Program-made: the position numbers and the translations under genes | Notes under the pieces: generated by a model | Told to the model about the DNA's origin: nothing | Databases searched by the model: none | Seen by the model: the letters and a program-made list of their open reading frames with translations, nothing else | Shown: positions 1 to 64,000 of the stretch, piece by piece | Layout: each line of letters starts with the position of its first letter | Position numbering within the stretch: the stretch's first letter is position 1 | Assembly (NCBI GenBank): GCA_025057155.1 | Contig: JANWYD010000004.1 | Coordinates: forward strand, 62,001 to 126,000 | DNA from: Chloroflexaceae bacterium | GTDB lineage: Bacteria > Chloroflexota > Chloroflexia > Chloroflexales > Chloroflexaceae | Length of the DNA stretch: 64,000 nt | Direction of reading: 5' to 3'

Positions 1-8
1 TCTGACTA

Positions 9-37
9 TTGTCGTATTGCATCGTACGACCTATACT
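9..37 (+). promoter_or_regulatory. Putative sigma70 promoter of the pilin genes
   Basis: A -35-like TTGTCG (9-14) and a -10-like TATACT (32-37) are separated by exactly 17 bp. They lie about 60 bp upstream of the first pilin start and read toward it. No start site is known; this is inferred from hexamers and spacing only. Confidence 0.4.
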
Positions 38-96
38 GCCAACGCGTAGAGCAAAACCTCTACCAACAACACTCGTACCTGAAGGGAGGTGAAACG

Positions 97-255
97 ATGC
101 TTCGCAGCTTCTTCGCCAAGGAAGAGGGTCAGGGTCTGGTCGAGTACGCGCTCATTCTCGTGCTGATCGCCATTGTTGTTATCGGTGTTCTGACGCTGCT
201 CGGCCGCCAGGTCTCGACCGTCTTCTCGCAGATCAACAGCGGTCTCAGCCGCTAG
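97..255 (+). CDS. Flp/Fap-type pilin, copy 1
   Basis: A 52-residue prepilin of the Flp (type IVb, tad) family. A short basic/acidic leader ending KEEG is followed by QGLVEYAL, matching the prepilin peptidase site G|xxxxEY with Glu and Tyr at mature positions 5 and 6. One long hydrophobic helix (about residues 17-36) and a short polar tail follow. In the Flp family such subunits are processed by a TadV/CpaA-like peptidase and assembled by Tad/Cpa proteins, none of which is in this window. The ATG has a strong GGGAGGT Shine-Dalgarno 5-11 bases upstream. The coding sequence is identical to the next gene except for the stop codon (TAG here). Confidence 0.88.
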   Translation: MLRSFFAKEEGQGLVEYALILVLIAIVVIGVLTLLGRQVSTVFSQINSGLSR

Positions 256-345
256 TCCGCTATCCGCGACACCTGTTCAACTAATGTACGCCTGTCGGTT
301 CAACGTTCTACTCAGCAATCTAGCCAGCACACAGGAGTACAACCA

Positions 346-504
346 ATGCTTCGCAGCTTCTTCGCCAAGGAAGAGGGTCAGGGTCTGGTCGAGTACGCGC
401 TCATTCTCGTGCTGATCGCCATTGTTGTTATCGGTGTTCTGACGCTGCTCGGCCGCCAGGTCTCGACCGTCTTCTCGCAGATCAACAGCGGTCTCAGCCG
501 CTAA
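346..504 (+). CDS. Flp/Fap-type pilin, copy 2
   Basis: This gene encodes the same 52-residue Flp pilin as the gene 90 bp upstream, with all 156 sense-codon bases identical by eye; only the stop (TAA instead of TAG) and the flanks differ. Its ribosome binding site (GGAG about 10 bases before ATG) differs from copy 1, so the identity covers only the coding sequence. Conserved synonymous positions point to very recent duplication or gene conversion, not only protein-level selection. A hairpin follows the stop after about 25 bp, so the two genes probably form one short transcript. Confidence 0.88.
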   Translation: MLRSFFAKEEGQGLVEYALILVLIAIVVIGVLTLLGRQVSTVFSQINSGLSR

Positions 505-527
505 CCTCTTCACCTCGGCTCAATGCC

Positions 528-558
528 AAGCGCCTCGCCAGCATTCGGCGGGGCGCTT
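528..558 (+). terminator. Hairpin after the pilin pair
   Basis: A 12-bp stem (528-539 with 547-558, one T-G wobble) around a 7-base loop lies 24 bp after the second pilin stop. There is no long T-run, so termination efficiency is uncertain. Confidence 0.5.
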
Positions 559-579
559 CGCGTTGGGACGCGCCGGTGC

Positions 580-585
580 TACAAT
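580..585 (+). promoter_or_regulatory. Putative -10 box of the MFS gene
   Basis: TACAAT preceded by TGC (extended -10 style) lies 36 bp before the GTG start of the MFS gene. The matching -35 at 557-562 (TTCGCG) is weak. Confidence 0.35.
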
Positions 586-621
586 ACGGCAATCTGGCCC
601 TGCAACGACGAGGGAGCACCG

Positions 622-2076
622 GTGAACGACGATTCACGCAAGTGGTGGGCGCTGGCGGCGGTGGGCAGCGGCGTGTTGCTGTCAACGATAGACGGTTCGA
701 TTGTCAACATTGCTCTGGGCGCCCTCGTTGCCGCGTTCAACGCTAATCTCAACGTGGTCGAGTGGGTGATGCTGGCCTACCTGCTGACCATTTCATGTTT
801 GCTGCTGCTGATGGGCCGGCTGGGGGATATGTTCGGTAAACGCCGGGTGTACTACGCTGGTCTGGGGATCTTCACCCTGGCATCGGCGTTGTGCGGGCTG
901 GCCCCCACTATCGGCGCGTTGATCGGCTTTCGGGTGCTACAGGGGGTGGGCGCGGCGATGATCCAGGCAGTGGGGCCGGCCCTGCTGGTTATGGCGTTTC
1001 CACCGCGCGAGCGGGGCACGGCGCTGGGCGCGATCGGCTCGTTTGTGGCGGCGGGGATTCTGATTGGCCCGGCTCTCGGCGGCGTACTGCTGCGCTATGT
1101 CGGCTGGGAAGCGATCTTTTTCGTTAATGTGCCTGTGGGTATGGCAGGGATGTGGCTCACGTTGCGCAGTATCGCTCCCGACCGGGCGCCAGCGGGCGGG
1201 CAGGTGTTCGATGTGGCGGGCGCGCTGCTGTTGATGGTCACCCTGCTGGGCTTACTCCTCGCACTCACCGAGGGGCCGGTCTGGGGGTGGAACGATCCGC
1301 GCATCGCCGCGCTGTTCGCGCTCTCTGGCGCGGCGGGGGCGGCCTTTCTGGTCTGGGAGTGGCGCTTCCCCCAGCCGATGATCAGGCCGACCATGTTTCG
1401 CGCGCCCGCCTTTTCCCTCAACCTGCTGGCGAGCTTTTTGCTGTTTCTCGGACTGTCCTTCAATCTGCTGCTGACCCCCCTGTTGCTGCAATTCGTGCTC
1501 AACCTCGATTTGCAGACCACTGGACTGGCGCTGATGGGCCTGCCGCTGGCGCTTTCGCTGGTCGCGCCGATCAGCGGGCGCCTCTCCGACCGTATCGGGC
1601 CGCAGGTCCTCACCCTGGCCGGTCTGCTAATCGCGGCAGCCAGTCTGATCGCGATGAGTTTTGCCGGGGTAGGTACGCCGCTGGTCTATCTGATCGGGTG
1701 CTTGCTCGCGCTCGGGGTGGGGGTGGGTCTGTTCCAGAGCCCCAATAACAGCACCGTGCTGGGCAACGCGCCGCCCGAAGCCCTGGGGGTGGCCAGCAGC
1801 CTGCTGGCGATTATGCGCAATCTGGGCCAGACGGCGGGCGTGGCGATAGCCGGAGCGGTCTGGGCTTCGCGCGTGTTCGCCCTCCACGGCGGCCCGATCA
1901 GCCCGATCACTGCCGCGCCGCCCGCGACCCTGGCCGCAGGCTTCGATCTGGCGATGCGCGTGGCGGCGGGTCTGGTGCTGCTGGCGCTTGCGCCCTCCCT
2001 GGCGGGCGGGCGGGCCCTGGCGCGGCAGGCGCTGTCGGCCCGGGCGGATGAGAGCACTGATGTTTTGATCCACTGA
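622..2076 (+). CDS. MFS drug/solute exporter, DHA2-like
   Basis: A 484-residue polytopic membrane protein of the major facilitator superfamily, most like the 14-helix DHA2 (EmrB/QacA) proton-coupled multidrug exporters. TM1 carries the family signature STIDGSIVNIAL (residues about 21-32). The MFS motif A, GRLGDMFGKRR, follows TM2 near residue 65, and a second motif-A-like loop (SGRLSDRIGPQ) starts the C-terminal half. Length and hydrophobic pattern fit 12-14 helices. I chose the GTG at 622 because GAGGGA sits 8 bases upstream and the residues in front of it read as non-conserved leader; an in-frame upstream start exists at 523 inside the preceding hairpin. The gene stands alone, with no adjacent regulator. 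The substrate cannot be told. Confidence 0.85.
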   Translation: MNDDSRKWWALAAVGSGVLLSTIDGSIVNIALGALVAAFNANLNVVEWVMLAYLLTISCLLLLMGRLGDMFGKRRVYYAGLGIFTLASALCGLAPTIGALIGFRVLQGVGAAMIQAVGPALLVMAFPPRERGTALGAIGSFVAAGILIGPALGGVLLRYVGWEAIFFVNVPVGMAGMWLTLRSIAPDRAPAGGQVFDVAGALLLMVTLLGLLLALTEGPVWGWNDPRIAALFALSGAAGAAFLVWEWRFPQPMIRPTMFRAPAFSLNLLASFLLFLGLSFNLLLTPLLLQFVLNLDLQTTGLALMGLPLALSLVAPISGRLSDRIGPQVLTLAGLLIAAASLIAMSFAGVGTPLVYLIGCLLALGVGVGLFQSPNNSTVLGNAPPEALGVASSLLAIMRNLGQTAGVAIAGAVWASRVFALHGGPISPITAAPPATLAAGFDLAMRVAAGLVLLALAPSLAGGRALARQALSARADESTDVLIH

Positions 2077-2151
2077 GGACACTGAGCCGTGTGGCTCGCT
2101 ACACTCGCGCCGCCAGTGTTGCAGGTCAATCGTTTCGCGAAACGCTATAAT
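2069..2151 (+). repeat. About 80-bp dispersed repeat, copy A
   Basis: This stretch begins inside the last codons of the MFS gene (GATCCACTGAGGACACTGAG), passes a GAGCC/GGCTC mini-hairpin and ends at GTCAATCGTTTCGCGAAACG. A diverged copy lies inverted at 16312-16392. Copy A ends in a TATAAT-like hexamer at 2146-2151. Confidence 0.65.
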
Positions 2152-2152
2152 G

Positions 2153-2183
2153 CGATTCTGGATTTGAGATTGCTGGCGATTGC
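2153..2183 (+). repeat. AT-rich heptad-type repeat (GATTCTGGATTTGAGATTG)
   Basis: A degenerate member of the GATTTTG/GGATT word-repeat family that recurs in intergenic gaps across the window. Confidence 0.5.
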
Positions 2184-2280
2184 CTCCTGTAGGGCGAAGT
2201 CTTCCCAGGCCCAACCTGGAGGGTTGCGCTACAGGGTTCAAGGGCGGGCAGGGGGACAGGGAGACCCCCTTCCCCGCTGA

Positions 2281-4008
2281 TCAGACTTCGCGGAAGATGA
2301 AGGGCAGCGCGGCAAGCACGCGGGTGCGCAGGGCCTCTTCGAGCAGGGCAGGGAGGAAGCTCCGGGCTTCGGCGGGAGGAAAAGGGCGTGGGAGCAGATC
2401 GCGCCGGCCCCCGCCGCGCACCATCAGCAGGGTGGGGCGCGGATCGGGGGGCAGGCCGGCCAGTTCGCGGGCGCGGGCCACTGCGGCGGGCAGACCCCCC
2501 AGGTCGTCCACCAGGCCGAACAGGGCCGCCTCGCGCCCCGTCCAGACGCGCCCGCCAGCGATCGGCTCAAGGCGCTCCTCCTCGATGCCGCGCCCCTCGC
2601 GCACGCGGTCCTTGAAGATGGCGTAGGTCTCGAACACGGTGCGGGTGAGAGCGTCGCGCTCGTTGGCCTCCAGCGGGCGCAGGGGCGAAAAGAGGCCGCT
2701 ATTGGCTCCCCGGCTGATCACTCCCACGCCGATGCGCGCCCGTTCAAGCAAGGCGGCGCCATTCACGCGCACAGCGAGGACGCCGATGCTGCCGGTAAGG
2801 GTGGCCGGGCGAGCCATGATCGCCCGCGCCGGAGCAGCGATGTAGTAGCCTCCCGAAGCCGCCACGTCACCCATGCTGACCACGAGCGGCTTGAGCCGGC
2901 TGAGGCGCAGGGCCTCGCGCCAGATCAGGTCGGAGGCGAACGAGTCGCCGCCGGGGGAGTCGATATGCATCACGATGGCGGCGATGCGCCGGTCGCGCTC
3001 GGCGCGACGCAGGGCCTGGGCGATGGTGTCGCTGCCGGCGAGGTTGCCGCCGATAATCGGCAGCGGCAGGGGCGAGCGCCGGCTCGGCCCGGTGGCGATG
3101 GCCCCGATGACGGGGATCACCCCTACAAAGCGGCGCTCGCGACGGGCTGGGGGCAGGGGCAGCCAGCGGTCGGCCTGCAGCCAGTCAATCAACGCCAGCC
3201 CATCGTCGCCTCCGGCGGGTGTCGTGGTCTCCGCAGCGTCCGGGTGGTCGAGGCCCCGCAGGTATGCTTCCAGCTCGTCTTCGTAGCACGTCGCATCGAG
3301 CAAACCGGCTTCGCGGGCGGCATCGGCGCGGAAGGGGGCGCGATCAATCAAGGCGCGAACCTGGTCGGTGCTGAGACCGCGCGCAGCGGCGATGGTCTCG
3401 ACGAGCATCGTGAAGCGGTCGTCAACGAGCCGTTCGAGCTGCTCGCGGGCCTCCGGCGAAAGCGAGGCGCGGGCCAACTGGTCGCCGCCGCTCTTGTAGG
3501 GCGACACGGCGATGACCTCGGCCTCCAGCCCGGCCAGACGGAGAGCGTCGCCAAAGAAGGTCACCTCGACTCGCAGGCCGGTCAGGTTGAGATAGGCCGT
3601 GGGCGGCATTACCACCCTGTCGGCGCAACAGGCTGCGAAATAGGCGCGCGTATCGGCGGAGGGCAGATAGGCCACCACGCGCTTGCCGGCGTCGCGGTAG
3701 ACGCGGAGGATCTCGTGGAGACCCTGAATGGCGGCCCATCCCGCGCTGAGATCGCGGATGACCAGCACCACGCCGCGAATATGCGGATCGTCGGCCAGAC
3801 GCTCGAAGCGCCGCCGCAGGATCTGCAGGCTGAGAGGCGAGGCGACCCCGCCCAGGCGCCCCTGCCACCAGACGAGCGGCTCGGTCAGTTCGGGCAGGGC
3901 GCCGCTTACCTCCATGCGCACCCAGTCAGTGCGGCGACGCCGCAGCCGGCGCCAGAGATTCACGCTCTTCCGCCAGAGAGCAGTTAGCAGATACGTGAGT
4001 GTTGCCAT
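2281..4008 (-). CDS. sppA: Signal peptide peptidase SppA (67K type)
   Basis: A 575-residue S49 serine protease with two tandem SppA domains, the long architecture of E. coli SppA. In that family it degrades cleaved signal peptides at the membrane using a Ser-Lys dyad. The N-terminal domain carries the lysine in VSPYKSGGDQ; the C-terminal domain carries the nucleophile in GDVAASGGYYIAAPA, and the HIDSPGG motif precedes it. The N-terminus (about residues 1-25) is short, hydrophobic then very basic (RRLRRRR), suiting an inner-membrane anchor. The start at 4008 (MATLTYLL) is chosen over an upstream ATG at 4182, whose 58 extra residues are Cys/Arg/Pro-rich and overlap a repeat hairpin. The gene appears monocistronic; the 720-bp gap upstream is full of palindromes. 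Confidence 0.9.
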   Translation of the reverse strand: MATLTYLLTALWRKSVNLWRRLRRRRTDWVRMEVSGALPELTEPLVWWQGRLGGVASPLSLQILRRRFERLADDPHIRGVVLVIRDLSAGWAAIQGLHEILRVYRDAGKRVVAYLPSADTRAYFAACCADRVVMPPTAYLNLTGLRVEVTFFGDALRLAGLEAEVIAVSPYKSGGDQLARASLSPEAREQLERLVDDRFTMLVETIAAARGLSTDQVRALIDRAPFRADAAREAGLLDATCYEDELEAYLRGLDHPDAAETTTPAGGDDGLALIDWLQADRWLPLPPARRERRFVGVIPVIGAIATGPSRRSPLPLPIIGGNLAGSDTIAQALRRAERDRRIAAIVMHIDSPGGDSFASDLIWREALRLSRLKPLVVSMGDVAASGGYYIAAPARAIMARPATLTGSIGVLAVRVNGAALLERARIGVGVISRGANSGLFSPLRPLEANERDALTRTVFETYAIFKDRVREGRGIEEERLEPIAGGRVWTGREAALFGLVDDLGGLPAAVARARELAGLPPDPRPTLLMVRGGGRRDLLPRPFPPAEARSFLPALLEEALRTRVLAALPFIFREV

Positions 4009-4054
4009 AGACCATTCGCAGCGTGCGCAGCAGCAGGGCGGAACGAAAATATTT

Positions 4055-4077
4055 CTGGGAGGGCTCGGCCCTCCCAG
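4055..4077. repeat. GGGAGGGC palindrome (family P1)
   Basis: Arms CTGGGAGGGC and GCCCTCCCAG, 10-bp stem with a 3-base loop. The same arms recur at 17630, 27483, 54674 and 56178. Confidence 0.7.
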
Positions 4078-4145
4078 GTCCCGCCGGCGGGCAGGAGTGC
4101 GGGCAAATCTGATTGACCCGCGCTTGCTCTGCCCGGGGGGCGGCT

Positions 4146-4232
4146 CCTCACCCTTCCCCGACCTTCTCCCGATCCGCTGCAAGTGGAGCGGGAGGGGGCG
4201 CCGAGCGCAGCGAGGCGGGGGAGGGTGAAGAC
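4146..4232. repeat. Long imperfect palindrome (CCTCACCC / GGGTGAAG ends)
   Basis: A roughly 87-bp C-rich to G-rich imperfect inverted repeat. Outer arms run from CCTCACCCTTCCCC to GGGGGAGGGTGAAG, and inner arms from TCTCCCGATCCGC to GTGGAGCGGGAGG. It resembles the MITE-like palindromic repeats seen in many GC-rich bacteria. Only one copy was noticed here. Confidence 0.55.
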
Positions 4233-4292
4233 AGCCAACCGCCTGTTATCTATCAGTGGCCGTTGAATACAATGATGCGCAGCCATATGAGG

Positions 4293-4326
4293 CAATCTAA
4301 AATCCAAAATCCACAATCCAAAATCG
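4293..4326. repeat. AT-rich heptad repeat array
   Basis: Tandem variants of AAAATCC/ACAATCC (reverse GGATTTT), about 4.5 units. It is one of the clearest members of the heptad family in this window. Confidence 0.7.
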
Positions 4327-4507
4327 CCTCAGGCATTATACCAGGCTCGCTCGGAGCCGACGCGGCTTCACTGTTCCTCATTCCACGCGCCGGATGGCGC
4401 GTCCAGTTGTATGGTAGACTTTTACGAGGCTGCACCGAACGCCACTACAGGGCTTATGCCGAGACCGTCTCCCACTGCGCAGTGTGAGGCGGCTACGCCG
4501 CCCATAT

Positions 4508-4558
4508 GGTTCTTTTGAGGTTTTGGCGTGGCTGCGACGCCAAAACCTCAAAAAAACC
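4508..4558. repeat. 51-bp near-perfect palindrome
   Basis: A perfect 17-bp stem (4513-4529 with 4537-4553, core TTTTGAGGTTTTGGCGT) and a 7-base loop, extended after one mismatch by GGTT/AACC. Neither strand has a T-run after the stem, so it is not a standard intrinsic terminator. It is the longest perfect inverted repeat I found. Confidence 0.75.
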
Positions 4559-4729
4559 GGGATGTGGGGCTGGCCCATGGCTCTGGCGCAAGCTCTGATG
4601 CAACCAGGATATAATTTCGCTGCGCACTCTTTCGTATCACCCTTTGCGTAAGTGCGGAGGGCTGTCCTCACCGCGCCCCTCCAGACGGGGAAATAGCGCG
4701 CCACCCTCCGGGTGCGCTGCACGATAGAT

Positions 4730-5938
4730 ATGACTCGAACCGCAGGTGTTCTGATCACGCTTCTGGCAATCGCCCTGCTGCTCACCGGCTGCGGCAGCAG
4801 ACCGCTGCTCGGAGACGTCACCCTCAGCGCCGACGTTTTCGATCCCGCCGAGGCCGGCGCGCCGCTCACTATCGCCTACACTGTAGGCCGCGACGCCACG
4901 GTGGACATCTACGTTCTTGATGCTAGCGGCGCGCGCTACGACCTGCGGCGCTCCCAGCCGCGCGTGGCTAGCCGCGAGCCTTACGTGCTGCGCTTCGACG
5001 GCACGGCGCCCACCGGCGACCCGGTGCTGGTGCGCCGCCTGCTGCCACCCGGCGCCTACACCATCGTCGTGGCCGCTCAGACCGACGCCGGGCAGCGCGA
5101 CGAGCGCCGTCTTCCGCTCACCATCACCGGTGACGAGACCCCCCTGCCCGACATCGAGAACCTCACCGTCGCGCCGCCTGTCATCTCACCCAATGCCGAC
5201 GCGATTGACGACGTCGCCGAGTTCACCTACCGGCTGCCCGTAAGCGCTACGGTGGACATCGAGGTGATCGCTCCCGACGGCGAGATCATCCCCGTGGTGA
5301 CACGCGAAGACGAAGGACCCTACGAACAGCACCACGTCTGGAACGGCAAACGCCCTGATGGCTCGCTGCTGCCGGCAGGGGTCTATACCTACACCGTGCG
5401 CGCCGCGGATCGCTTCGGCAACCAGGTGCAACGCCAGGGATCGATCGAACTGGCGAACGTAGGCCAGCCCGAGGCGCGAATCGTTTCAGCGTATATCGCT
5501 CCGCAGCGCGTCATGCTCGGCGAAGTAATCACCGTCACCGTGCGCGTGCGGAACACCGGCGCCGTGCCCATCCGCACCTACGGCCCGCCCAGCGGCTTCG
5601 AGTACACCACCGATGAGGTTTTCTCCTCGGTCGAGGGCGGGCGCTACGCCGCCCAGGCCGGCGGTTTCTGGCGCCTGGGCATGGACTGGGACGCCAACAG
5701 CGGCGGCGGGGCCAAACGCTATCCCTTCCGCTGGGCCCTCAGCGCCAGGCCCCCCGAACAATGGAGCGTGCCGGGGGTCGAAGATTTCTTCATGCCCGGC
5801 GAAGAGATTACCATCGTCGGGCGGGTGCGCGTACTGCAGCGCGAGACCAGAATGGGCTTCTACGTCGGCCTGATCCAGGACGGGGTGGGCTTCTTTCAGG
5901 ATCGCACCGCGCGTACTATCGTCGAGGTGGGGTTCTAG
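4730..5938 (+). CDS. Lipoprotein with FlgD-like Ig domain
   Basis: A 402-residue predicted lipoprotein: hydrophobic signal peptide and lipobox LLTGC (Cys near residue 20). Three beta-rich segments follow. The first (about 25-140) is Ig-like; the second (about 145-245) matches the FlgD-Ig/gliding-motility C-terminal pattern, starting VISPNADAIDD and containing WNGKRPDGSLLPAGVYTYTVRA. The third (about 250-400) is a CARDB-like domain beginning APQRVMLGEVITVTVRVRNTG. The role is unknown; such domains usually mediate surface or scaffold interactions. The ATG at 4730 gives a proper signal peptide; a GTG 18 bases upstream is possible. Downstream is a permease gene on the same strand, but a 170-bp gap with a palindrome separates them. 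Confidence 0.75.
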   Translation: MTRTAGVLITLLAIALLLTGCGSRPLLGDVTLSADVFDPAEAGAPLTIAYTVGRDATVDIYVLDASGARYDLRRSQPRVASREPYVLRFDGTAPTGDPVLVRRLLPPGAYTIVVAAQTDAGQRDERRLPLTITGDETPLPDIENLTVAPPVISPNADAIDDVAEFTYRLPVSATVDIEVIAPDGEIIPVVTREDEGPYEQHHVWNGKRPDGSLLPAGVYTYTVRAADRFGNQVQRQGSIELANVGQPEARIVSAYIAPQRVMLGEVITVTVRVRNTGAVPIRTYGPPSGFEYTTDEVFSSVEGGRYAAQAGGFWRLGMDWDANSGGGAKRYPFRWALSARPPEQWSVPGVEDFFMPGEEITIVGRVRVLQRETRMGFYVGLIQDGVGFFQDRTARTIVEVGF

Positions 5939-5988
5939 ATCTTCCGAGATAAACGCAGACAGGCGCAGCCCTCGCCGTTTGCCGGGGC

Positions 5989-6011
5989 GCGGGGAAACCT
6001 GATTTCCCCGC
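5989..6011. repeat. GGGGAAA...TTTCCCC palindrome (family P2)
   Basis: Arms GCGGGGAAA and TTTCCCCGC around a 5-base loop, between the lipoprotein and permease genes. Related copies lie at 18822, 26242 and 60655. Confidence 0.6.
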
Positions 6012-6109
6012 ACCGCCGCTGCTGCAGGCAGGAGGGTCCGGGAGAGCGCGCGCTTCCCGGAAGAATCCCGTTGGGTGGAGGTGCGCCGACACAGGGAGGC
6101 AAGAAGGTC

Positions 6110-7360
6110 ATGACCCTTCAGGATATGCTTCAGACCGCCCTGGAGAACCTGGGCCGGCGCAAGGTGCGCACGGCGCTGACCTCGACCGGGGTCGTCGTGG
6201 GCATTCTGACGATCGTCACCATGGTGTCGCTGGGCGTGGGGGTGCAGCGCGAGATCCGCGAGCAGTTCGCGGCCCTGGGGCTGGAGAACGTCTTTGTGCG
6301 CCCTGGCCAGCAGCAGGAGCAGGACTTCTTCACCCAGTTCGGCCCTCCGATGCCCGCCCGGCCGATCACGCCGGAGGTGGTGGCCCGGTGGGAGCAACTG
6401 CCCGGCGTGCGCGAAGTGACGACGCGGATAAGCCTGGACCAGACAACGACGCTGCTGGAGTTCCCGGAAGGCGGGACATGGCCCGTGCGGGTCACCGGCC
6501 TGGATGTGATCGCCAACCCCTTCCGCGCCCCGCCGGCGATCCTGGCTGGCGCGCCTGGCCCGCTTGAAGCGGCCGGGCAGGTGGTGCTGGCCGCGGGAGC
6601 CTTGCCGCCCGGCGCGCGCCCCGAGGAACTCCTGGGACGTAAGGTGGCGATTGTGCTGCGCAGCCCGCGGGGCGAAACCGAACGCTTCCCGCTCACCGTC
6701 GCAGGCGTGAACGATAGTGCCGACAGAGAGGTGCAGGCGAGCGCGGCGGATATGGCGGCGATGAAAGCCTGGTGGTTCAACACCCCCGACTATCTGGAAC
6801 GCTACGGCTACGACGAAGCGGTCATTCGAGCCAGCGACGTGGCGGCGGCCGCCGAACTGGTGCGCGCCCTGCGGAGCGAGGGCTTCCGGGTGCAATCGCT
6901 CGAACTCATCCTGCAACAGGCCAATCGCGTCTTCGCGGTCATCAACGTCATGCTGGCCTCGGTGGGCGGGCTGGCGCTGTTCGTGGCCAGCCTGGGCATC
7001 GTCAACACCATGATCATGGCCATCTACGAGCGGACTCGCGAGATCGGCACGTTGAAAGCGATCGGCGCCTCGCGCGGCGACATCCGGGGCATCTTTATGA
7101 TCGAGGCCGGGCTGATCGGGCTGATCGGCGGGATGATCGGCATCATCGGCGGCTGGCTGATCGGTATGCTGCTCAACAAGGTGATCAACTGGTACATCGC
7201 CCGCGAGCGCCTGCCGCTCGAAGGCGCCTTCTTCGTCACTCCCTGGTGGCTGGCCCTGGCCGCGCTGGCCTTCGCGGCCCTGGTGGGCGTCGTGGCCGGC
7301 CTCTATCCCGCTGCCCGCGCCGCGCGCCTTGATCCCCTGGTGGCGCTGCGGTACGAGTAA
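6110..7360 (+). CDS. MacB/FtsX-type ABC transporter permease
   Basis: A 416-residue membrane protein with the MacB layout: TM1 near residues 20-45 (TSTGVVVGILTIVTMVSLGVG), a periplasmic/extracellular core of about 230 residues, and three C-terminal helices from about residue 285 (FtsX domain). The FtsX motif MAIYERTREIGTLKAIGASRGDIRGIF is clear. In this family such permeases pair with a LolD/MacB-type ATPase and work by mechanotransmission in export or lipoprotein handling; no ATPase gene is adjacent. The ATG at 6110 has AGGGAGG 11-17 bases upstream. The preceding lipoprotein may be functionally linked, but that is only positional. Confidence 0.82.
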   Translation: MTLQDMLQTALENLGRRKVRTALTSTGVVVGILTIVTMVSLGVGVQREIREQFAALGLENVFVRPGQQQEQDFFTQFGPPMPARPITPEVVARWEQLPGVREVTTRISLDQTTTLLEFPEGGTWPVRVTGLDVIANPFRAPPAILAGAPGPLEAAGQVVLAAGALPPGARPEELLGRKVAIVLRSPRGETERFPLTVAGVNDSADREVQASAADMAAMKAWWFNTPDYLERYGYDEAVIRASDVAAAAELVRALRSEGFRVQSLELILQQANRVFAVINVMLASVGGLALFVASLGIVNTMIMAIYERTREIGTLKAIGASRGDIRGIFMIEAGLIGLIGGMIGIIGGWLIGMLLNKVINWYIARERLPLEGAFFVTPWWLALAALAFAALVGVVAGLYPAARAARLDPLVALRYE

Positions 7361-7364
7361 TGTC

Positions 7365-7384
7365 GATTTTGGATTTTGGATTGC
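7365..7384. repeat. AT-rich heptad repeat (GATTTTGGATTTTGGATTGC)
   Basis: Begins 5 bp after the stop codon of the permease gene; same word as at 54588 and 61700. Confidence 0.7.
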
Positions 7385-7641
7385 CGGATGTGCTGTTCCG
7401 CAGGAGCGCGTCCGGATGCCGCGTGCGGCGACGGGACTGGCGCCAGCGGAGCGTCGGGCGTCGCCGGGCAACGGCAGGGGTGACCGGCCGGTCGCCCTGC
7501 CCGCCCGGACGGGCAGGGAGGTTGGAGTTGCTCCTCCCCGGTATGCAGGTAATTGCATGCCCCCTCCAGAGCAGTGTAGCCGCCCCTCGTCCCGCCGCGA
7601 GACACGAACCAGACCGCAACCTGCTTTTCACCTTTTACACT

Positions 7642-7670
7642 CTTTACGCATGCCGGCCCTGTGCTATAAT
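7642..7670 (+). promoter_or_regulatory. Putative dnaE promoter
   Basis: CTTTAC (7642-7647), 17-bp spacer, perfect TATAAT (7665-7670). It reads toward dnaE, whose ATG is 188 bp downstream, implying a long AT-rich leader. Confidence 0.6.
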
Positions 7671-7857
7671 GGAAACTGCGTGTCGAATACTTGTTCGCGC
7701 CGTTCATTATGTTTATTCATGCGATTGCAATGCGGATATTCTGACAGCGCATTGTGGAAAACATTCGTTTTACCTATCTCCAGAACATCTTCAACCTCTT
7801 TTAACTGTAAACGCTTTTTAGAAGCACCCCCTGGCGGGGCGGGGAGTGTAAGGTCCC

Positions 7858-10800
7858 ATGAAGGACTTTGTCCACCTGCACGTCCATTCAGAGTACAGCC
7901 TGCTCGACGGCTACGCCTCCACGGCGGCGATTGCCTCCCGCGCGGCCGAGCTGGGCATGGATAGCATCGCACTCACCGATCATGGCGTGATGTACGGCGC
8001 GATGGAGTTCTACGAGGCGGCGAAGAAGGCCGGCATCAAGCCGATCATCGGCATGGAAGCCTATCTCGCCCCCGGATCGCGCAGCGACCCCGCCGTCCGT
8101 GGCGGGAAGAATTACTACCACCTCCTCTTGCTGGCCAAAAACGAGACCGGCTATCGCAACCTGGTCCGTCTCACTACCCGCGCCCACCTCGATGGCATGG
8201 GCAAGGGGGTCTTCGCCCGCCCGCGCATTGATCGCGCCCTGCTCGAACAGTACCACGAGGGGTTGATCGTCACCTCCTCGTGCATCGCCGGCGAGGTGAT
8301 CAGCCAGATCCAGGCCCATCAGGCCGACGAGGCGCGCCGGACGGCGGCCTATTTCCGCGATCTGCTGGGGCCGGAGCATTATTACCTCGAATTGCAACTC
8401 CACGACAATGCGCCCGAACTCGAGGCCATTAACGAGGAACTGGTGCGCATGAGCCGCGAACTGGGCATCCCGATGGTGGTGACGAACGACACCCACTTCG
8501 TGCGCCCGGAGGATCGCGTTACCCAGAACATGGTCATGGCGATGGGCATGAACCTCACCTACCGGGAGTTCTGCGCCAAAGACTATGCCATGGACGAGAG
8601 CTACCACATTATGTCCGGCGAGGAGATGTGGGCGAAGTTCAAGCGCTACGGGACGGCGCCGCTGGAGAATACCCGCCGCATCGCCGAGATGTGCAACCTG
8701 AAGCTGGAGTTCGGGCGCGTGCAGTTGCCGCAGTTCGACCTGCCCGAAGGACACGACGCCGCCTCCTATCTCCGCCAGGTGTGCGAGGAAGGCTTGATGC
8801 GCCGCTTCAACGGCAACCCGCCCGCGCACTACGTCGCTCGCCTCCGCGATGAGCTGGACGTGATTAACGCCACCGGCTTCCCTGACTACATGCTGATCGT
8901 CTGGGACTACGTGAAATACGCCCGCTCGCGGGGCATCCCCTGCCTGCCCCGCGGCTCGGCGGGGGCCTCGCTGGTGCTCTACTGTCTGGGCATTACCGAT
9001 GTGGACCCGGTGAAGAACAAGCTGCTCTTCGAGCGCTTCCTCTCCCGCGAGCGCCTGGAGATGCCCGATATTGACACCGACTTCGCCGACTCGCGCCGCC
9101 AGGAGATCCTCGATTATCTGACCCAGAAGTACGGGCGCGAGAATGTGGCCCAGATTATCACCTACGGCACCCTGGGGGCCAAGGCGGCCATCCGCGACAT
9201 GGGCCGCGTGCTCGATCTGCCGCTCAGTGAGGTGGACCGGGTCGCCAGACTGATCCCGCCCCTGCCGGTCGGGATCACCATCGCTCAGGCTATGGAGCGG
9301 GTGCCGGAGTTGAAGCAGATCTATGAGACCCAGCCGGAGCTCCGCGAGTTGATTGACGCCGCGCAGCGGGTCGAGGGGCGTATGCGCTCGGTGGGCACCC
9401 ACGCCTGCGGGGTGGTGGTCAGCCGCACGCCCCTGGAAGAGATCGTGCCCCTCCAGCGCACCACTAAGGACGAAAACGCCCTGATGGCCGCCTACGAAGG
9501 CCCGACCCTGGCCAAAATGGGCCTGCTCAAGATGGATATCCTTGGTCTCACTAACCTCTCGGTGGTGGCCGAGGCCCTCAAGTATATTGAGCAGACTACC
9601 GGGCGGCATATGTGGCTCGATGATATTCCCACCGATGATCCGAAGGTCTTCGAGAGTCTCAGCCGCGGCGAAACCCGCAACGTCTTCCAGTTGGAGTCGC
9701 CGGGCATGACTCGCTACCTGATGCAGTTGAAACCGACCCGCGTCGAGGATCTCTACGCCATGGTGGCGCTCTATCGCCCCGGCCCGCTGGAGCAGATCCC
9801 GGTCTATATCCACAACAAGCACCATCCCGAACAGATCCGCTACCTGCATCCCATCCTCGAGCCCATCCTCGAAGACACCTACGGGGTGATCGTCTACCAG
9901 GAGCAGATTATGCAGTTGCTCCAGACGGTGGCCGATTACACCCTGGGCCAGGCGTATATCGTCATCAAGGCCATCAGCAAGAAGAACAAGGCCCTGATGG
10001 CCGAGCACGAGGCGATCTTCAAGGCGGGGTGCCTGAAGCAGGGCATCAGTCGGGAGATCGCCGACCAGTTGTGGGAACTGATCCTGCCCTTTGCCGGCTA
10101 TTCCTTCAACCGCCCCCACGCCACCCTCTATGGCTTGCTCAGTTATCAGACCTGCTGGCTGAAGGTGAATTACCCGGTGGAGTACATGGCCGCTGTGCTT
10201 ACCGGCGCGGGCGGCGTGCTCGAGGATGTGACCAAGGCCGCCCTCGAGGCGCGCCGCCTTGGTGTGGCCGTGCTCGGCCCCGATGTCAATCGCTCCCACA
10301 AGGGCTTCACCATCGAGCCGCTGGACCCCAACCAGCCCCTGCCGCCTGGAGTGGCCTACCGGCGCGGCATTCGCTTTGGCCTGGCGGCGATCAAGAACGT
10401 GGGCGAAGGCCCGGTCGAGGCGATCATCGCCGAACGCGAGGCCAATGGCCCCTTCCAGTCGCTTGAAGATCTCTGCGCGCGGGTGGATCGCCACGTGCTC
10501 AACAAGCGGCTGCTGGAGAGCCTGATCAAGGCCGGCGCCCTCGACTCGCTCCCCGGCTCGCGGCGTCAGAAGCTGGCCATCCTCGACCAGGCGGTCAATG
10601 CCGGCGCTGAGGCCCAGAAGGCCCGCGAGATCGGCCAGAGCACCCTGTTCGATGTCTTCGGCGAGCAGAGCAGCGGGGCCCCTAACCTGCGCGTGCCGCG
10701 CATCCCGATGCCTTCCATTTCCGCCACCCCCGCCGATGCGAAGGAAGAGTTGCTCTGGGAGAAGGAACTGCTCGGCCTGACCATCTCCGCCAACCCGGTC

Positions 10801-11628
10801 GCCCGGGCGCTTGAGGGGCTGGATCGCACCGGGGTGAGCAATCTGGGCGATATTGCCGAGGAGCACCTCAACACGCTCATGACCTTCATCGGGGTGCTCA
10901 GCGGCGTCCGGCGCATCAGCACCAAAAAGGGCGAAGCGATGCTGGTCGCCAATCTTGAGGATCTTACGGGCACGATCGAGCTGGTCGCCTTCCCCAAAAC
11001 GCTGGCGAAGTACGGCGATCTGCTGCGCGATGACGCCGCGGTCAAGGTCACTGCGCGAGTGGATAAGCGCCGCGACACCACCCAGTTGGTGGTCGAAACG
11101 GTCGAGATGGTCACCCCTTCGGCCACGCCGGAAGCGGACCCGGCCATGGCGCCAAACGAGATGGACCTGGAGGGTCCTGGCGAGGCGCCGGAGTCGCTGC
11201 CGGCGATGATGGAACCGGCGATGCCGCCAGACACGCCGCCGCCTGTCGCTCCTCCGCCCGCGGCGCCGCCGCCCGCACGCGCCCGGCGCCAGGTGAGGCT
11301 CAACGCCCACGGCCACGATTACGCAGGAGGACGCATGATGAGCGGCAATGGCCATCGCCACGACACTGCCGGCCATCCGCCGGTCGCCGGGCGCACGCTG
11401 CGCATCCGTCTGCCCCGCACCGGCGATCATGATGGCGACGTGCGGCGCATGCAGGACGTGTACAGCGTGCTCCGCGAGAGCAGCGGTCCCGACCAGGTAA
11501 GATTCTACCTGCCCAACGGCGTGGGTACGGTGGTCCTCGAATCACAGCACCGGATCGCCGTGTCCCCGGCCTTGCTCGAGGCCCTGAGGCAGGTGCTGGG
11601 GCCGGAACGGGTGATGGTCGAGGGATAG
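7858..11628 (+). CDS. dnaE: DNA polymerase III alpha subunit
   Basis: A 1256-residue DnaE-type replicative polymerase. The N-terminus is a PHP domain (FVHLHVHSEYSLLDG, residues 3-17, keeping the metal-binding His pattern and THDHGV/NDTHF-like motifs). The polymerase core shows PRGSAGASLV (about 365) and the catalytic aspartates in PDIDTDFAD (about 403-411) and KMDILGL (about 558). An OB-fold (MTFIGVLSGVRR, about 1010) follows. It is longer than E. coli DnaE (1160): after a Pro/Ala-rich linker (about 1100-1150) the last 90 residues form an extra C-terminal domain (LRIRLPRTGDHDGD...). AAGG lies 7 bases before the ATG. The gene stands alone behind its own promoter and ends 5 bp from a convergent gene. 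Confidence 0.96.
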   Translation: MKDFVHLHVHSEYSLLDGYASTAAIASRAAELGMDSIALTDHGVMYGAMEFYEAAKKAGIKPIIGMEAYLAPGSRSDPAVRGGKNYYHLLLLAKNETGYRNLVRLTTRAHLDGMGKGVFARPRIDRALLEQYHEGLIVTSSCIAGEVISQIQAHQADEARRTAAYFRDLLGPEHYYLELQLHDNAPELEAINEELVRMSRELGIPMVVTNDTHFVRPEDRVTQNMVMAMGMNLTYREFCAKDYAMDESYHIMSGEEMWAKFKRYGTAPLENTRRIAEMCNLKLEFGRVQLPQFDLPEGHDAASYLRQVCEEGLMRRFNGNPPAHYVARLRDELDVINATGFPDYMLIVWDYVKYARSRGIPCLPRGSAGASLVLYCLGITDVDPVKNKLLFERFLSRERLEMPDIDTDFADSRRQEILDYLTQKYGRENVAQIITYGTLGAKAAIRDMGRVLDLPLSEVDRVARLIPPLPVGITIAQAMERVPELKQIYETQPELRELIDAAQRVEGRMRSVGTHACGVVVSRTPLEEIVPLQRTTKDENALMAAYEGPTLAKMGLLKMDILGLTNLSVVAEALKYIEQTTGRHMWLDDIPTDDPKVFESLSRGETRNVFQLESPGMTRYLMQLKPTRVEDLYAMVALYRPGPLEQIPVYIHNKHHPEQIRYLHPILEPILEDTYGVIVYQEQIMQLLQTVADYTLGQAYIVIKAISKKNKALMAEHEAIFKAGCLKQGISREIADQLWELILPFAGYSFNRPHATLYGLLSYQTCWLKVNYPVEYMAAVLTGAGGVLEDVTKAALEARRLGVAVLGPDVNRSHKGFTIEPLDPNQPLPPGVAYRRGIRFGLAAIKNVGEGPVEAIIAEREANGPFQSLEDLCARVDRHVLNKRLLESLIKAGALDSLPGSRRQKLAILDQAVNAGAEAQKAREIGQSTLFDVFGEQSSGAPNLRVPRIPMPSISATPADAKEELLWEKELLGLTISANPVARALEGLDRTGVSNLGDIAEEHLNTLMTFIGVLSGVRRISTKKGEAMLVANLEDLTGTIELVAFPKTLAKYGDLLRDDAAVKVTARVDKRRDTTQLVVETVEMVTPSATPEADPAMAPNEMDLEGPGEAPESLPAMMEPAMPPDTPPPVAPPPAAPPPARARRQVRLNAHGHDYAGGRMMSGNGHRHDTAGHPPVAGRTLRIRLPRTGDHDGDVRRMQDVYSVLRESSGPDQVRFYLPNGVGTVVLESQHRIAVSPALLEALRQVLGPERVMVEG

Positions 11629-11633
11629 CAGGC

Positions 11634-13049
11634 TCAGGGCAGTTCCTCCAGGCGGAAATTGTCGAAGCGCGCGCGCACCCCCGAGGTGTCCGCCCCCTGG
11701 ATGACCAGACCGGCGCGGCCGTCCAGACTGACCGCGTCGGTAAACTCCAGTTCGGCCAGTATGTCATCGTTGACGCTGAGCGCCAGCCGCCGGTCGCGCA
11801 CCTCGACCTTGATGCGATTGGTGGCATTGAGACCGGCGCGCACCGCAGGCGCCGGCGCGGGAGGGATGATCAGACCGCCGTCGGCGCCATTTCGGTAGAA
11901 CATGAAGCCGCCTTCAGGGAAGATAATCAGGGCGAAGAAGTTGAAGGCGGCGTCGTCGCCGAACATGACGCCATAGCCGCTGCCGCCGCCCTCGCCCTCC
12001 ACCATCGTGGCGTCCACTTCCAGCACGAAGTCGCCCTCCACCCGCGAGGCGCCGACTGGCAGGGGTTGCTGCCACGACACCACCCGGCCGCCCACGAAGA
12101 CCTCATAGGCCTCCTGCACGATGGTAGCGCCGCCTACGCTCCACTGGGCGCGTTCCGGGTCGCTGAAATCCTCGCGCAGATCGAGCCATTCGTTGCGGGG
12201 CGCGTCAACAACCGGCGCCACCGCGCCCTCGATGTTGTCGAAACGCACCGTCAGATCGCCCTGCTCGAAGGTCACCAGCCCCAGGGTAAGCTGGCCCGCC
12301 TGCTGGCGTTCATCGGTGTACTCCAGCACCTGCTCGCCGTTGATGAAGCCGCGGATCGTCGCTCCCTCGGCGACCACCCGCAGCCGGTTGCTCACCCCCA
12401 GGCCCCTGCGAATGCGCGGGTCGGGGGTCCAGGGCACGAGGGAGGTGTAGGTCTCATCGCGCACCTGGGCCAGCCGGAAGTAGCCCGAGGGGCTGATCGA
12501 GAAGAGCAGGTGGTCATCGGGGGCGGCCTGGCGGAAACGAATGCCGAATTCGGAGGTCAGATCGCCGCTGACCGGCAGCACGTCCACGGCCATGTCGAAG
12601 TCGCGCACATCGGGCACACCCAGGTAGAGACCATAGGAGTCAAAGTGAGGCAGTTCGAGCGTCAGTTCATAGGCGCCGCCGTTGATCCGGGTCTGCGAGC
12701 GCTCCCAGCGGTTGGAAAGCTGGCTGAAGTCATCGGTGATTGTCACGGGTCCGTCAGGAACAGCGATGAACTTGTTCGGACCCTCCGGGGGCGGGCCGAC
12801 CTGACCGGCGGTGAGCGAGGCCAGGCGGCCCCGCAGCACCGGGTTGGTCAGGACGACCAGGAGCAGGCCGATGCTGGCAACGATGACGAAGGCGCCAAGG
12901 GCCGCGGCCAGCAAGATAAGCAACCGGCGCCGACCGCGCGGCGCATCGTCTGGCGCAGCCGGAGGATGGGGCGCCCGGACGTTCTCGGCAGGGGGCACAG
13001 GAGGCAGGGTGTCGGCCGGCGGAGGAAGACGAGTCTCCGGATCAGACAT
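11634..13049 (-). CDS. Membrane-anchored protein with two jelly-roll-like domains
   Basis: A 471-residue protein with a Pro-rich cytosolic N-tail (about 1-42), a basic stop (GRRR), one TM helix (about 45-67) and an external region made of two similar domains. Domain 1 (about 105-265) begins ITDDFSQLSNRWERS and ends LTVRFDNIEG; domain 2 (about 285-470) begins REDFSDPERAQWSV and ends VRARFDNFRLEEL. Both have the beta-sandwich layout of LamG/DUF1080 concanavalin-like domains, so a carbohydrate or envelope-binding role is possible but unproven. It converges on dnaE with a 5-bp gap. The ATG at 13049 follows GGGGAGAA about 6 bases upstream, and a promoter-like pair lies about 50 bp further up. Confidence 0.7.
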   Translation of the reverse strand: MSDPETRLPPPADTLPPVPPAENVRAPHPPAAPDDAPRGRRRLLILLAAALGAFVIVASIGLLLVVLTNPVLRGRLASLTAGQVGPPPEGPNKFIAVPDGPVTITDDFSQLSNRWERSQTRINGGAYELTLELPHFDSYGLYLGVPDVRDFDMAVDVLPVSGDLTSEFGIRFRQAAPDDHLLFSISPSGYFRLAQVRDETYTSLVPWTPDPRIRRGLGVSNRLRVVAEGATIRGFINGEQVLEYTDERQQAGQLTLGLVTFEQGDLTVRFDNIEGAVAPVVDAPRNEWLDLREDFSDPERAQWSVGGATIVQEAYEVFVGGRVVSWQQPLPVGASRVEGDFVLEVDATMVEGEGGGSGYGVMFGDDAAFNFFALIIFPEGGFMFYRNGADGGLIIPPAPAPAVRAGLNATNRIKVEVRDRRLALSVNDDILAELEFTDAVSLDGRAGLVIQGADTSGVRARFDNFRLEELP

Positions 13050-13810
13050 GGCATTCTCCCCGGGGAAGGTCTATGCGCACAGGTAGCGAATACTATGTAG
13101 TATACCGCGTATAGAATCCGGATGTCGCCGATCTACCCGGTGAATCAGGGCTGATGCAACGTCATTGAAGAGAAGAACGCGGGGATGCGATGCTATGGAA
13201 GCGCTCCAGGTAGCGGTGGGTAGCGTATAGCAACCCTATCCTGCCGCACCTGGAACATGTCCGACGAGCTTCATCTACGTGCCGGTTCTGGACGAACAGG
13301 CGTTGGTTGAACGTCGAGCACGTCGATAGGACGACGCCAGATGTGTGTCGAGCGCCGCTAGTTGGGGAACTGGCGTCACTGGGAGGCAAACTCCCATCGC
13401 CCACGGACGCAAATCGCACGTTCTGCACATCCCTGACGTTCAATACTCCACCCGCAATCACAGCAATATAGCCCAGGATGCCCCCCTACAGTCCGTACTG
13501 AGTATCGCTCTTTATCAGGCCAGGGCAATCTTAGGCCAGTAGTTGTAAATAGATCTTTTTTTCCTGATCGAAGAGGGTATGTCTGGGATGCTCTATCTCT
13601 CCCCAACATCCTATCCGGGCGGATGCCATAGCTACTCTACTGCGCCCCTTGCCTGTTGCGGCTGTAGAGGGCTCAGGGAGGGCACAGTTCTCATCACGTG
13701 CATGGTTTTTTAGAGGCGCAAGCATGTTGAAATATGGCGAAGCCCGGCACTGTGGTCTGCATGCCGCATGTGAGGGGATACGGCATGTACCGAAGGGGTT
13801 GCGCAGAGCG
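13050..13810. other. 760-bp gap with no recognisable gene
   Basis: GC is visibly lower here than in the flanks. Short ORFs of 60-100 codons occur on both strands, but none has a good start signal or a family I recognise. Cys-rich stretches in minus-strand ORFs (around 13220-13300 and 13390-13520) could be remnants of a decayed gene. The upstream region of the 13049 minus-strand gene is at its left end. Confidence 0.5.
13099..13128 (-). promoter_or_regulatory. Putative promoter of the jelly-roll membrane protein gene
   Basis: On the minus strand GCGACA (13123-13128), 18-bp spacer, TATACT (13099-13104), ending about 50 bp before the ATG at 13049. Confidence 0.45.
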
Positions 13811-14788
13811 TCAAGCCATCAGTGTATGCACCAGGGCCACCCATTCGCCCTCGGCGTGGCGCTCGACCAGGCGCAGACCGGCGGCGTCGAAAGCGGCCCT
13901 GACCTCGGCTTCGCGGGCGTCGAGAATGCCGCTGCTGATCAGCGCCGCACCGGGCGCCAGGGCCGCGGCCAGATCGGCAGCGAGGAGCGCCAGCGCCCTG
14001 GCGATCAGATTGGCGACGATGAGGTCGAACGGCCCCGGTCCGGGCGCGGCGGCACTCGGGGCCGGGGCTTCAGGCGGGCCGAAGTCGCCGCTCAGCCAGT
14101 GGCCCAGGCGCGTACCGGCCCCCAGGCTGCCCTCGGCCACCGTCACCCGCTCGCCCACCCCGTTGCGGGCGACGTTCTCGGCAGCCACGGCGACAGCCAC
14201 CGGGTCGTTGTCGAGGGCCAGCACCGCGTCGGCGCCCAGGCGGGCGGCGGCGATGGCCAGAATACCGCTGCCCGTCCCCAGGTCGAGCACGTGCTGGCCA
14301 GGGCGCACATAGCGCTCCAGCAGCCGCAGGCAGAGCTGCGTGGTGGGATGCAGCCCGGTGCCGAAGGCCATCCCCGGGTCGAGGCGCAGCACAACATCGT
14401 CGGGGGCGGGGTGATGCTCGAGCCAGGACGGTACAATGACGATCCGCTCGCCGACCCGCAGCACGGTATAGTGCTGCTTCCAGGCGTTGGCCCAGTCCTC
14501 CTCCTGCAGGGCGCGCGTCCGGAGGGGGCCAACGGAACGCATCTGGCCGAGGTGCCAGAGGGCCTGCTCAACGCGCTGCCGGGTATCCTCGGCCCGCTCG
14601 TCCAGGGGCACGTAGGTGCGCAGCACGCTTGGGCGCGCGGCGTCGTAGCGAAACTCCGGTCCCTCGTCCCCCGGCGTCCATGCCGGTTCCACCACCACGC
14701 CGCCGTTGTAGCCGTAGCGGGCCAGTACCTCAGAGACCGCCTCGACCGCCTCGCTGTCAACTTCAACCGAGAGTTCGAGCCAGTTCAT
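13811..14788 (-). CDS. prmA: Ribosomal protein L11 methyltransferase
   Basis: A 325-residue class I SAM methyltransferase of the PrmA family, which trimethylates ribosomal protein L11 in the cytosol. The N-terminal ferredoxin-like L11-binding domain ([20 protein letters not shown]) is followed by the catalytic domain with the hallmark [17 protein letters not shown] motif [21 protein letters not shown] (about 165-185) and the post-motif [14 protein letters not shown]. Length is slightly above the usual 290-310. Its ATG overlaps the TGA of upstream cysS by four bases (ATGA), so the two are translationally coupled in one transcript. Confidence 0.93.
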
Positions 14789-16200
14789 GACAGTTTCCAG
14801 CGCGTACCCTGGGGGCCATCTTCGAGCGTAACGCCAAGATCGGCCAGGCGGCTGCGCACCAGGTCGGCCAGGGCGAACTGCCGGGCCTTGCGCAACTCGC
14901 TCCGCACCTCCACCAGCAGGTCAATAAAGGGCGCCACGTCCTGGAGCTTCTGCCTGGGGCGCGGGCTGAGGCGCAGCCCGAGGACGCCGGCCAGTTCGCG
15001 CAGGTCGTTCTGAGCGGCGACGAAGGGCGCGCCGCCGACACCGGCGTCGCGGGCGCTGTTGATCGCCCGCACCAGGTCGAACAGCGCCGCCAGCGCGCTG
15101 GCAGTGTTGAAATCGGCGTCCATCGCCTCAACGAAGTGGGCGCGGGCCATGGCGACGGCATCGGCCAGCGCGGCGACGGGCGGCCCCTCGGTGAGAGCGC
15201 CGGTGGGCGGCTGCAAGCCGGTGAGCAGCCGTTCGAGCTTACGCACGTTGTCGGCGGCAACCTCCTCGTTGTAGGTGAGAGGGCTGCGGTAGGAGCTGCT
15301 CAGCACAATCAGCCGGAAGACATCGGCATCGTAGCGTTCAAGGAAGCTCGCCACCGTCACCACGTTGCCGAGCGACTTCGACATCTTCTCGACCTGCCGC
15401 GTCTCGGGGTTGACCAGTTGCAGCATACCATTATGCACCCAGTAGCGGGCGAATGGCTTCCCGGTCAGACACTCGCTCTGGGCGATCTCATTCTCATGAT
15501 GGGGGAAGATCAGGTCCGTGCCGCCGCCGTGAATGTCAATCTGCTCGCCGAGGTGCTGCATGCTCATCGCCGAGCACTCGATGTGCCAGCCCGGACGACC
15601 GGGGCCCCAGGGACTGTCCCAGGCCGGCTCGCCGGGCCGGGCAGCCTTCCAGAGGGCAAAGTCGGCAGGGGATTCCTTGCGCGGGTCCACCTCAAAGCGC
15701 GTGCCGGCGAGCATGTCCTCGAGCGAGCGCCCGGAGAGCTTGCCGTAGTCGGGGTCGCTGGAGACTCGGAAATAGACATCGCCATCGGCGACGTAGGCGT
15801 GCCCCCGCTCAATCAGCCCCTGGATAAAGGCGATAATTTCAGGGATGGTGCGCGTGACGCGAGGGTAGGCGGTGGCGGGCAGGACGTTCAACTCCCGAAG
15901 CTGCGCCAGGAACTCCTCGGCCAGTTCGGAGGAGAGTTCCAGGGGATCGCGGCCCAGTTGCGCGGCGCGGGCGATGACCTTATCGTCAACATCGGTAAAA
16001 TTGACGATATGCCGCACGGTGTAGCCACGGAACTCCAGGTAACGCCGGATCACATCAAAGACCACCGCCGACATGGCATGGCCGATATGGGCCTCGTCAT
16101 AGGGCGTCACGCCGCAGACATACATGCGCACCACGCCGGGTTCCAGCGTCTCAAACGGCTCGGTGGTGCGGGTGAGCGTGTTGTAGATGGTGATAGGCAT
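14785..16200 (-). CDS. cysS: Cysteinyl-tRNA synthetase
   Basis: A 471-residue class Ia aminoacyl-tRNA synthetase that charges tRNA-Cys in the cytosol. The zinc-ligand Cys of [15 protein letters not shown] (about 29) precedes the HIGH signature (38-41); [10 protein letters not shown] is near 271. Other conserved segments are [18 protein letters not shown] and the Zn-site WHIECSAMS and [18 protein letters not shown]. Length fits the family (about 460-480). It is the first gene of a cysS-prmA operon. The ATG directly abuts an AT-rich heptad repeat (16203-16231) and I see no clear Shine-Dalgarno. No T-box leader motif is visible upstream, although Cys T-boxes are known in other phyla. Confidence 0.96.
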
Positions 16201-16202
16201 GG

Positions 16203-16231
16203 CGATTGTGGATTTTGGATTGCGGATTTGA
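16203..16231. repeat. AT-rich heptad repeat next to the cysS start
   Basis: GATTGTGGATTTTGGATTGC and continuation, ending 2 bp from the cysS start codon. It occupies the place where a ribosome binding site would lie. Confidence 0.65.
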
Positions 16232-16311
16232 TCTCGCTAACTCCCGGAGGGAGATGCGAGCAGGGCGGTTCCTGACCGGAAAGCAATCCGGTAATCTGGT
16301 TGTTCAGACCG

Positions 16312-16392
16312 GCGCTACAGCGTTTCTCGAAACGATTGACCCGCAACGATAGCGGCGCGAGCCACGCGGCTCAGTGTCTTCAGTGGATCAAT
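16312..16392 (-). repeat. About 80-bp dispersed repeat, copy B (inverted)
   Basis: Read on the minus strand this matches copy A at 2069-2151 over most of its length: GATCCACTGAAGACACTGAG, the GAGCC/GGCTC mini-hairpin, then GGGTCAATCGTTTCGAGAAA. One indel of about 9 bp and scattered substitutions separate the two. Confidence 0.65.
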
Positions 16393-16404
16393 ATATTCAG
16401 TGCT

Positions 16405-17178
16405 CTAGATCCCCGCGCCGAGATTATACTCCTCGTCACTGCCGTTGCGCGGGCTATCATAGAGAATGCGCCAGAGGCTTTCGGGGAGGGCGTCGTAGGT
16501 CAGGCGATGCTCGGCGTGGTGCGTATGAGTGACCTCTTCCAGATTGCTGAGGCGCGCCTCAAGTTCGAGCACCTTATCGTGGAGGCCGCGGAGCATCTCG
16601 CCCTCGGGGTCGGGCAGCACCTCGACGCGGCGGGTCACCCCGGTGCGCGGATCGCGGGTGGCGACGATGCGCGCGGGTACGCCGACAGCGGTGGCGTGAG
16701 GCGGCACGTCCTTGACCACCACCGCGCCGCCGCCAATGCGGGCGCCCTCGCCGATGGTGATCGCGCCAAGCACGATCGCGCCAACCCCCACCACGACATT
16801 GTCGTGAAGGGTGGGATGGCGCTTGCCCGTCTGCTTCCCGGTGCCGCCAAGGGTCACCCCCTGGTAGAGCACGACCCAATCGCCGATCTCGGCGGTCTCG
16901 CCGATCACCACGCCCATGCCGTGGTCAATGAAGAAGCCGCGGCCGATGCGGGCCCCGGGGTGAATTTCGATGCCGGTGAGGAAGCGGGAGAGCTGGGAGA
17001 TCAGACGAGGGATGAAGGGCACGCCGCGGCGATGGATGGCATGGGCGATGCGGTGGAAAATAATGGCATGCAGGCCGGGGTAGAGCAACACCTCGGCCAA
17101 GTTGCGCGCAGCCGGATCGTTCCGAAAGATCGCGCGCACATCGTCGCGCAGCACGCGCAGGGCATAGGAGAGGAACAT
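16405..17178 (-). CDS. cysE: Serine O-acetyltransferase
   Basis: A 257-residue CysE that acetylates serine with acetyl-CoA, the first committed step of cysteine synthesis. The N-terminal helical region ([21 protein letters not shown]) is followed by the left-handed beta-helix of hexapeptide repeats: [25 protein letters not shown], with the catalytic Asp-His pair in IDHGMG, then [25 protein letters not shown]. The tail past residue 200 is longer than in short CysE forms. The ATG at 17178 is preferred because GGAAGG lies 8 bases upstream; an in-frame ATG at 17214 would add 12 residues. It stands between fmdB and the cysS operon on the same strand, fitting a cysteine-supply neighbourhood. Confidence 0.92.
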
Positions 17179-17231
17179 AGAACAACCTTCCGCTAGGGTG
17201 AATTCGGACGGCAACAGGCGACCGAAATGCT

Positions 17232-17269
17232 TAGCGGGGCGCCGCGGCGCGCGACGCCCCTAGCTACAG
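17232..17269 (-). terminator. GC-rich hairpin between the zinc-ribbon gene and cysE
   Basis: Arms AGCGGGGCG and CGCCCC-TAGCT form a strong GC stem about 55 bp upstream of cysE. No T-run follows on either strand; it could terminate the zinc-ribbon transcript or fold in the cysE leader. Confidence 0.35.
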
Positions 17270-17338
17270 CTACACCCAGGGCGAGAAGGCAGGGGCCGGC
17301 GGGCGAAGGCAGCCGGCCGGGAGAGGCGGAGAGCGGGT

Positions 17339-17578
17339 TCAGTCGTCCGAATTGGCAGCAGAGGACTCACTCGATGCACTCTTCTCGCTGGTGTCGGGCT
17401 TACGGCTATCAGTAATGTACCAGCCGGACCCTTTGAAGACAATGCCTGCCGGTTGGATCACGCGGCGTACCTTTCCCGCCTGGCCACAGCGACACGTGGT
17501 AAGCGGTTCATCCTTGAAGCTCTGGAACTGCTCGAACTGCTTGCCACAGGCATCACAGGCGTAAACGTAGGTTGGCAT
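17339..17578 (-). CDS. FmdB-type zinc ribbon protein
   Basis: A 79-residue FmdB/CxxC_CxxC_SSSS family protein: MPTYVYACDACGKQFEQFQS begins the ribbon with CDAC and the second knuckle is CRCGQAGKVRR. GSGWYITD follows and the tail is Ser/Asp-rich (SSESSAANSDD). Members are small cytosolic zinc-binding proteins, sometimes called regulators, with no firm function. Start at 17578 (MPTYVY is the universal family start); the GGAGG about 13 bases upstream is far. The second knuckle reads C-R-C, not C-x2-C, so its metal site may differ. Confidence 0.85.
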   Translation of the reverse strand: MPTYVYACDACGKQFEQFQSFKDEPLTTCRCGQAGKVRRVIQPAGIVFKGSGWYITDSRKPDTSEKSASSESSAANSDD

Positions 17579-17629
17579 GGCTTCGTCACATCCTCCCTGG
17601 TTCTCGAACGGCACCTGGTGAACGAGCGA

Positions 17630-17648
17630 GGGAGGGCCTGGCCCTCCC
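17630..17648. repeat. GGGAGGGC palindrome (family P1)
   Basis: Arms GGGAGGGC and GCCCTCCC with a 3-base loop, upstream of the zinc-ribbon gene. Confidence 0.6.
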
Positions 17649-17868
17649 CGTGGTCACCGTTGACACGCTGTTACGCTGTGTATTGTACCTGAAGGCGGCG
17701 AACTCCGCAATTAGAGAGATGTTAGATGCCGGAGCGGTTGCGGAGTTTTTTGGGTAAACCTCCAAACCCCGGGTTTTTCGATGGTTTCGGCGGCGCAGCC
17801 GCCCCGATCCCCTCTCCTCTGGCTGAAAGCAGGCGTTGCGTCAACCTCGCGCCTGGCGCTGATCCCGT

Positions 17869-17897
17869 TTGACAAAGCCTCGCCTCCGTCGTATAAT
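17869..17897 (+). promoter_or_regulatory. Consensus sigma70 promoter of the tRNA pair
   Basis: TTGACA (17869-17874), a 17-bp spacer and TATAAT (17892-17897): a full match to the sigma70 consensus, 25 bp before tRNA-Leu. It supports a standard housekeeping sigma factor in this organism. Confidence 0.88.
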
Positions 17898-17922
17898 TTG
17901 CGATGGTAAGCTGTAACTGCAT

Positions 17923-18009
<87 letters not shown>

Positions 18010-18015
18010 TCCCGG

Positions 18016-18089
18016 TGGGGGATAGTTTAACGGTAGAACGCCTGATTCTGGCTCAGGTAGTTGGGGTTCGAGTCCCTGTCCCCCAGCCA
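18016..18089 (+). tRNA. tRNA-Gln (anticodon CTG)
   Basis: Acceptor TGGGGGA pairs with TCCCCCA, followed by G and an encoded CCA. The anticodon stem CCTGA/TCAGG holds loop TTCTGGC, anticodon CTG. It lies 6 nt after tRNA-Leu and is cotranscribed with it. Confidence 0.95.
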
Positions 18090-18097
18090 GACGCATT

Positions 18098-18128
18098 GCC
18101 GCCACGCGCCCGCGTGGCGGCTTGTGTT
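18098..18128 (+). terminator. Terminator of the tRNA operon
   Basis: A perfect 11-bp GC stem (18098-18108 with 18111-18121, GCCGCCACGCG) followed by TTGTGTT, 9 bp after tRNA-Gln. It also faces the end of the convergent membrane-protein gene. Confidence 0.75.
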
Positions 18129-18501
18129 AGCGCGCTGTTTCGTAGGCCCGCGCCACGATGACGAGCAGCATAAGACAGATGGTTGCAAAGACCAGCGCTT
18201 CCCCTCGACCCGTGCGCCCGCGGTTGTAGGCGATGGCGCCGGGCAACAGTAGCGGGGCTATAATGCCGTAGATGATGTGCAGCGCCAGCGGCCCCGCCAG
18301 AGCCAGATTGCGCGTCAGCAGCAGCGCGCCCAGGCTGCACTGAGCCACGATGAGCAACTGCGCCATCCACAGCGCCCCGATGTAGCCCTGGCCCACCCGC
18401 CCGCGCAGGGCGCATAGCAGCGCCCAGATGACCAGTACGGCCATCAGCGCCGTGAGGGTGAGTTGCAGCCGGCTGTGGAGCAGCGCGATGCGTTCAAACA
18501 T
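18127..18501 (-). CDS. Small four-helix membrane protein
   Basis: A 124-residue protein with four predicted TM helices (about 12-31, 38-60, 65-88, 103-120). Histidines near helix ends (LLHSRLQ and LAGPLALHIIYG) resemble the His spacing of small heme-binding or cytochrome-b-like bundles, but I cannot assign a family. It ends inside the tRNA terminator region. The ATG at 18501 lacks a strong Shine-Dalgarno. Confidence 0.6.
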   Translation of the reverse strand: MFERIALLHSRLQLTLTALMAVLVIWALLCALRGRVGQGYIGALWMAQLLIVAQCSLGALLLTRNLALAGPLALHIIYGIIAPLLLPGAIAYNRGRTGRGEALVFATICLMLLVIVARAYETAR

Positions 18502-18946
18502 CGTATCGGTCCGTGCTGGACGGTTGGCGGCGGGGTGCGCCCTGGATCTGGCACAACTGCGCCTGTGCCTGCGCGAACCCCGCCATTGTAGCGCAGTCCT
18601 GATTCGATAGGGGAGGCGACCCTGGCGTATACGTGTTCATACTCGGGGTAACAGTAGAGCCTGGGAGCGAGGCCGTCTCGCCCTCGAAGCCACAACGAGG
18701 GCTGGAAGCCCTCGCTTCCAGGAGAAGTGTGAACAGTCGCCCTGGCGTGGAGAAACCCGGTTTCGCCCGCCTGCAACGCGGTGAGTTACGCTACTGCCCG
18801 TTTCCCATCAGGCAGGGGCACGGGGAAACCGGGTTTCCCCACCTCCTCGCTCGGACCAGGTAGGAGCCTGGGAGGGCAAGGCTCTCTCAGACCCTCCCGC
18901 GGAGGCCTGATGCTTGCCCATTCGGTAGTCTACAGGATCAGAAGCG
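18502..18946. other. 445-bp gap rich in small palindromes
   Basis: No gene seen. The gap contains a CGAGGGCT/AGCCCTCG hairpin near 18695, two GGAAACC/GGTTTCC palindromes (18747-18766 and 18804-18840) and a decayed GGGAGGGC palindrome (18868-18890). Confidence 0.55.
18804..18840. repeat. CAGGCAGGGG + GGGGAAACC palindrome unit (family P2)
   Basis: The unit reads CCCATCAGGCAGGGGCACG and then GGGGAAACC/GGTTTCCCC. The same composite occurs, diverged, at 24710-24748 and inverted at 60655-60692. Confidence 0.65.
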
Positions 18947-19048
18947 ATGACCATTGGCTGGACTGAGTGTCTGATCATCCTGGCGCTGGTTGCGCTGATA
19001 GCGGCGGTGGCCTTTCGCGCGGGTTACTTTCGGGGCAGAGGACAGTAA
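18947..19048 (+). CDS. 33-aa single-helix membrane peptide
   Basis: A 33-codon ORF: MTIGWTECLIILALVALIAA and a basic C-end (RAGYFRGRGQ), one TM helix with a positive-inside tail. Its TAA overlaps the ATG of the next gene (TAATG), which suggests translational coupling to the EamA transporter. AGGA lies about 9 bases before the ATG. Such peptides can be partners of transporters, but the family is unknown and the ORF is short, so chance cannot be excluded. Confidence 0.45.
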   Translation: MTIGWTECLIILALVALIAAVAFRAGYFRGRGQ

Positions 19049-19884
19049 TGGGCGTGGTCTTCGGGTTGCTGGCGGCCCTGGGCTGGGGCGCCGGGGATTT
19101 CGCCCTGAGCCGCATCTCGCGGCGCATCGGGCCGCTGGCGACGTTGCTGTACCTCCAGGCCGCCGGTATCGTCAGTATTGGCCTGGTGCTGCTGGCCCGC
19201 AGCGACCCGCCTCCGCTCGACCCGGCGCTCTGGGCGCTGGGGGTCGCCGTGAACACGTTGAACGTCGCCGCGACGCTGCTCCTGTACCGGGCGCTGGCAG
19301 TGGGCACGCTGATGATCGTCTCGCCGATCTGCGCCAGTTTCGCCGTTGTTACCGCCAGCCTGGCGATGCTGGGGGGCGAACGACTCGCCCCGGTGACGCT
19401 CGCGGGGGTGGCGCTGGTGATGGCAGGCGTGGCGGTGGTCTCGCGGGGCAGCAGAGGGGAACCCCTGGGGTTGAAAGGAGTGCCGGCGGCCCTTGGCGCG
19501 GCGCTGGGCTAAGGGGTCTTCTTCTACTTGCTCGGGCCGGTCACCGCGGGCCTCGGTGTAGCCTGGCCCATTTTCATCGGGCGGGTAATGGCCTGCGGCG
19601 TCGCCGCCCTGGCCTTCCTCTGGCAGCAGCGGCGTCCCGCACCGCTCTCGCTGCGTCTCCTGGGCATGATTGCGATCGCCGCATCGCTCGACACCATCGG
19701 CTTTCTGGCCTACAACACCGGCATCGCCACAGCCTACGTCAGCGTGGTGACGGCCCTGGCCTCGATCTTCAGCGCGGTCACCGTGCTGCTGGCGTGGGTG
19801 CTGCTGCGGGAGCGGCTGGTCAGGACGCAGTGGGCGGGGGTGGTAGCGGTGCTGGTGGGAGTGTTGCTGGTGAGCTTGCGGTGA
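19048..19884 (+). pseudogene. EamA/DMT-family transporter interrupted by an in-frame stop
   Basis: Reading through, this is a 278-codon drug/metabolite transporter with ten helices in two EamA repeats (start MGVVFGLLAALGWGAGDFAL; end WAGVVAVLVGVLLVSL). A TAA at 19510-19512 interrupts it exactly at the junction of the repeats: the codons before give ALGAALG and those after give GVFFYLLGPVTAGLG in the same frame. Everything else is intact, so the lesion is recent, a sequencing error, or the halves are made separately (a TTG at 19528 could start the second). Two separate five-helix halves would still be plausible for this superfamily, whose SMR relatives work as dimers. The ATG overlaps the upstream peptide stop. 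Confidence 0.75.
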
Positions 19885-19901
19885 ATGCTCTCCTGTCACC
19901 G

Positions 19902-20411
19902 ATGGACATCCACTACACCATTATCAACAGCCCCCTGGGCTGGCTGCTGGTGGCCGCAACCGAGCGGGGGATCTGCCGGATTGCCTTTGGGGAGGACGTC
20001 GCCGCGCTGGAGAGCGAGCTGCGCCGCGCCTTCCCGCAGGCGCGGATCGCGCGCGACGATGCCATGCTGGCCGCTATCGCCACGGGGCTGGCCGACTACC
20101 TTGCGGGGCGCGGGCCGTGCCCCGATCTGCCCCTTGATCTGCCCGGCACGCCCTTCCAGCGCCGGGTCTGGGAGGCGTTGCGCGCCATTCCCCATGGGGA
20201 GACGCGCAGCTACGGGCAGATCGCCGCCGCGCTGGGCCTGGGGCCGGGCGCAGCGCGGGCGGTAGGGGGAGCCTGCGCGGCCAATCCGGTAGCCCTGCTG
20301 GTGCCCTGCCACCGCGCCGTAGGCCGCGACGGCGGCCTCCAGGGCTTTCGCTGGGGCCTCGAGCGCAAGCGGGCGCTGCTGGAACTGGAGCGTTCCTCCA
20401 GGTCAACATAA
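19902..20411 (+). CDS. ogt: Methylated-DNA-protein-cysteine methyltransferase
   Basis: A 169-residue suicide repair protein that transfers alkyl groups from O6-alkylguanine to its own cysteine. The N-terminal domain starts MDIHYTIINSPLGWLLVAAT as in Ogt. The C-terminal domain has the DNA-binding helix-turn-helix (GETRSYGQIAAALGLGPGAARAVGGA) and the active site PCHRAVG (Cys near residue 137). The ATG at 19902 matches the family start; a GTG at 19881 overlapping the stop of the broken transporter (GTGA) is an alternative with GGTGAG upstream and would add 7 residues. Confidence 0.93.
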   Translation: MDIHYTIINSPLGWLLVAATERGICRIAFGEDVAALESELRRAFPQARIARDDAMLAAIATGLADYLAGRGPCPDLPLDLPGTPFQRRVWEALRAIPHGETRSYGQIAAALGLGPGAARAVGGACAANPVALLVPCHRAVGRDGGLQGFRWGLERKRALLELERSSRST

Positions 20412-20536
20412 AATGAAGCGACCGGCAAGTCCAGCAGGGCCGCGCTCGCTTGAAGGAACAACTTGCTCTCGTCCCCGCGGTGCGCGCAGCGCACGGACGA
20501 CTACGGCGATTATACAGACAAGGAAGGGGATCCCTG

Positions 20537-22597
20537 ATGATGCGCATTCGCGGCTGCTGCCCGCACGACTGCCCCGACACCTGCGCCACTATCACCGAGG
20601 TGCAGGATGGGCAGGCGCTGCGCTTTTACGCCGACCCGGATCACCCCGTAACCCGCGGCTGGTTGTGCGCCAAGGTGCGACCCTACCTGAAGCGCGTCTA
20701 CAGCCCTGACCGGCTGCTCTACCCCTTGCGCCGGGCGGGGCCGAAGGGCGCGGGGCGCTGGGAACGCATCAGTTGGGACGAGGCCATCGCGACCATTACC
20801 GCTCGCTGGCGCGAGATTATCGCCACCTACGGCGCGGCGGCGATCCTGCCCTACTCTTACAGCGGCACCCTGGGCCTGGTGCAGATGCTCATCTGCAACC
20901 AGCGCCTGTGGAACCGCATGGGTGCGAGCGGGCTGGAACGTTCAATCTGTAGCGCGGCGGCACACGCCGCGGTAGCGGCCACCCTGGGGGCCAGGCATGG
21001 CCCGGATTACGCCGATCTGCTCCACAGCCGCCTGATCCTGCTCTGGGGACACAATCCCGCCAGCACCGCGCCCCACGTGATGCCCTTTCTGCGCCAGGCC
21101 CAGAAACAGGGCGCCTACGTGGTGGTCATTGACCCGCGCCGCACCCTTACCGCCCGCTCGGCGGATGAGCACATCCAGGTGCGCCCGGCCACCGACGCGG
21201 CCCTGGCGCTGGGCCTGATGCAGGTGATCTTCAGCGAAGGGCTGCACGATGAGCCCTGGCTGGAGGCGCACAGTCTGGGCTGGCGGGCGTTGCGCGAGCG
21301 GGCCATGCAGTACCCTCCCGAGCGGGCCAGCGCCTTGACCGGCGTCCCTGCCGATGCCATCGTGGCCCTGGCGCGCCGGTATGCCTCGACGAAGCCCGCC
21401 CTGCTCAAAACGGCCGATGGAGTGCAACGGCACCAGAACGGCGGGCAGACCTTCCGCGCCCTATGTTGCCTGCCCGCCGTGGTGGGGCAGTACGGCGTGC
21501 GGGGCGGCGGCCTGGCCTTCTCCACCGGCGGCTACGTAGCCTGGGATGGCGAGGCGCTGGCGCATCACCGGGACTGCCCGCCCGTGCCGCGCATCGTGAA
21601 CATGAACCGCCTGGGCGCCGCTCTTACCGGCGAGGTGCGCGATCCGCCGATTATGGCCCTCTACGTCTACGGAGCCAATCCGGTGACCTCCGCGCCCAAT
21701 GCCGGCCTGATCGTCCAGGGCCTGCTGCGGGAGGACCTCTTCACGGTGGTGCACGAGCAGTTCCTCACCGACACGGCCCGCTACGCCGACCTGGTGCTGC
21801 CAGCGACCACGCAACTCGAGCATGTCGACCTGCACACAGCCTACGGGCATCGCTTCTTGCAATACAATCACCCCGCCATCCCGCCACGAGGAGAGGCCCG
21901 GAGCAACTGGGACGTGATGCGCCTCCTGGCCGCAGGGATGGGCTACACCGAGCCGTGGCTGCGCGAGAGCGCCGAGGAAGCCATTCGCGGGGTGCTTGAC
22001 GCCACCCGCGCCAGGAATCCCTTCCTGGCCGGTATCACTTTGGAGCGATTACAGGCCGAGGGGACGGTGCGGCTAAACCTGGAGGGCGCCGAGGCGCCGT
22101 TTGCCAACGGCGTCTTTCCTACTCCGTCGGGCAAGGTAGAGTTGTACAGCGCGGCCATGGCCGCTCAGGGGCTCGACCCGCTGCCCGACTACGTTGAGCC
22201 GCTGGCCCTGCGCGAACGGGCCGCGCGCCCCGACGACGAACGGCTGATCGTCCTGTCGGGCGCGTCGCACCATTTCGTTTCATCGAGCATGGCCAACCAG
22301 CCTGATCTGCAGGCAAAGGAAGGCGCGCCGTTCATCGAGATCAGCCCTGCCGATGCCGCGGCGCGCGGCATTAGCGACGGCGATGAGGTGGTGGTCGAAA
22401 ACGAGCGTGGCTGGTGTCGCCTGCGCGCCGTGGTCACCGACGACGTGCCCTCTGGCGTTGCCGTGGCCCCCAAGGGTCACTGGGGCAGCCTCTCGCCCGA
22501 TGGTCGCAACATTAACTGGACCACTCCCGACGATCTGGCCGATCTGGCTGGGCAAAGCACCTTTCATACGAACCTGGCATGGGTGCGCAGAGCCTGA
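20537..22597 (+). CDS. Molybdopterin oxidoreductase (DMSO reductase family)
   Basis: A 686-residue bis-MGD enzyme. The N-terminus has a [4Fe-4S] motif, C-x3-C-x3-C-x27-C (residues 8, 12, 16 and 44; CPHDCPDTC then GWLCAKV). The molybdopterin domains follow, with ERSICSAAAHAA near the expected Mo-ligand region (about 140) and the C-terminal MopB-binding beta-barrel (GDEVVVENERGWCRLRAVV, about 620). There is no Tat signal and no adjacent FeS or membrane subunit, so it is probably cytosolic. The substrate is unknown; formate, S-oxide or other oxyanion chemistry are all possible. Two consecutive ATGs (20537, 20540) follow GGAAGGGG. Confidence 0.88.
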   Translation: MMRIRGCCPHDCPDTCATITEVQDGQALRFYADPDHPVTRGWLCAKVRPYLKRVYSPDRLLYPLRRAGPKGAGRWERISWDEAIATITARWREIIATYGAAAILPYSYSGTLGLVQMLICNQRLWNRMGASGLERSICSAAAHAAVAATLGARHGPDYADLLHSRLILLWGHNPASTAPHVMPFLRQAQKQGAYVVVIDPRRTLTARSADEHIQVRPATDAALALGLMQVIFSEGLHDEPWLEAHSLGWRALRERAMQYPPERASALTGVPADAIVALARRYASTKPALLKTADGVQRHQNGGQTFRALCCLPAVVGQYGVRGGGLAFSTGGYVAWDGEALAHHRDCPPVPRIVNMNRLGAALTGEVRDPPIMALYVYGANPVTSAPNAGLIVQGLLREDLFTVVHEQFLTDTARYADLVLPATTQLEHVDLHTAYGHRFLQYNHPAIPPRGEARSNWDVMRLLAAGMGYTEPWLRESAEEAIRGVLDATRARNPFLAGITLERLQAEGTVRLNLEGAEAPFANGVFPTPSGKVELYSAAMAAQGLDPLPDYVEPLALRERAARPDDERLIVLSGASHHFVSSSMANQPDLQAKEGAPFIEISPADAAARGISDGDEVVVENERGWCRLRAVVTDDVPSGVAVAPKGHWGSLSPDGRNINWTTPDDLADLAGQSTFHTNLAWVRRA

Positions 22598-22949
22598 GCA
22601 ACTCCATTTCCCGCGGCGGGTTCGGGGCGCGCCCCGAGGATCTGGTACAGGCCCTGACTCTGCTGTGGCGCAGGTCTCCTGGAATGCGTTCAGATGAACC
22701 GCAGAGCACGCAGGGGATGAGCTTTTTTGCAGCCCTCCGTCTCCTCCGCGTTCTCTGCGGAGCGAACGCGGTCGGTAGATGTGAACACGATGGCTCCTTG
22801 TTAAATGGCACAAATGTGCTATAATGTTCTATACCTGCCCGCAGGCCGGACGACAGCGCGGGGGATGGGAACATCCTCGGACGGTAAGCGCGAGCAGACA
22901 CGGAGCGTCGGAGAGAGACCGGCAGCGGCGCCCTCGAAGGAGCGCACCT
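22598..22949. other. Intergenic region with promoter and decayed repeats
   Basis: No gene seen. It contains words such as CGCAGAGCACGCAGGG and CGTTCTCTGCGGAGCG that look like degenerate direct/inverted repeats, then the promoter and leader of the next gene. Confidence 0.5.
22798..22825 (+). promoter_or_regulatory. Putative promoter of the DUF3072-like gene
   Basis: TTGTTA (22798-22803), 16-bp spacer, perfect TATAAT (22820-22825), about 115 nt before the chosen ATG. Confidence 0.55.
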
Positions 22950-23657
22950 ATGACCACTCCCCGTGGCGACGAGCGCACGGTTACGCGCACCTATCGCGCG
23001 GCCATACGCCTCGGCGAAGACTACATTACGCTTGAAGAAACGATCACCCTGCCCATTGACGCCAGCGATGAGGACGTGCAGCAGGCGGTTGAACTGGGCT
23101 GGCGCATCTACCGCGCGCAGCGCGAGGCGATTGAGCAGCAGGTGGCCGGCGTGCGCGAGGCGCAGGGGCCGCCTCCAGCGATTACGGTGCGCGATCCTGA
23201 CGCCCCCGCCAGCGAGAAACAGCGCAACTACATCGCAACGCTTCAGGACCAGTTGAACTGGACGAGCGACCAGTTGACCGCCTTTGCCGGCGAGCAGGGC
23301 GTGGACCTGGTAACGATGACCAAGGGCCAGGCTTCGAGCTTTATTGACGAGCTGAAGAAACTGGCCGAAGAGCGCGCCCGCTACGCTGCCGAGCCGCGGG
23401 CCCGGAGCATCGAAGCGGCGCGCGCGGTTGATGAAGGCGCGCTTCCGGCGACCGAGAAGCAGTTACAGGCCCTGGCGCGCCTGGCCCACTCCCGTGGCCT
23501 GGATCTGGACGCGGAGCTGGTTCGCCGCTTCGGGGTTGACAGCGACGCTCTGAGCGGGGAGCAGGCGCGCGCACTGATCAGCGAGTGGCAGAGCCGCCCG
23601 GCTCGCGCCGCCGCCCCGCGCCGCGAACCGGCCCCCGATGAGCGCCGCGAGGAGTAG
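22950..23657 (+). CDS. Cytosolic protein with duplicated DUF3072-like motif
   Basis: A 235-residue soluble, charged protein. The N-terminal part (about 1-75) is acidic with EETITLPIDASDEDVQQAVELGWRIY-type content. Two similar segments follow: SEKQRNYIATLQDQLNW...GQASSFIDELKKL (about 90-140) and TEKQLQALARLAHSRGL...EQARALISEWQS (about 170-220). This 'tEKQ...xLxx...ALI' pattern resembles the short DUF3072-type helical module sometimes seen attached to DNA-handling proteins. The tail is Arg/Pro-rich. Function unknown. The ATG has AAGGAG 8 bases upstream; an in-frame upstream start at 22824 would lie at the promoter and is rejected. Confidence 0.65.
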   Translation: MTTPRGDERTVTRTYRAAIRLGEDYITLEETITLPIDASDEDVQQAVELGWRIYRAQREAIEQQVAGVREAQGPPPAITVRDPDAPASEKQRNYIATLQDQLNWTSDQLTAFAGEQGVDLVTMTKGQASSFIDELKKLAEERARYAAEPRARSIEAARAVDEGALPATEKQLQALARLAHSRGLDLDAELVRRFGVDSDALSGEQARALISEWQSRPARAAAPRREPAPDERREE

Positions 23658-23658
23658 G

Positions 23659-23675
23659 GCAACCCTCAGGGTTGC
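23659..23675 (+). terminator. Hairpin GCAACCCT/AGGGTTGC
   Basis: An 8-bp perfect inverted repeat with a 1-base centre immediately after the stop of the DUF3072-like gene. The same arms recur in the 27-bp palindrome at 49169. Confidence 0.5.
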
Positions 23676-23703
23676 TCTGTAGAGGAAACCCGACATTCCC
23701 CTG

Positions 23704-23732
23704 TTACGGCTGAACCATGGCTATGGTATGAT
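23704..23732 (+). promoter_or_regulatory. Putative promoter overlapping the MBL-fold gene start
   Basis: TTACGG (23704-23709), 17-bp spacer, TATGAT (23727-23732). The predicted transcript start (about 23739) coincides with the ATG at 23740, which would make the mRNA leaderless. Confidence 0.4.
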
Positions 23733-23739
23733 GGCAGCC

Positions 23740-24657
23740 ATGGAAGCCTTACACCACCCCGACGGCGTGGCCGTCATTGACACGCATCACATGGGCCGCG
23801 CCCACGTGGTGGCGAGTTACGTCCTTCTGGGCGATGAGCCGGCCCTGGTGGATCCGGGGCCGGCGGCCACCTTGCCCAGCCTTGAGGCCGGGATCCAGGC
23901 CCACGGTCTGACCCTCGACGACCTCCGCCACGTTGTGCTGACCCACATCCATCTCGACCATGCCGGCGCCACCGGCATGATCCTCACCCGCAACCCCCGC
24001 GTCCAGGTTCATGTGCACGAGAAGGGCGCGCCTCACCTGATTGACCCCTCCCGGCTGGTCAGCAGCGCAGGGATGCTCTGGGGCGATCGGCTGGAAACCC
24101 TCTGGGGCCGTACCATGCCTGTACCGGCGGCGGCCATCCTGACCCTGGTGGGCGGCGAAACGCTGCGTCTCGGCAGGCGGACGCTGCGGGCCTACGATGC
24201 CCCCGGGCACGCCAAGCACCACCTGGTCTGGTTCGACGAGCAGAGCGGCGCAGCATTCGTGGGCGACAACACCGGCGTGCGCCTGCCGGGGCGGCCCTTC
24301 ACCCGCCCGGCCACCCCGCCGCCCGATGTGGATGTCGAGGCCTGGCTGCAAACCCTCGACATGATCGCCGCCCTGACTCCGGGCTGGCTCTGCCTGACCC
24401 ATTTTGGCGCCTTCAATGACGTGGAGTTCCACCTGGCCGATTTTCGCGAACGGTTGCTGCGCTGGGCCGAACTGGTGCGCGAGGGGTTGCGCAGCGGGCG
24501 CAGCGAAGCCGAGCAGATCGCCGCGCTCGAGGCCCTCGGCGCCGCCGAAGTAGCCAGCCTCAGCGCGCCCGAACGAGCCGTGCTGGCCCAGCAGTCTGGC
24601 GACCTGGCGCTGAGCTGGCGCGGTCTGGCGCGCTACTGGCAGAAGCGCGGCGCGTAG
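23740..24657 (+). CDS. MBL-fold metallohydrolase
   Basis: A 305-residue metallo-beta-lactamase-fold hydrolase with the zinc motif THIHLDHAG (about residues 70-78), a downstream DAPGHAKHHLVWFDE His and AFVGDNTG Asp, completing a binuclear metal site. The C-terminal third (about 215-305) is helical. Glyoxalase-II-like and other thiolester/phosphodiester hydrolases share this layout; I cannot choose the substrate. The ATG at 23740 fits the promoter; in-frame ATGs at 23728 and 23731 overlap the -10 box. It sits between unrelated genes. Confidence 0.85.
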   Translation: MEALHHPDGVAVIDTHHMGRAHVVASYVLLGDEPALVDPGPAATLPSLEAGIQAHGLTLDDLRHVVLTHIHLDHAGATGMILTRNPRVQVHVHEKGAPHLIDPSRLVSSAGMLWGDRLETLWGRTMPVPAAAILTLVGGETLRLGRRTLRAYDAPGHAKHHLVWFDEQSGAAFVGDNTGVRLPGRPFTRPATPPPDVDVEAWLQTLDMIAALTPGWLCLTHFGAFNDVEFHLADFRERLLRWAELVREGLRSGRSEAEQIAALEALGAAEVASLSAPERAVLAQQSGDLALSWRGLARYWQKRGA

Positions 24658-26197
<1,540 letters not shown>

Positions 26198-26241
26198 CCG
26201 CTTGTAGAGGGCGTGAGGGCCTCCCAACGCGCAGTGAAGGG

Positions 26242-26266
26242 TATGGGGAACCCCGGGTTCCCCATA
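26242..26266. terminator. Bidirectional hairpin between sqdB and sqdX
   Basis: A perfect 12-bp inverted repeat with 1-base centre (TATGGGGAACCC / GGGTTCCCCATA) between two convergent genes, followed on plus by a short TTTT. It also belongs to the P2 repeat family. Confidence 0.65.
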
Positions 26267-26270
26267 TTTT

Positions 26271-27428
26271 CTACATCGCTCCCGCCAGGCGCCGGCGCCG
26301 CGCCTGCGAACACTGAAAGACCCGCGTCGCCAGGCGATAGTAGTCAATCAACTGGTCCATGGTGGCCTGCCAGGAGCGCCCGCGAGCGTGAAGCACCCCG
26401 CGCTGGGCCAGCCCGCGCCGCAGATCCGGGTCGTCCTTCAGGCGCCGCACCAGGGCCCCGATCTGCTCGGGGCGTTCGGGGTCGAAGAGCAACCCGTTGT
26501 CCCCATTGGTAATGATGTCGAGCACGCCGCCAGCGCTGGCGGCGACCACCGGCACGCCGCAGGCCATGGCTTCCAGGGCCACCAGGCCGAAAGTTTCAGT
26601 GGTGGAGGGAAACAGAAACACATCGGCGGCCCGGTAGGCCGCCACCAGATCATCACCGCGCAAATAGCCGGGGAAAGTGGTCGGAGTGCCGCGAAAATGG
26701 CGCTTGAGCTGCTCTTCGCTGGGGCCGCCGCCAACCATCGCCAGGCGCACGCCCGGCACGCTGAACAGCGGGTCGCGGATCGTCTCCAGGCGCTTTTCGG
26801 GCGAGAGTCGTCCCACGTACACTACCAGCAACTCGTCGGGTCGCCCGCCGCTCAGCCGCTCACGCATCGCGGGATCGCGCGGGCCAGGGCTGAAGCGGTG
26901 CGTGTCAATCCCGCGCTTCCACCAGCGCACCCGCGCGAAGCCGTGACGGCGCAGATCTTTGAGCGTTTCAGTGCTCGGGCAGAGGTTGAGATGCGCTTGA
27001 TTATGCAGCGCGCGCAGGTATGACCAGATGACCGGCTCGATGAAGGCCCCGCCGTAGTGTCGCACGTAGCGCGGCACGTGCGTGTGGAAGGAGGCCAGGA
27101 TTGGCACGTTCAGCCGCCGCGCATAGGAGAGGCCGAAAGGTCCGAGGAAAAACGGAGCGACGATATGCACCAGGTCGGGCTGAAAGCTGCGTATCCGCTC
27201 CCAGACGAAGCGCCGGGGGATGTTGATGCGTAATTCGGGGTAGAAGGGCAGCGGCGGCCCTCCCACGCCCACGATCTCGGCGCCGGCGTACTCCTTTGGC
27301 CCTCCCGGCGGCCCGAAGAGCAACACCTGATGGCCCTTCTCCTGCAGGCGTTCCAGGGCCTGACACAGAATCGTCACCACGCCGTCAATCTTGGGTAGAA
27401 AGGTTTCGGTGAAGATGGCGATTTTCAT
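26271..27428 (-). CDS. sqdX: Sulfoquinovosyltransferase SqdX-like glycosyltransferase
   Basis: A 385-residue GT4-family glycosyltransferase, probably transferring sulfoquinovose from UDP to diacylglycerol to finish SQDG. The N-terminus MKIAIFTETFLPKIDGVVT and the following PLPFYPELRINIP and FQPDLVHIVAPFFLG are close to cyanobacterial SqdX as I know it. The C-terminal GT-B motif includes PSTTETFGLVALEAMACGVP (about 295-314) with the conserved E-x7-E. Start at 27428; an ORF extension to 27566 adds a repeat-derived stretch. The substrate call rests on sequence feel plus the facing sqdB; a generic GT4 lipid or mannosyl transferase is the alternative. Confidence 0.82.
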   Translation of the reverse strand: MKIAIFTETFLPKIDGVVTILCQALERLQEKGHQVLLFGPPGGPKEYAGAEIVGVGGPPLPFYPELRINIPRRFVWERIRSFQPDLVHIVAPFFLGPFGLSYARRLNVPILASFHTHVPRYVRHYGGAFIEPVIWSYLRALHNQAHLNLCPSTETLKDLRRHGFARVRWWKRGIDTHRFSPGPRDPAMRERLSGGRPDELLVVYVGRLSPEKRLETIRDPLFSVPGVRLAMVGGGPSEEQLKRHFRGTPTTFPGYLRGDDLVAAYRAADVFLFPSTTETFGLVALEAMACGVPVVAASAGGVLDIITNGDNGLLFDPERPEQIGALVRRLKDDPDLRRGLAQRGVLHARGRSWQATMDQLIDYYRLATRVFQCSQARRRRLAGAM

Positions 27429-27482
27429 ACCGGTCACCCATACGGCTGCGTCGCACACCAGCAGATGAAACTCCGGATAATC

Positions 27483-27506
27483 CTGGGAGGGCGAAAGCCC
27501 TCCCAG
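27483..27506. repeat. GGGAGGGC palindrome with GAAA loop (family P1)
   Basis: Arms CTGGGAGGGC and GCCCTCCCAG around a GAAA tetraloop; the best member of its family in the window. Confidence 0.7.
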
Positions 27507-27540
27507 ACCGACCCGTCGCGCAGAGGATGCTCGGGTTGCC

Positions 27541-27571
27541 CGCGGGTGCAACCTTCCAGGTGGCACCCGCG
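27541..27571 (-). terminator. Hairpin after lysC
   Basis: A perfect 9-bp stem (27541-27549 with 27563-27571, CGCGGGTGC) just beyond the lysC stop on the minus strand. No T-run. Confidence 0.5.
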
Positions 27572-27573
27572 GG

Positions 27574-28974
27574 TTACAACCCGAAGCTCTGATGGATCAC
27601 CCGAACGGCCCGGTCGCCCTCCTCCGCAGCTACCACGAGTGAGATGTTGTTCTCGGTGCTGCCCTGGGCGATGGCGATCACATTGATGCCTGCTGCGCCC
27701 ATCGCCCCGAAGAGGCGCCCGGCGATCCCCGGCGTGCCACGCATCCCTGAGCCTACCAGTGCCACGATCACCACTGAGTCCTGCACATCAATGTGTTCGA
27801 CGTCGTGGGCCGAAAACTCGCTGGCGAGTTCGCGGCGCAGCTCGGCGACTGCTGCGGGGGCCTCGGTGCGCGGCACCGCCAGGCACACGCTCTGCTCGCT
27901 GCTGGCCTGCGAGATGAGCAGAATATTGGCCCCGGCGCGGGCCACGGCCCCGAAGATGCGCGCGGCAACCCCTGTGACGCCGAGCATCCCCGGCCCGCCT
28001 ACAGTGATCAGGCTCACATCCTTGATTGCCGTCACTGCTTTGGCCGCCCCGGCGCTCTCCTCGGCGCTGATCAGCGTGCCGGGGTGATCAGGGTTGAAGG
28101 TGTTGCGGATGCGGATGGGAATGCGCCGTTGCACCAGCGGCAGCACCGTCTTCGGATGCAGCACATTGGCCCCGTAGTAGGAGAGTTCGGCCATCTCGCT
28201 GTAGGTCAGGCGCGGCAGGGTGCGGGCCTCCGGCACCACGTTGGGGTTGGTGGTGAGCACCCCGTCAACCTCTTTCCAGAACCAGACTTCATCGGCATCG
28301 AGGACCGCGCCGAGGATGGCGCAGGAGTAATCGGAGCCGCCGCGCCCCAGGGTGGTGGGCACGCCGGCCCGCGTGGCGCCGATGAAGCCCGTGACCACCG
28401 GCACGACTCCCTCGGCCAGCAGCGGCAGGAGCCGCTCGCGCGACCGCTCGCGGGTTTCGTCCATCAGCGGCGAGGCGGCGCCGTAGCGCTCATCGGTGAT
28501 GATCAGCCCGGTCGCGTCTACGGCCTGGGCGGGGACCCCGGCGCTCCGCAGCGCGGCGGCGATCAGGCGGGCGTTCAGCCGCTCACCGAGGCCGCTGAAC
28601 AGGTCGAGGGCGCGGGGCGTCAATTCACCTAGCACGGCAATGCTCCGCGACAGGTCGCTCATATAATCGAGCATCGCTTGCAATTCGGGCGCCAGGGCCT
28701 CGCGCTCCTCGGCGCTGAGCAGCTCGGCGGCGACCCGCATGTGCAAGTCAAGCAGCCGCGGCGCGGCCAGGGCCGTCGCCTCGCCGTCGCCCTCGGCGGC
28801 GGCGCGCGCAGCGGCGATCAGGGTGTCGGTAGTGCGCAGATCCGGGGCGTTCATTGCCGACACCACGACCACCACCTCGTGCTCGCGGCGGCTTTCGGCC
28901 ACAATCCGGGCCACCTGGCGGATAGCGTCGGCGCTGCCCACCGACGTGCCGCCGAACTTCATTACGACGCGCAT
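27574..28974 (-). CDS. lysC: Aspartate kinase
   Basis: A 466-residue monofunctional aspartokinase, phosphorylating aspartate in the first step toward Lys, Thr and Met. Kinase signature MKFGGTSVGSADAIRQVA starts at residue 4; FSGLGERLNARLIAAAL, GRGGSDYSCAILGAVLDADEVWFWKEVDG and HPKTVLPLVQRRIPIRIRNTF follow. Two C-terminal ACT domains (VGGPGMLGVTGVAARIFGAV and LVGSGMRGTPGIAGRLFGAM) imply feedback control by an end product. The layout resembles the AK part of ThrA more than the two-subunit Bacillus enzyme. GAGGAG lies 5-10 bases before the ATG at 28974. It follows qor by 10 bp and is cotranscribed. Confidence 0.94.
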   Translation of the reverse strand: MRVVMKFGGTSVGSADAIRQVARIVAESRREHEVVVVVSAMNAPDLRTTDTLIAAARAAAEGDGEATALAAPRLLDLHMRVAAELLSAEEREALAPELQAMLDYMSDLSRSIAVLGELTPRALDLFSGLGERLNARLIAAALRSAGVPAQAVDATGLIITDERYGAASPLMDETRERSRERLLPLLAEGVVPVVTGFIGATRAGVPTTLGRGGSDYSCAILGAVLDADEVWFWKEVDGVLTTNPNVVPEARTLPRLTYSEMAELSYYGANVLHPKTVLPLVQRRIPIRIRNTFNPDHPGTLISAEESAGAAKAVTAIKDVSLITVGGPGMLGVTGVAARIFGAVARAGANILLISQASSEQSVCLAVPRTEAPAAVAELRRELASEFSAHDVEHIDVQDSVVIVALVGSGMRGTPGIAGRLFGAMGAAGINVIAIAQGSTENNISLVVAAEEGDRAVRVIHQSFGL

Positions 28975-28984
28975 ACACTCTCCT

Positions 28985-29953
28985 CTATGGAACAATCAAC
29001 ACCTTGCCGGTTGTCTGGCGACCCTCCAGGGCGCGGTGAGCCTCGGCGGCCTCGCGCAGGCTATATTCACGCTCTACGTGCACCCGCAGGGCGCCCGCGG
29101 CCATCCAGGCGAACAGATCGCCGGCCCGCCAGGCCAGTTCCTCAGGGGTGGCGATGTAGTTGGCCAGCGTGGGCCGGGTGAGATAGAGCGACCCTTTCGC
29201 GCTCAGCAGCAGCGGCTCGATGGGTGGCACCGGGCCGCTGGCGTTGCCGAAGAAAACCGCGTAGCCCCGTGGGCGCAGGCAGTCGAGGCTCTGCTCCCAC
29301 GTGCTCCGCCCGACCGAGTCGTAGACGACATCCGCCCCGCGCCCGCCGGTCAGTTCGCGCACGCGCTGGTCGAAACGCTCCTGGGTGTACAGGATAACCT
29401 CGTCGGCGCCGGCCTCGCGGGCCAGGGCTGCCTTGGCCTCGGTTGAAACCAGCCCGATCACCCGCGCTCCCAGGCGTCTGGCCATTTGTACCAGGAGCAG
29501 GCCCACGCCCCCCGCCGCCGCCGTCACTACACAGGTCTCGCCGGCTTTGAGCGGATAGGTGCTGTGGGTCAGGTAGTGGGCAGTGGCGCCCTGCAACATC
29601 ACCGCTGCGGCGAGTTTGAGGTCGATGGACTCAGGTACGCGCACCGCCTTTGCCGCCGGCGCCAGGGCATACTCGGCATAGCCGCCAATCCCCGAGGCCG
29701 TCGCTACCCGCTCGCCCACGCTCCACCCCTGCACCTCGGCGCCCACTGCGTCAACAATTCCGGCGAACTCCAGGCCGGGGACGAACGGCAGCGGCAGTTT
29801 GTACAACCCGGTGCGGTGGTAGGTGTCAATGTAGTTCAGCCCCGTGGCGACCACCTTGATGCGGAGCTGGTCGGGCGCGGGTTCGGGAACAGGCGCCTCC
29901 TCGTAGCGTAGTACGTCGGGGCCGCCGGTCTCGTGAACTCGAATTGCGTGCAT
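28985..29953 (-). CDS. NADPH:quinone oxidoreductase (zeta-crystallin type)
   Basis: A 322-residue zinc-free MDR enzyme. A GroES-like domain (start [33 protein letters not shown] near 45) precedes a Rossmann domain with [19 protein letters not shown] (about 145). The C-terminal TGKVLIVP is typical. Members reduce quinones or activated alkenes with NADPH in the cytosol. ATG at 29953; an ORF extension to 30070 adds 39 residues with no conservation. It is the first gene of a qor-lysC pair; no functional tie between the products is obvious. Confidence 0.88.
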
Positions 29954-30337
29954 ATGCTCTCTCGCCTTATTATTGCTCTGGCCTCGCAAAGCGGCTGCCA
30001 TAGACTTCAGGGCAACCAGAGCGCCCGGCATGCGGCGGGCTGAATGGAGTGACGCACCTGCCAGCGCCACCGCAACAACGGGCGTCCGAAGTTTGCCCCG
30101 GGGATACAGATCCTGGAAAGCGCCGCCTCCCTTGCGCCGTGATCGAAAGTCGGCCTATACTATAACAGGATTCTTGCAGCATCACGGCGCTCTGATGCGC
30201 TGCCCCCTCACGCGATTGTAGATTGCGAATGTGCGAATGATTGATCGCGGATTGTTGGATGGGCGCGACCCATAGGAACGCGATCTGGTCGCGCTTGCAT
30301 CCGAACAGGTCGCCTGGAACCGTACCAAGGAGATGCC
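29954..30337. other. Divergent gap between qor and the methyltransferase gene
   Basis: No gene seen. A TATAGTATAGG run at about 30157-30167 (minus) may be the qor -10 region. Degenerate heptad-type words lie at 30218-30258. A GCGCGACC/GGTCGCGC hairpin (30263-30294) precedes the plus-strand gene. Confidence 0.45.
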
Positions 30338-30967
30338 GTGCGCCGGGAGAAGCAGCTTCCGCGAAGTTATTTTACGCGCTACGATGAGAGCGATGATCGC
30401 CTCTTCTACACCTATCCCCGGCTGACGGCGCATATTGATGAGGCCGCGCGCGCCGCCGTGACACGGTTGTTTCGCGAGGAACTGCCCCCAGGGGGCCGCA
30501 TCCTCGACCTGATGAGCAGTTATCTCAGCCACCTGCCCCCGGAGGTGCACTATGCTCATGTGGTTGGATTGGGGTTGAACGCCGAGGAAATGCGGCTGAA
30601 TCAGCAACTTGACGAGTATCTGGTTCATGACCTGAATAAGAACCCCAGTTTGCCCTTTGCCGACGCCTCGTTCGACGGGGCCGTGTGTACCGTCTCGGTG
30701 CAGTACCTGGTCCATCCAGTCACCGTCTTCGCCGAGGTGGGGCGCGTGTTGCGATCCGGCGCGCCGTTTATTGTCACCTTCTCCAACCGCTGCTTCCCCA
30801 GCAAGGCGGTGCGGATCTGGATTTCGACCAGCGATCGGCAGCATGGTCAACTGGTGCAGCAGTATTTTCAACTGGCCGAATGCTATACCGACATTCGCTT
30901 CCTTGACCGGTCCCCCTGCCACTGGCTCAGCGATCCGCTGTACGCTGTCATTGGTCGTGTCAGGTGA
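30338..30967 (+). CDS. SAM-dependent methyltransferase, type 11-like
   Basis: A 209-residue protein with a class I methyltransferase core: GGRILDLMSSYLSHLPPEV replaces the usual DxGxGxG glycine loop, then VVGLGLNAEEM, FADASFDGAVCTVSVQYL (post-motif acidic and aromatic segment) and EVGRVLRSGAPFIVTFSNR. The weakened glycine loop is unusual, though the remaining motifs are well preserved. Substrate unknown. The GTG start has AAGGAG five bases upstream. Ends with a short gap before the CpXC gene promoter. Confidence 0.72.
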   Translation: MRREKQLPRSYFTRYDESDDRLFYTYPRLTAHIDEAARAAVTRLFREELPPGGRILDLMSSYLSHLPPEVHYAHVVGLGLNAEEMRLNQQLDEYLVHDLNKNPSLPFADASFDGAVCTVSVQYLVHPVTVFAEVGRVLRSGAPFIVTFSNRCFPSKAVRIWISTSDRQHGQLVQQYFQLAECYTDIRFLDRSPCHWLSDPLYAVIGRVR

Positions 30968-31036
30968 CATGGCCGGAGGTCGGCTCTAACAAATACGATG
31001 GGCGCTGGTTTGAAGGCTGCGGATTTGTGCAAACTC

Positions 31037-31066
31037 TGCACACAATCGTAAAGGGTTTGCTATAAT
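31037..31066 (+). promoter_or_regulatory. Putative promoter of the CpXC gene
   Basis: TGCACA (31037-31042), 18-bp spacer, perfect TATAAT (31061-31066), giving a leader of about 135 nt. Confidence 0.5.
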
Positions 31067-31208
31067 CACCGCAGCGTTGCCGATGTAAACCCGGACTATA
31101 CGATGGGTGGGGGAACGTGGTTGTCTCACCCCTTCGCCCCTGGAAACATACGCGGGGCCAATGAGGGGAGCGGTGCGCCTGCCGCCCTTCGCCTCAGGGA
31201 GAGAGTGT

Positions 31209-32516
31209 ATGCCTGCCGTCGCCCCTCAGCCTGTGCAGATAACCTGCCCCGCCTGTGGCGTTCCCTTTCGCGCTAATCTCTATACCCTGGTTGACGCCGC
31301 CGAGCAGCCGGCCCTGAAGACGGCCTTGCTCAGCGGCCAGTTGAATGTGGCGGTCTGCCCGAACTGCGGTTCAGGCGCCATGCTTGGCGCGCCGTTAATC
31401 TACCACGATCCGCGCAAGCAACTCTGCCTGGTCTACTTTCCCCAGGAGTTGAACACGCCGCCAGAGGAGCAAGAGCGCTTCATTGGCGAGGCGACCAGTT
31501 TCCTGCTCCGCTCGCTGCCCGCCGATGCGCCACGGGCATACCTGCTGGCGCCGCGGCGCTTTCTGACCCTGGCGTCGCTGCTCGATACGATTCTCGAAGC
31601 CGATGGCGTCAGCCGTGAGACGCTGGAACGCCAGCGGGCCTACGTCGATCTGATCAGCGAACTGGCCACCGCGGTGAACAGTGAGGAGCGTTTCAATGCG
31701 CTGGTCGCCCGGCGTCGGGCGGATTTTACCCCGGAGTTCTTCGCCACTCTCGAAGCGTTCATTCAGGCGCTGCCCGACTCGCAGGCGGAATCGCGCACAT
31801 TGCTGTTGCAGGTGCATGAACGCCTCAACAACCTCATCGGCGAAGGCGGGGCCGCGGCAGCCGCCGACGAGGTGCGTCAGGCCATCGAACGGCTGCTGAC
31901 GATCCCCGATGATCAGCTTGAGCAGGCGGTAGCCGAACTGCGCCCGGTGCTTGACTACAGCTTCTTCCAGGCGTGGACGGAGCGCATCGAAGCGGCGCAG
32001 GCCGCCGGCCAGGCCGATGAGGCGGCCCGCCTGACCGAGCGGCGCGCGCGCATTCTGGCCCTGATAGAGCGACTGGACCGCGAAACGCAGGCGTTGTTTG
32101 AGGCCGGCAACGCCCTGCTCGCCGAGGTGCTCGAAGCTCCCGACCCGCTCGCCGCGCTCCACGAGCGGGCCGAGCGGGTCGGCGAGGGCTTCATGATCGC
32201 CCTCTCGGCCAATGCCGCCGCCGCCCAGCGCTCCGGACGCGAGGAACTGGCGCAGCGCCTGGAACAGCTCGCCGCGGCGGCGGTGGAGATCATTCAGAGC
32301 CGGCTTTCGCCCGAAGAACGCTTCATCAATGAGTTGCTCCTCGCCGAGACGCCAAAGGAAGCCACAGCCCTGCTCCGCAAGAACGTGGCGAAAATCACCC
32401 CCGATCTGGTCAAAAAGCTCAATGAACTGGCCGCCCAGGAGGAGCGTCGCGCTAACGCCAGCGGCGCCGAACGCCTGCGGCAACTCGCCCGCGAGGCCGG
32501 GGCGATGCTGTTCTGA
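31209..32516 (+). CDS. CpXC-domain protein
   Basis: A 435-residue cytosolic protein. The N-terminal CpXC zinc-ribbon-like domain has ITCPACGVPF and CPNCGSG (about residues 10-55), then a beta-rich part (LCLVYFPQEL). From about residue 150 on it is almost wholly helical and charged, with heptad character (coiled coil), ending KNVAKITPDLVKKLNELAAQEERR. Function unknown; the domain pair suggests a scaffold. GGGAGAGAG lies before the ATG at 31209; the ORF extends upstream to 31107 without similarity to a leader. It is followed 6 bp later by a glycosyltransferase gene, so the two form an operon. Confidence 0.75.
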   Translation: MPAVAPQPVQITCPACGVPFRANLYTLVDAAEQPALKTALLSGQLNVAVCPNCGSGAMLGAPLIYHDPRKQLCLVYFPQELNTPPEEQERFIGEATSFLLRSLPADAPRAYLLAPRRFLTLASLLDTILEADGVSRETLERQRAYVDLISELATAVNSEERFNALVARRRADFTPEFFATLEAFIQALPDSQAESRTLLLQVHERLNNLIGEGGAAAAADEVRQAIERLLTIPDDQLEQAVAELRPVLDYSFFQAWTERIEAAQAAGQADEAARLTERRARILALIERLDRETQALFEAGNALLAEVLEAPDPLAALHERAERVGEGFMIALSANAAAAQRSGREELAQRLEQLAAAAVEIIQSRLSPEERFINELLLAETPKEATALLRKNVAKITPDLVKKLNELAAQEERRANASGAERLRQLAREAGAMLF

Positions 32517-32522
32517 ACGGGT

Positions 32523-33686
32523 ATGAAGTTGTTCTTGCTGCGCTTGCTGGCGCTCCTCGCGCGGCCATTCATCCGGCGGGCCACCCCTGGCCCGCCGCGT
32601 CGTGTCCTGGTGATCAAGCCTGACCACCTGGGCGACCTGCTTCTGGCAACGCCCGCCCTTCAGGCCCTCCGCGCCGCGCTGCCCGACGCTCACATCAGCG
32701 CGCTGGTCGGACCCTGGGCGCGGCGCATGTGGCAGGGTCTGCCCGAGCTGGACACCCTCCGGGAGTTGCCCTTTCCCGGCTTCGAGCGCGACGGCGCCCG
32801 CCGGCGCAACCGGCTGCAACCTTTCCTGACCCTGCTCCGGTACGCCGTGTTGCTGCGCCGCGAAGGCTACGACGCGGCATTAATTCTGCGCGACGATCAC
32901 TGGTGGGGGGCCCTGCTGGCGCTGCTGGCGGGCATTCCCCGGCGTGTCGGCCATGGCTCTCCCCTATGTGCGCCGCTGCTCAGCGAGGCGTTGCCCTTCG
33001 ACGGGCGCGAACACGTGACTCGACAGGCCCTTGACGTGGCGGCCCGGCTTACCGGCGCGAAACCACTTGCGTATCCCGGAGCGCCGCCGCTGCGCTTCGC
33101 GCTCACTCCGGCGGAGCGGGCCTGGGCCAACGCCTGGATTGCCGCCCGCCTTGCTCCCGCCGAACGCCTGGTGATCATCCATCCTGGCACTGCCGGGGTG
33201 ACCAAGCTCTGGCCGGCCGAACGCTGGGCGATCGTCGGTGATGCTCTGGCGGCGCGCCCCGGGGCGCGAGTATTGCTGACCGGCGGCCCCGGAGAGGAGG
33301 CCCTGGTGCGCCAGGTGGCCGGCGCCATGCGCCACCCGCCGCTGGAACTGGCCGGGGCGACCAGTATCAGTCAACTGGCGGCCCTCTTCGCGCAGGCCGC
33401 GCTGGTGCTGGGGGTTGATAGCGGGCCGCTGCATCTTGCCGTTAGCCAGGGGACGCCGACGGTGCGCCTCTTCGGTCCTACCGATCCGGGGCGATTTGGC
33501 CCGTGGGGCGACCCGGCCCGCCATCGCGTACTGCGGGCCGGGCTGGCGTGCAGCCCCTGCCATAACGTCAACCGCTGCCCGCGCGGCACCCTCGGTCCGG
33601 AGTGTATGGAGGCCATTTCGGCTGCGATGGTGAAAGATGCGGTAAGCCTGGAAGCCAGCCCTGACTTGCCGCTGACTCTGAGGTGA
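32523..33686 (+). CDS. Glycosyltransferase family 9 (heptosyltransferase-like)
   Basis: A 387-residue GT-B enzyme of the ADP-heptose:LPS heptosyltransferase (WaaF/GT9) family. The N-terminal domain has VLVIKPDHLGDLLLATPALQ (about 28-47, the LGD loop). The C-terminal domain has IIHPGTAGVTKLWPAERW and GVDSGPLHLAVSQGTPTVRLFGPTDP. Chloroflexota generally lack classical LPS, so the acceptor may be another surface glycan; that is inference. A C-rich segment (CSPCHNVNRCPRGTLGPECM, about 343-362) could bind metal. It starts 6 bp after the CpXC gene. Confidence 0.87.
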   Translation: MKLFLLRLLALLARPFIRRATPGPPRRVLVIKPDHLGDLLLATPALQALRAALPDAHISALVGPWARRMWQGLPELDTLRELPFPGFERDGARRRNRLQPFLTLLRYAVLLRREGYDAALILRDDHWWGALLALLAGIPRRVGHGSPLCAPLLSEALPFDGREHVTRQALDVAARLTGAKPLAYPGAPPLRFALTPAERAWANAWIAARLAPAERLVIIHPGTAGVTKLWPAERWAIVGDALAARPGARVLLTGGPGEEALVRQVAGAMRHPPLELAGATSISQLAALFAQAALVLGVDSGPLHLAVSQGTPTVRLFGPTDPGRFGPWGDPARHRVLRAGLACSPCHNVNRCPRGTLGPECMEAISAAMVKDAVSLEASPDLPLTLR

Positions 33687-33715
33687 GCGCCAGCCCCCGG
33701 TAATGGAAGGGCGCC

Positions 33716-33907
33716 TCAGGATACGCGGGCCTGCAGCAAGGCGCGCGCCACGGCGTCAAGCACGGCGGCGGGGCGATTGCCTGCGGGCAAGCCGAAACGG
33801 CGCAGGAGGGCGCGCCGGTAGACGTGGAGCGAAGCGGGAGCGAACGAGCAGAGGCGCCGGTAAGGATGGCGGTGCGGGGCCGGTTCGGGGAACGGGTGAA
33901 CGATCAT
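33716..33907 (-). CDS. Promoter-backed 63-aa hypothetical protein
   Basis: A 63-codon ORF starting MIVHPFPEPAPHRHPYRRL, rich in His, Pro and Arg in the first half and helical (LDAVARALLQARVS) at the end. It is soluble with no TM helix, and I know no family. What favours it is a near-consensus promoter (TTGACG-17 bp-TATGAT) 39-67 bp upstream on the same strand. A similar-sized ORF on plus has no such support. The ribosome binding site is weak (GAGCGACCT). Confidence 0.5.
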   Translation of the reverse strand: MIVHPFPEPAPHRHPYRRLCSFAPASLHVYRRALLRRFGLPAGNRPAAVLDAVARALLQARVS

Positions 33908-33945
33908 AGGTCGCTCGCTGTATTCGTGTCTTCTCTCACAAAGTC

Positions 33946-33974
33946 ATCATAAGGGCTGCGCTGCACTGCGTCAA
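33946..33974 (-). promoter_or_regulatory. Near-consensus promoter for the 63-aa ORF
   Basis: On minus: TTGACG (33969-33974), exactly 17 bp, TATGAT (33946-33951). Confidence 0.6.
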
Positions 33975-34142
33975 GCCCCGGTTGCCGCGCAATTCCTGTG
34001 CATTATCTTGCGATGCGGTTGAAGGCGACGGGCGCAGGATCTGCCTTCTTTGTAGCAGGGGACAGGGCGGCGAGGAGAGAACAAGTCGCAACGTAGCGGT
34101 AAGGAACGGCTACGGAGCGGAGGCGAGCTTGCGCTGGAAGAA

Positions 34143-34169
34143 GGCCGGGGAGGGCGCTGCTCTCCGGCC
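34143..34169 (-). terminator. Intrinsic terminator of the RR-sufE transcript
   Basis: A 10-bp GC stem (34143-34152 with 34160-34169, one G-T wobble), 19 bp after the sufE stop and followed on minus by TTCTTCC. Confidence 0.6.
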
Positions 34170-34187
34170 CTCGCATGCCTGAAGTTC

Positions 34188-34625
34188 TTACATCAACCGC
34201 AGGGCCTGGCGCTTCATATAGGCCAGGATGGCGCTGATGCCGTTAATGCGTTGGGGGCTGAGGATCTGGTGCAGGCCCATCTCGACGAAGAAATCCGCCG
34301 GCACCGCCAGCACCTCGGCGGGAGCGGACCCGCGCAGCCCTTCGGCCAGGAGCGCGGCATAGCCGCGCGTCGTCGGGGACTCAGGCGGCACATCGAAATG
34401 GAACACCAGCCCGTCGCCCTGGCGTTCGGTGTGCAGGAACACCGGGCTGGCGCACTCGTCAACCTGCTCCATGCCCGCGGCGGCCCGTTCGCGCAGGTAT
34501 TCAGGCAGCGGCGGCAGGCGATCGGCATACTCGAGGAGCAGTTCAAGCTTCTCGTCGCGCCCGCAGCCCTTGAACTCCTCAATAATCGCCCGCAGGCGTG
34601 GTGGAATGGCGCTTGTCTCGGTCAT
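34188..34625 (-). CDS. sufE: SufE-type cysteine desulfurase activator
   Basis: A 145-residue SufE protein, which accepts persulfide sulfur from a SufS desulfurase for Fe-S cluster assembly in the cytosol. Family marks: LELLLEYADRLPPLPEYL, then the active-site Cys in QVDECASPVFL (about residue 58), PTTRGYAALLAEGL and LSPQRINGISAILAYMKRQAL. No other suf gene is in the window. It begins 4 bp after the stop of a response regulator gene, so both are on one transcript, an unusual pairing. Confidence 0.92.
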   Translation of the reverse strand: MTETSAIPPRLRAIIEEFKGCGRDEKLELLLEYADRLPPLPEYLRERAAAGMEQVDECASPVFLHTERQGDGLVFHFDVPPESPTTRGYAALLAEGLRGSAPAEVLAVPADFFVEMGLHQILSPQRINGISAILAYMKRQALRLM

Positions 34626-34629
34626 GCGT

Positions 34630-35478
34630 TTAGTCGATCTGCAGAATGTACCCTTTGCCGCGGACGTTGAGCAGATAGCGGGGCGTGCTCGGGTCGGGCT
34701 CGATCTTCTGGCGCAGGTGGTGGATATGGGGCTTGATCAACTCGCCGGCTTCCATATCGCTGGCCTCATAGCCCTGGGCGCAGCGCACCAGCTGGGTATA
34801 GGAGAGCATCTGCCCGGCGTGCTCGGCCAGACACAGGAGCAGGCGAAACTCTGTCGGCGTCAGGTTGAGCGAACGTCCGCCGAGGGTGGCCGTCTGGTGC
34901 CAGGTGTCGAGTTGCAACTGGCCGATGGTCAACTGGCGCTCGCTGCTGGGGGCGCTGGCAGTGGCGGCCGGGACGGGCGCCGGCGGGGCTGCGGGTTGGA
35001 CGCCGCTGATCAGTTGATTGAGCGCCTCGGGAGCCGGGTCGCCGCTGGTGAGGGCCTGGGCCGCGGCGCTGATCGCTGAGATGAGCGCCGACTGCCGCTG
35101 GCGCTTCGCCCGCTCTGCCAGACCGGCTGCGACCCGATCGAGGATCTGCTCTGGATCGCTCGTCTTTAACATGTAGTCGAAGATGCCCTGGTGCATCCCT
35201 TCAATGGCTGTTTCGAGCGAGCCGTGGCCGGTCAGCACAATCACCACCGTATCGAGGTTGCGCTGGCGGAGGGCCTCGACCACCTGGATGCCATTAATTC
35301 CGGGCATCTGCAAGTCAACCAGCATGAGATCAAAGCGCTGGCGGTCAAACAGCGCCACGGCCTCTTCGCCGGTGGCCGCCGCGGTCACTACGTAGCCCGC
35401 GCGACTCAACAGGGCGCTCAAGGTGAGGCGGATATTCTGTTCGTCATCTACGACGAGGACCTGGGCAGGCTGGCTCAT
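34630..35478 (-). CDS. Response regulator with C-terminal winged helix
   Basis: A 282-residue regulator. The receiver domain (about 5-120) has the acidic pair DDE, phosphoacceptor Asp in LMLVDLQMPG, Thr in VIVLTGHG and a Lys in DYMLKTSD. This part is NtrC-like (GHGSLETAIEGM). A variable Ala/Pro-rich linker (about 125-185) leads to an OmpR-type winged-helix DNA-binding domain (LNLTPTEFRLLLCLAEHAGQMLSYTQL...HIHHLRQKIEPDPSTPRYLLNVRGKGYIL). It is divergent from a GAF histidine kinase, its likely partner, and cotranscribed with sufE downstream, so the pair may sense redox or Fe-S status (inference). Confidence 0.9.
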   Translation of the reverse strand: MSQPAQVLVVDDEQNIRLTLSALLSRAGYVVTAAATGEEAVALFDRQRFDLMLVDLQMPGINGIQVVEALRQRNLDTVVIVLTGHGSLETAIEGMHQGIFDYMLKTSDPEQILDRVAAGLAERAKRQRQSALISAISAAAQALTSGDPAPEALNQLISGVQPAAPPAPVPAATASAPSSERQLTIGQLQLDTWHQTATLGGRSLNLTPTEFRLLLCLAEHAGQMLSYTQLVRCAQGYEASDMEAGELIKPHIHHLRQKIEPDPSTPRYLLNVRGKGYILQID

Positions 35479-35511
35479 GCTGTTTGCACTCCGTGCCGAA
35501 AAGCACTATAG

Positions 35512-35541
35512 TTGGGACACTGGCATCGCTCGCATTATAGC
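35512..35541 (+). promoter_or_regulatory. Putative histidine kinase promoter
   Basis: TTGGGA (35512-35517), 18-bp spacer, TATAGC (35536-35541), overlapping the divergent promoter of the response regulator. Confidence 0.35.
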
Positions 35542-35563
35542 GCGCTGATCTTCAGAGTGTCAA
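35534..35563 (-). promoter_or_regulatory. Promoter of the response regulator-sufE operon
   Basis: On minus: consensus TTGACA (35558-35563), 18-bp spacer, consensus TATAAT (35534-35539), about 55 bp before the response regulator ATG. Confidence 0.7.
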
Positions 35564-35623
35564 CGTGAGGCGCATCCCGCGTTCTGGCGCTGTCTGTCAC
35601 TTTTGACCGATGCGGAGATAATT

Positions 35624-37051
35624 ATGGGTGAGTTGGAGACCCTGCGGGCCCGTGTGGCGCAGTTGGAGGCGCAGTTGCGGGAAGCCGAGTCCCGCGCCGA
35701 GCAACTGGCCTGCGAGGCCGATCTGCAGCACAATCGGGCCGTTCACCTGCAGGCGCGCTTGAGCGCCATCCTCTCGATCACCGCGGCGCTGCTGCTGAGC
35801 CGCGACGTTGAGGCGATTGTGAACCTGGTGGTTAACGAGGCGGTCAACCTGTTTCCGGGCACCAGCGTCGCCCATCTGTACCTGGTGGATGGCGAGACTG
35901 AGCGCCTGACGCTTCGCGCGGGCGAAGGCGCGCAAGCCTGCGGCCATGTAATAGGACTGGCCGGTCTGGCCACCCTTTCGCCGCGGGCGATGTTACTGGT
36001 GGGACCAGAGCTGGAGTTGGCCCTTGATCAGTTGAGCGACGCCGACCGTGAGGCGTTGCGGGCCTTGCTGCCGCAGTGGCCGCCCTCAAGCGCCCTGCTC
36101 ACCCCGCTGCGGCTGGAAAACCAGCGTCTGGGGGCTCTGGTGCTCTACGGCGGGGTGAGCGCACACCTGTACCATCCGCGCGACCTGCCCTTCGTGCAGG
36201 CCCTCGGCGACCTGACCGCCATTGCCATTGATGAAGTGACCCAGCGGGCGCGGGCCGCGGCGCTCCAACGCGACCTGGCCATCACCCAGTCGCTGCACGC
36301 TGAGGCCCAGGCGCGCCTCAACACCGCTCAGGCCCAGTTGCTCCAGAGCGCCAAGCTTGCCGCCGTCGGCGAACTCTCCGCCTCGGTCGCCCACGAGATC
36401 AACAACCCGCTGTACGCCGCCCGTAACAGCCTCTACCTGATCGAACAGGATCTGCCGCCGGACGCGCCGCAGCGCGGCTACCTTTCGATTGCCCAGCAAG
36501 AACTGGGGCGCATCGCCCGCATTATCACCCGCATGCGCGATTTCTACCGCCCTTCGCGCTCCGAGCTTGCCAGCACCAACATCAACAGCATCCTCCGCGA
36601 GACGCTGGAACTGGTGCAGACGCACCTGCGCCACGGCCGCATCACCGCCACCACTAACTTCGACCCCGATCTGCCCCTGACCGTGGCCCACGCCGATCAG
36701 TTGCGGCAGGTCTTCCTCAATATCATCCTCAACGCCTGTGACGCCATGCCCCGCGGCGGCGAGTTGCGGGTGACCACCCAGTTGATCAAGGCGCGCCAGG
36801 AAGCGCCTGCTACCATCGGGGTGATCATCAGCGACACCGGCGTCGGGATTGCCCCCGAGCATCGCCCGCACCTCTTCGAGCCGTTCTATACCACCAAGCC
36901 CCAGGGCACTGGTCTGGGGCTGGCCATCAGCGCCCACATCGTCACCCAGCACGGCGGGCGGATCACCGTTGATAGCGAGGTGGGCAAAGGCAGCACCTTC
37001 ACCATCTTTCTTCCCGTCAACAGCGAGTCCCAGGACCCGGCATCAGCCTGA
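35624..37051 (+). CDS. Sensor histidine kinase with GAF domain
   Basis: A 475-residue soluble kinase. A coiled coil (about 1-45) leads to a GAF domain (about 50-205) and a HisKA/HATPase_c core: H-box VGELSASVAHEINNPLYAA (His near 258), N-box FLNIILNACDAMPRGG, G1 DTGVGIAPE, F-box FEPFYTTKPQ, G2 GTGLGLAISAHIV. There is no TM helix, so it senses a cytosolic signal, perhaps through the GAF domain. ATG at 35624 with GGAG seven bases upstream; a TTG at 35603 is an alternative. It is divergent from the response regulator-sufE operon. Confidence 0.92.
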   Translation: MGELETLRARVAQLEAQLREAESRAEQLACEADLQHNRAVHLQARLSAILSITAALLLSRDVEAIVNLVVNEAVNLFPGTSVAHLYLVDGETERLTLRAGEGAQACGHVIGLAGLATLSPRAMLLVGPELELALDQLSDADREALRALLPQWPPSSALLTPLRLENQRLGALVLYGGVSAHLYHPRDLPFVQALGDLTAIAIDEVTQRARAAALQRDLAITQSLHAEAQARLNTAQAQLLQSAKLAAVGELSASVAHEINNPLYAARNSLYLIEQDLPPDAPQRGYLSIAQQELGRIARIITRMRDFYRPSRSELASTNINSILRETLELVQTHLRHGRITATTNFDPDLPLTVAHADQLRQVFLNIILNACDAMPRGGELRVTTQLIKARQEAPATIGVIISDTGVGIAPEHRPHLFEPFYTTKPQGTGLGLAISAHIVTQHGGRITVDSEVGKGSTFTIFLPVNSESQDPASA

Positions 37052-37384
37052 TTGCGACCATCAGGCGCGACCGCAGACCAGCCACGGGGCCACGGCAGGG
37101 GGCTGTTCGGGGCGCGGGCCCACGCCTGCACCCCGGCGCCGCTGCTGGCCAGGGTCCGGAGTCACGCGTTCTATACGCGCAAGTCAGGCACTTGACATGC
37201 GCCGTTATTTCGCATCTGGGCGCTGTAGAAGCAATTCTTCGCGCGACTTGTCACAAGTTGTTGCTTCGCCACTAGTAGTTGTCGCCTCGTCCCATCACAG
37301 GGGACGGTGAGACTGCTACGATAGGAGCGATCGACCGGCGAGAATTCTAGATGTGTTCCTGTACGCCGGAGGAGTGATCGCACT
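37052..37384. other. 333-bp gap before the receiver gene
   Basis: No gene seen. A TTGACA at 37192 has no partner -10 at the right distance. Nothing else stands out. Confidence 0.4.
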
Positions 37385-37831
37385 ATGCCACCGAGGCAGA
37401 TCGCTATTTATATTGTTGATAATGATCCCACCGCCGCACTGATCACGCAGCGCGGGCTGCAAACGTTGCTGGGCGAGCAATTTACCATTACAGTTGCCCC
37501 GTCCCCAAATGCGGCCTGGCTGGCCTGCGCCGATGGTCGGGTGGATTTGTTGATTGTCGACCCCAGCCCGCATACGAGCGGAGTCATCTCGCTGGTACGG
37601 GCGGTGCGCACCTTTCGGCCATCCATCCCCGTGCTGGTGCTGACCGCCTATGATACGCCCGGGTTACGCGCCAAAATGCGTGACCTCGGTGTGGATAAGT
37701 ATGTCGCCAAACCGGTTGACCTGCATGACCTCCTGCCGGTGGTGACCAGCGCTCTGGCATCGCTCCCGCCACGCATCGCTCCAGGTCCCTCCCTCGCTAC
37801 CATCAGCGCCGGTCTCGTCCACGGTAAATAG
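37385..37831 (+). CDS. Single-domain response regulator
   Basis: A 148-residue stand-alone receiver: acidic pair in IVDNDP, phosphoacceptor in DLLIVDPSPH, Thr in VLVLTAYDT, Lys in YVAKPVDLHDLL. No output domain; a short Pro/Ser-rich tail ends the protein. The Asp is followed by PSP instead of the usual xxMP turn, which may alter its switch. It probably works by phosphotransfer or protein binding. GGAGG is 11-12 bases before the ATG. It lies on the same strand as the upstream histidine kinase, 333 bp away. Confidence 0.85.
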   Translation: MPPRQIAIYIVDNDPTAALITQRGLQTLLGEQFTITVAPSPNAAWLACADGRVDLLIVDPSPHTSGVISLVRAVRTFRPSIPVLVLTAYDTPGLRAKMRDLGVDKYVAKPVDLHDLLPVVTSALASLPPRIAPGPSLATISAGLVHGK

Positions 37832-37862
37832 CCGCCGTCTGAGCGACGTCAACGAAGCCTGT

Positions 37863-37896
37863 CAGGCGCCGCGGTTGCCGCGGAGCCGCGCCTGGC
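37863..37896 (+). terminator. Hairpin after the receiver gene
   Basis: Outer arms CAGGCGC/GCGCCTG around a nested CCGCGG pair, about 30 bp after the stop. No T-run. Confidence 0.45.
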
Positions 37897-38033
37897 ACGG
37901 AAAAACCGCCAGGTAGGACAATCGCGCAGACGCCTCGTTATGGACGCGCGCCGCTTGCCGCACCTGACGGCTCGCGATTCGTTCACGCCCTGCGACCGTA
38001 GCAGCTTCGTCTCCGAGACGCACCGCTCTGTGG

Positions 38034-38039
38034 TATGAT
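38034..38039 (+). promoter_or_regulatory. Extended -10 (TGGTATGAT)
   Basis: TATGAT preceded by TGG, 27 bp before the ATG of the next gene. The -35 region is weak, as is usual for extended -10 promoters. Confidence 0.45.
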
Positions 38040-38066
38040 GAGCGCAGGGCGTCCGAAGAGGCTGCT

Positions 38067-38411
38067 ATGCGTGGATTCCGCTTTGACTGGCGCTGGCTGG
38101 TGCTGATTGGCTTCATCGCCGTTCTGGCTAACGCCCAATCGCTCCCCTGGTTCGTCACCGCTCTGGCGCTGGGCGTGCCTGGCGGTTATCTGCTCGTGCT
38201 GGCCTGGCGCGCCTGGGAGGGGATCGGTGGCCGGGGGTCCGGGAACGGGCGCCGTGTCACCTACTGGCGCGGCCAGCGCATTGAAATGCACGGGCCTCCC
38301 CGCCGCGTTCGCCCGGAGACCCTGAGCGCGATAGCGCCGATTGTGATCTACGCCCTGGGAGGGTTAATCCTTGTGCTGGCCGCACTTACCGTGACGGTCC
38401 AGGCCCTCTAG
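38067..38411 (+). CDS. Two-helix membrane protein
   Basis: A 114-residue protein with hydrophobic segments at about 10-50 (probably two short helices, FDWRWLVLIGFIAVL and PWFVTALALGVPGGYLLVLAW) and 88-112, and a basic polar loop between (GGRGSGNGRRVTYWRGQRIEMHGPPRR). The family is unknown; the loop could be cytosolic and nucleic-acid or lipid facing. It stands alone with its own promoter. Confidence 0.6.
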   Translation: MRGFRFDWRWLVLIGFIAVLANAQSLPWFVTALALGVPGGYLLVLAWRAWEGIGGRGSGNGRRVTYWRGQRIEMHGPPRRVRPETLSAIAPIVIYALGGLILVLAALTVTVQAL

Positions 38412-38543
38412 GGCAGTCGCTTGCCGCGCGCGGCGCGTCCATCGGCAGGCGGGAACCCGGCGTCCCCGCGCCACGCTCAACATGGCTATGCTCGCAGAGG
38501 GTTCACACGGAGATGCGGGTGCTGCAAAGCGGCCCTGAATCCT

Positions 38544-38573
38544 CAGGGGTGACGCCTTGAGGCGTCACCCCTG
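38544..38573. terminator. Perfect 13-bp hairpin with TTGA loop
   Basis: CAGGGGTGACGCC (38544-38556) and GGCGTCACCCCTG (38561-38573) pair without mismatch. It is 130 bp after the nearest stop and lacks a T-run, so it may be a repeat element or a delayed terminator. Confidence 0.55.
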
Positions 38574-38686
38574 GGGAGAGAGGAGAAGGAGATGGAATGA
38601 GTATACCACCTTTTGCAACGCTGTGGTGTGTTCTAGATTACAAATCTCATAACCTGAGCTTAATCTTTTGCAACGAGGCTTAACCC

Positions 38687-40453
38687 ATGCCCTTCATGGA
38701 AGGCCTGCTCCAGCGCAGGCGGTTGACCACCGCGCGCCAGGATGAACTGCTGGCTGAACTGCGCGGCCTGCTCGAGAGCCTTGACGCAGCCTTCGACCGC
38801 TTCGGCGCCGATGTTGACCCCGCCGACCGGCGGGCCCTGCGCGAGACTATTGATCACCTGGAAGAACTTTTTCTGATTGTCATTGCCGGTGAGTTCAACT
38901 CTGGCAAGTCGAGTTTTCTTAATGCTCTCCTTGGCGAGCAGATCCTCCCCGAAGGGGTGACGCCAACCACCGATACGATCACCCTCCTCCAGTACGGTGA
39001 CGAGATAAGCAGCGAGCTTCGATCAGGCGGCCTGCGCGTCACCACCTACCCCGCCGAGGTGCTGCGCCAGCTCAGCATCGTGGATACGCCGGGCACCAAT
39101 GCGGTCATCCGCCGCCACGAACAGTTGACCCGCCAGTTCATTCCACGCGCCGATCTGGTGCTGTTTACCACCTCGGCCGACCGCCCCTTCACTGAGAGCG
39201 AGCGCGGCTTTCTGGAGTTGATCAAGGAGTGGGGCAAGAAGATTATCATCGTGCTCAACAAGATTGACATCCTCAGCGCCGAGGAACTCGAGCAGGTGGT
39301 TGGCTTTATCAATACCAACAGCCGTACCCTCCTTGGTCTGACGCCGGAGATCTTTCCCGTTTCGGCGCGCCAGGCCATGCGTGCGCGCCAGCAGGAGGGC
39401 GAGGAACGCGAGCGCCTGTGGGCCGCCAGCCGCTTCGGCGAGGTTGAGAACTACATTATCAGTACCCTGGATGAAGAGACGCGCGTCCGGCTCAAACTGC
39501 TCTCACCCCTCGGCGTGGCCCAGAAGTTGACCGGCGCCTACCTGGGCCTCACCGAAAACCGCCTGGCTACGCTCCGCGAGGACCTGGCCACCCTCGATAA
39601 CGTGGAACAGCAACTCGGCCTGTTTAAGGACGATCTCCGCCACGATTTGAAATACTACCTCGGCGAGATTGACCAGATCCTCGATGATCTGGTGCAACGC
39701 GGCGAAGCCTTCTTCGACGAGCATATCCGTCTGAGCCAGGTGCCCACCCTGATGAATGGCGAACGTTTGCGGGCTATGTTCGAGCAAGAAGTCCTCGGCG
39801 ATCTCGATCAACAGATTGACCAGAAGGTCAATGCGATTGTAGATTGGATGATCGAGAAGAACCTGCGGTTGCAACAGAGCGTGGACGAATACATCAAGCG
39901 CCGGGCCGGGCAGCATAGCGAGAAGTTGATCGGCAGCGTGGGCGGGAGCTTCGAGTATAACCGGCGCGCGTTGCTGGATACGGTGGGCCGGGCGGCCACC
40001 GAAGTGGTCGCGAGCTACGATAAGCAGGCCGCTTCGGCTGAACTGGCCGACGAGGTGCGCTCCTCGATTGCCGCGACGGCGATCACCGAGGTGGGCGCCG
40101 TGGGTCTGGGGGCAATTGTGGTGGCCCTGGCCCACGCCGTCTGGCTCGATTTCACCGGGATCCTGGCCGCGACAGCGCTGGCCCTGGGCGGCTTTGCCTT
40201 TTTACCGGCCAAAAAGCGGCAGGCCAAAAAGGCCCTGCGCGAGCGGGTCGAAACGATGCGCAGCCAGTTGCGTGCCAGCGTCGAGCGGCAGTTCGAGCGC
40301 GAGGTGGATCGCTCCGTCGGCCAGATCCGCGAGCGCAACGCCCCGTTCACGCGGTTCGTGCGCGCCCAGCAGGGCCAGTTGAGCGAATTGCAACAGACGT
40401 TCGCCGAGATTGACACCGGTCTGGGCCGGCTGCGCAAGGAGATTGAAGGGTAG
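38687..40453 (+). CDS. Bacterial dynamin-like GTPase
   Basis: A 588-residue dynamin-family GTPase. The G domain (about 60-235) has P-loop AGEFNSGKSSFLNALL (G1), PTTDTIT (G2 Thr), IVDTPGTNA (G3) and IVLNKIDIL (G4). A long helical stalk follows (about 260-460). Two hydrophobic segments (about 468-505, GAVGLGAIVVALAHAVWLDFTGILAATALALGG) form a membrane paddle, then a basic coiled coil (PAKKRQAKKALRERVETMR). The layout matches BDLP/LeoA/DynA proteins that bind or remodel membranes. Only one G domain is present, unlike the tandem DynA. It precedes the cdaA-cdaR pair on the same strand, but its transcript is probably separate. Confidence 0.87.
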   Translation: MPFMEGLLQRRRLTTARQDELLAELRGLLESLDAAFDRFGADVDPADRRALRETIDHLEELFLIVIAGEFNSGKSSFLNALLGEQILPEGVTPTTDTITLLQYGDEISSELRSGGLRVTTYPAEVLRQLSIVDTPGTNAVIRRHEQLTRQFIPRADLVLFTTSADRPFTESERGFLELIKEWGKKIIIVLNKIDILSAEELEQVVGFINTNSRTLLGLTPEIFPVSARQAMRARQQEGEERERLWAASRFGEVENYIISTLDEETRVRLKLLSPLGVAQKLTGAYLGLTENRLATLREDLATLDNVEQQLGLFKDDLRHDLKYYLGEIDQILDDLVQRGEAFFDEHIRLSQVPTLMNGERLRAMFEQEVLGDLDQQIDQKVNAIVDWMIEKNLRLQQSVDEYIKRRAGQHSEKLIGSVGGSFEYNRRALLDTVGRAATEVVASYDKQAASAELADEVRSSIAATAITEVGAVGLGAIVVALAHAVWLDFTGILAATALALGGFAFLPAKKRQAKKALRERVETMRSQLRASVERQFEREVDRSVGQIRERNAPFTRFVRAQQGQLSELQQTFAEIDTGLGRLRKEIEG

Positions 40454-40588
40454 CTCGCTCGCAGCCTCCACCCTATTCCACGCGACCTCCGCCTGCCTGG
40501 CGTTACGGTTGGGAAGGCCACGCGCGAAACCCGCCAGGCCCTTCTCTGTCTCAGAATCGGTTCCAACCTTTCAATTCGGTGAGAAAAG

Positions 40589-40617
40589 TTGACAGAGCTA
40601 TCGCCCGACGCTACCCT
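40589..40617 (+). promoter_or_regulatory. Putative cdaA promoter
   Basis: Consensus TTGACA (40589-40594), 17-bp spacer, TACCCT (40612-40617), about 68 bp before the cdaA ATG. Between them is a GGGGCAAGC/GCTTTGCCC hairpin (40621-40641). Confidence 0.45.
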
Positions 40618-40684
40618 GTAGGGGCAAGCATTGCTTTGCCCATGCCCGCAACGGCCATAGCCCCGTGCTGGCTCCTGGCTCATT

Positions 40685-41503
40685 ATGGATCTTTCACGTC
40701 TCTGGGCGCGGCTCAATCCGTTAACCTCGCCCTTTGCGTTGATCGACATTCTGGTTGTTGCGCTCCTTATCTACTGGCTCCTGGGCGTCGTGCGCGGCAC
40801 CCGGGCAGTGCAATTGCTGCGCGGCATTGGCATTGTGCTGGCGCTGACCATCTTTGTAGGCACGGTTGCCCGTGATCAATTGCAGACGCTCTCCTGGCTG
40901 CTGAGCACGATCGTCACCCCGGCCCTGATCGTGGGCGTGCCGGTGCTGTTTCAGCCGGAACTGCGGCGCGCCCTGGAGTCGCTGGGGCGCTCCAGTGAAC
41001 TGCTCAGCCGCCCTCTCTCTGGCGCCAATCGTTCCGAACTGCTCGAGACAATCAATAGCATCAGTCGCGCAGCGATCCAGCTCTCGCAACAGGGGGTGGG
41101 CGCGCTCATTGTCATCGAGCGCAATTCGCGGTTGCAGGAGTATGCTGAACGGGGGGTCATCCTTGACTCGCGCATTTCCACGGCCCTGTTGCTGAATATT
41201 TTTTATCCCAATGCGCCATTGCACGATATGGCCGTGATTGTGCGCGGCAATCGCATTCTTGCCGCGAATGTGGTCTTGCCGCTCAGTGAAGATGTGATTG
41301 GACCACGCCGCTACGGGACGCGCCACCGGGCCGCCAAGGGGATCAGTGAACAGACTGACGCGCTGGCGGTGGTGGTCTCTGAGGAGACGGGAGCGATCTC
41401 GCTGGTGCAGGACGGACGCATGGCCAGTTATCTGACCGAGGCGCGCCTGCGTACCATGCTGGCCGGATTGCTGAGCGTGCCGCTCGAAGCTGAAGGGAAG
41501 TAA
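40685..41503 (+). CDS. cdaA: Diadenylate cyclase CdaA (c-di-AMP synthase)
   Basis: A 272-residue membrane enzyme that makes cyclic di-AMP from two ATP. Three N-terminal helices (about 15-80) are followed by the DAC domain: GALIVIERNSRLQEYAERG, the RHR motif GTRHRAAKGISE and SEETGAISLVQDG. The DAC DGA motif reads APLHDMAVIV here: Asp is kept but Gly is Met. Whether the enzyme is still active cannot be seen. The gene is followed by cdaR, its usual membrane partner, 150 bp downstream. No clear Shine-Dalgarno precedes the ATG at 40685. Confidence 0.93.
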   Translation: MDLSRLWARLNPLTSPFALIDILVVALLIYWLLGVVRGTRAVQLLRGIGIVLALTIFVGTVARDQLQTLSWLLSTIVTPALIVGVPVLFQPELRRALESLGRSSELLSRPLSGANRSELLETINSISRAAIQLSQQGVGALIVIERNSRLQEYAERGVILDSRISTALLLNIFYPNAPLHDMAVIVRGNRILAANVVLPLSEDVIGPRRYGTRHRAAKGISEQTDALAVVVSEETGAISLVQDGRMASYLTEARLRTMLAGLLSVPLEAEGK

Positions 41504-41653
41504 TGTCATTACCGATTGCAGCGGCTCCATGGCCGTGCGGAGCCTTTTGTGCAGTCGTTCCACGGATGCGCGGAGGGCGTAACTTCCCCCCATCTCTCCA
41601 GGCAGGCGCGTGGAATGTCACCGCAACCTGTTCAACGATGGGTGTGAGGCGGA

Positions 41654-43024
41654 ATGTCTAGCTTTCGCGCCATGCTGCTGCGGGTTGCGCTCTCGATAGG
41701 CCTCAGTTTTTCGCTCTGGGCCTTCGTCTCGTTTAGCCAGAACCCCGAAGAGAGTGTGACCTTTTCTGATCTGCAACTGGAGGTTACCGGTCTCAGGGAG
41801 GGGCTGGTGATCGTTGATGCCAATGGTCTGCCGACTCAGGCGCTGCCGCAGGTGGATGTGGTGCTGGTAACCGACCGTCGCCAACTGGCGCAGTTGCGTC
41901 CGGTGGACGTGCGCGCGGTAATCGATCTGAGCAACCTGGAGCCGGGCGATCATATTGTGCCGGTGAACGTTCGACCGACGCGGAACAACATCTCCTTTAC
42001 CCCGCGCCTCGTCGATCCATCGTCGGTGCCCGTCCGGCTGGAACAAGTCAGCGTCCGCCCGGTCCCGATCAATCTCCAGGTGCAGGGCAACTTGCCCTTT
42101 AGCTTTGAGCGCGGTGAGCCGAGCATCACCTACGGCGGCCAGCGGATCGAGCTGGTCGAGGTGCGGGGGCCGCTGAGCCGGGTCGAACGGGTGAGTGCCG
42201 CGGTGGCTACGGCCAACATTGAGCAGTTGCGGGCCACGTATCTGGCGCCCCTGGCGCTTACGGCGATGGATGCGCGCGGGCAGTCGGTGGAGGGGGTGCA
42301 ACTTACGCCAGCGACGGTCACGGTGGAGATCCCGATCAAACCGGTAGTGGGGCTGAAACTGGTGCCGGTGCAGCCGGTGGTGGTGGGCCTGCCCGCGCCT
42401 GGCTACGCCATTGCCGGAGTGGCCGTCAACCCGCCGCTGATCGCAGTGGCCGGCAGTTCCGGACCTCTCGATCTGGTAGAGGTGTTGCGCACTGCGCCGA
42501 TTGATGTGAGCGGCGCCCGCGCGTCGTTGGAGCAGACCGTGGCGGTCATCTTTCCCGAAGGCACCTCGCCCCGTGAGGGCGAGCCGGATCAGGTTCGGGT
42601 CACTGTGCAAGTGGCGCCGGTGAACCTGCCTCTGCAGATCCAGTTGCCGGCCCCGGTGACGGTAGCGGGCCTTGCGGCGGGCTTGCAGGTCAGCGTTGTC
42701 CCGTCAACGGTTGAGTTGACGCTGGCGGGCACGAGTCAGGCCCTGGCAACGCTGAGCCAGACGCCACTGCGGGCGGTCGTGACCGTGAGCGATCTTGGCC
42801 CCGGCATCTATCGCCTGCCGGTGAGCGTTGCACTGCCACCTGGCGTCAGCCTGAGCGGCCCCCCGCCGGAGGTGCAGGTCACGCTGCGATCGGTCCCCGT
42901 TCCGACGCCCTCGCCCATACCAGGCAACCCGGACATCACGCCGTCTCCAGAGCCAGGCAGCACGCCTGCGCCGGGAGGCGCGCCCGAGCCGGGCGCCACC
43001 TCCGAGGCGACGCCAACGCCCTGA
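41654..43024 (+). CDS. cdaR: YbbR-domain protein (CdaR-like)
   Basis: A 456-residue protein with one N-terminal TM helix (about 8-27) and an extracytoplasmic series of about four YbbR beta-domains (repeats of the 'LpvPVxVxLPxG' type, for example VTVAGLAAGLQVSVVPSTVELTL). The tail after 415 is a Pro/Thr/Ser-rich linker (PTPSPIPGNP...). In Firmicutes CdaR modulates CdaA. No glmM follows, unlike the common cdaA-cdaR-glmM operon. Confidence 0.88.
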   Translation: MSSFRAMLLRVALSIGLSFSLWAFVSFSQNPEESVTFSDLQLEVTGLREGLVIVDANGLPTQALPQVDVVLVTDRRQLAQLRPVDVRAVIDLSNLEPGDHIVPVNVRPTRNNISFTPRLVDPSSVPVRLEQVSVRPVPINLQVQGNLPFSFERGEPSITYGGQRIELVEVRGPLSRVERVSAAVATANIEQLRATYLAPLALTAMDARGQSVEGVQLTPATVTVEIPIKPVVGLKLVPVQPVVVGLPAPGYAIAGVAVNPPLIAVAGSSGPLDLVEVLRTAPIDVSGARASLEQTVAVIFPEGTSPREGEPDQVRVTVQVAPVNLPLQIQLPAPVTVAGLAAGLQVSVVPSTVELTLAGTSQALATLSQTPLRAVVTVSDLGPGIYRLPVSVALPPGVSLSGPPPEVQVTLRSVPVPTPSPIPGNPDITPSPEPGSTPAPGGAPEPGATSEATPTP

Positions 43025-43033
43025 GGGAGGGAT

Positions 43034-43049
43034 GGTAGATTGCGGATTG
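43034..43049. repeat. Short heptad-type repeat after cdaR
   Basis: GATTGCGGATTGGGCG-type words 10 bp after the cdaR stop. Confidence 0.4.
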
Positions 43050-43084
43050 GGCGCGGCGCAAGTGACGGTGGCCGGCATCATTAC

Positions 43085-45181
43085 CTATCGCCCAAACCGC
43101 TCATCTCGAACCGTATGATCCACGGCGAAGATCGTCACCCCGTTGCGGCCATACACCTGCACATAGCCGGGGCGCCCGGCGAAGAGGCCGGCCTGTAGCG
43201 GCCCTACGCCTTCTACCAGGTAGATATGGGTAATGCCCTCGGCGCGGATCAGGTCGAAGATCGCCTGTTCCTGGCCGGGCGCGTAGCCGATCACCGTATC
43301 GGCCGCAGCGTTGACGCGGGCGACATAGTCGGGCGGGCCGTACACGTAGACGACCGGCGGCGCGCTGGTCCAGCGCCCGGCCAGCGGCAACAGCCACCAG
43401 CCGCCGTCGGCGCCGCGGCGCGCCGCGGGCAGCCATGGCGCGGCATTGACCAGGAAGCGCGCCTCTGGCGGCGTCTCCGCCGCGGCCCAGGCCAGGGCCT
43501 CCGGCTCTCCGGGGCGCACCAGCAGGGTGACGGGGTTAATGATTGCGCGGCTGTTGATCGCGCCCCAGACTCCCAGGCCGATCACCATAATGGCGATGAC
43601 CGGGAGCAGGAAGGGACGCAGGCGCGGGCGCATCGCCTCCAGCCAGCGGCAACCCAGCGCCGCGCCGCCGCCGATGAGCAGCGCCAGGGGCAGGAACAGG
43701 CTGATGACCAGCACATCATTGGGCAGCAGCCAGAGGTAGGGGAGTTTGACCAGGGCCGGGTTCAGCAGCAGCAGAACTGCGCCGGCAAGGGCCAGCAGCG
43801 GCTTGCGACGCAGCGCCCCGTTGATCAGCGTTACCGCTCCGGCGGCGGGGAGCGCGTAGCCCAGCAGCCAGGGGTTGGTCGCCAGCGCCAGCAACCCGAC
43901 CCAGATCAGCAGCGCGGCGCCAGCGCGTTCGCGCCGCCACAGGGCGAGCAGTGCGCTGCCAAGGGCCAGGGCGACCAGCATGCGGTTGGGCGCAATCCAC
44001 AGCAGGTTCTCGTTCAGCGCGTTGTAACTGCCGCTGCCGGCCAGTTCGCCCGCTGCCGCCGCGGGCAGCAGGGCGCGATTGATGATCAGCGCCAGCCACG
44101 GGGCGGTCAGCGCGGCTGCGGCGGCCGCAGCCGCCGCAGCGCCGGGCAGGCGCGCTCGCAGCTCCGCCCAGGGTCGCCCGGCGGCCCAGACCAGGCCGAG
44201 GGCCGCGAGGAGCAGCAGGCCGAAGATCAACATCCGAATGTGCACCAGGTTCAGCCCGGCCAGGCAGAGGGCCACGGCCAGCCACCACCCTCGTCCCCGG
44301 TGATGCAGCGCCGCGTTCCAGGCAATGGCCAGACCGGGCAGCATCAGCAGGCCGGCCAGTTGAGTGTAGCGCCCCCACGAGAGGTAGTACGCCGGCATCA
44401 GCGACACCAGGCCGACGATCAGGGCCGCCACCGGCGCGGCCAGCGGGCGGCCCCATAGCGCGAGGGCCAGTCCGGCGACCGTCAGCGCATTCAGCGCGTT
44501 GAGGATCTGCCCGCTGACGAGCAGAGTCTGGGGAAGGCTCGTACCGCTCAGCCGCAGCAGCGTGGCGATGGTCACGTGGTAGCCCCAGTGGTAGGGCAGG
44601 TCTCGCACCGGCAGGTACGGTTCTAAGGACAGCGGGGCCGTGCCCGTCTCGGCGGCGACGCGCACAAGCAGGGCATGGTGCACCGAATCAACCCAGGGCG
44701 GGAAGGCCAGACCCTCGATCTGCACGAAGCGGGTCCACAGGGTCAGGGCGAAGATGATCGCGGTGAGCGCGCCAGCCCGGCGCAGATCGGCGAGCGCCTG
44801 AGCGGAAGGGGCGCCGGGGGCGGCCCCCAGGTCGCGCCAGGCGCAGACCAGGGTGGCGCAGGCGAGCAGCACGGCAGCCAGCCAGAGGCCCGGCGCGCCG
44901 AGGGCCACGCGCGCGACATGGAGCCACTGGTAGGCCAGTGGAACGAGGCTGAGACTCAGCGCCAGCCAGAGGCTCAGCCGCGCCAGCAACGGGAGCGGCG
45001 GGGCCAGGCGTCGCTCGATGAGGTAGCCCGGTGCAAGGAGCACAAGCGCCATCGCCACCATCAGCCGTCCGGCGGGCGCGACCAGCACGGCGGGGATCAC
45101 CCCCAGCCCGACAGCGAGGAGCAGACGGCGACCTCGAGTGTTCCAGCGGGGCGCGGCAACGGTTGTCGGAGAGCTGGCCAT
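43085..45181 (-). CDS. Large polytopic membrane protein, GT-C-like
   Basis: A 698-residue protein with about 12-15 TM helices and a C-terminal soluble domain (about 560-698) ending GITHIYLVEGVGPLQAG...YGRNGVTIFAVDH. An early acidic loop, WVDSVHHALLVRVAAETG, with PVRDLPYHWGYHVTIATLL after it, resembles the first-loop Asp and His patterns of GT-C glycosyltransferases using lipid-linked sugars. The assignment is weak. Start at 45181 because a -10-like TACAAT on minus (45234-45239) would exclude ATGs further upstream (45235, 45340). It converges on cdaR. Confidence 0.68.
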   Translation of the reverse strand: MASSPTTVAAPRWNTRGRRLLLAVGLGVIPAVLVAPAGRLMVAMALVLLAPGYLIERRLAPPLPLLARLSLWLALSLSLVPLAYQWLHVARVALGAPGLWLAAVLLACATLVCAWRDLGAAPGAPSAQALADLRRAGALTAIIFALTLWTRFVQIEGLAFPPWVDSVHHALLVRVAAETGTAPLSLEPYLPVRDLPYHWGYHVTIATLLRLSGTSLPQTLLVSGQILNALNALTVAGLALALWGRPLAAPVAALIVGLVSLMPAYYLSWGRYTQLAGLLMLPGLAIAWNAALHHRGRGWWLAVALCLAGLNLVHIRMLIFGLLLLAALGLVWAAGRPWAELRARLPGAAAAAAAAAALTAPWLALIINRALLPAAAAGELAGSGSYNALNENLLWIAPNRMLVALALGSALLALWRRERAGAALLIWVGLLALATNPWLLGYALPAAGAVTLINGALRRKPLLALAGAVLLLLNPALVKLPYLWLLPNDVLVISLFLPLALLIGGGAALGCRWLEAMRPRLRPFLLPVIAIMVIGLGVWGAINSRAIINPVTLLVRPGEPEALAWAAAETPPEARFLVNAAPWLPAARRGADGGWWLLPLAGRWTSAPPVVYVYGPPDYVARVNAAADTVIGYAPGQEQAIFDLIRAEGITHIYLVEGVGPLQAGLFAGRPGYVQVYGRNGVTIFAVDHTVRDERFGR

Positions 45182-45233
45182 CGGCACCTGGCGGCTGCGC
45201 GCGGCGCGGCAGCGCCGCGTTGTCTGGACTGTC

Positions 45234-45239
45234 ATTGTA
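45234..45239 (-). promoter_or_regulatory. Putative -10 of the GT-C-like gene
   Basis: TACAAT on minus, 53 bp before the chosen ATG; -35 match is poor. Confidence 0.3.
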
Positions 45240-45356
45240 CTACGATTGCTTTCGGGCTTACAGTGGAGCGTGCCAGGGAGCGTAGAGGACGGGCTTGTTG
45301 ATCTGCGGTAGATATGTGCTCGGTTAGCCGGAAACACCATCGTACTAAGAACTCCG

Positions 45357-45386
45357 TTGCCCTTTCGCCCGGACCCGTGGTATAAT
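45357..45386 (+). promoter_or_regulatory. rpsF-ssb promoter
   Basis: TTGCCC (45357-45362), 18-bp spacer, TGG plus perfect TATAAT (45381-45386). The leader of about 125 nt could hold S6 autoregulatory structure, which I could not define. Confidence 0.65.
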
Positions 45387-45515
45387 CTCGCGTTGATACA
45401 GGTACGGCGCTGCGCCGTCAGGCGCGGCCCATCTTTCTTTCTGTTCCGCCGCGCTCCCCGGGCCGCGCAGCCGGGCGAGAATAGGTCGAGCGGGACGTCA
45501 CCAGAGGAGGAATAC

Positions 45516-45938
45516 GTGCGCGAACGTCGTCGTGACTACGAGTTGATGTTCATTATCAGCCCCCTGGCAGCGAGCGACGAGGGGGTGGCGGCAGTAGTGG
45601 AACGGGTACGGCAGGCCATCGAGTCGAATGGCGGCGAGGTGCAATCAGTGAACCACTCGTCGCCGTGGGGCCGGCGCAAGCTGGCTTATCCTATCCGCGA
45701 GTATGTGACCGGCGAGCCCAGCCGCCGTAATTTCACCGAGGGCTACTACGTGCTGATGCACTTCAGTCTCAGCGCCGCCAGGGTGATCGAGGTGGAGCGA
45801 ACCCTTAAACTGACCGACACTATCCTGCGCTACCTGATCACCGTTGTGGAGCAGAAAGGTTCTTCCTCCGCGCCGGTTGCCGAAGTAGAGGAGGAGGCCG
45901 AGACGGTCGAGCCGATTGGCGAGAGCGATGAGGGGTGA
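45516..45938 (+). CDS. rpsF: 30S ribosomal protein S6
   Basis: A 140-residue S6: start RERRRDYELMFIISPLAAS, core EVQSVNHSSPWGRRKLAYPI and TEGYYVLMHFSLSAARVIEVERTLKLTDTILRYLITV. The C-tail is acidic (EVEEEAETVEPIGESDEG), as in other long S6 forms. GTG start at 45516 with GAGGAGG five bases upstream; an upstream ATG at 45357 lies in the promoter. It leads an operon with ssb. Confidence 0.94.
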   Translation: MRERRRDYELMFIISPLAASDEGVAAVVERVRQAIESNGGEVQSVNHSSPWGRRKLAYPIREYVTGEPSRRNFTEGYYVLMHFSLSAARVIEVERTLKLTDTILRYLITVVEQKGSSSAPVAEVEEEAETVEPIGESDEG

Positions 45939-45987
45939 GCCAACGCTCCGCTGCGCAGATGCCCTAGGCGCTAAGGAGAGGCGAGCA

Positions 45988-46437
45988 ATGGCACGTGATC
46001 TGAACAAAGTCATGCTGATCGGACGCCTCGGCACCGATCCCGAGATGCGCTACACCGCCTCGGGCAACCCGGTGACGACGTTTCGCCTCGCCGTAGGGCG
46101 GCAATGGCGCGACAATGCTGGCGAGATCCACGATGAGACCGAGTGGTTCAACATTGTGACCTGGAACCGCCTGGCTGAGACCTGCAACCAGTACCTGACC
46201 AGAGGCGCGCGGGTTTACCTGGAAGGTCGCCTCCAGACCCGTTCGTGGGAGGATCAGCAGAGCGGCCAGACGCGCTATCGCACCGAGGTGATCGCCAGCG
46301 ATCTAATCATGCTCGATAGCCGTTCCAGCCGCGAGCCCGATGATTACCCGCCGCCGCGCGAAACGCACCGCCCGCAGCGGGGCGGCGCGCAACCTCCGCC
46401 GCCGCCTGACATTGGTGATGAGGATATTCCGTTCTGA
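45988..46437 (+). CDS. ssb: Single-stranded DNA-binding protein
   Basis: A 149-residue SSB: OB-fold start DLNKVMLIGRLGTDPEMRYT, then WFNIVTWNRLAETCNQYL and VYLEGRLQTRSWED. A Pro/Arg-rich linker ends in the canonical acidic tip DIGDEDIPF, which binds partner proteins. AAGGAG lies 10 bases before the ATG. The gene follows rpsF by 49 bp. The usual third gene, rpsR, is absent after it. Confidence 0.95.
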   Translation: MARDLNKVMLIGRLGTDPEMRYTASGNPVTTFRLAVGRQWRDNAGEIHDETEWFNIVTWNRLAETCNQYLTRGARVYLEGRLQTRSWEDQQSGQTRYRTEVIASDLIMLDSRSSREPDDYPPPRETHRPQRGGAQPPPPPDIGDEDIPF

Positions 46438-46444
46438 TGTTTGG

Positions 46445-46479
46445 TGGTCGTTCTGGCAGCGCAGTCGCCGGAACGACCA
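46445..46479 (+). terminator. Hairpin after ssb
   Basis: A 13-bp stem (46445-46457 with 46467-46479, one T-G wobble) 7 bp after the ssb stop. No strong T-run. Confidence 0.55.
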
Positions 46480-46575
46480 GCAAATGATGCGCAGGGCGCC
46501 GCGCCGCCCGCTGCCCACCGCCAGAATGTGAAAACTTGCTCCAGCAGATGGTCAACGTCCTCTCCTGATGCCTCC

Positions 46576-46617
46576 GCGATGCGGGAGGCGTGCCGTGAAG
46601 CGCGCTTCCCGCATCGC
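46576..46617. repeat. Inverted repeat GCGATGCGGGA / TCCCGCATCGC
   Basis: Perfect 11-bp arms with a 20-base loop, 17 bp before the foldase ATG; possibly an mRNA hairpin near the ribosome binding region. Confidence 0.5.
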
Positions 46618-46634
46618 GCCTTACATACATCATC

Positions 46635-48215
46635 ATGGCAGAAACTCCAAACAACCCTCAGCGGGGCGGCGCCCCGAAGTCGCCCGCCGCGCGCGCGAAG
46701 CCAGCGGGCGGCGCCCCGGGCCCCCGGCGCGTCGCTGCCCGTAAGCTCCAGGAAGAGCAACGCCAGCGGCTGGTCATCCTGGTGACCGCCGCGGCCCTTG
46801 GCCTGGCCCTCCTGGCCGTGCTGATCGGCCTGGCCTACGAAAACCTCTGGTTGCCCAGCCGCCCCGTCGCCCGCGTCGGCGCGATTGAACTCTCCCGTTC
46901 AGGGTACTGGACCGAGCGGCGCCAGGCCTATGCCCGTCAGATTACGCAGAACTTTCAGCTTCTGGCCCTCTTCGGCGGCAATGCTCAGTTTACCCAGCAG
47001 TTTCTCGGCCAGAGCCCGGTGATTGACCAGCAGGTCGCCGCCATCCGCGGCGCTCTCGTGGACGAGACGGTGGTTGAACAGTGGATCACCCGCCAGGTGA
47101 AGGAACAGGGCGCCGCCCTGATGGGTGTCCAGGTCACCGACGAGGAAGTCAACCAGGCCATGGCCATCGATCTCGGCCCGATCTTTCTGCCCCCGCCCAC
47201 CGAGCCGGTAACCCGTACCGTGACCCCTGCTCCGGAGGATACCGCCCTGCCCACCGGCGCCCCCGGCGCCACTGCGGCCCCGGAGTCCATCCCGACCGCC
47301 GAGGCTACGCCGACCCCCGGCGGCCCTACGGCAACCCCGGCGCCGACCGCGACTCCGGCGCCGACCAGCACTCCTCTCCCGACGCCAGCACCGGCCGAAG
47401 CGGCCATCCAGGTTGATGAGATCGTTAATGAGATCTTCCGGCGCTACGAACTGGAACTGGCCGCTGTCGGCGCCAAACCCGAGTTGCGCAAAGACGATTT
47501 CCGCGCTGCCCTGTTGACCCAGTACCGGGAGCAGGAGGTCACCACGCGGGTGCAGGAGGCCCTGGTGCCTGAGGAAGGTTTTACGTACAGCCAGGAGCCG
47601 GAGCGCGTCAGCGCCCGCCAGATCTTTATCGCCGTCACAACGCCCGAAGGCGCCGCCCAGGAGCAGATTGACGCCGCCTTCGCCGAAGCGCGGCCACGGG
47701 CCGATGCGATCGCCGCCGAGTTGCGCGACGGCGCCGATTTTACCGCCCTGGCCGCCGAGCGCTCCGATGATGCCGGTTCGCGGGAGCAGGGCGGCGATCT
47801 CGGCGCCTTCGACCGCGATGGACGCGCGGATAATGGCGCCACCTACCCTCCTGAACTGGTCGCTGCCGCCTTTGACCTGCCCGAGGGGCGGATCAGCGAC
47901 CCGATCCGCACCCGCTTTGGCTGGCACGTGCTCGAGGTGACCCGCCGCGATATACCTTCTGAGGAGAACCAGTTGCGCGAGGCCCGCACCAGGGCTCTTG
48001 ATCGCTGGGTGGAGGAACAGCGCGCGACCCTCGGCGTCCGGCGCTTCCCTGAGCCAACTCCCAGCCCGACGGCCGCGCCCGCGACGCCAGTTCCGACGCC
48101 CGAACCGACGTATCTGCCCGGCCCGCCGACGCCGCTGCCGACGCCAACCCCCGCGCCGACCGGGACGGCCACCCCCGCGCCGGCTGAGACGGCCACGGCT
48201 ACGCCCGCGCCGTGA
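46635..48215 (+). CDS. Membrane-anchored parvulin-type peptidyl-prolyl isomerase
   Basis: A 526-residue foldase of the SurA/PrsA class. A basic N-tail (about 1-45), one TM helix (about 46-66) and a chaperone domain (about 75-180) lead into a Pro/Thr-rich insert (about 185-255, PTATPAPTATPAPTSTP). The parvulin domain (about 310-435) follows: ERVSARQIFIAVTT, AAERSDDAGSREQGGDLGAF, AAFDLPEGRISDPIRTRFGWHVLEV. The C-end is another Pro/Thr linker, probably for wall or surface spanning. Such proteins fold exported proteins outside the membrane. There is no clear Shine-Dalgarno before the ATG. Confidence 0.88.
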   Translation: MAETPNNPQRGGAPKSPAARAKPAGGAPGPRRVAARKLQEEQRQRLVILVTAAALGLALLAVLIGLAYENLWLPSRPVARVGAIELSRSGYWTERRQAYARQITQNFQLLALFGGNAQFTQQFLGQSPVIDQQVAAIRGALVDETVVEQWITRQVKEQGAALMGVQVTDEEVNQAMAIDLGPIFLPPPTEPVTRTVTPAPEDTALPTGAPGATAAPESIPTAEATPTPGGPTATPAPTATPAPTSTPLPTPAPAEAAIQVDEIVNEIFRRYELELAAVGAKPELRKDDFRAALLTQYREQEVTTRVQEALVPEEGFTYSQEPERVSARQIFIAVTTPEGAAQEQIDAAFAEARPRADAIAAELRDGADFTALAAERSDDAGSREQGGDLGAFDRDGRADNGATYPPELVAAAFDLPEGRISDPIRTRFGWHVLEVTRRDIPSEENQLREARTRALDRWVEEQRATLGVRRFPEPTPSPTAAPATPVPTPEPTYLPGPPTPLPTPTPAPTGTATPAPAETATATPAP

Positions 48216-48227
48216 GGCGCGTTCCTG

Positions 48228-49151
48228 GTGCTACGGATGCGACGCTGGCTTCCTCAACGTTCCTGGCGCCTGTGGCTGGCTATGGCGGCATGCCTTGCCA
48301 CGCTCGTGGCGGGGGGCTACCTGCTGGCAAGCCTGGTCGCCTTGCTGACGCAACCGCCTGAGCTCTGGCCGATTGATGGGCGCCTGTTTCTCCGTTACAT
48401 GGCGGCGCTGGCGCTCCTCGCCTGCGCCGGTTTGCTGGCCTATCGCGTGGCCGCGGCGCTGAGCCTGGTCTACACCCTCGACCGCAACGGCCTCTACATC
48501 CTCTGGCTGGGCAATCGCGCCGTGGTGCCCCTGGGACGGATTGAGAGCGTCGAGAGCGGCCTCAACGCCCCGGTCAGCGGCGCCTCGCCCTTCGCCAGCA
48601 TCGCCTACCTGAGCGGACTGGCGCGCCTGCCCGAGGGTCGTGACGTGCACCGCTTCAGTACCGTGTCGCTGAAGCGCGCGCTGATCATCCACACGCCGTC
48701 TGAGGCCTACGCCATCTCGCCGCGAGACGTGGACGGCTTCGTGCAGGATCTGGAGCAGCGCCGTCGCCTGGGCGCGGTGCAGCAACTCGCGCCGGGCGTG
48801 GAGACGGGCCGGATCTTCGCCTACAGCTTCTGGCGCGACCCTTTGGCGCGCGGCGGGGTGCTCGGGGCCATCCTGCTCAACCTGGCCCTGCTGGGCGTGT
48901 TGATGGTGCTCTATCCCTCCTTGCCGCCACTGATCGGCTGGCGCAGCGATGCTACGGGCGCGATTGTAGAGATGGCCTCCCGCTACCGAATTTTCCTGCT
49001 GCCCCTGGCCGGGGCGGCGGTCCTCTTCCTCAATGTCGGGGTGGGCCTGTGGCTGTATAATCGCGAGCCGGCGGGCGCGCGGATGCTACAGGTGACCTCG
49101 GCCCTCGTGCAGGTGTTGTTCGGCGTCGCGGCCCTGACGATGCTGGGGTAA
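48228..49151 (+). CDS. PH-like-domain membrane protein
   Basis: A 307-residue protein with TM helices at about 15-40, 50-80, 210-235 and 255-300. A cytosolic beta-rich region between (about 83-190) resembles bacterial PH domains (YTLDRNGLYILWLGNRAVVPLGRIESVESG...YAISPRDVDGFVQDLEQRR). Function unknown. GTG start at 48228 with GAGG about 11 bases upstream; an ATG at 48237 is possible. It follows the foldase by 12 bp and is probably cotranscribed. Confidence 0.72.
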   Translation: MLRMRRWLPQRSWRLWLAMAACLATLVAGGYLLASLVALLTQPPELWPIDGRLFLRYMAALALLACAGLLAYRVAAALSLVYTLDRNGLYILWLGNRAVVPLGRIESVESGLNAPVSGASPFASIAYLSGLARLPEGRDVHRFSTVSLKRALIIHTPSEAYAISPRDVDGFVQDLEQRRRLGAVQQLAPGVETGRIFAYSFWRDPLARGGVLGAILLNLALLGVLMVLYPSLPPLIGWRSDATGAIVEMASRYRIFLLPLAGAAVLFLNVGVGLWLYNREPAGARMLQVTSALVQVLFGVAALTMLG

Positions 49152-49168
49152 AGGTTAGAGAAAGGCTG

Positions 49169-49195
49169 TAGAGCAACCCTCAGGGTTGCTCTACT
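49169..49195. terminator. 27-bp perfect palindrome after the PH-like gene
   Basis: 13-bp arms GTAGAGCAACCCT and AGGGTTGCTCTAC around one base. It sits between convergent genes and may terminate both. The core matches the hairpin at 23659. Confidence 0.6.
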
Positions 49196-49260
49196 ATAGA
49201 AGACGCTTGAAGTCGCTCATGTGCGGCTGTCCGCTGAATGCCACCTGTGAAGCGAGACAT

Positions 49261-49878
49261 TCACATCGTCGTGTCAGGCGCGCCGGTGAAGAGTTCGGCG
49301 ACCGGCAGGGCAATTGGGAACTGCCGGGCCTGGAGCACGGCAGCCGCGTCAAACCGCTGCGTGGAGGTGTAATCGTCCAGGTCGGCATCCGGGTCGCGGC
49401 ACACCAGAACATCGCGAGTTTCCGGGCGAATGATCCAGTATTCGGGAACCCCTGCGCGGGCGTAGACACGCCGTTTGACAACGGTGTCCTGCTCCGCGTT
49501 GGAGAGCGACAGCACCTGGGCGATGAGATCGGGCGCGCCGCGAATGCGCCGGTCGTGAATGATGCCGGCATTCTCGGCGCGCACCGGCACGAAATCGGGT
49601 TGCACCGGATCACATCCGGGCATTATGACGCCGATTGGCGCGGTCGCGGCATACGCCGGCCCCCATTGTTCCAGCGGCGCGCCGACGAACCGGTCCAGGC
49701 GCCGCACGATCCACTGGTGGAAATAGCTCGACGCAGTGGTCATATACAGCACGCCCTCGATCACCTCGTAGCGGTTGCCGTCATCGGGGAGTTCGCGCTC
49801 CCAGCGTTCGTAGATCCAACCGGCATTCAGCGATCAGAGCGTCAGGGTTGGCAGGGCTGCGCCTTCGGGCATCGTCAT
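49261..49878 (-). pseudogene. Uma2-family (DUF820) nuclease gene with nonsense codon
   Basis: Read from an ATG at 49878, the frame gives MTMPEGAALPTLTL, then TGA (49834-49836), then SLNAGWIYERWERELP...RYEVIEGVLYMTTASS, and continues without break to 49261. The downstream part has the Uma2 core: VQPDFVPVRAENAG, APDLIAQVLS, KRRVYARAGVPEYWIIRPETRDV, a PD-(D/E)xK-like fold. Uma2 genes are abundant in Chloroflexota and cyanobacteria with unknown roles. The stop falls at residue 15, so it is either a nonsense mutation (for instance CGA to TGA), a sequencing error, or translation restarts at a later GTG (49764). Confidence 0.75.
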
Positions 49879-50148
49879 TCCCCAGAAAAACGGGCTTTCC
49901 ACGGAAAGGATTGGAGAGGGCATCGCGCCCCACTGGCCAGTCGAGAGAGGATGGTAAAACCATGCTTCGCCATAGTTTCTACCGCTGTGATACTGCTGTT
50001 GTGGAGCGCACGTCAACTGCGCCTGACGCTCTGCGCGTTCCGACGGCACGATCTCGGTTTTCGCGCTGAGGCGGAACCTGTGCACGTCCCTGCTTCCAAC
50101 TCGCCTGGCGAACCGGCTTTCCCCTCACACTCCACACCTCCACACTCC

Positions 50149-50892
50149 CTACCTCACCCGCTCTCCAAAGATCGCCCGTCCCACGCGCACCATAGTGGCC
50201 CCTTCGGCGATAGCGGCCTCGAAATCGTCAGTCATACCCATGGAAAGCTCGGCCCAGGTGGTCTGAGGGAAGCGCCGCGCCAGCTCTTCGCGCAGTTCGC
50301 GGAGGGCGCGGAAGAATGGGCGGGCCTGTTCCGGGTCGGCCACGATTGGCGCAATGGTCATCAACCCGCGGACCTCCAGATAAGGCAGGGCCAGGATGCG
50401 CTCCACTTCGGGGAGCAGGGCTTCCAGCCCGGCGCGGTTGGCGACGCCTCCCGGCAGGTCGAAGCCCTCCTTGGAAGGCTCGCCGCTGACGTTCACCTGG
50501 AGCAAGATGGGCAGGCGGCGCGCTGGCTCCCGGCCCGCGGCCCGCTCCTGGAGGTGGCGATTGAGGGTCTCGGCCAGGCGCAGGCTATCTACCGAGTGGA
50601 TCATATCGAACAACTCGGCGGCGGTTTTCGCCTTGTTGCGCTGCAAATGGCCGATCAGGTGCCAGCGCGCGTCGGGATAGGCGGCAGCGAGAGGGGGGAT
50701 CTTGAGCGCGGCTTCCTGGACGCGGTTCTCACCCAGATCGCGCGCGCCAGCGGCGATGGCCTCGGCGATCACCTCGGGCGGGTGCGTCTTGGTCACCGCA
50801 ACCAGGGTGATGGCGGCGGGATCGCGGTTGGCGCGGGCGGCGGCGCGGGCGATGCGCTCGAGCACCTGAACGAGACGGGTCGCGATGCTCAT
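50149..50892 (-). CDS. YggS-family PLP homeostasis protein
   Basis: A 247-residue PLPBP/YggS protein, a fold-type III PLP binder that helps balance pyridoxal phosphate in the cell. Signature: ITLVAVTKTHPPEVIAEA with the PLP-lysine in VAVTK (about 35), then GENRVQEAALK, WHLIGHLQRNKAK, ILLQVNVSGEPSKEGF and ELSMGMTDDFEAAIAEGATMVRVGRAIFG. All key residues are present. It overlaps the upstream membrane-protein gene by 4 bases (ATGA), so the two are coupled. The gene ends near CTCCACACCT-type repeats. Confidence 0.93.
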   Translation of the reverse strand: MSIATRLVQVLERIARAAARANRDPAAITLVAVTKTHPPEVIAEAIAAGARDLGENRVQEAALKIPPLAAAYPDARWHLIGHLQRNKAKTAAELFDMIHSVDSLRLAETLNRHLQERAAGREPARRLPILLQVNVSGEPSKEGFDLPGGVANRAGLEALLPEVERILALPYLEVRGLMTIAPIVADPEQARPFFRALRELREELARRFPQTTWAELSMGMTDDFEAAIAEGATMVRVGRAIFGERVR

Positions 50893-51479
50893 AGCTTCGT
50901 ATCGGCGGCGATCAGGCGCTGCTCAACGGGAGGATCGGGCGGCAGGCTGGTGATCAGGAGCAGGCCGCGACCTGGAGGAAGGGGGACGCTCAGTTCCAGC
51001 GGGGTGCTCTGGCCGGGGCGGAGCGTGGAGCTCCCGCTGCTCCCGGCGAGATAGCTTACCCCGGCGCTATCGCGCAGCTCAAAGGCGCTGATCGGCACCT
51101 GCACCTCGCGCCGGCTGATGTTGGTGACCTGACCGCGGATCTGCATCTCATCGCCGACGCGGCGCAGTTCGCGCACCTCGATCCGCAGGCGGGGACTCTC
51201 GACGGCAGGCTCGATCGGGCGCCCCGCCTCGCCGCGGTTCAGCGCCCCCAGCAACTCGCGGGCCGCTTCCTGAAGTTGGGGCGGCAACGACTCGAGCTCC
51301 AGACGCGGCACGTCGAAAGGCAGTTCGACGGCGGCGGGGGTGGGCTGCGCTGCAAAGCGCTGCCTGAGGGACTCGTTGGCTACGCCGAAGCCGCCGCGGC
51401 TGCTCAGGACAATCAGGAGCAGCGCGACCAGCGCACCCCAGATCCATACGGGAAGGCCCCGTGAGCGTTCGGTCATCAT
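50889..51479 (-). CDS. Single-helix anchored protein with Ig-like domain
   Basis: A 196-residue protein with an N-terminal basic tip and TM helix (WIWGALVALLLIVLSS), then an external region with a beta-rich domain (about 95-180, LRIEVRELRRVGDEMQIRGQ...LELSVPLPPG) that resembles small Ig/DUF4352-type domains. No family call. Start at the first of two adjacent ATGs (51479); the ORF extends to 51641 with repeat-like content. It leads a two-gene transcript with the YggS gene. Confidence 0.6.
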   Translation of the reverse strand: MMTERSRGLPVWIWGALVALLLIVLSSRGGFGVANESLRQRFAAQPTPAAVELPFDVPRLELESLPPQLQEAARELLGALNRGEAGRPIEPAVESPRLRIEVRELRRVGDEMQIRGQVTNISRREVQVPISAFELRDSAGVSYLAGSSGSSTLRPGQSTPLELSVPLPPGRGLLLITSLPPDPPVEQRLIAADTKL

Positions 51480-51634
51480 ATGGCGGCTATTTCTTGACCG
51501 GAAAGGCCGGGGCGTGGCCCTGGGGCGTCGCTCGACCTTTCCTCTGGCGGACGCCAGGGGTGTCTGTAGCACGACGTGACGTATTGTACCGCCAAGGAGG
51601 GCGGGGCACAAGGCGTGCGGCCGGGGCGCCGGAC

Positions 51635-51663
51635 TTGACAATCTACCGCCGATCCGCTAGACT
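51635..51663 (+). promoter_or_regulatory. Upstream promoter of the liv operon
   Basis: Consensus TTGACA (51635-51640), 17-bp spacer, TAGACT (51658-51663). Transcription would start just at the following inverted repeat. Confidence 0.5.
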
Positions 51664-51670
51664 GCGCAAC

Positions 51671-51707
51671 CGTTACCAACCAAAAATGTATATAATAATT
51701 GGTAACG
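51671..51707 (+). promoter_or_regulatory. Operator-like inverted repeat around a second -10
   Basis: Perfect 9-bp arms CGTTACCAA (51671-51679) and TTGGTAACG (51699-51707) flank TATAAT (51691-51696) in an AT-rich spacer. It looks like a repressor or activator site, though it could also be an mRNA 5' hairpin if the upstream promoter is used. Confidence 0.55.
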
Positions 51708-51977
51708 TGTGATGCCGCGACGCATTCCACGAACGACTCTTACGTTCAGAGTTGACGCCTGCCCACCAGTAGGGAACCAGGCTCCGAAAGGGGGTGGGAT
51801 GCGCTGTTGTTGGAGCGGTGCGCATGTGGCCCGGGGTGGCGCCCCACACGTATGCGCCGATGCGCCCATCTTCGGTAAGGCGCGGCCCCGCATTCCGGTC
51901 GCGCCGATGAGGATTGAAGACGCGGGCCGGTTACGCCCGACACAGATGCTCTGCAAGTCGTAAGGAGTGATCACGCC

Positions 51978-53336
51978 ATGATGCGACGAATGAGTCTGCT
52001 CATGCTGGTTGCGCTGCTGGGCGCGTTGCTCGCCGCCTGCGGCCAGCCCGCGGCGCAACAACCGACCCCTGCGCCTACTGAGCCGCCCACTGCGGCGCCT
52101 ACAGAAGCTCCGACCCAGGCTCCAACACAGGCTCCTACCGTGGCGCCGACCGCCCCTCCCTCCCCCACGCCGGCCCCCGAAGCGGCGGCGGGCACCATCG
52201 TTGATTTTGTGACCAAAGCGGCTGCCGATCTGAGCGGCGAAATCGGCACGATCAAGATTGCCACGCAAAGCCCGCTCAGCGGCGGACAGGCCGCCCTGGG
52301 CACCGGCATCCGCAACGGGGCCGAACTGGGCATCAAGCAGGCTAACGAACTGCTTAAGGATGCCGGCATCCAGTTTGAACTGGCCCCCTTCGACGACCAG
52401 GCCAAGCCCGAGGTTGGCACGGCCAACGCCAAGAACATCGTCTCCGACGCCGACATCCTCTGCGTGGTGGGGCACCTGAACTCGGGCGTGGCCCTGGCCT
52501 CGCTGCCCGACTACAAGAGCGCCTCGCTGCCGATGGTCTCACCGGCGAACACCAACCCCAACGTCACTGAGGGCGGTTATGAAGTGGCCTTCCGCGTCGT
52601 GGGTCGCGACGATGTGCAGGGGACGGTGGGCGAGCAGTTCGCGCGTGAAGAGCTTAAGGTGAAGTCGGTCTACATCATCCACGACACCACGGCCTACGGC
52701 CAGGGCGTGGCCGAGTTCTTCCGCCAGGCCGCCGAGAAGAACGGTCTGGAGGTGCTGGGCTTCGAGGGCACCGAAGAAAAGAGTGACTTCTCGGCCATCC
52801 TCACGCCCATCCTGGCTGCCAACCCTGACCTGATCTACTTCGGCGGGATCTACGACCAGGCCGGCCCCCTCTTCCGCCAGGCCCGCGACCGCGGCATCAC
52901 CGCCCAGTTCCTCGGGCCGGACGGGCTGGACGCTCCGGATCTGGCGAAGCTGGCGGGCGACGCGGTGAAGGATATGCACTACACCTCAGTGGCCGCCCCG
53001 GTGAGCCAGTTCCCCGACGCGGCGAAGTTCGCCGAGGACTACAAGGCGGCCTACAACGCCGACGCGCCGCCCTTCTCCGCTCAGGCCTATGACGCGTCGC
53101 ACTTCTGCGTGGCGGCGATTGTCAAGGCTGCCGCCGATGCCGGCGGCAAGCCGACCCGCGAGCAGGTGCTGGCGGCGATGAAGGACCTGCCGGAACTGGC
53201 GGGCATCACGGGCACCTACAAGTTTAACGAAAAGGGCGACCCCGAAGTGGCCACCTACTTCGTGCTCAAGGTGGTGGACATCAACAACTGGGACAAGAAC
53301 GAGCTGGTGTCGCGCCTGGAGATCCCGGCGCCGTAG
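51978..53336 (+). CDS. livJ: Branched-chain amino acid ABC transporter, substrate-binding lipoprotein
   Basis: A 452-residue type I periplasmic-binding-fold protein anchored by a lipobox (LGALLAACG, Cys near 21). A long Pro/Thr linker (about 25-70, PTPAPTEPPTAAPTEAPTQ) spaces it from the membrane. The body has IKIATQSPLSGGQAALGTGIRNGAELGI, FDDQAKPEVGTANAKNIVSD and VGHLNSGVALASLPDYKSASLPMVSP, as in LivJ/LivK. The ligand could be Leu/Ile/Val, another amino acid or a short amide; the sequence alone does not decide. AAGGAG 11 bases before the ATG. First gene of the liv operon. Confidence 0.92.
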   Translation: MMRRMSLLMLVALLGALLAACGQPAAQQPTPAPTEPPTAAPTEAPTQAPTQAPTVAPTAPPSPTPAPEAAAGTIVDFVTKAAADLSGEIGTIKIATQSPLSGGQAALGTGIRNGAELGIKQANELLKDAGIQFELAPFDDQAKPEVGTANAKNIVSDADILCVVGHLNSGVALASLPDYKSASLPMVSPANTNPNVTEGGYEVAFRVVGRDDVQGTVGEQFAREELKVKSVYIIHDTTAYGQGVAEFFRQAAEKNGLEVLGFEGTEEKSDFSAILTPILAANPDLIYFGGIYDQAGPLFRQARDRGITAQFLGPDGLDAPDLAKLAGDAVKDMHYTSVAAPVSQFPDAAKFAEDYKAAYNADAPPFSAQAYDASHFCVAAIVKAAADAGGKPTREQVLAAMKDLPELAGITGTYKFNEKGDPEVATYFVLKVVDINNWDKNELVSRLEIPAP

Positions 53337-53411
53337 TAGGGAAGACAACGGCAGAGGGGTCAGGGAGGAGGTGCGCATCCCCCTGACCCTGAATGCTACC
53401 CGGTGAGGGTT

Positions 53412-54584
53412 ATGGCTGCGGAAGCGAAGGCAACCCCATCTCCACAAACCGGTCAGCGCTCCCTTGCCGAGGTGCTGCGAACGGTGCTCGCTCCGGTTGG
53501 GCAGATGCTCGTGTTCGTTATCGGGAGCGCTGTCGCCCTGAGTCTCCTGGTGACGCTGCTGGCGCTCCTCCAGATCGGGGCGCGCCCCGATCTGCTGGTG
53601 CGCACGTGGACAATCCTGCCCCAGGTGATTATCGACGGGCTGGTGCGCGGCTTTCTCTTTGCCACCATTGCCCTGGGCTACACCATGGTCTACGGGGTGC
53701 TGGAGTTCATCAACTTCGCCCATGGTGAAATCTTCATGGTTGGCGGCGTGGTCGGCGCGGCGGCGGCCCTTGCCCTGGCAACGGCCGGCCTTCTCCCCGC
53801 CATTCCGGGGTTGCTGTTTGTATTGCTGATCATCGCTACAGGCATGGTCGTGAGCGGCGCCCTGGCGGTGACTGTCGAGCGGGTAGCCTACCGGCCGCTG
53901 CGCGGCGCGCCGCGTCTGGTGCCGCTGATCTCGGCCATCGGCGTGTCGCTGGTGCTGCAAGATGTCGCCCGCCTGATCATGACCAGCACCCCGCTGGGCT
54001 TCAACGCGCGCTTCAATACGCCCGATTTTGGCCCGCCGATCCGCCTCTTCGAGATGAACCTCGGCGAACGCCCGGTGCCGGTGATCATCAGCCCCAAGGC
54101 GTTGATCTTCGTGAGCGCGGCGGTGGTGATGCTGGTGGCGCTCAACTATCTGGTCAACGCCACGCGACTGGGCAAGGCCATCCGCGCCACCGCTCAGGAT
54201 CGCTCCACCGCCAGTCTGATGGGCATCAACGTGAATCAGATTATCGCCCTTACCTTTCTCGTCGGTGGGGCGCTGGGCGGCGCAGCCGGGGCGCTGTTCG
54301 GGATGTATGTGGGCACGGTCAACCCCTATATGGGCTTTATTCCCGGACTGAAGGCCTTTACAGCAGCGGTGCTCGGCGGCATCGGCAACATCACCGGAGC
54401 CATGGTTGGCGGCATCGTGCTGGGCTTTCTGGAGGCCTTCGTGGCCTCGTACCTGTCGCTATTCACCGGGGGGGCCTTCTCCGGCGCGGCCTACGCCGAC
54501 ATCGCCGCCTTCAGCATTCTGATCCTGATCCTGATCTTCCGGCCCTCCGGTCTGCTCGGCGAGGCGACGACGCAGAAGGTGTAA
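53412..54584 (+). CDS. livH: Branched-chain amino acid ABC transporter permease LivH
   Basis: A 390-residue permease of the LivH family with a longer N-terminal extension than usual, including an additional hydrophobic stretch (about 32-58). The core begins DGLVRGFLFATIALGYTMVYGVLEFINFAHGEIFM, a very typical LivH segment. RATAQDRSTASLMGINVN is the cytosolic ATPase-coupling loop. Helix-rich C-end with NITGAMVGGIVLGFLEAF. ATG at 53412 with GAGG nearby; a GTG at 53403 is possible. Second gene of the operon, 75 bp after livJ. Confidence 0.93.
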   Translation: MAAEAKATPSPQTGQRSLAEVLRTVLAPVGQMLVFVIGSAVALSLLVTLLALLQIGARPDLLVRTWTILPQVIIDGLVRGFLFATIALGYTMVYGVLEFINFAHGEIFMVGGVVGAAAALALATAGLLPAIPGLLFVLLIIATGMVVSGALAVTVERVAYRPLRGAPRLVPLISAIGVSLVLQDVARLIMTSTPLGFNARFNTPDFGPPIRLFEMNLGERPVPVIISPKALIFVSAAVVMLVALNYLVNATRLGKAIRATAQDRSTASLMGINVNQIIALTFLVGGALGGAAGALFGMYVGTVNPYMGFIPGLKAFTAAVLGGIGNITGAMVGGIVLGFLEAFVASYLSLFTGGAFSGAAYADIAAFSILILILIFRPSGLLGEATTQKV

Positions 54585-54587
54585 TCC

Positions 54588-54622
54588 TATTTTGGATTGT
54601 GGATTTTGGATTTTGGATTGCT
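54588..54622. repeat. AT-rich heptad repeat inside the liv operon
   Basis: GGATTGTGGATTTTGGATTT-type array, about 4 units, starting 4 bp after the livH stop. Confidence 0.75.
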
Positions 54623-54673
54623 GTATCCGGTGTATCGTTTTCAACAGGAACTGGTGTAAATCCACGCAGGCAT

Positions 54674-54692
54674 GGGAGAGCAAAGCCCTCCC
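54674..54692. repeat. GGGAGAGC/GCCCTCCC palindrome inside the liv operon (P1)
   Basis: A one-mismatch family member just before livM. It overlaps an upstream in-frame ATG (54672), which is therefore an unlikely start. Confidence 0.6.
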
Positions 54693-54704
54693 GGCAACAT
54701 CCTT

Positions 54705-56051
54705 ATGACGCCAGCGACGCAAACAGCGAGCTTCTGGGAGCGGATCAAGGCGACCCTGGCAAACGGGCCGGGCGCGTATGCCTTCTTCGGCCTCTATGCA
54801 GCAATCTGCACCTGGCAACTCTTCACCAATCCCCGCACCAGCCTGCGGACTGATATTGTTTTTGTGCTGTTCCTGCTGCTGGTGTTCATGGTCTACCGTT
54901 CGGCTACGCCGCTCTGGTTCCGAGGCGGGCTTATCGCAGTGCTGTTACTGGTAGTGCTGCCGATCTTCGGCACGCTCAACCCGTTCTACATTGACGTCGC
55001 CACCCAGGCGGGCATTTTCGTGGCTCTGGCGCTGGGGCTGAATGTGGTGGTGGGCTTTGCCGGTCTGCTTGATCTGGGGTACGTGGCCTTCTTCGCGGTA
55101 GGGGCTTATCTCTGGGGCATTCTCAGCACGCCCCAGATCACCCAGATCAATCCGGCCTGGAGTCCGGTGCCGCCGATCATGTTTTACCCCTTCGTGGTGC
55201 TCGGCCTGGCGATCGGCGCGGTCTTCGGCATTCTGCTCGGCCTGCCGGTGCTGCGCCTGCGGGGCGACTATCTGGCGATTGTGACGCTGGGGTTTGGCGA
55301 GGTGATCCGCGTGCTCGCCAATAACCTCGATCGCCCGATCAACATTACCAACGGCTCGCAGGGCATCCGCGAAATCGAGCGCCCGCCGTTGATCCTGGCC
55401 GGCTTCGTCCGCGATACGCTGGGCTGGAACCTGAGCGACAGCCAGCTCTACCAGCAGTTTTTCTACTTCGTGGTGCTGCTGATCGTGATCTTCACCGTGG
55501 TGGTCGTGAGCCGTCTGAAGAACTCGCGCATCGGGCGGGCCTGGGAGGCCATTCGCGAGGACGAGACCGCCGCGGTGGCCCAGGGCATCCCGCGGGTGCG
55601 GATGAAACTCATGGCCTTCGCCGTGGGCGCATCGTTCGCCGGGGCAATGGGGGTGGTGTTCGCCTCCAAGCAGTTGTTCATCAATCCGCCGACCTTCGAC
55701 CTGCTGCGCTCGATCAACATTCTGGCCATGGTCATTCTGGGAGGCATGGGGTCGATCCCCGGCGCCATCCTCGGCGCGGTGATTGTGACCCTGCTCGATC
55801 TACAGATCCTCCCCCGCATGGCCGCCGTCCTGCGCGATGCCCAGCGGGCAGGGGTGCCCATTCCCGCCGCTTTCGACCCGACCCAGTACCAGCGCCTGCT
55901 GTTCGGGATTCTCCTGGTGCTGATGATGATTTTCCGGCCTCAAGGCATTCTGCCCGACGAGCGGCGCAGCGAAGAACTGCATGCCGATGATGAGCCGCCG
56001 GCGGAAGAAACTGCTCCGCCGGCGTCGCGTCCAGCCGCCGAGTCGGCGTAA
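54705..56051 (+). CDS. livM: Branched-chain amino acid ABC transporter permease LivM
   Basis: A 448-residue LivM permease. The core has ATQAGIFVALALGLNVVVGFAGLLDLGYVAFFAVGAYLWGIL, LRLRGDYLAIVTLGFGEVIRVLANN and the coupling loop AWEAIREDETAAVAQGIPRVRMKLMAFAVGASFAG. The C-tail is acidic and extended (DERRSEELHADDEPPAEE). I take the ATG at 54705, after the palindrome; an upstream ATG at 54672 lies inside it. No Shine-Dalgarno is evident. Confidence 0.93.
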   Translation: MTPATQTASFWERIKATLANGPGAYAFFGLYAAICTWQLFTNPRTSLRTDIVFVLFLLLVFMVYRSATPLWFRGGLIAVLLLVVLPIFGTLNPFYIDVATQAGIFVALALGLNVVVGFAGLLDLGYVAFFAVGAYLWGILSTPQITQINPAWSPVPPIMFYPFVVLGLAIGAVFGILLGLPVLRLRGDYLAIVTLGFGEVIRVLANNLDRPINITNGSQGIREIERPPLILAGFVRDTLGWNLSDSQLYQQFFYFVVLLIVIFTVVVVSRLKNSRIGRAWEAIREDETAAVAQGIPRVRMKLMAFAVGASFAGAMGVVFASKQLFINPPTFDLLRSINILAMVILGGMGSIPGAILGAVIVTLLDLQILPRMAAVLRDAQRAGVPIPAAFDPTQYQRLLFGILLVLMMIFRPQGILPDERRSEELHADDEPPAEETAPPASRPAAESA

Positions 56052-56177
56052 GGACGTTCCCGGAGGACGCAGATCTCTCGGACTCTGGGCGCAACCCCGA
56101 GCATTGCGCTGTCGGCTGTTCCCCGGCTGGTATGGGAAGGGGGCAACCCGGTTGGCCCCGATGTTTACGATGGTTCG

Positions 56178-56198
56178 TGGGAGGGCGCAGCCCTCCCA
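56178..56198. repeat. GGGAGGGC palindrome inside the liv operon (P1)
   Basis: Arms TGGGAGGGC and GCCCTCCCA with a 3-base loop, between livM and livG. A P2-like GGGGGCAACC/GGTTGGCCCC palindrome lies at about 56138-56158. Confidence 0.65.
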
Positions 56199-56227
56199 GA
56201 CCGTTCCATTTACAGAATAACGAACAT

Positions 56228-57013
56228 ATGACCGCAAATATCCTCGAAGCGCGCAATGTGACCAAAACCTTTGGCGGCCTGGTCGCGGTGAATGATGTGA
56301 CCCTGATGGTGGAAAAGGGCCGTATTGTGAGCGTCATTGGTCCCAACGGCGCGGGGAAGACCACCTTCTTCAATGTTCTTACCGGCATCTACAAGCCCGA
56401 CAAAGGCACGGTGGTCTTCGACGGCACATCTATCGCGGGCGCCCGCCCTGACATTATCGCGGGCCTGGGCATGCGTCGAACCTTTCAGAACATTCGTCTG
56501 TTTGATAACATGACCGTGCTGGAGAACGTGCTGGTGGGGATGCACACCCACCTGCATGCGTCCTTCTGGGGGATCATCGCCAGGGCCGCAGGAGTGCGTC
56601 GCGAGGAAGCCCGCGCGCGCCAGAAAGCCCGCGAACTGCTGGCGTATGTGGGGCTGGAAGGCAAACGTGACGAACTGGCCAAGAACCTGCCCTACGGCGA
56701 CCAGCGGCGTCTGGAGATCGCCCGCGCCCTGGCCGGCGAGCCGAAGCTCATCCTGCTTGATGAGCCGACCGCGGGGATGAACCCGCAGGAGACCGATGCC
56801 GCCACCGAGTTGATCCGCCGGTTGCGAGATGAGCTGGGCCTCACCGTGGTGCTCATCGAACACGACATGCGTCTGGTGATGGCCATCTCCGAGCGGATTA
56901 CGGTGCTCGACTACGGCACCAAAATCGCCGAAGGCGACGCCGCGGCCATCCGCAGCAATCCCCGGGTGATCGAGGCCTATCTGGGCAAGGGCGCTGCCGG
57001 CGCTGCAGCGTAG
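56228..57013 (+). CDS. livG: Branched-chain amino acid ABC transporter ATPase LivG
   Basis: A 261-residue ABC ATPase. Walker A GPNGAGKTT, Q-loop FQNIRLFDNMTVLENVLVGMH (the LivG pattern), signature region NLPYGDQRRLEIARAL (the LSGGQ equivalent is PYGDQ, usual in LivG), Walker B LILLDEPTAGMNP, H-loop IEHDMRLVM. LivG differs from LivF by its longer helical insert after the Q-loop, which is present (HLHASFWGIIARAAGVRREE). No Shine-Dalgarno is evident. The gap to livM carries two palindromes. Confidence 0.94.
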   Translation: MTANILEARNVTKTFGGLVAVNDVTLMVEKGRIVSVIGPNGAGKTTFFNVLTGIYKPDKGTVVFDGTSIAGARPDIIAGLGMRRTFQNIRLFDNMTVLENVLVGMHTHLHASFWGIIARAAGVRREEARARQKARELLAYVGLEGKRDELAKNLPYGDQRRLEIARALAGEPKLILLDEPTAGMNPQETDAATELIRRLRDELGLTVVLIEHDMRLVMAISERITVLDYGTKIAEGDAAAIRSNPRVIEAYLGKGAAGAAA

Positions 57014-57227
57014 GGAAGCTGGAAGTGCGAGCACGGGAGGCGCTGGAAGAACGCAGCCCTTGCGAAAATCCTTTTATCTCGACCATTTCTTAGAAGGGTT
57101 GACGCAAAGGCGCGAAGGCGCAACGGGTTCGTGGTCGTGATGCCAGACCTTTGCGCCATTGCGTCCTGGCGGTCACAGATGATCGGGAACCCTATGTTTA
57201 AGGTGTGCAAGAAATGTTCTAAGAATT

Positions 57228-57944
57228 ATGGCGCTTCTTGAATTAAAAAACGTCCATACCTACTATGGCAAGATCCATGCCCTCAAGGGCATTTCGCTCA
57301 CCGTCGAAAAGGGCGAAATCGTCACTCTCATCGGCTCGAATGGAGCGGGGAAGAGCACGACCCTGCGCACCATTTCCGGGTTGCTGACGCCGCGGGTCGG
57401 CGAGGTGCGCTTCAATGGCCGGCGCATTGACCGGCTGCCGGCTCACGAGATCGTCAAACTGGGCATCGCCCAGGCGCCCGAGGGCCGACGGATCTTCCCG
57501 CGGCTGACGGTGCTGGAAAACCTGGAGATGGGCGCTTACCTGCACGACACCCGCAGCCAGACCTACAAAGACGACCTTGAGCGCGTCTTTACGCTCTTTC
57601 CGCGATTGCGCGAGCGCACCTCGCAGAAGGGCGGCACCCTCTCCGGCGGCGAGCAGCAGATGCTTGCCATCGGGCGCGCGCTGATGACCCGCCCGCAGGT
57701 GCTGCTGCTCGACGAGCCTTCGATGGGCCTGGCCCCGGTGCTGGTCGAGCAGATTTTCGAGATCGTGAAGACGATCAACGCTCAGGGCACCACCGTGCTC
57801 CTGGTGGAGCAGAACGCTCTTCAGGCCCTGGGTATCGCCCATCGGGGCTATGTCCTCCAGAGCGGCGAAATCGTACTCGAAGACACCGCCCACGCCCTGC
57901 GTGAGAATGAAATGGTGCAGAAGGCGTATCTGGGATTGGAGTAG
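57228..57944 (+). CDS. livF: Branched-chain amino acid ABC transporter ATPase LivF
   Basis: A 238-residue ABC ATPase: Walker A GSNGAGKSTT, Q-loop QAPEGRRIFPRLTVLENLEMGAYLH (typical LivF), signature TLSGGEQQMLAIGRALM, Walker B VLLLDEPSMGLAP, H-loop VEQNALQAL. The last gene of livJHMGF. The 214-bp gap before it holds degenerate GCGCAAAGGCGC words, and it could have its own start of transcription. Confidence 0.94.
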   Translation: MALLELKNVHTYYGKIHALKGISLTVEKGEIVTLIGSNGAGKSTTLRTISGLLTPRVGEVRFNGRRIDRLPAHEIVKLGIAQAPEGRRIFPRLTVLENLEMGAYLHDTRSQTYKDDLERVFTLFPRLRERTSQKGGTLSGGEQQMLAIGRALMTRPQVLLLDEPSMGLAPVLVEQIFEIVKTINAQGTTVLLVEQNALQALGIAHRGYVLQSGEIVLEDTAHALRENEMVQKAYLGLE

Positions 57945-57945
57945 G

Positions 57946-57995
57946 TGTGGAGGTGTGGAGGTGTAAAAACATCCCTACATCTCCACATCTCCACA
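57946..57995. terminator. Terminator of the liv operon built from tandem 8-bp words
   Basis: GTGTGGAG repeats (57946-57964) face ACATCTCCAC repeats (57977-57995) around an A-rich loop, forming a long imperfect stem. A related word array lies at about 50127-50156. Confidence 0.6.
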
Positions 57996-58016
57996 GAAGG
58001 ATGAAGGGCACGGAGA

Positions 58017-60557
58017 TCAACCCCACCCCGTTAACTCCTCGCCAACCTCGCGGGGGACGCGGGGCAGGATGCCGGTGACGACTTCATAGGCGATCGTGCC
58101 CAGCCAGGCTGCCACGTCGTCAGCGGTGATCGCCTCGTCGCCCTGTGCGCCGATCAGCACCACTGCGTCGCCCCGGCGCACGCCGGGAATGTCGGTCACG
58201 TCCACCATGGCGTAATCCATACAGATGCGCCCGACGATCGGCGCGCGCCTCCCGCGAATGAGCACTTCGCGCCAGGGCGGGGCGCGCCGCAGCCCGTCGG
58301 CGTAGCCCACGGGGATGGTGGCGATACGGCTGGGCCGTTCGGTCACAAATGCGCCACCGTAGGAGATGGGTGTGCCGGGCGGGTGGTCGCGCACCTGGGC
58401 CACTTCGCTGTAGAAGCTCAAGGCGGCGCGACAGCCTTCCGGGAGTGAGATGCCGGGTCCGGGGGCCAGGCCGTAGCAGGCGATGCCCGGGCGCACCATG
58501 TCAAGCCGCGCTGCTGGCAGGCGCAGCAGTGCGGCGCTGTTGGCGGCGTGGGCCGTGGGCGGACGCAGCCCGGCCGCCGCGAGTTCGCGCAGCAGGCCGG
58601 TGAAGATGGCCAGTTGCGCCTCGGTCTGGCGCAGGTCGGGGGCGTCGGCGCTGGCGAAGTGGGTGTAGATGCCGGTCACCTCCAGACCGGCCAGCCCGCG
58701 CAGCCAGGCCAGGAAAGGGCCGGTTTCCGCCGGCGGCAGGCCCAGGCGGGCCATGCCTGTATCAACCTTGACGTGCACCCGCGCCGGGCGGCCCAGGGTC
58801 ACGGCCGCGGCGTGGAGAGCCTCGGCGGCGTCGGGGTCGAAGAGCGTGCATTCCAGCCCCAGGGCCACGGCCTCTTCGGCCTGCCACGGTGGCAGATAGC
58901 CCAGGACCAGGATGGGGGCGCCGACGCCTGCCTGCCGTAGCGCCCGTCCCTCGCCCAGGGTGGCGACGGCCACGGCTGCCGCCCCCGCGCCCAGGGCGGC
59001 CCGGGCCACGCGCACGGCGCCGTGGCCGTAGCCATCGCCTTTGAGCACCACCATCAGCGGCGCCCCCGCGAGGTCGCGCAACCGCCACACGTTGCCGGCA
59101 ATGGCGTCGAGGTCAATGCGCAGCCATGTCGGGCGGTCGGGCGCGCCGACGCGCACACTGTGCCAGGCCGGTTCCTGGCGCACCAGGTGCGCGCTGGCGC
59201 CGGGTTCGACCAGCCGGGCGACAACGCGCTCCATACGCGCCTCGGCCCCGCCCTTGACCAGGATCAGGTCGCCCGGCCCGAGGTCGGACGGCAGGGCAGT
59301 GATAGCGGCGGTGCTCGTGTCAACCACGCTGATGGGCAGATCGGAGCGGGCGGCCCGCGCGGCATTGGCGGCGGCGACGCCCCAGTCGCCCTTGAGGATC
59401 AGCCGGTCAACGCAGTGAGCTGCCAGGGCGCCAAGTTCGCAGGCCACGGCTGTCCCCGCCGCGGGCGGCAGGTCGGAGAGGGCGCCCAGGACGGCGATGC
59501 GACGCCGGGCAGGGAGCGCGGCGAGGAAGCGCAGGGCGGCCCGCACGGAAGGGGCCGTGGCGCTGAAACTGTCGTCGAGCACGGTGGCTCCGCTGGCAGC
59601 CGGCAGGGGCCGCAGGCGCCCCGCGGGTGGCTCGATGCGTTCCAGCGCCGCGGCGCAGGTTGCCAGATCCAGGCCACAGACCAGGCCAACCGCGACGGCG
59701 GCCAGGGAGGCGTACACTGCCGGCTCTCCCAGGAGCGGCGTCCAGGCCATTACCGTTTCGGCGCCCCGCCGCAGGCGCAGATGGGTGCCGTCAAGTTCAT
59801 ATTGTGGCGCCTCGGCCCACAGATCCAGCTCCGGGTTCAGGCCGTAGAAAAAGGCCCCGGGCGCTTCCCCGGCCAGGGCGCGCACCCGGGGATCATCGCC
59901 GTTGAGCACCGCGACGCCGCCGGGGGGCAGGGCGGCGACCAGGGCGCCCTTCTCGGCGGCGACGCCGTTCAGGTCCCCCAGGCCGCGCAGATGGGTCTCG
60001 CCCACGGCGGTGACCACGGCGATGCGGGGCGGAAAGAGGGCCGCGAGACGAGCAATCTCGCCAGGGCGGTCGCTGCCGTACTCGAGCACGGCGAAGCGGT
60101 GGCGCGCCTCCAGGCGCGCCAGGGCGATGGGCAGGCCCAGCAGCGAGTTGAAGCTGCGCCGGCTCTGAAAGGTAGGGGCCAGCGTTGCGAGCACCGCTGC
60201 GATGGCGCGGCGGGTGGTGGTCTTGCCAACGCTGCCGGTCACGCCGATGACCTGTGGCGCGACGGCGGCCAGGCGCGCGGCGGCCCAGCGTTGCAGCAGG
60301 GCCTGGGGGTCATCGCTAAGCACTACGGTGGCCGCGCCGGGGTCGGCGGGGGGCCAGCGGCAGAGCACGCCGGTTGCGCCAGCGGCCAGCGCCGCGGGGA
60401 TGTAATCGTGCCCATCGGCGCGCGCCGTGCGCAGGGCAATGAAGCAGGCCCCCGGCGTGGTGAGGCGCGAGTCGTAGCTCCAGTCGGCGAAGGTGGTCGC
60501 GCGGGGAGCGGCGTGCAGACGCCCGCCCGCGGCGAGCAGTTCGTTAAGCGTAATCAT
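58017..60557 (-). CDS. MurF-alanine racemase fusion
   Basis: An 846-residue bifunctional protein. Residues about 1-460 are MurF (UDP-MurNAc-tripeptide D-Ala-D-Ala ligase): SYDSRLTTPGACFIALR, ATP loop GVTGSVGKTTTRRAI, FAVLEYGSDRPGEIARLA, LDDSFSATAPSVRAAL. Residues about 475-846 are alanine racemase: PLP-lysine in LKGDGYGHGAVRVA (canonical LKANAYGHG reads KGDG here), VHVKVDTGMARLG, THFASADAP, IATIPVGYADGLRR with the catalytic Tyr, RICMDYAMVDVTD. The fusion couples D-Ala production with its use in wall precursor synthesis. Such fusions are known in Bacteroidota and, I believe, Chloroflexota. It starts at ATG 60557 and stands alone. Confidence 0.92.
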   Translation of the reverse strand: MITLNELLAAGGRLHAAPRATTFADWSYDSRLTTPGACFIALRTARADGHDYIPAALAAGATGVLCRWPPADPGAATVVLSDDPQALLQRWAAARLAAVAPQVIGVTGSVGKTTTRRAIAAVLATLAPTFQSRRSFNSLLGLPIALARLEARHRFAVLEYGSDRPGEIARLAALFPPRIAVVTAVGETHLRGLGDLNGVAAEKGALVAALPPGGVAVLNGDDPRVRALAGEAPGAFFYGLNPELDLWAEAPQYELDGTHLRLRRGAETVMAWTPLLGEPAVYASLAAVAVGLVCGLDLATCAAALERIEPPAGRLRPLPAASGATVLDDSFSATAPSVRAALRFLAALPARRRIAVLGALSDLPPAAGTAVACELGALAAHCVDRLILKGDWGVAAANAARAARSDLPISVVDTSTAAITALPSDLGPGDLILVKGGAEARMERVVARLVEPGASAHLVRQEPAWHSVRVGAPDRPTWLRIDLDAIAGNVWRLRDLAGAPLMVVLKGDGYGHGAVRVARAALGAGAAAVAVATLGEGRALRQAGVGAPILVLGYLPPWQAEEAVALGLECTLFDPDAAEALHAAAVTLGRPARVHVKVDTGMARLGLPPAETGPFLAWLRGLAGLEVTGIYTHFASADAPDLRQTEAQLAIFTGLLRELAAAGLRPPTAHAANSAALLRLPAARLDMVRPGIACYGLAPGPGISLPEGCRAALSFYSEVAQVRDHPPGTPISYGGAFVTERPSRIATIPVGYADGLRRAPPWREVLIRGRRAPIVGRICMDYAMVDVTDIPGVRRGDAVVLIGAQGDEAITADDVAAWLGTIAYEVVTGILPRVPREVGEELTGWG

Positions 60558-60654
60558 ACCGTGTAGGGGAGCAGTGATGCCTCAAAGCGAGGACGCTGCC
60601 AGAAGGCCGGGCGTCCGCGCGTATTATAATGTCTCCTCCAGGCGACCGCGGGAA

Positions 60655-60692
60655 GCACGGAGAAACCTGATTTCCCTATCCCCCTGCCTGGT
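60655..60692 (-). repeat. CAGGCAGGGG + GGAAA palindrome unit, inverted (P2)
   Basis: Read on minus: ACCAGGCAGGGGGATAGGG, then AAATCAGGTTTCTCC, matching the composite unit at 18804-18840 with drift. Confidence 0.55.
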
Positions 60693-60741
60693 GGCGCCGA
60701 GATGCAAGACCTTGCACGTCGCTCGTCGAAACAAGGTTCCA

Positions 60742-61698
60742 ATGAACAAAGCAACTGTCGTCCCGCAGCGCGTTGAGCGGGCTGCCTGGATGTGGATGGG
60801 GGTGGCGTTGCTGGCCCACACCGGCTGGGGCGCCTATCCGGTGCTGGCGCGCTACCTTCAGACGGTGAGCGCTCTGCCCAGTATGGCCGTGCTCTCCCTC
60901 GGCAACCTGCTCGCCCTGCTGGTGTACGGGCCGTTTGCCCTGCAGCGTGTGGACGGGCGCGCGCTGCGTTCACGAGTGATCTGGGCCTTCGCCCTGGTCG
61001 TGGTGCTGCGGGCGATCACCAATCTCCTTGCCGCCCGCTACACGCTGGCGATCTACGTCCAGTTGATCACCCTGATGACGCCTCTGCTGGTAGCCTTGCT
61101 CAGCTCAGGGCTGTTCCGCGAGGCCCTGCCGCCCTTCACCTGGCCCGCCATTGGCCTCTCATTCATTGGCTCACTGCTGATGATGAGCGGCGATCCTGGC
61201 GGCAATGACTCCCTGCTGCGTATCGGCGCGGGCGACCTGGTCGGTCTGGGGCTGGCGTTGACCTCGGCCCTGTGCCTGGCCTTCTACATGCTGCTGGTGC
61301 CGCGCGCGGCGAAGCAGGCCGTTTCGGGTGAAGCGGTGCTGCTGGTGCAGTTGATCGCCCTGACCCTGACCACCGGGGTGCTCAGCCTGCTGCTGGGAGA
61401 GGATCGGGGGCGTTTCGCCGCCATCGGCGCGGGCGACTGGGCAGTGTTTGGAGCCTTCGTCGGCTTCGTGCTGCTGGGGGCGAACGTGGGGCAGATCGCC
61501 GCCCTGCGGCGCCTGGGCGCGCCGCGGGTCAGCAGCACAATGGCCTGGCGACTGATCGCCACCCTGGCGCTGGCGGCGCTGCTGCTCGGCGAGCGGCTGA
61601 CGTCGCTCTGGCAGGCCCTGGGGGCAGGAATCGTCCTCGTCACCATTACCATCTACCTTTCGCGGCAGCGGCAGGGCGTTGCCACACATGAGCCGTAA
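60742..61698 (+). CDS. EamA/DMT-family transporter
   Basis: A 318-residue ten-helix drug/metabolite transporter, with both EamA repeats intact (start WMWMGVALLAHTGWGAYPVLARYLQ; second repeat GDLVGLGLALTSALCLAFYMLLVPRAAKQ; end SSTMAWRLIATLALAALLLGERLTSLWQALGAGIVLVTI). Members export small metabolites or amino acids; substrate unknown. AAGG five bases before the ATG at 60742. It is about 100 bp upstream of the dipeptide epimerase gene on the same strand, and the two may be linked. Confidence 0.85.
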   Translation: MNKATVVPQRVERAAWMWMGVALLAHTGWGAYPVLARYLQTVSALPSMAVLSLGNLLALLVYGPFALQRVDGRALRSRVIWAFALVVVLRAITNLLAARYTLAIYVQLITLMTPLLVALLSSGLFREALPPFTWPAIGLSFIGSLLMMSGDPGGNDSLLRIGAGDLVGLGLALTSALCLAFYMLLVPRAAKQAVSGEAVLLVQLIALTLTTGVLSLLLGEDRGRFAAIGAGDWAVFGAFVGFVLLGANVGQIAALRRLGAPRVSSTMAWRLIATLALAALLLGERLTSLWQALGAGIVLVTITIYLSRQRQGVATHEP

Positions 61699-61699
61699 T

Positions 61700-61736
61700 G
61701 CGATTGTGGATTTTCGATTTTGGGTTTTGGATTGGT
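61700..61736. repeat. AT-rich heptad repeat after the EamA gene
   Basis: GCGATTGTGGATTTTCGATT-type array beginning 2 bp after the stop codon. Confidence 0.7.
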
Positions 61737-61796
61737 GTATAGCGTCCCGGCGCTATCTGGCGACCATGCGCGCGGGCCGTTGAACAGGAATAACCT

Positions 61797-62879
61797 ATGG
61801 CAGCAGCAACCACCATTAGCGCCCTCAATGTTGAGCGGCTGGACATCCCGTTGCGCGTGCCGTTCGGCATCGCCAGCGGGGCGCAGGAGCTGGCCCGCAA
61901 CCTGCTGGTGACGCTGGAACTGGCCGACGGCACGCGCGGCTATGGTGAAGCTGCGCCCTTCCCGGCGTTCAACGGCGAAACGCAGGCCAGCGCTCTGGCG
62001 GCTATCGAAGCGGCGCGCCCGCGCATTGAAGGAGCGGACGTGCGCGAATGGCGGACCATCGCCGCCACACTGCGCGAGACCATCGGAGACGTGGGCAGCG
62101 CCCGCTGCGCGATTGAAACCGCCGTTCTGGACGCGCTCACCCGCCGCGCGGAGATGCCACTCTACGTCTTCTTCGGCGGTGCCAGCAACGCGCTGGAGAC
62201 CGATATGACCATCACCACCGGCACGGTTGAGGCGGCGGCGCTTGCAGCGCGGGGGATACGCAACCGCGGCATTCGCGCGATCAAGGTCAAGATCGGCGCG
62301 GGTGATCCGGCCCTTGACCTGGAGCGGATCGGCGCCATTCACGCCGTTGCGCCCGACGCGCCGCTGCTCCTCGACGGCAATGGCGGCATGAGCGCCGACG
62401 CCGCCCTGACGCTGCTGGACGAGCTGCGGGCGCGCGGCCTGCGTCCGGCGCTGCTGGAACAGCCCGTGCCCGCCGATGACTGGGACGGTCTGCGGCGACT
62501 CACGCGCCTGTCTGGCATCCCGGTGGCTGCCGATGAAAGCGCCGTGAGCGCCGCCAGCGTGCTGCGTCTGGCCGCCGAGCGCGCCGCCGATGTCATCAAC
62601 ATCAAACTGATGAAGTGTGGAGTGGTTGAGGCGCTGGAGATGGCAGCCATCGCTCGCGCCGCCGGTCTGGGCCTGATGATCGGCGGGATGGTCGAATCCG
62701 TGCTCGCAATGACCATGTCGGCCCACTTCGCCGCCGGCCTGGGTGGCTTCACCTTCGTGGATCTCGATACGCCGATGTTTCTGGCCGAGAATCCCTTCAT
62801 GGGCGGCTTCCGCCAGAATGGCGCCTGGCTCAGTCTCGACCACATTACCGCCGGACACGGCGTTGAGCCCCGAGGCTGA
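61797..62879 (+). CDS. Enolase-superfamily dipeptide epimerase (L-Ala-D/L-Glu type)
   Basis: A 360-residue muconate-lactonizing subgroup enzyme. Capping domain about 1-120, then a TIM barrel with AIKVKIGAG (KxK catalytic Lys), LLLDGNGGMS (metal Asp), ALLEQPVPADD (metal Glu), VAADESA (metal Asp) and INIKLMKCG (second catalytic Lys). FTFVDLDTPMFL gives the DxD motif that in dipeptide epimerases binds the substrate ammonium. In the characterised case this epimerises L-Ala-D-Glu in muropeptide recycling; other dipeptides are possible. It lies near murF-alr, fitting a wall theme. Confidence 0.9.
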   Translation: MAAATTISALNVERLDIPLRVPFGIASGAQELARNLLVTLELADGTRGYGEAAPFPAFNGETQASALAAIEAARPRIEGADVREWRTIAATLRETIGDVGSARCAIETAVLDALTRRAEMPLYVFFGGASNALETDMTITTGTVEAAALAARGIRNRGIRAIKVKIGAGDPALDLERIGAIHAVAPDAPLLLDGNGGMSADAALTLLDELRARGLRPALLEQPVPADDWDGLRRLTRLSGIPVAADESAVSAASVLRLAAERAADVINIKLMKCGVVEALEMAAIARAAGLGLMIGGMVESVLAMTMSAHFAAGLGGFTFVDLDTPMFLAENPFMGGFRQNGAWLSLDHITAGHGVEPRG

Positions 62880-62984
62880 CGCGACGCAGAGGGTCGCGCT
62901 GCCGGGTTCCTGCGGCCAGAAGGAGCAACGAGGATGTAGATGTTCCATCCAAGTTCAATCGCCTACGCTTGGATCTTCTTACCA

Positions 62985-63013
62985 TAGTCACATCTAGCCG
63001 GTCTTCCTATACT
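62985..63013 (+). promoter_or_regulatory. Putative promoter of the ANTAR regulator
   Basis: TAGTCA (62985-62990), 17-bp spacer, TATACT (63008-63013), about 90 nt before the ATG. Confidence 0.4.
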
Positions 63014-63102
63014 GAAAGGAATACCAGATCTGATCGCACCGAAGCTCCCTCACGCCGGGGCTGGCGTCGAGAGGAGCTTATTGTGTTTTGTGAGCGTGGC
63101 GT

Positions 63103-63681
63103 ATGACGACGCGAATCTTAATCGCCGATGACGATCCGCTGATTCGCATGAACCTGCGAGAGATGCTGCAAGAGCAGGGCTATCTGGTCGTAGGTGAAAC
63201 CGGCGATGGGTTGAGCGCGGTGAATCTCACCCGGCAACTGCGCCCGGAAGTGGTGTTGCTTGATGTGAAGATGCCGCATATGGATGGCATCGCCGCGGCG
63301 AAGATGATACACAACGAACAGCTTGCGCCGGTGTTGTTGCTCACTGCCTACAGTTCGCGCGAGCTGGTTGAGCAGGCGCGGGCCGCCGGAGTGCTGGGAT
63401 ACCTCCTTAAACCGGTGCGTGACGCTGAGTTGATGGCGCTCGTCGAAGTAACTGTGGCTCGCTGGAGCGAACGGGTCCAGCGCCGCAAGGAACTGGCGCA
63501 ATTGCAGGAGCGGCTGGAGACGCGCAAACTGGTGGACCGGGCCAAGGGCTATCTGATGGACCACCAGGGCCTGAGCGAGGCCGAGGCTTTCCGCAAGATC
63601 CAGCAACTGGCGATGAACAGTCGCAAGACGATGCGCGAGGTGGCGCAGGCCATCTTGCTTGCCAGGCAACTGGGCGCCTGA
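63103..63681 (+). CDS. ANTAR-domain response regulator (AmiR/NasT type)
   Basis: A 192-residue regulator. The receiver (about 1-120) has IADDDPLIR, phosphoacceptor in VVLLDVKMPHMDG, Thr in LLLTAYSS, Lys in YLLKPVRD. After a coiled coil (about 120-140) the ANTAR helices follow: LVDRAKGYLMDHQGLSEAEAFRKIQQLAMNSRKTMREVAQAI, with the conserved Ala and Trp/Leu pattern. In its family it binds paired RNA hairpins to block termination. No candidate target hairpin pair was found in the window, and the cognate kinase is not adjacent. Confidence 0.92.
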   Translation: MTTRILIADDDPLIRMNLREMLQEQGYLVVGETGDGLSAVNLTRQLRPEVVLLDVKMPHMDGIAAAKMIHNEQLAPVLLLTAYSSRELVEQARAAGVLGYLLKPVRDAELMALVEVTVARWSERVQRRKELAQLQERLETRKLVDRAKGYLMDHQGLSEAEAFRKIQQLAMNSRKTMREVAQAILLARQLGA

Positions 63682-63890
63682 CAGCGCTCTGATCCTCTCC
63701 CCGAAACATCTCCCTGTTGGCCCTGCGGTACAGGCGCCTGCCCACGGGAATGGTTCCAGGGCAAACCAGTGATCCTGCGCCCATTCATGAGAAGTGAACG
63801 CTTTCGCGCTCTTCTTTCACCATGTTGTAAAGCTGCGGGCGAGTATGGTTATGGTATCCTCACCTCGCGGAACAAGCGAAGGAGGCGACC

Positions 63891-64000
63891 ATGGCTCACA
63901 TCGCCCCAAAACAACCCTGTCTGACGCGCCATGCCGTGATCCTGGCCGCTGGCGAGTCGACCCGCACTCGCCCGCTCACGCTCCATCGCCCAAAGCCCCT
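63891..64000 (+). CDS. Nucleotidyltransferase (sugar-1-phosphate type), 5' part only
   Basis: The first 36 codons of a gene cut by the window end. HAVILAAGESTRTRPLTLHR is the N-terminal signature of the NTP_transferase family (mannose-1-P or glucose-1-P nucleotidyltransferases and GlmU-like), where LAAG-x-GTR-x-PLT is usual; Gly of the GTR triplet is Ser here (STRTRPLT). GGAGG is 6-10 bases before the ATG. Confidence 0.82.
   Translation, partial: MAHIAPKQPCLTRHAVILAAGESTRTRPLTLHRPKP

Follow-up and report, generated by a model that had tools for sequence, protein, structure and literature searches.

A transporter gene of the EamA type that is interrupted by one stop codon, and whose start overlaps the stop of a tiny open reading frame (ORF) for a putative membrane peptide, raises the question of whether the arrangement reflects a damaged gene next to a separate small one or a transporter made as two half-proteins with a small partner. 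The locus lies in a 64,000-nucleotide stretch of a Chloroflexaceae genome, the whole of which is here called the window; the source genome (G000) is assembled as 5.13 Mb in 189 contigs. It is very probable that two separate things adjoin here, namely an EamA gene with one private stop codon, either a recent nonsense allele or a base-call error, and a real microprotein gene.

Layout of the locus and position of the stop codon

The features of the locus are collected in Table 1. An earlier note on this DNA had described a 33-residue ORF that overlaps the start of an EamA gene split by a single stop codon, and these are present as claimed. The last base of the small ORF's TAA (19046-19048) is also the first of the EamA ATG (19048-19050), the EamA frame contains one in-frame TAA with both flanks otherwise open as far as 19884, and the TTG beyond it starts a 118-residue ORF. 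The EamA frame is open through codon 154, meets TAA at codon 155 and continues for 123 more codons up to a TGA at 19882-19884. The stop results from a substitution with no indel. Each half lies above the Pfam cut-off for EamA (PF00892) when taken alone (42.3 and 50.7 bits against 28.2), and in the G000 assembly the ten-helix frame of an EamA/DMT protein is broken at codon 155. A second EamA gene, which is intact, is found at about 60790-61656 of the window (contig C4:122790-123656). Two intergenic elements, both MITE- or REP-like, lie upstream of the small ORF: one of approximately 110 bp (18630-18741), whose core is an imperfect palindrome and which recurs in some 18 further copies of at least 90 bp (75-93% identity), and another, also palindromic (about 18745-18900), with AAACCGGGTTTC arms and many short matches in the genome.

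Table 1. Features in and around the interrupted EamA gene, with positions in the window
Feature	Coordinates	Strand	Remarks
Putative membrane-protein gene, divergent, 124 aa	18127..18501	-	Retained close to the small ORF across several genera
Two dispersed intergenic repeat elements, 5' of the small ORF	18630..18900	.	Outside the proposed mechanism
Microprotein ORF, 33 aa, predicted single-TM, MTIGWTECLIIL...AFRAGYFRGRGQ	18947..19048, stop included	+	Conserved family, gapless core
EamA gene before the stop: helices 1-5 (repeat 1), the linker and helix 6 as far as its tenth residue	19048..19509	+	
In-frame TAA within helix 6	19510..19512	+	Tyr codon in G001-G004, G014, G016, G032
EamA gene after the stop: remaining helix 6 and helices 7-10, up to TGA	19513..19884	+	
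TTG, candidate restart codon, residue 161, within helix 6	19528..19530	+	CTG in four same-genus relatives
ogt-like 6-O-methylguanine-DNA methyltransferase gene	19902..20411	+	17 nt 3' of the EamA stop; Pfam above cut-off

The same note had placed the TAA exactly between two five-helix repeats, both intact, and this proved not to be so. The intact ortholog of G004 was modelled with AlphaFold2 from an alignment of nine sequences (A3), with a mean pLDDT of 65 that was uneven along the chain; with values of approximately 65-77 around the stop site, the helix boundaries are accurate to a few residues only. In this model helices 1-5 span residues 2-27, 29-51, 59-85, 93-108 and 115-127 and helices 6-10 span residues 145-169, 172-192, 202-228, 233-252 and 261-277, with the linker between the repeats at residues 128-144. 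Both the stop (residue 155) and the TTG fall in helix 6, the first helix of the second repeat. This is in agreement with Pfam, where the downstream half aligns to the 135-position profile from position 34 onward when read after the stop and from position 2 when read across it. Together these findings indicate that the second repeat is left without most of its first helix, and translation resumed at the TTG would yield approximately nine residues of helix 6 followed by helices 7-10. A half-size, five-helix DMT protein or a split pair calls for a break at the repeat junction, and neither codon is located there; with both inside helix 6, their position gives no support to a designed split.

Origin of the stop codon

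Further evidence on the origin of the stop came from a search for EamA orthologs in 61 genomes. Matches to the first half were found in 24, of which 21 besides G000 were at E 4e-18 or better; G006, with a weak match (E 1e-8), and G013, whose match lies at the end of a contig, were not counted. All 21 carry an open frame of 278-477 aa with no stop within the match. Nineteen were read full-length, and two loci missed by the full-length motif read-out (L023 in G052 and L024 in G040) were counted by open frame alone; stops in the second-half matches of G004, G033 and G045 were taken, from their coordinates, as the genes' own terminal stops. The TAA is private to the G000 assembly, with no conservation among the orthologs, and the relatives named in Table 1 have tyrosine at this site. 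The earlier note had held that an uninterrupted gene in relatives, together with an untranslated downstream half, would count against its idea of two half-proteins. The first of these was found, and the open frames support its plainer proposal of simple decay or error.

The codon immediately upstream of the stop carries a second amino-acid change that is seen in the window only. Comparison of the window with G003 gave dN/dS values (Nei-Gojobori) of 0.25 before the stop and 0.16 after it, and changes private to the window relative to G002, G003 and G004 comprise ten synonymous and seven non-synonymous before the stop and 11 and five after it. Purifying selection is still visible in both halves and the downstream half has not evolved faster than the upstream half, a pattern to be expected of a stop that is very recent, of an error or of continued use, and not of old decay. 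There are more private changes in the window than in its sisters G002 and G003, so that the stop can be dated only within wide limits. Elsewhere in the G000 genome, stops within domain matches were counted for two families and were found in none of 83 ABC_tran matches and in one of 14 EamA matches, which is this gene, suggesting that false stops are uncommon in these families. Reassignment or read-through of TAA was considered and rejected, since the adjoining small ORF itself terminates in TAA.

An interrupted transporter is by itself ordinary. The region 19048-19884 would be a common kind of EamA/DMT-type transporter gene, with ten predicted helices and one premature stop inside helix 6, arising either as a recent nonsense allele, in which case the transporter would have been lost while other intact EamA genes remain, or as a base-call error. 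To a true and recent nonsense mutation, with loss of the transporter in this strain and possibly a polar loss of the downstream ogt-like gene, we give an even chance. The presence of intact EamA genes elsewhere in G000 is consistent with such a loss, the low rate of stops elsewhere speaks against a poor assembly, and the ogt-like gene follows closely enough (Table 1) for polarity to be considered; the gene shows no decay so far, which tells against it. An error of base calling or assembly, such that the gene is intact in the living cell, is somewhat less probable. It would account for conserved surroundings without decay, for a stop seen in the window only and for the additional private change in the adjoining codon, although the counts for ABC_tran and EamA show that the assembly has few lesions of this kind, and the change is a substitution rather than an indel.

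It is very improbable that the TAA is functional and that helices 1-5 with part of helix 6, and helices 7-10 made from the TTG, assemble as a split transporter, perhaps with the small protein. The two half-proteins envisaged by the earlier note could draw on the separate EamA match of each half, on the absence of relaxed selection in the downstream half and on a Shine-Dalgarno-like stretch 10 nt upstream of the TTG. The 20 bases 5' of this codon pair with the 16S tail at -10.0 kcal/mol, which is the strongest value among the window sites compared; however, 6% of 20-mers drawn at random from the window pair as strongly, and the equivalent place in four same-genus relatives gave -6.4 to -8.0 kcal/mol. 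That the window has TTG where these relatives have CTG would help a restart in the window and is also counted against a split transporter. The cut inside helix 6, which deprives the second repeat of most of its first helix, and the lack of the interruption in any of the 21 relatives (0/21) argue against a split, and no sign of selection for a restart at the TTG was found in the window and the four same-genus relatives. A restart there is possible as judged from these pairing energies, and it could lessen any polar effect on the ogt-like gene.

A conserved microprotein family and its neighbours

In the window, as in seven of the 19 other ortholog genomes, the small ORF ends in a stop that overlaps the start of EamA, and these eight ORFs were used to build a profile (A1) with which 82 genomes of the order were searched. 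At E<1e-4 the small ORF was found in 48 of them (E 3e-22 to 3e-5), with one strong match per genome. The matches are restricted to two families, 25 of 41 genomes in the window's own family (f1) and 23 of 26 in f4, with none of nine in f3 and none of six in f2; in a sample of the phylum, 15 of 301 genomes matched at E<=0.001 and all of these belong to f1 or f4. The 16 genomes of f1 in which the small ORF was undetected include some that are listed as 99-100% complete (G007, G022, G029, G015), and it may be dispensable or have diverged there. A second copy in G000 (contig C3, L002) was rejected as a chance match: the next-best profile match has an E value of 0.05, and the C3 match overlaps, on the opposite strand, what would encode the hydrophobic N-terminus of a putative metal-binding protein.

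Thirty of the 48 loci were read as sequence, with records shared between locus sets (for example L033, which is contig C29 of G003) counted once. The core of the protein, which begins at a conserved Glu and ends with the final RG, has 24 residues and is gapless in all 30, and the genes are mostly of 33-38 codons. In G031 the small ORF is located at 2118070-2118168 of contig 1. Pooled pN/pS over the core is 0.37 in genus g1, 0.13 in g9 and 0.40 in f4; conservation is thus only moderate in two of the three groups by this measure, and with a gene of this length few changes underlie any single pairwise comparison within g1. The spread, the gapless core and the pN/pS values together argue that this is not a chance hydrophobic ORF, and the suggestion of the earlier note that it is a real gene is strongly supported by its presence in more than half of the genomes searched and by that core. 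Judged by these sequence comparisons, 18947-19048 is a real gene for a predicted single-span membrane microprotein under purifying selection in two Chloroflexales families. No model in Pfam or NCBIfam, libraries that hold described families only, was above cut-off for the microprotein, no significant match was found in the PDB and no paper on it was found in the literature searched; within these libraries and this literature the family is apparently undescribed. A consensus scan found no promoter 5' of the small ORF.

The neighbours of the small ORF were read in 21 regions, in which it was placed by coordinates (the motif missed L111, L122 and L123), and they were seen to change from genome to genome. 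A same-strand EamA gene follows within 1.5 kb in seven regions (G000, G004, G012, G016, G031, G036, G045), a gene named from its sequence as aminotransferase-like adjoins the small ORF in six (G005, G008, G009, G016, G045, G065), with a partial match to it in G051, an Ada/Ogt gene is found downstream in four (G000, G009, G011, G016), and the divergent small membrane-protein gene is located within 2 kb in nine. The product of the last, at the window's copy, is a putative small multi-span membrane protein with no Pfam family above cut-off. None of these four neighbours was present in G033, G039, G042, G048 or G054, and only distant ones were seen in G030. All four stand in a row in G016, and in G045, which belongs to the other family (f4), the order is small ORF, aminotransferase-like gene, EamA; this row and this arrangement make an ancestral cluster of the small ORF and its neighbours likely. 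In four genomes of f4 (L107, L116, L117 and L122, from G042, G048, G051 and G054) the small ORF comes directly after a run of ABC transporter genes, putatively for oligopeptide (Opp-type) import, a setting unlike that in f1.

In the genus of the window the EamA gene would probably be translated by termination-reinitiation, the overlap of the small-ORF stop with the EamA start alone pointing to this. That the microprotein also serves this EamA transporter in particular, as a subunit or regulator devoted to it, is a proposal independent of the question of the stop, and one that we consider distinctly unlikely. The overlap of the genes in eight genomes including the window and the nearness of EamA in seven of the 21 regions, one of them in f4, are consistent with such a role, as is a co-occurrence across 61 genomes (both in 16, small ORF only in 15, EamA only in six, neither in 24) that gives a Fisher p of 0.016 with kinship ignored. 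Against this, 15 of the 31 genomes with the small ORF have no clear EamA ortholog, which shows that EamA is not an obligate partner, six of the 22 with EamA have no small ORF, and in several genomes the gene close by is aminotransferase-like or Ada/Ogt rather than EamA. The transporter partnership raised by the earlier note is weakly supported.

Possible roles and comparison with known systems

The conserved Glu precedes the hydrophobic stretch of the microprotein and an Arg-rich FRxGYxRGR motif follows it; as a whole the family can be recognised by ECLIIL...AFRxGYxRG. By the positive-inside rule, the Glu before the span and the several Arg residues after it predict an N-out/C-in topology. The protein would presumably work by binding to a larger membrane complex.

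Among solved structures the nearest to the EamA gene is LicB (7b0k, 7paf). The two have in common a pair of EamA (PF00892) repeats and ten predicted helices, which are intact in the relatives of the window; the similarity is remote (E 2.4e-4) and the G000 assembly differs in the stop inside helix 6. For the microprotein, the Glu shortly before the hydrophobic stretch is reminiscent of the N-terminal helix of TatA/TatB/Hcf106 (PF02416, TIGR01410). Similarity to these models was sub-threshold, with TIGR01410 in two of six members and PF02416 in one of six, and all scores were below the cut-offs (at best 13.7 against 56.5 bits for TIGR01410 and 10.8 against 21 for PF02416). In TatA an amphipathic helix follows the N-terminal helix, whereas most members of the microprotein family end before there is room for one. 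The only PDB line obtained with profile A2 was Psb30/Ycf12 of photosystem II (VLAFRGG against AlAFRaG), a likeness that was rejected as being at chance level (E 0.62 over 18 residues).

A role in the reaction centre (RC) was also considered. The PDB copy searched holds RC-LH entries close to Chloroflexales, including 8ydm (aligned to the M subunit of G031 over that subunit's full 306 residues), 8iug, 8hju, 8j5o and others. When two profiles and a single member of Roseiflexus type served as queries, no convincing match to the small chains of solved RC-LH complexes was obtained at E<=10. Reaction-centre genes were found in 64 of the 82 genomes (63 above cut-off), and co-occurrence with the small ORF is not strict: 44 genomes have both, four the small ORF only, 20 the RC genes only and 14 neither, for which the Fisher p of 0.0008 ignores kinship and carries little weight. 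One of the genomes with the small ORF and no RC genes, G045, is listed as 100% complete. Neither line of evidence supports a reaction-centre subunit as far as the chains modelled in the PDB are concerned, and the lack of a match despite the RC-LH entries, taken with a co-occurrence that is not strict, makes it unlikely that the microprotein belongs to the RC core; it may be part of another membrane complex or act as a regulator. A broader suggestion, under which a core photosynthetic or respiratory membrane complex of Chloroflexaceae- and Roseiflexaceae-type bacteria has the microprotein as a small subunit or assembly factor that was overlooked, is doubtful and is put forward tentatively, by likeness to RC-LH small polypeptides that were found by cryo-EM only.

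The family is of modest importance, in that it is easily missed in gene calling, has no family model that we could find and is conserved across two families. The closest parallel is provided by the RC-LH complex of Roseiflexus castenholzii, for which the published account describes very small, single-span polypeptides, TMx, h and I, and states that TMx has an N-out/C-in topology and was absent from the annotated database (PMC10432797). Small single-span subunits have been missed before in this order. The microprotein differs from TMx, h and I in matching no PDB chain and in belonging to a family that does not strictly track the reaction-centre genes; it resembles them (PMC10432797) in being very small, single-span by prediction and from related bacteria, and its family supplies specific sequences to seek in existing proteomics data and cryo-EM maps of cultured relatives.
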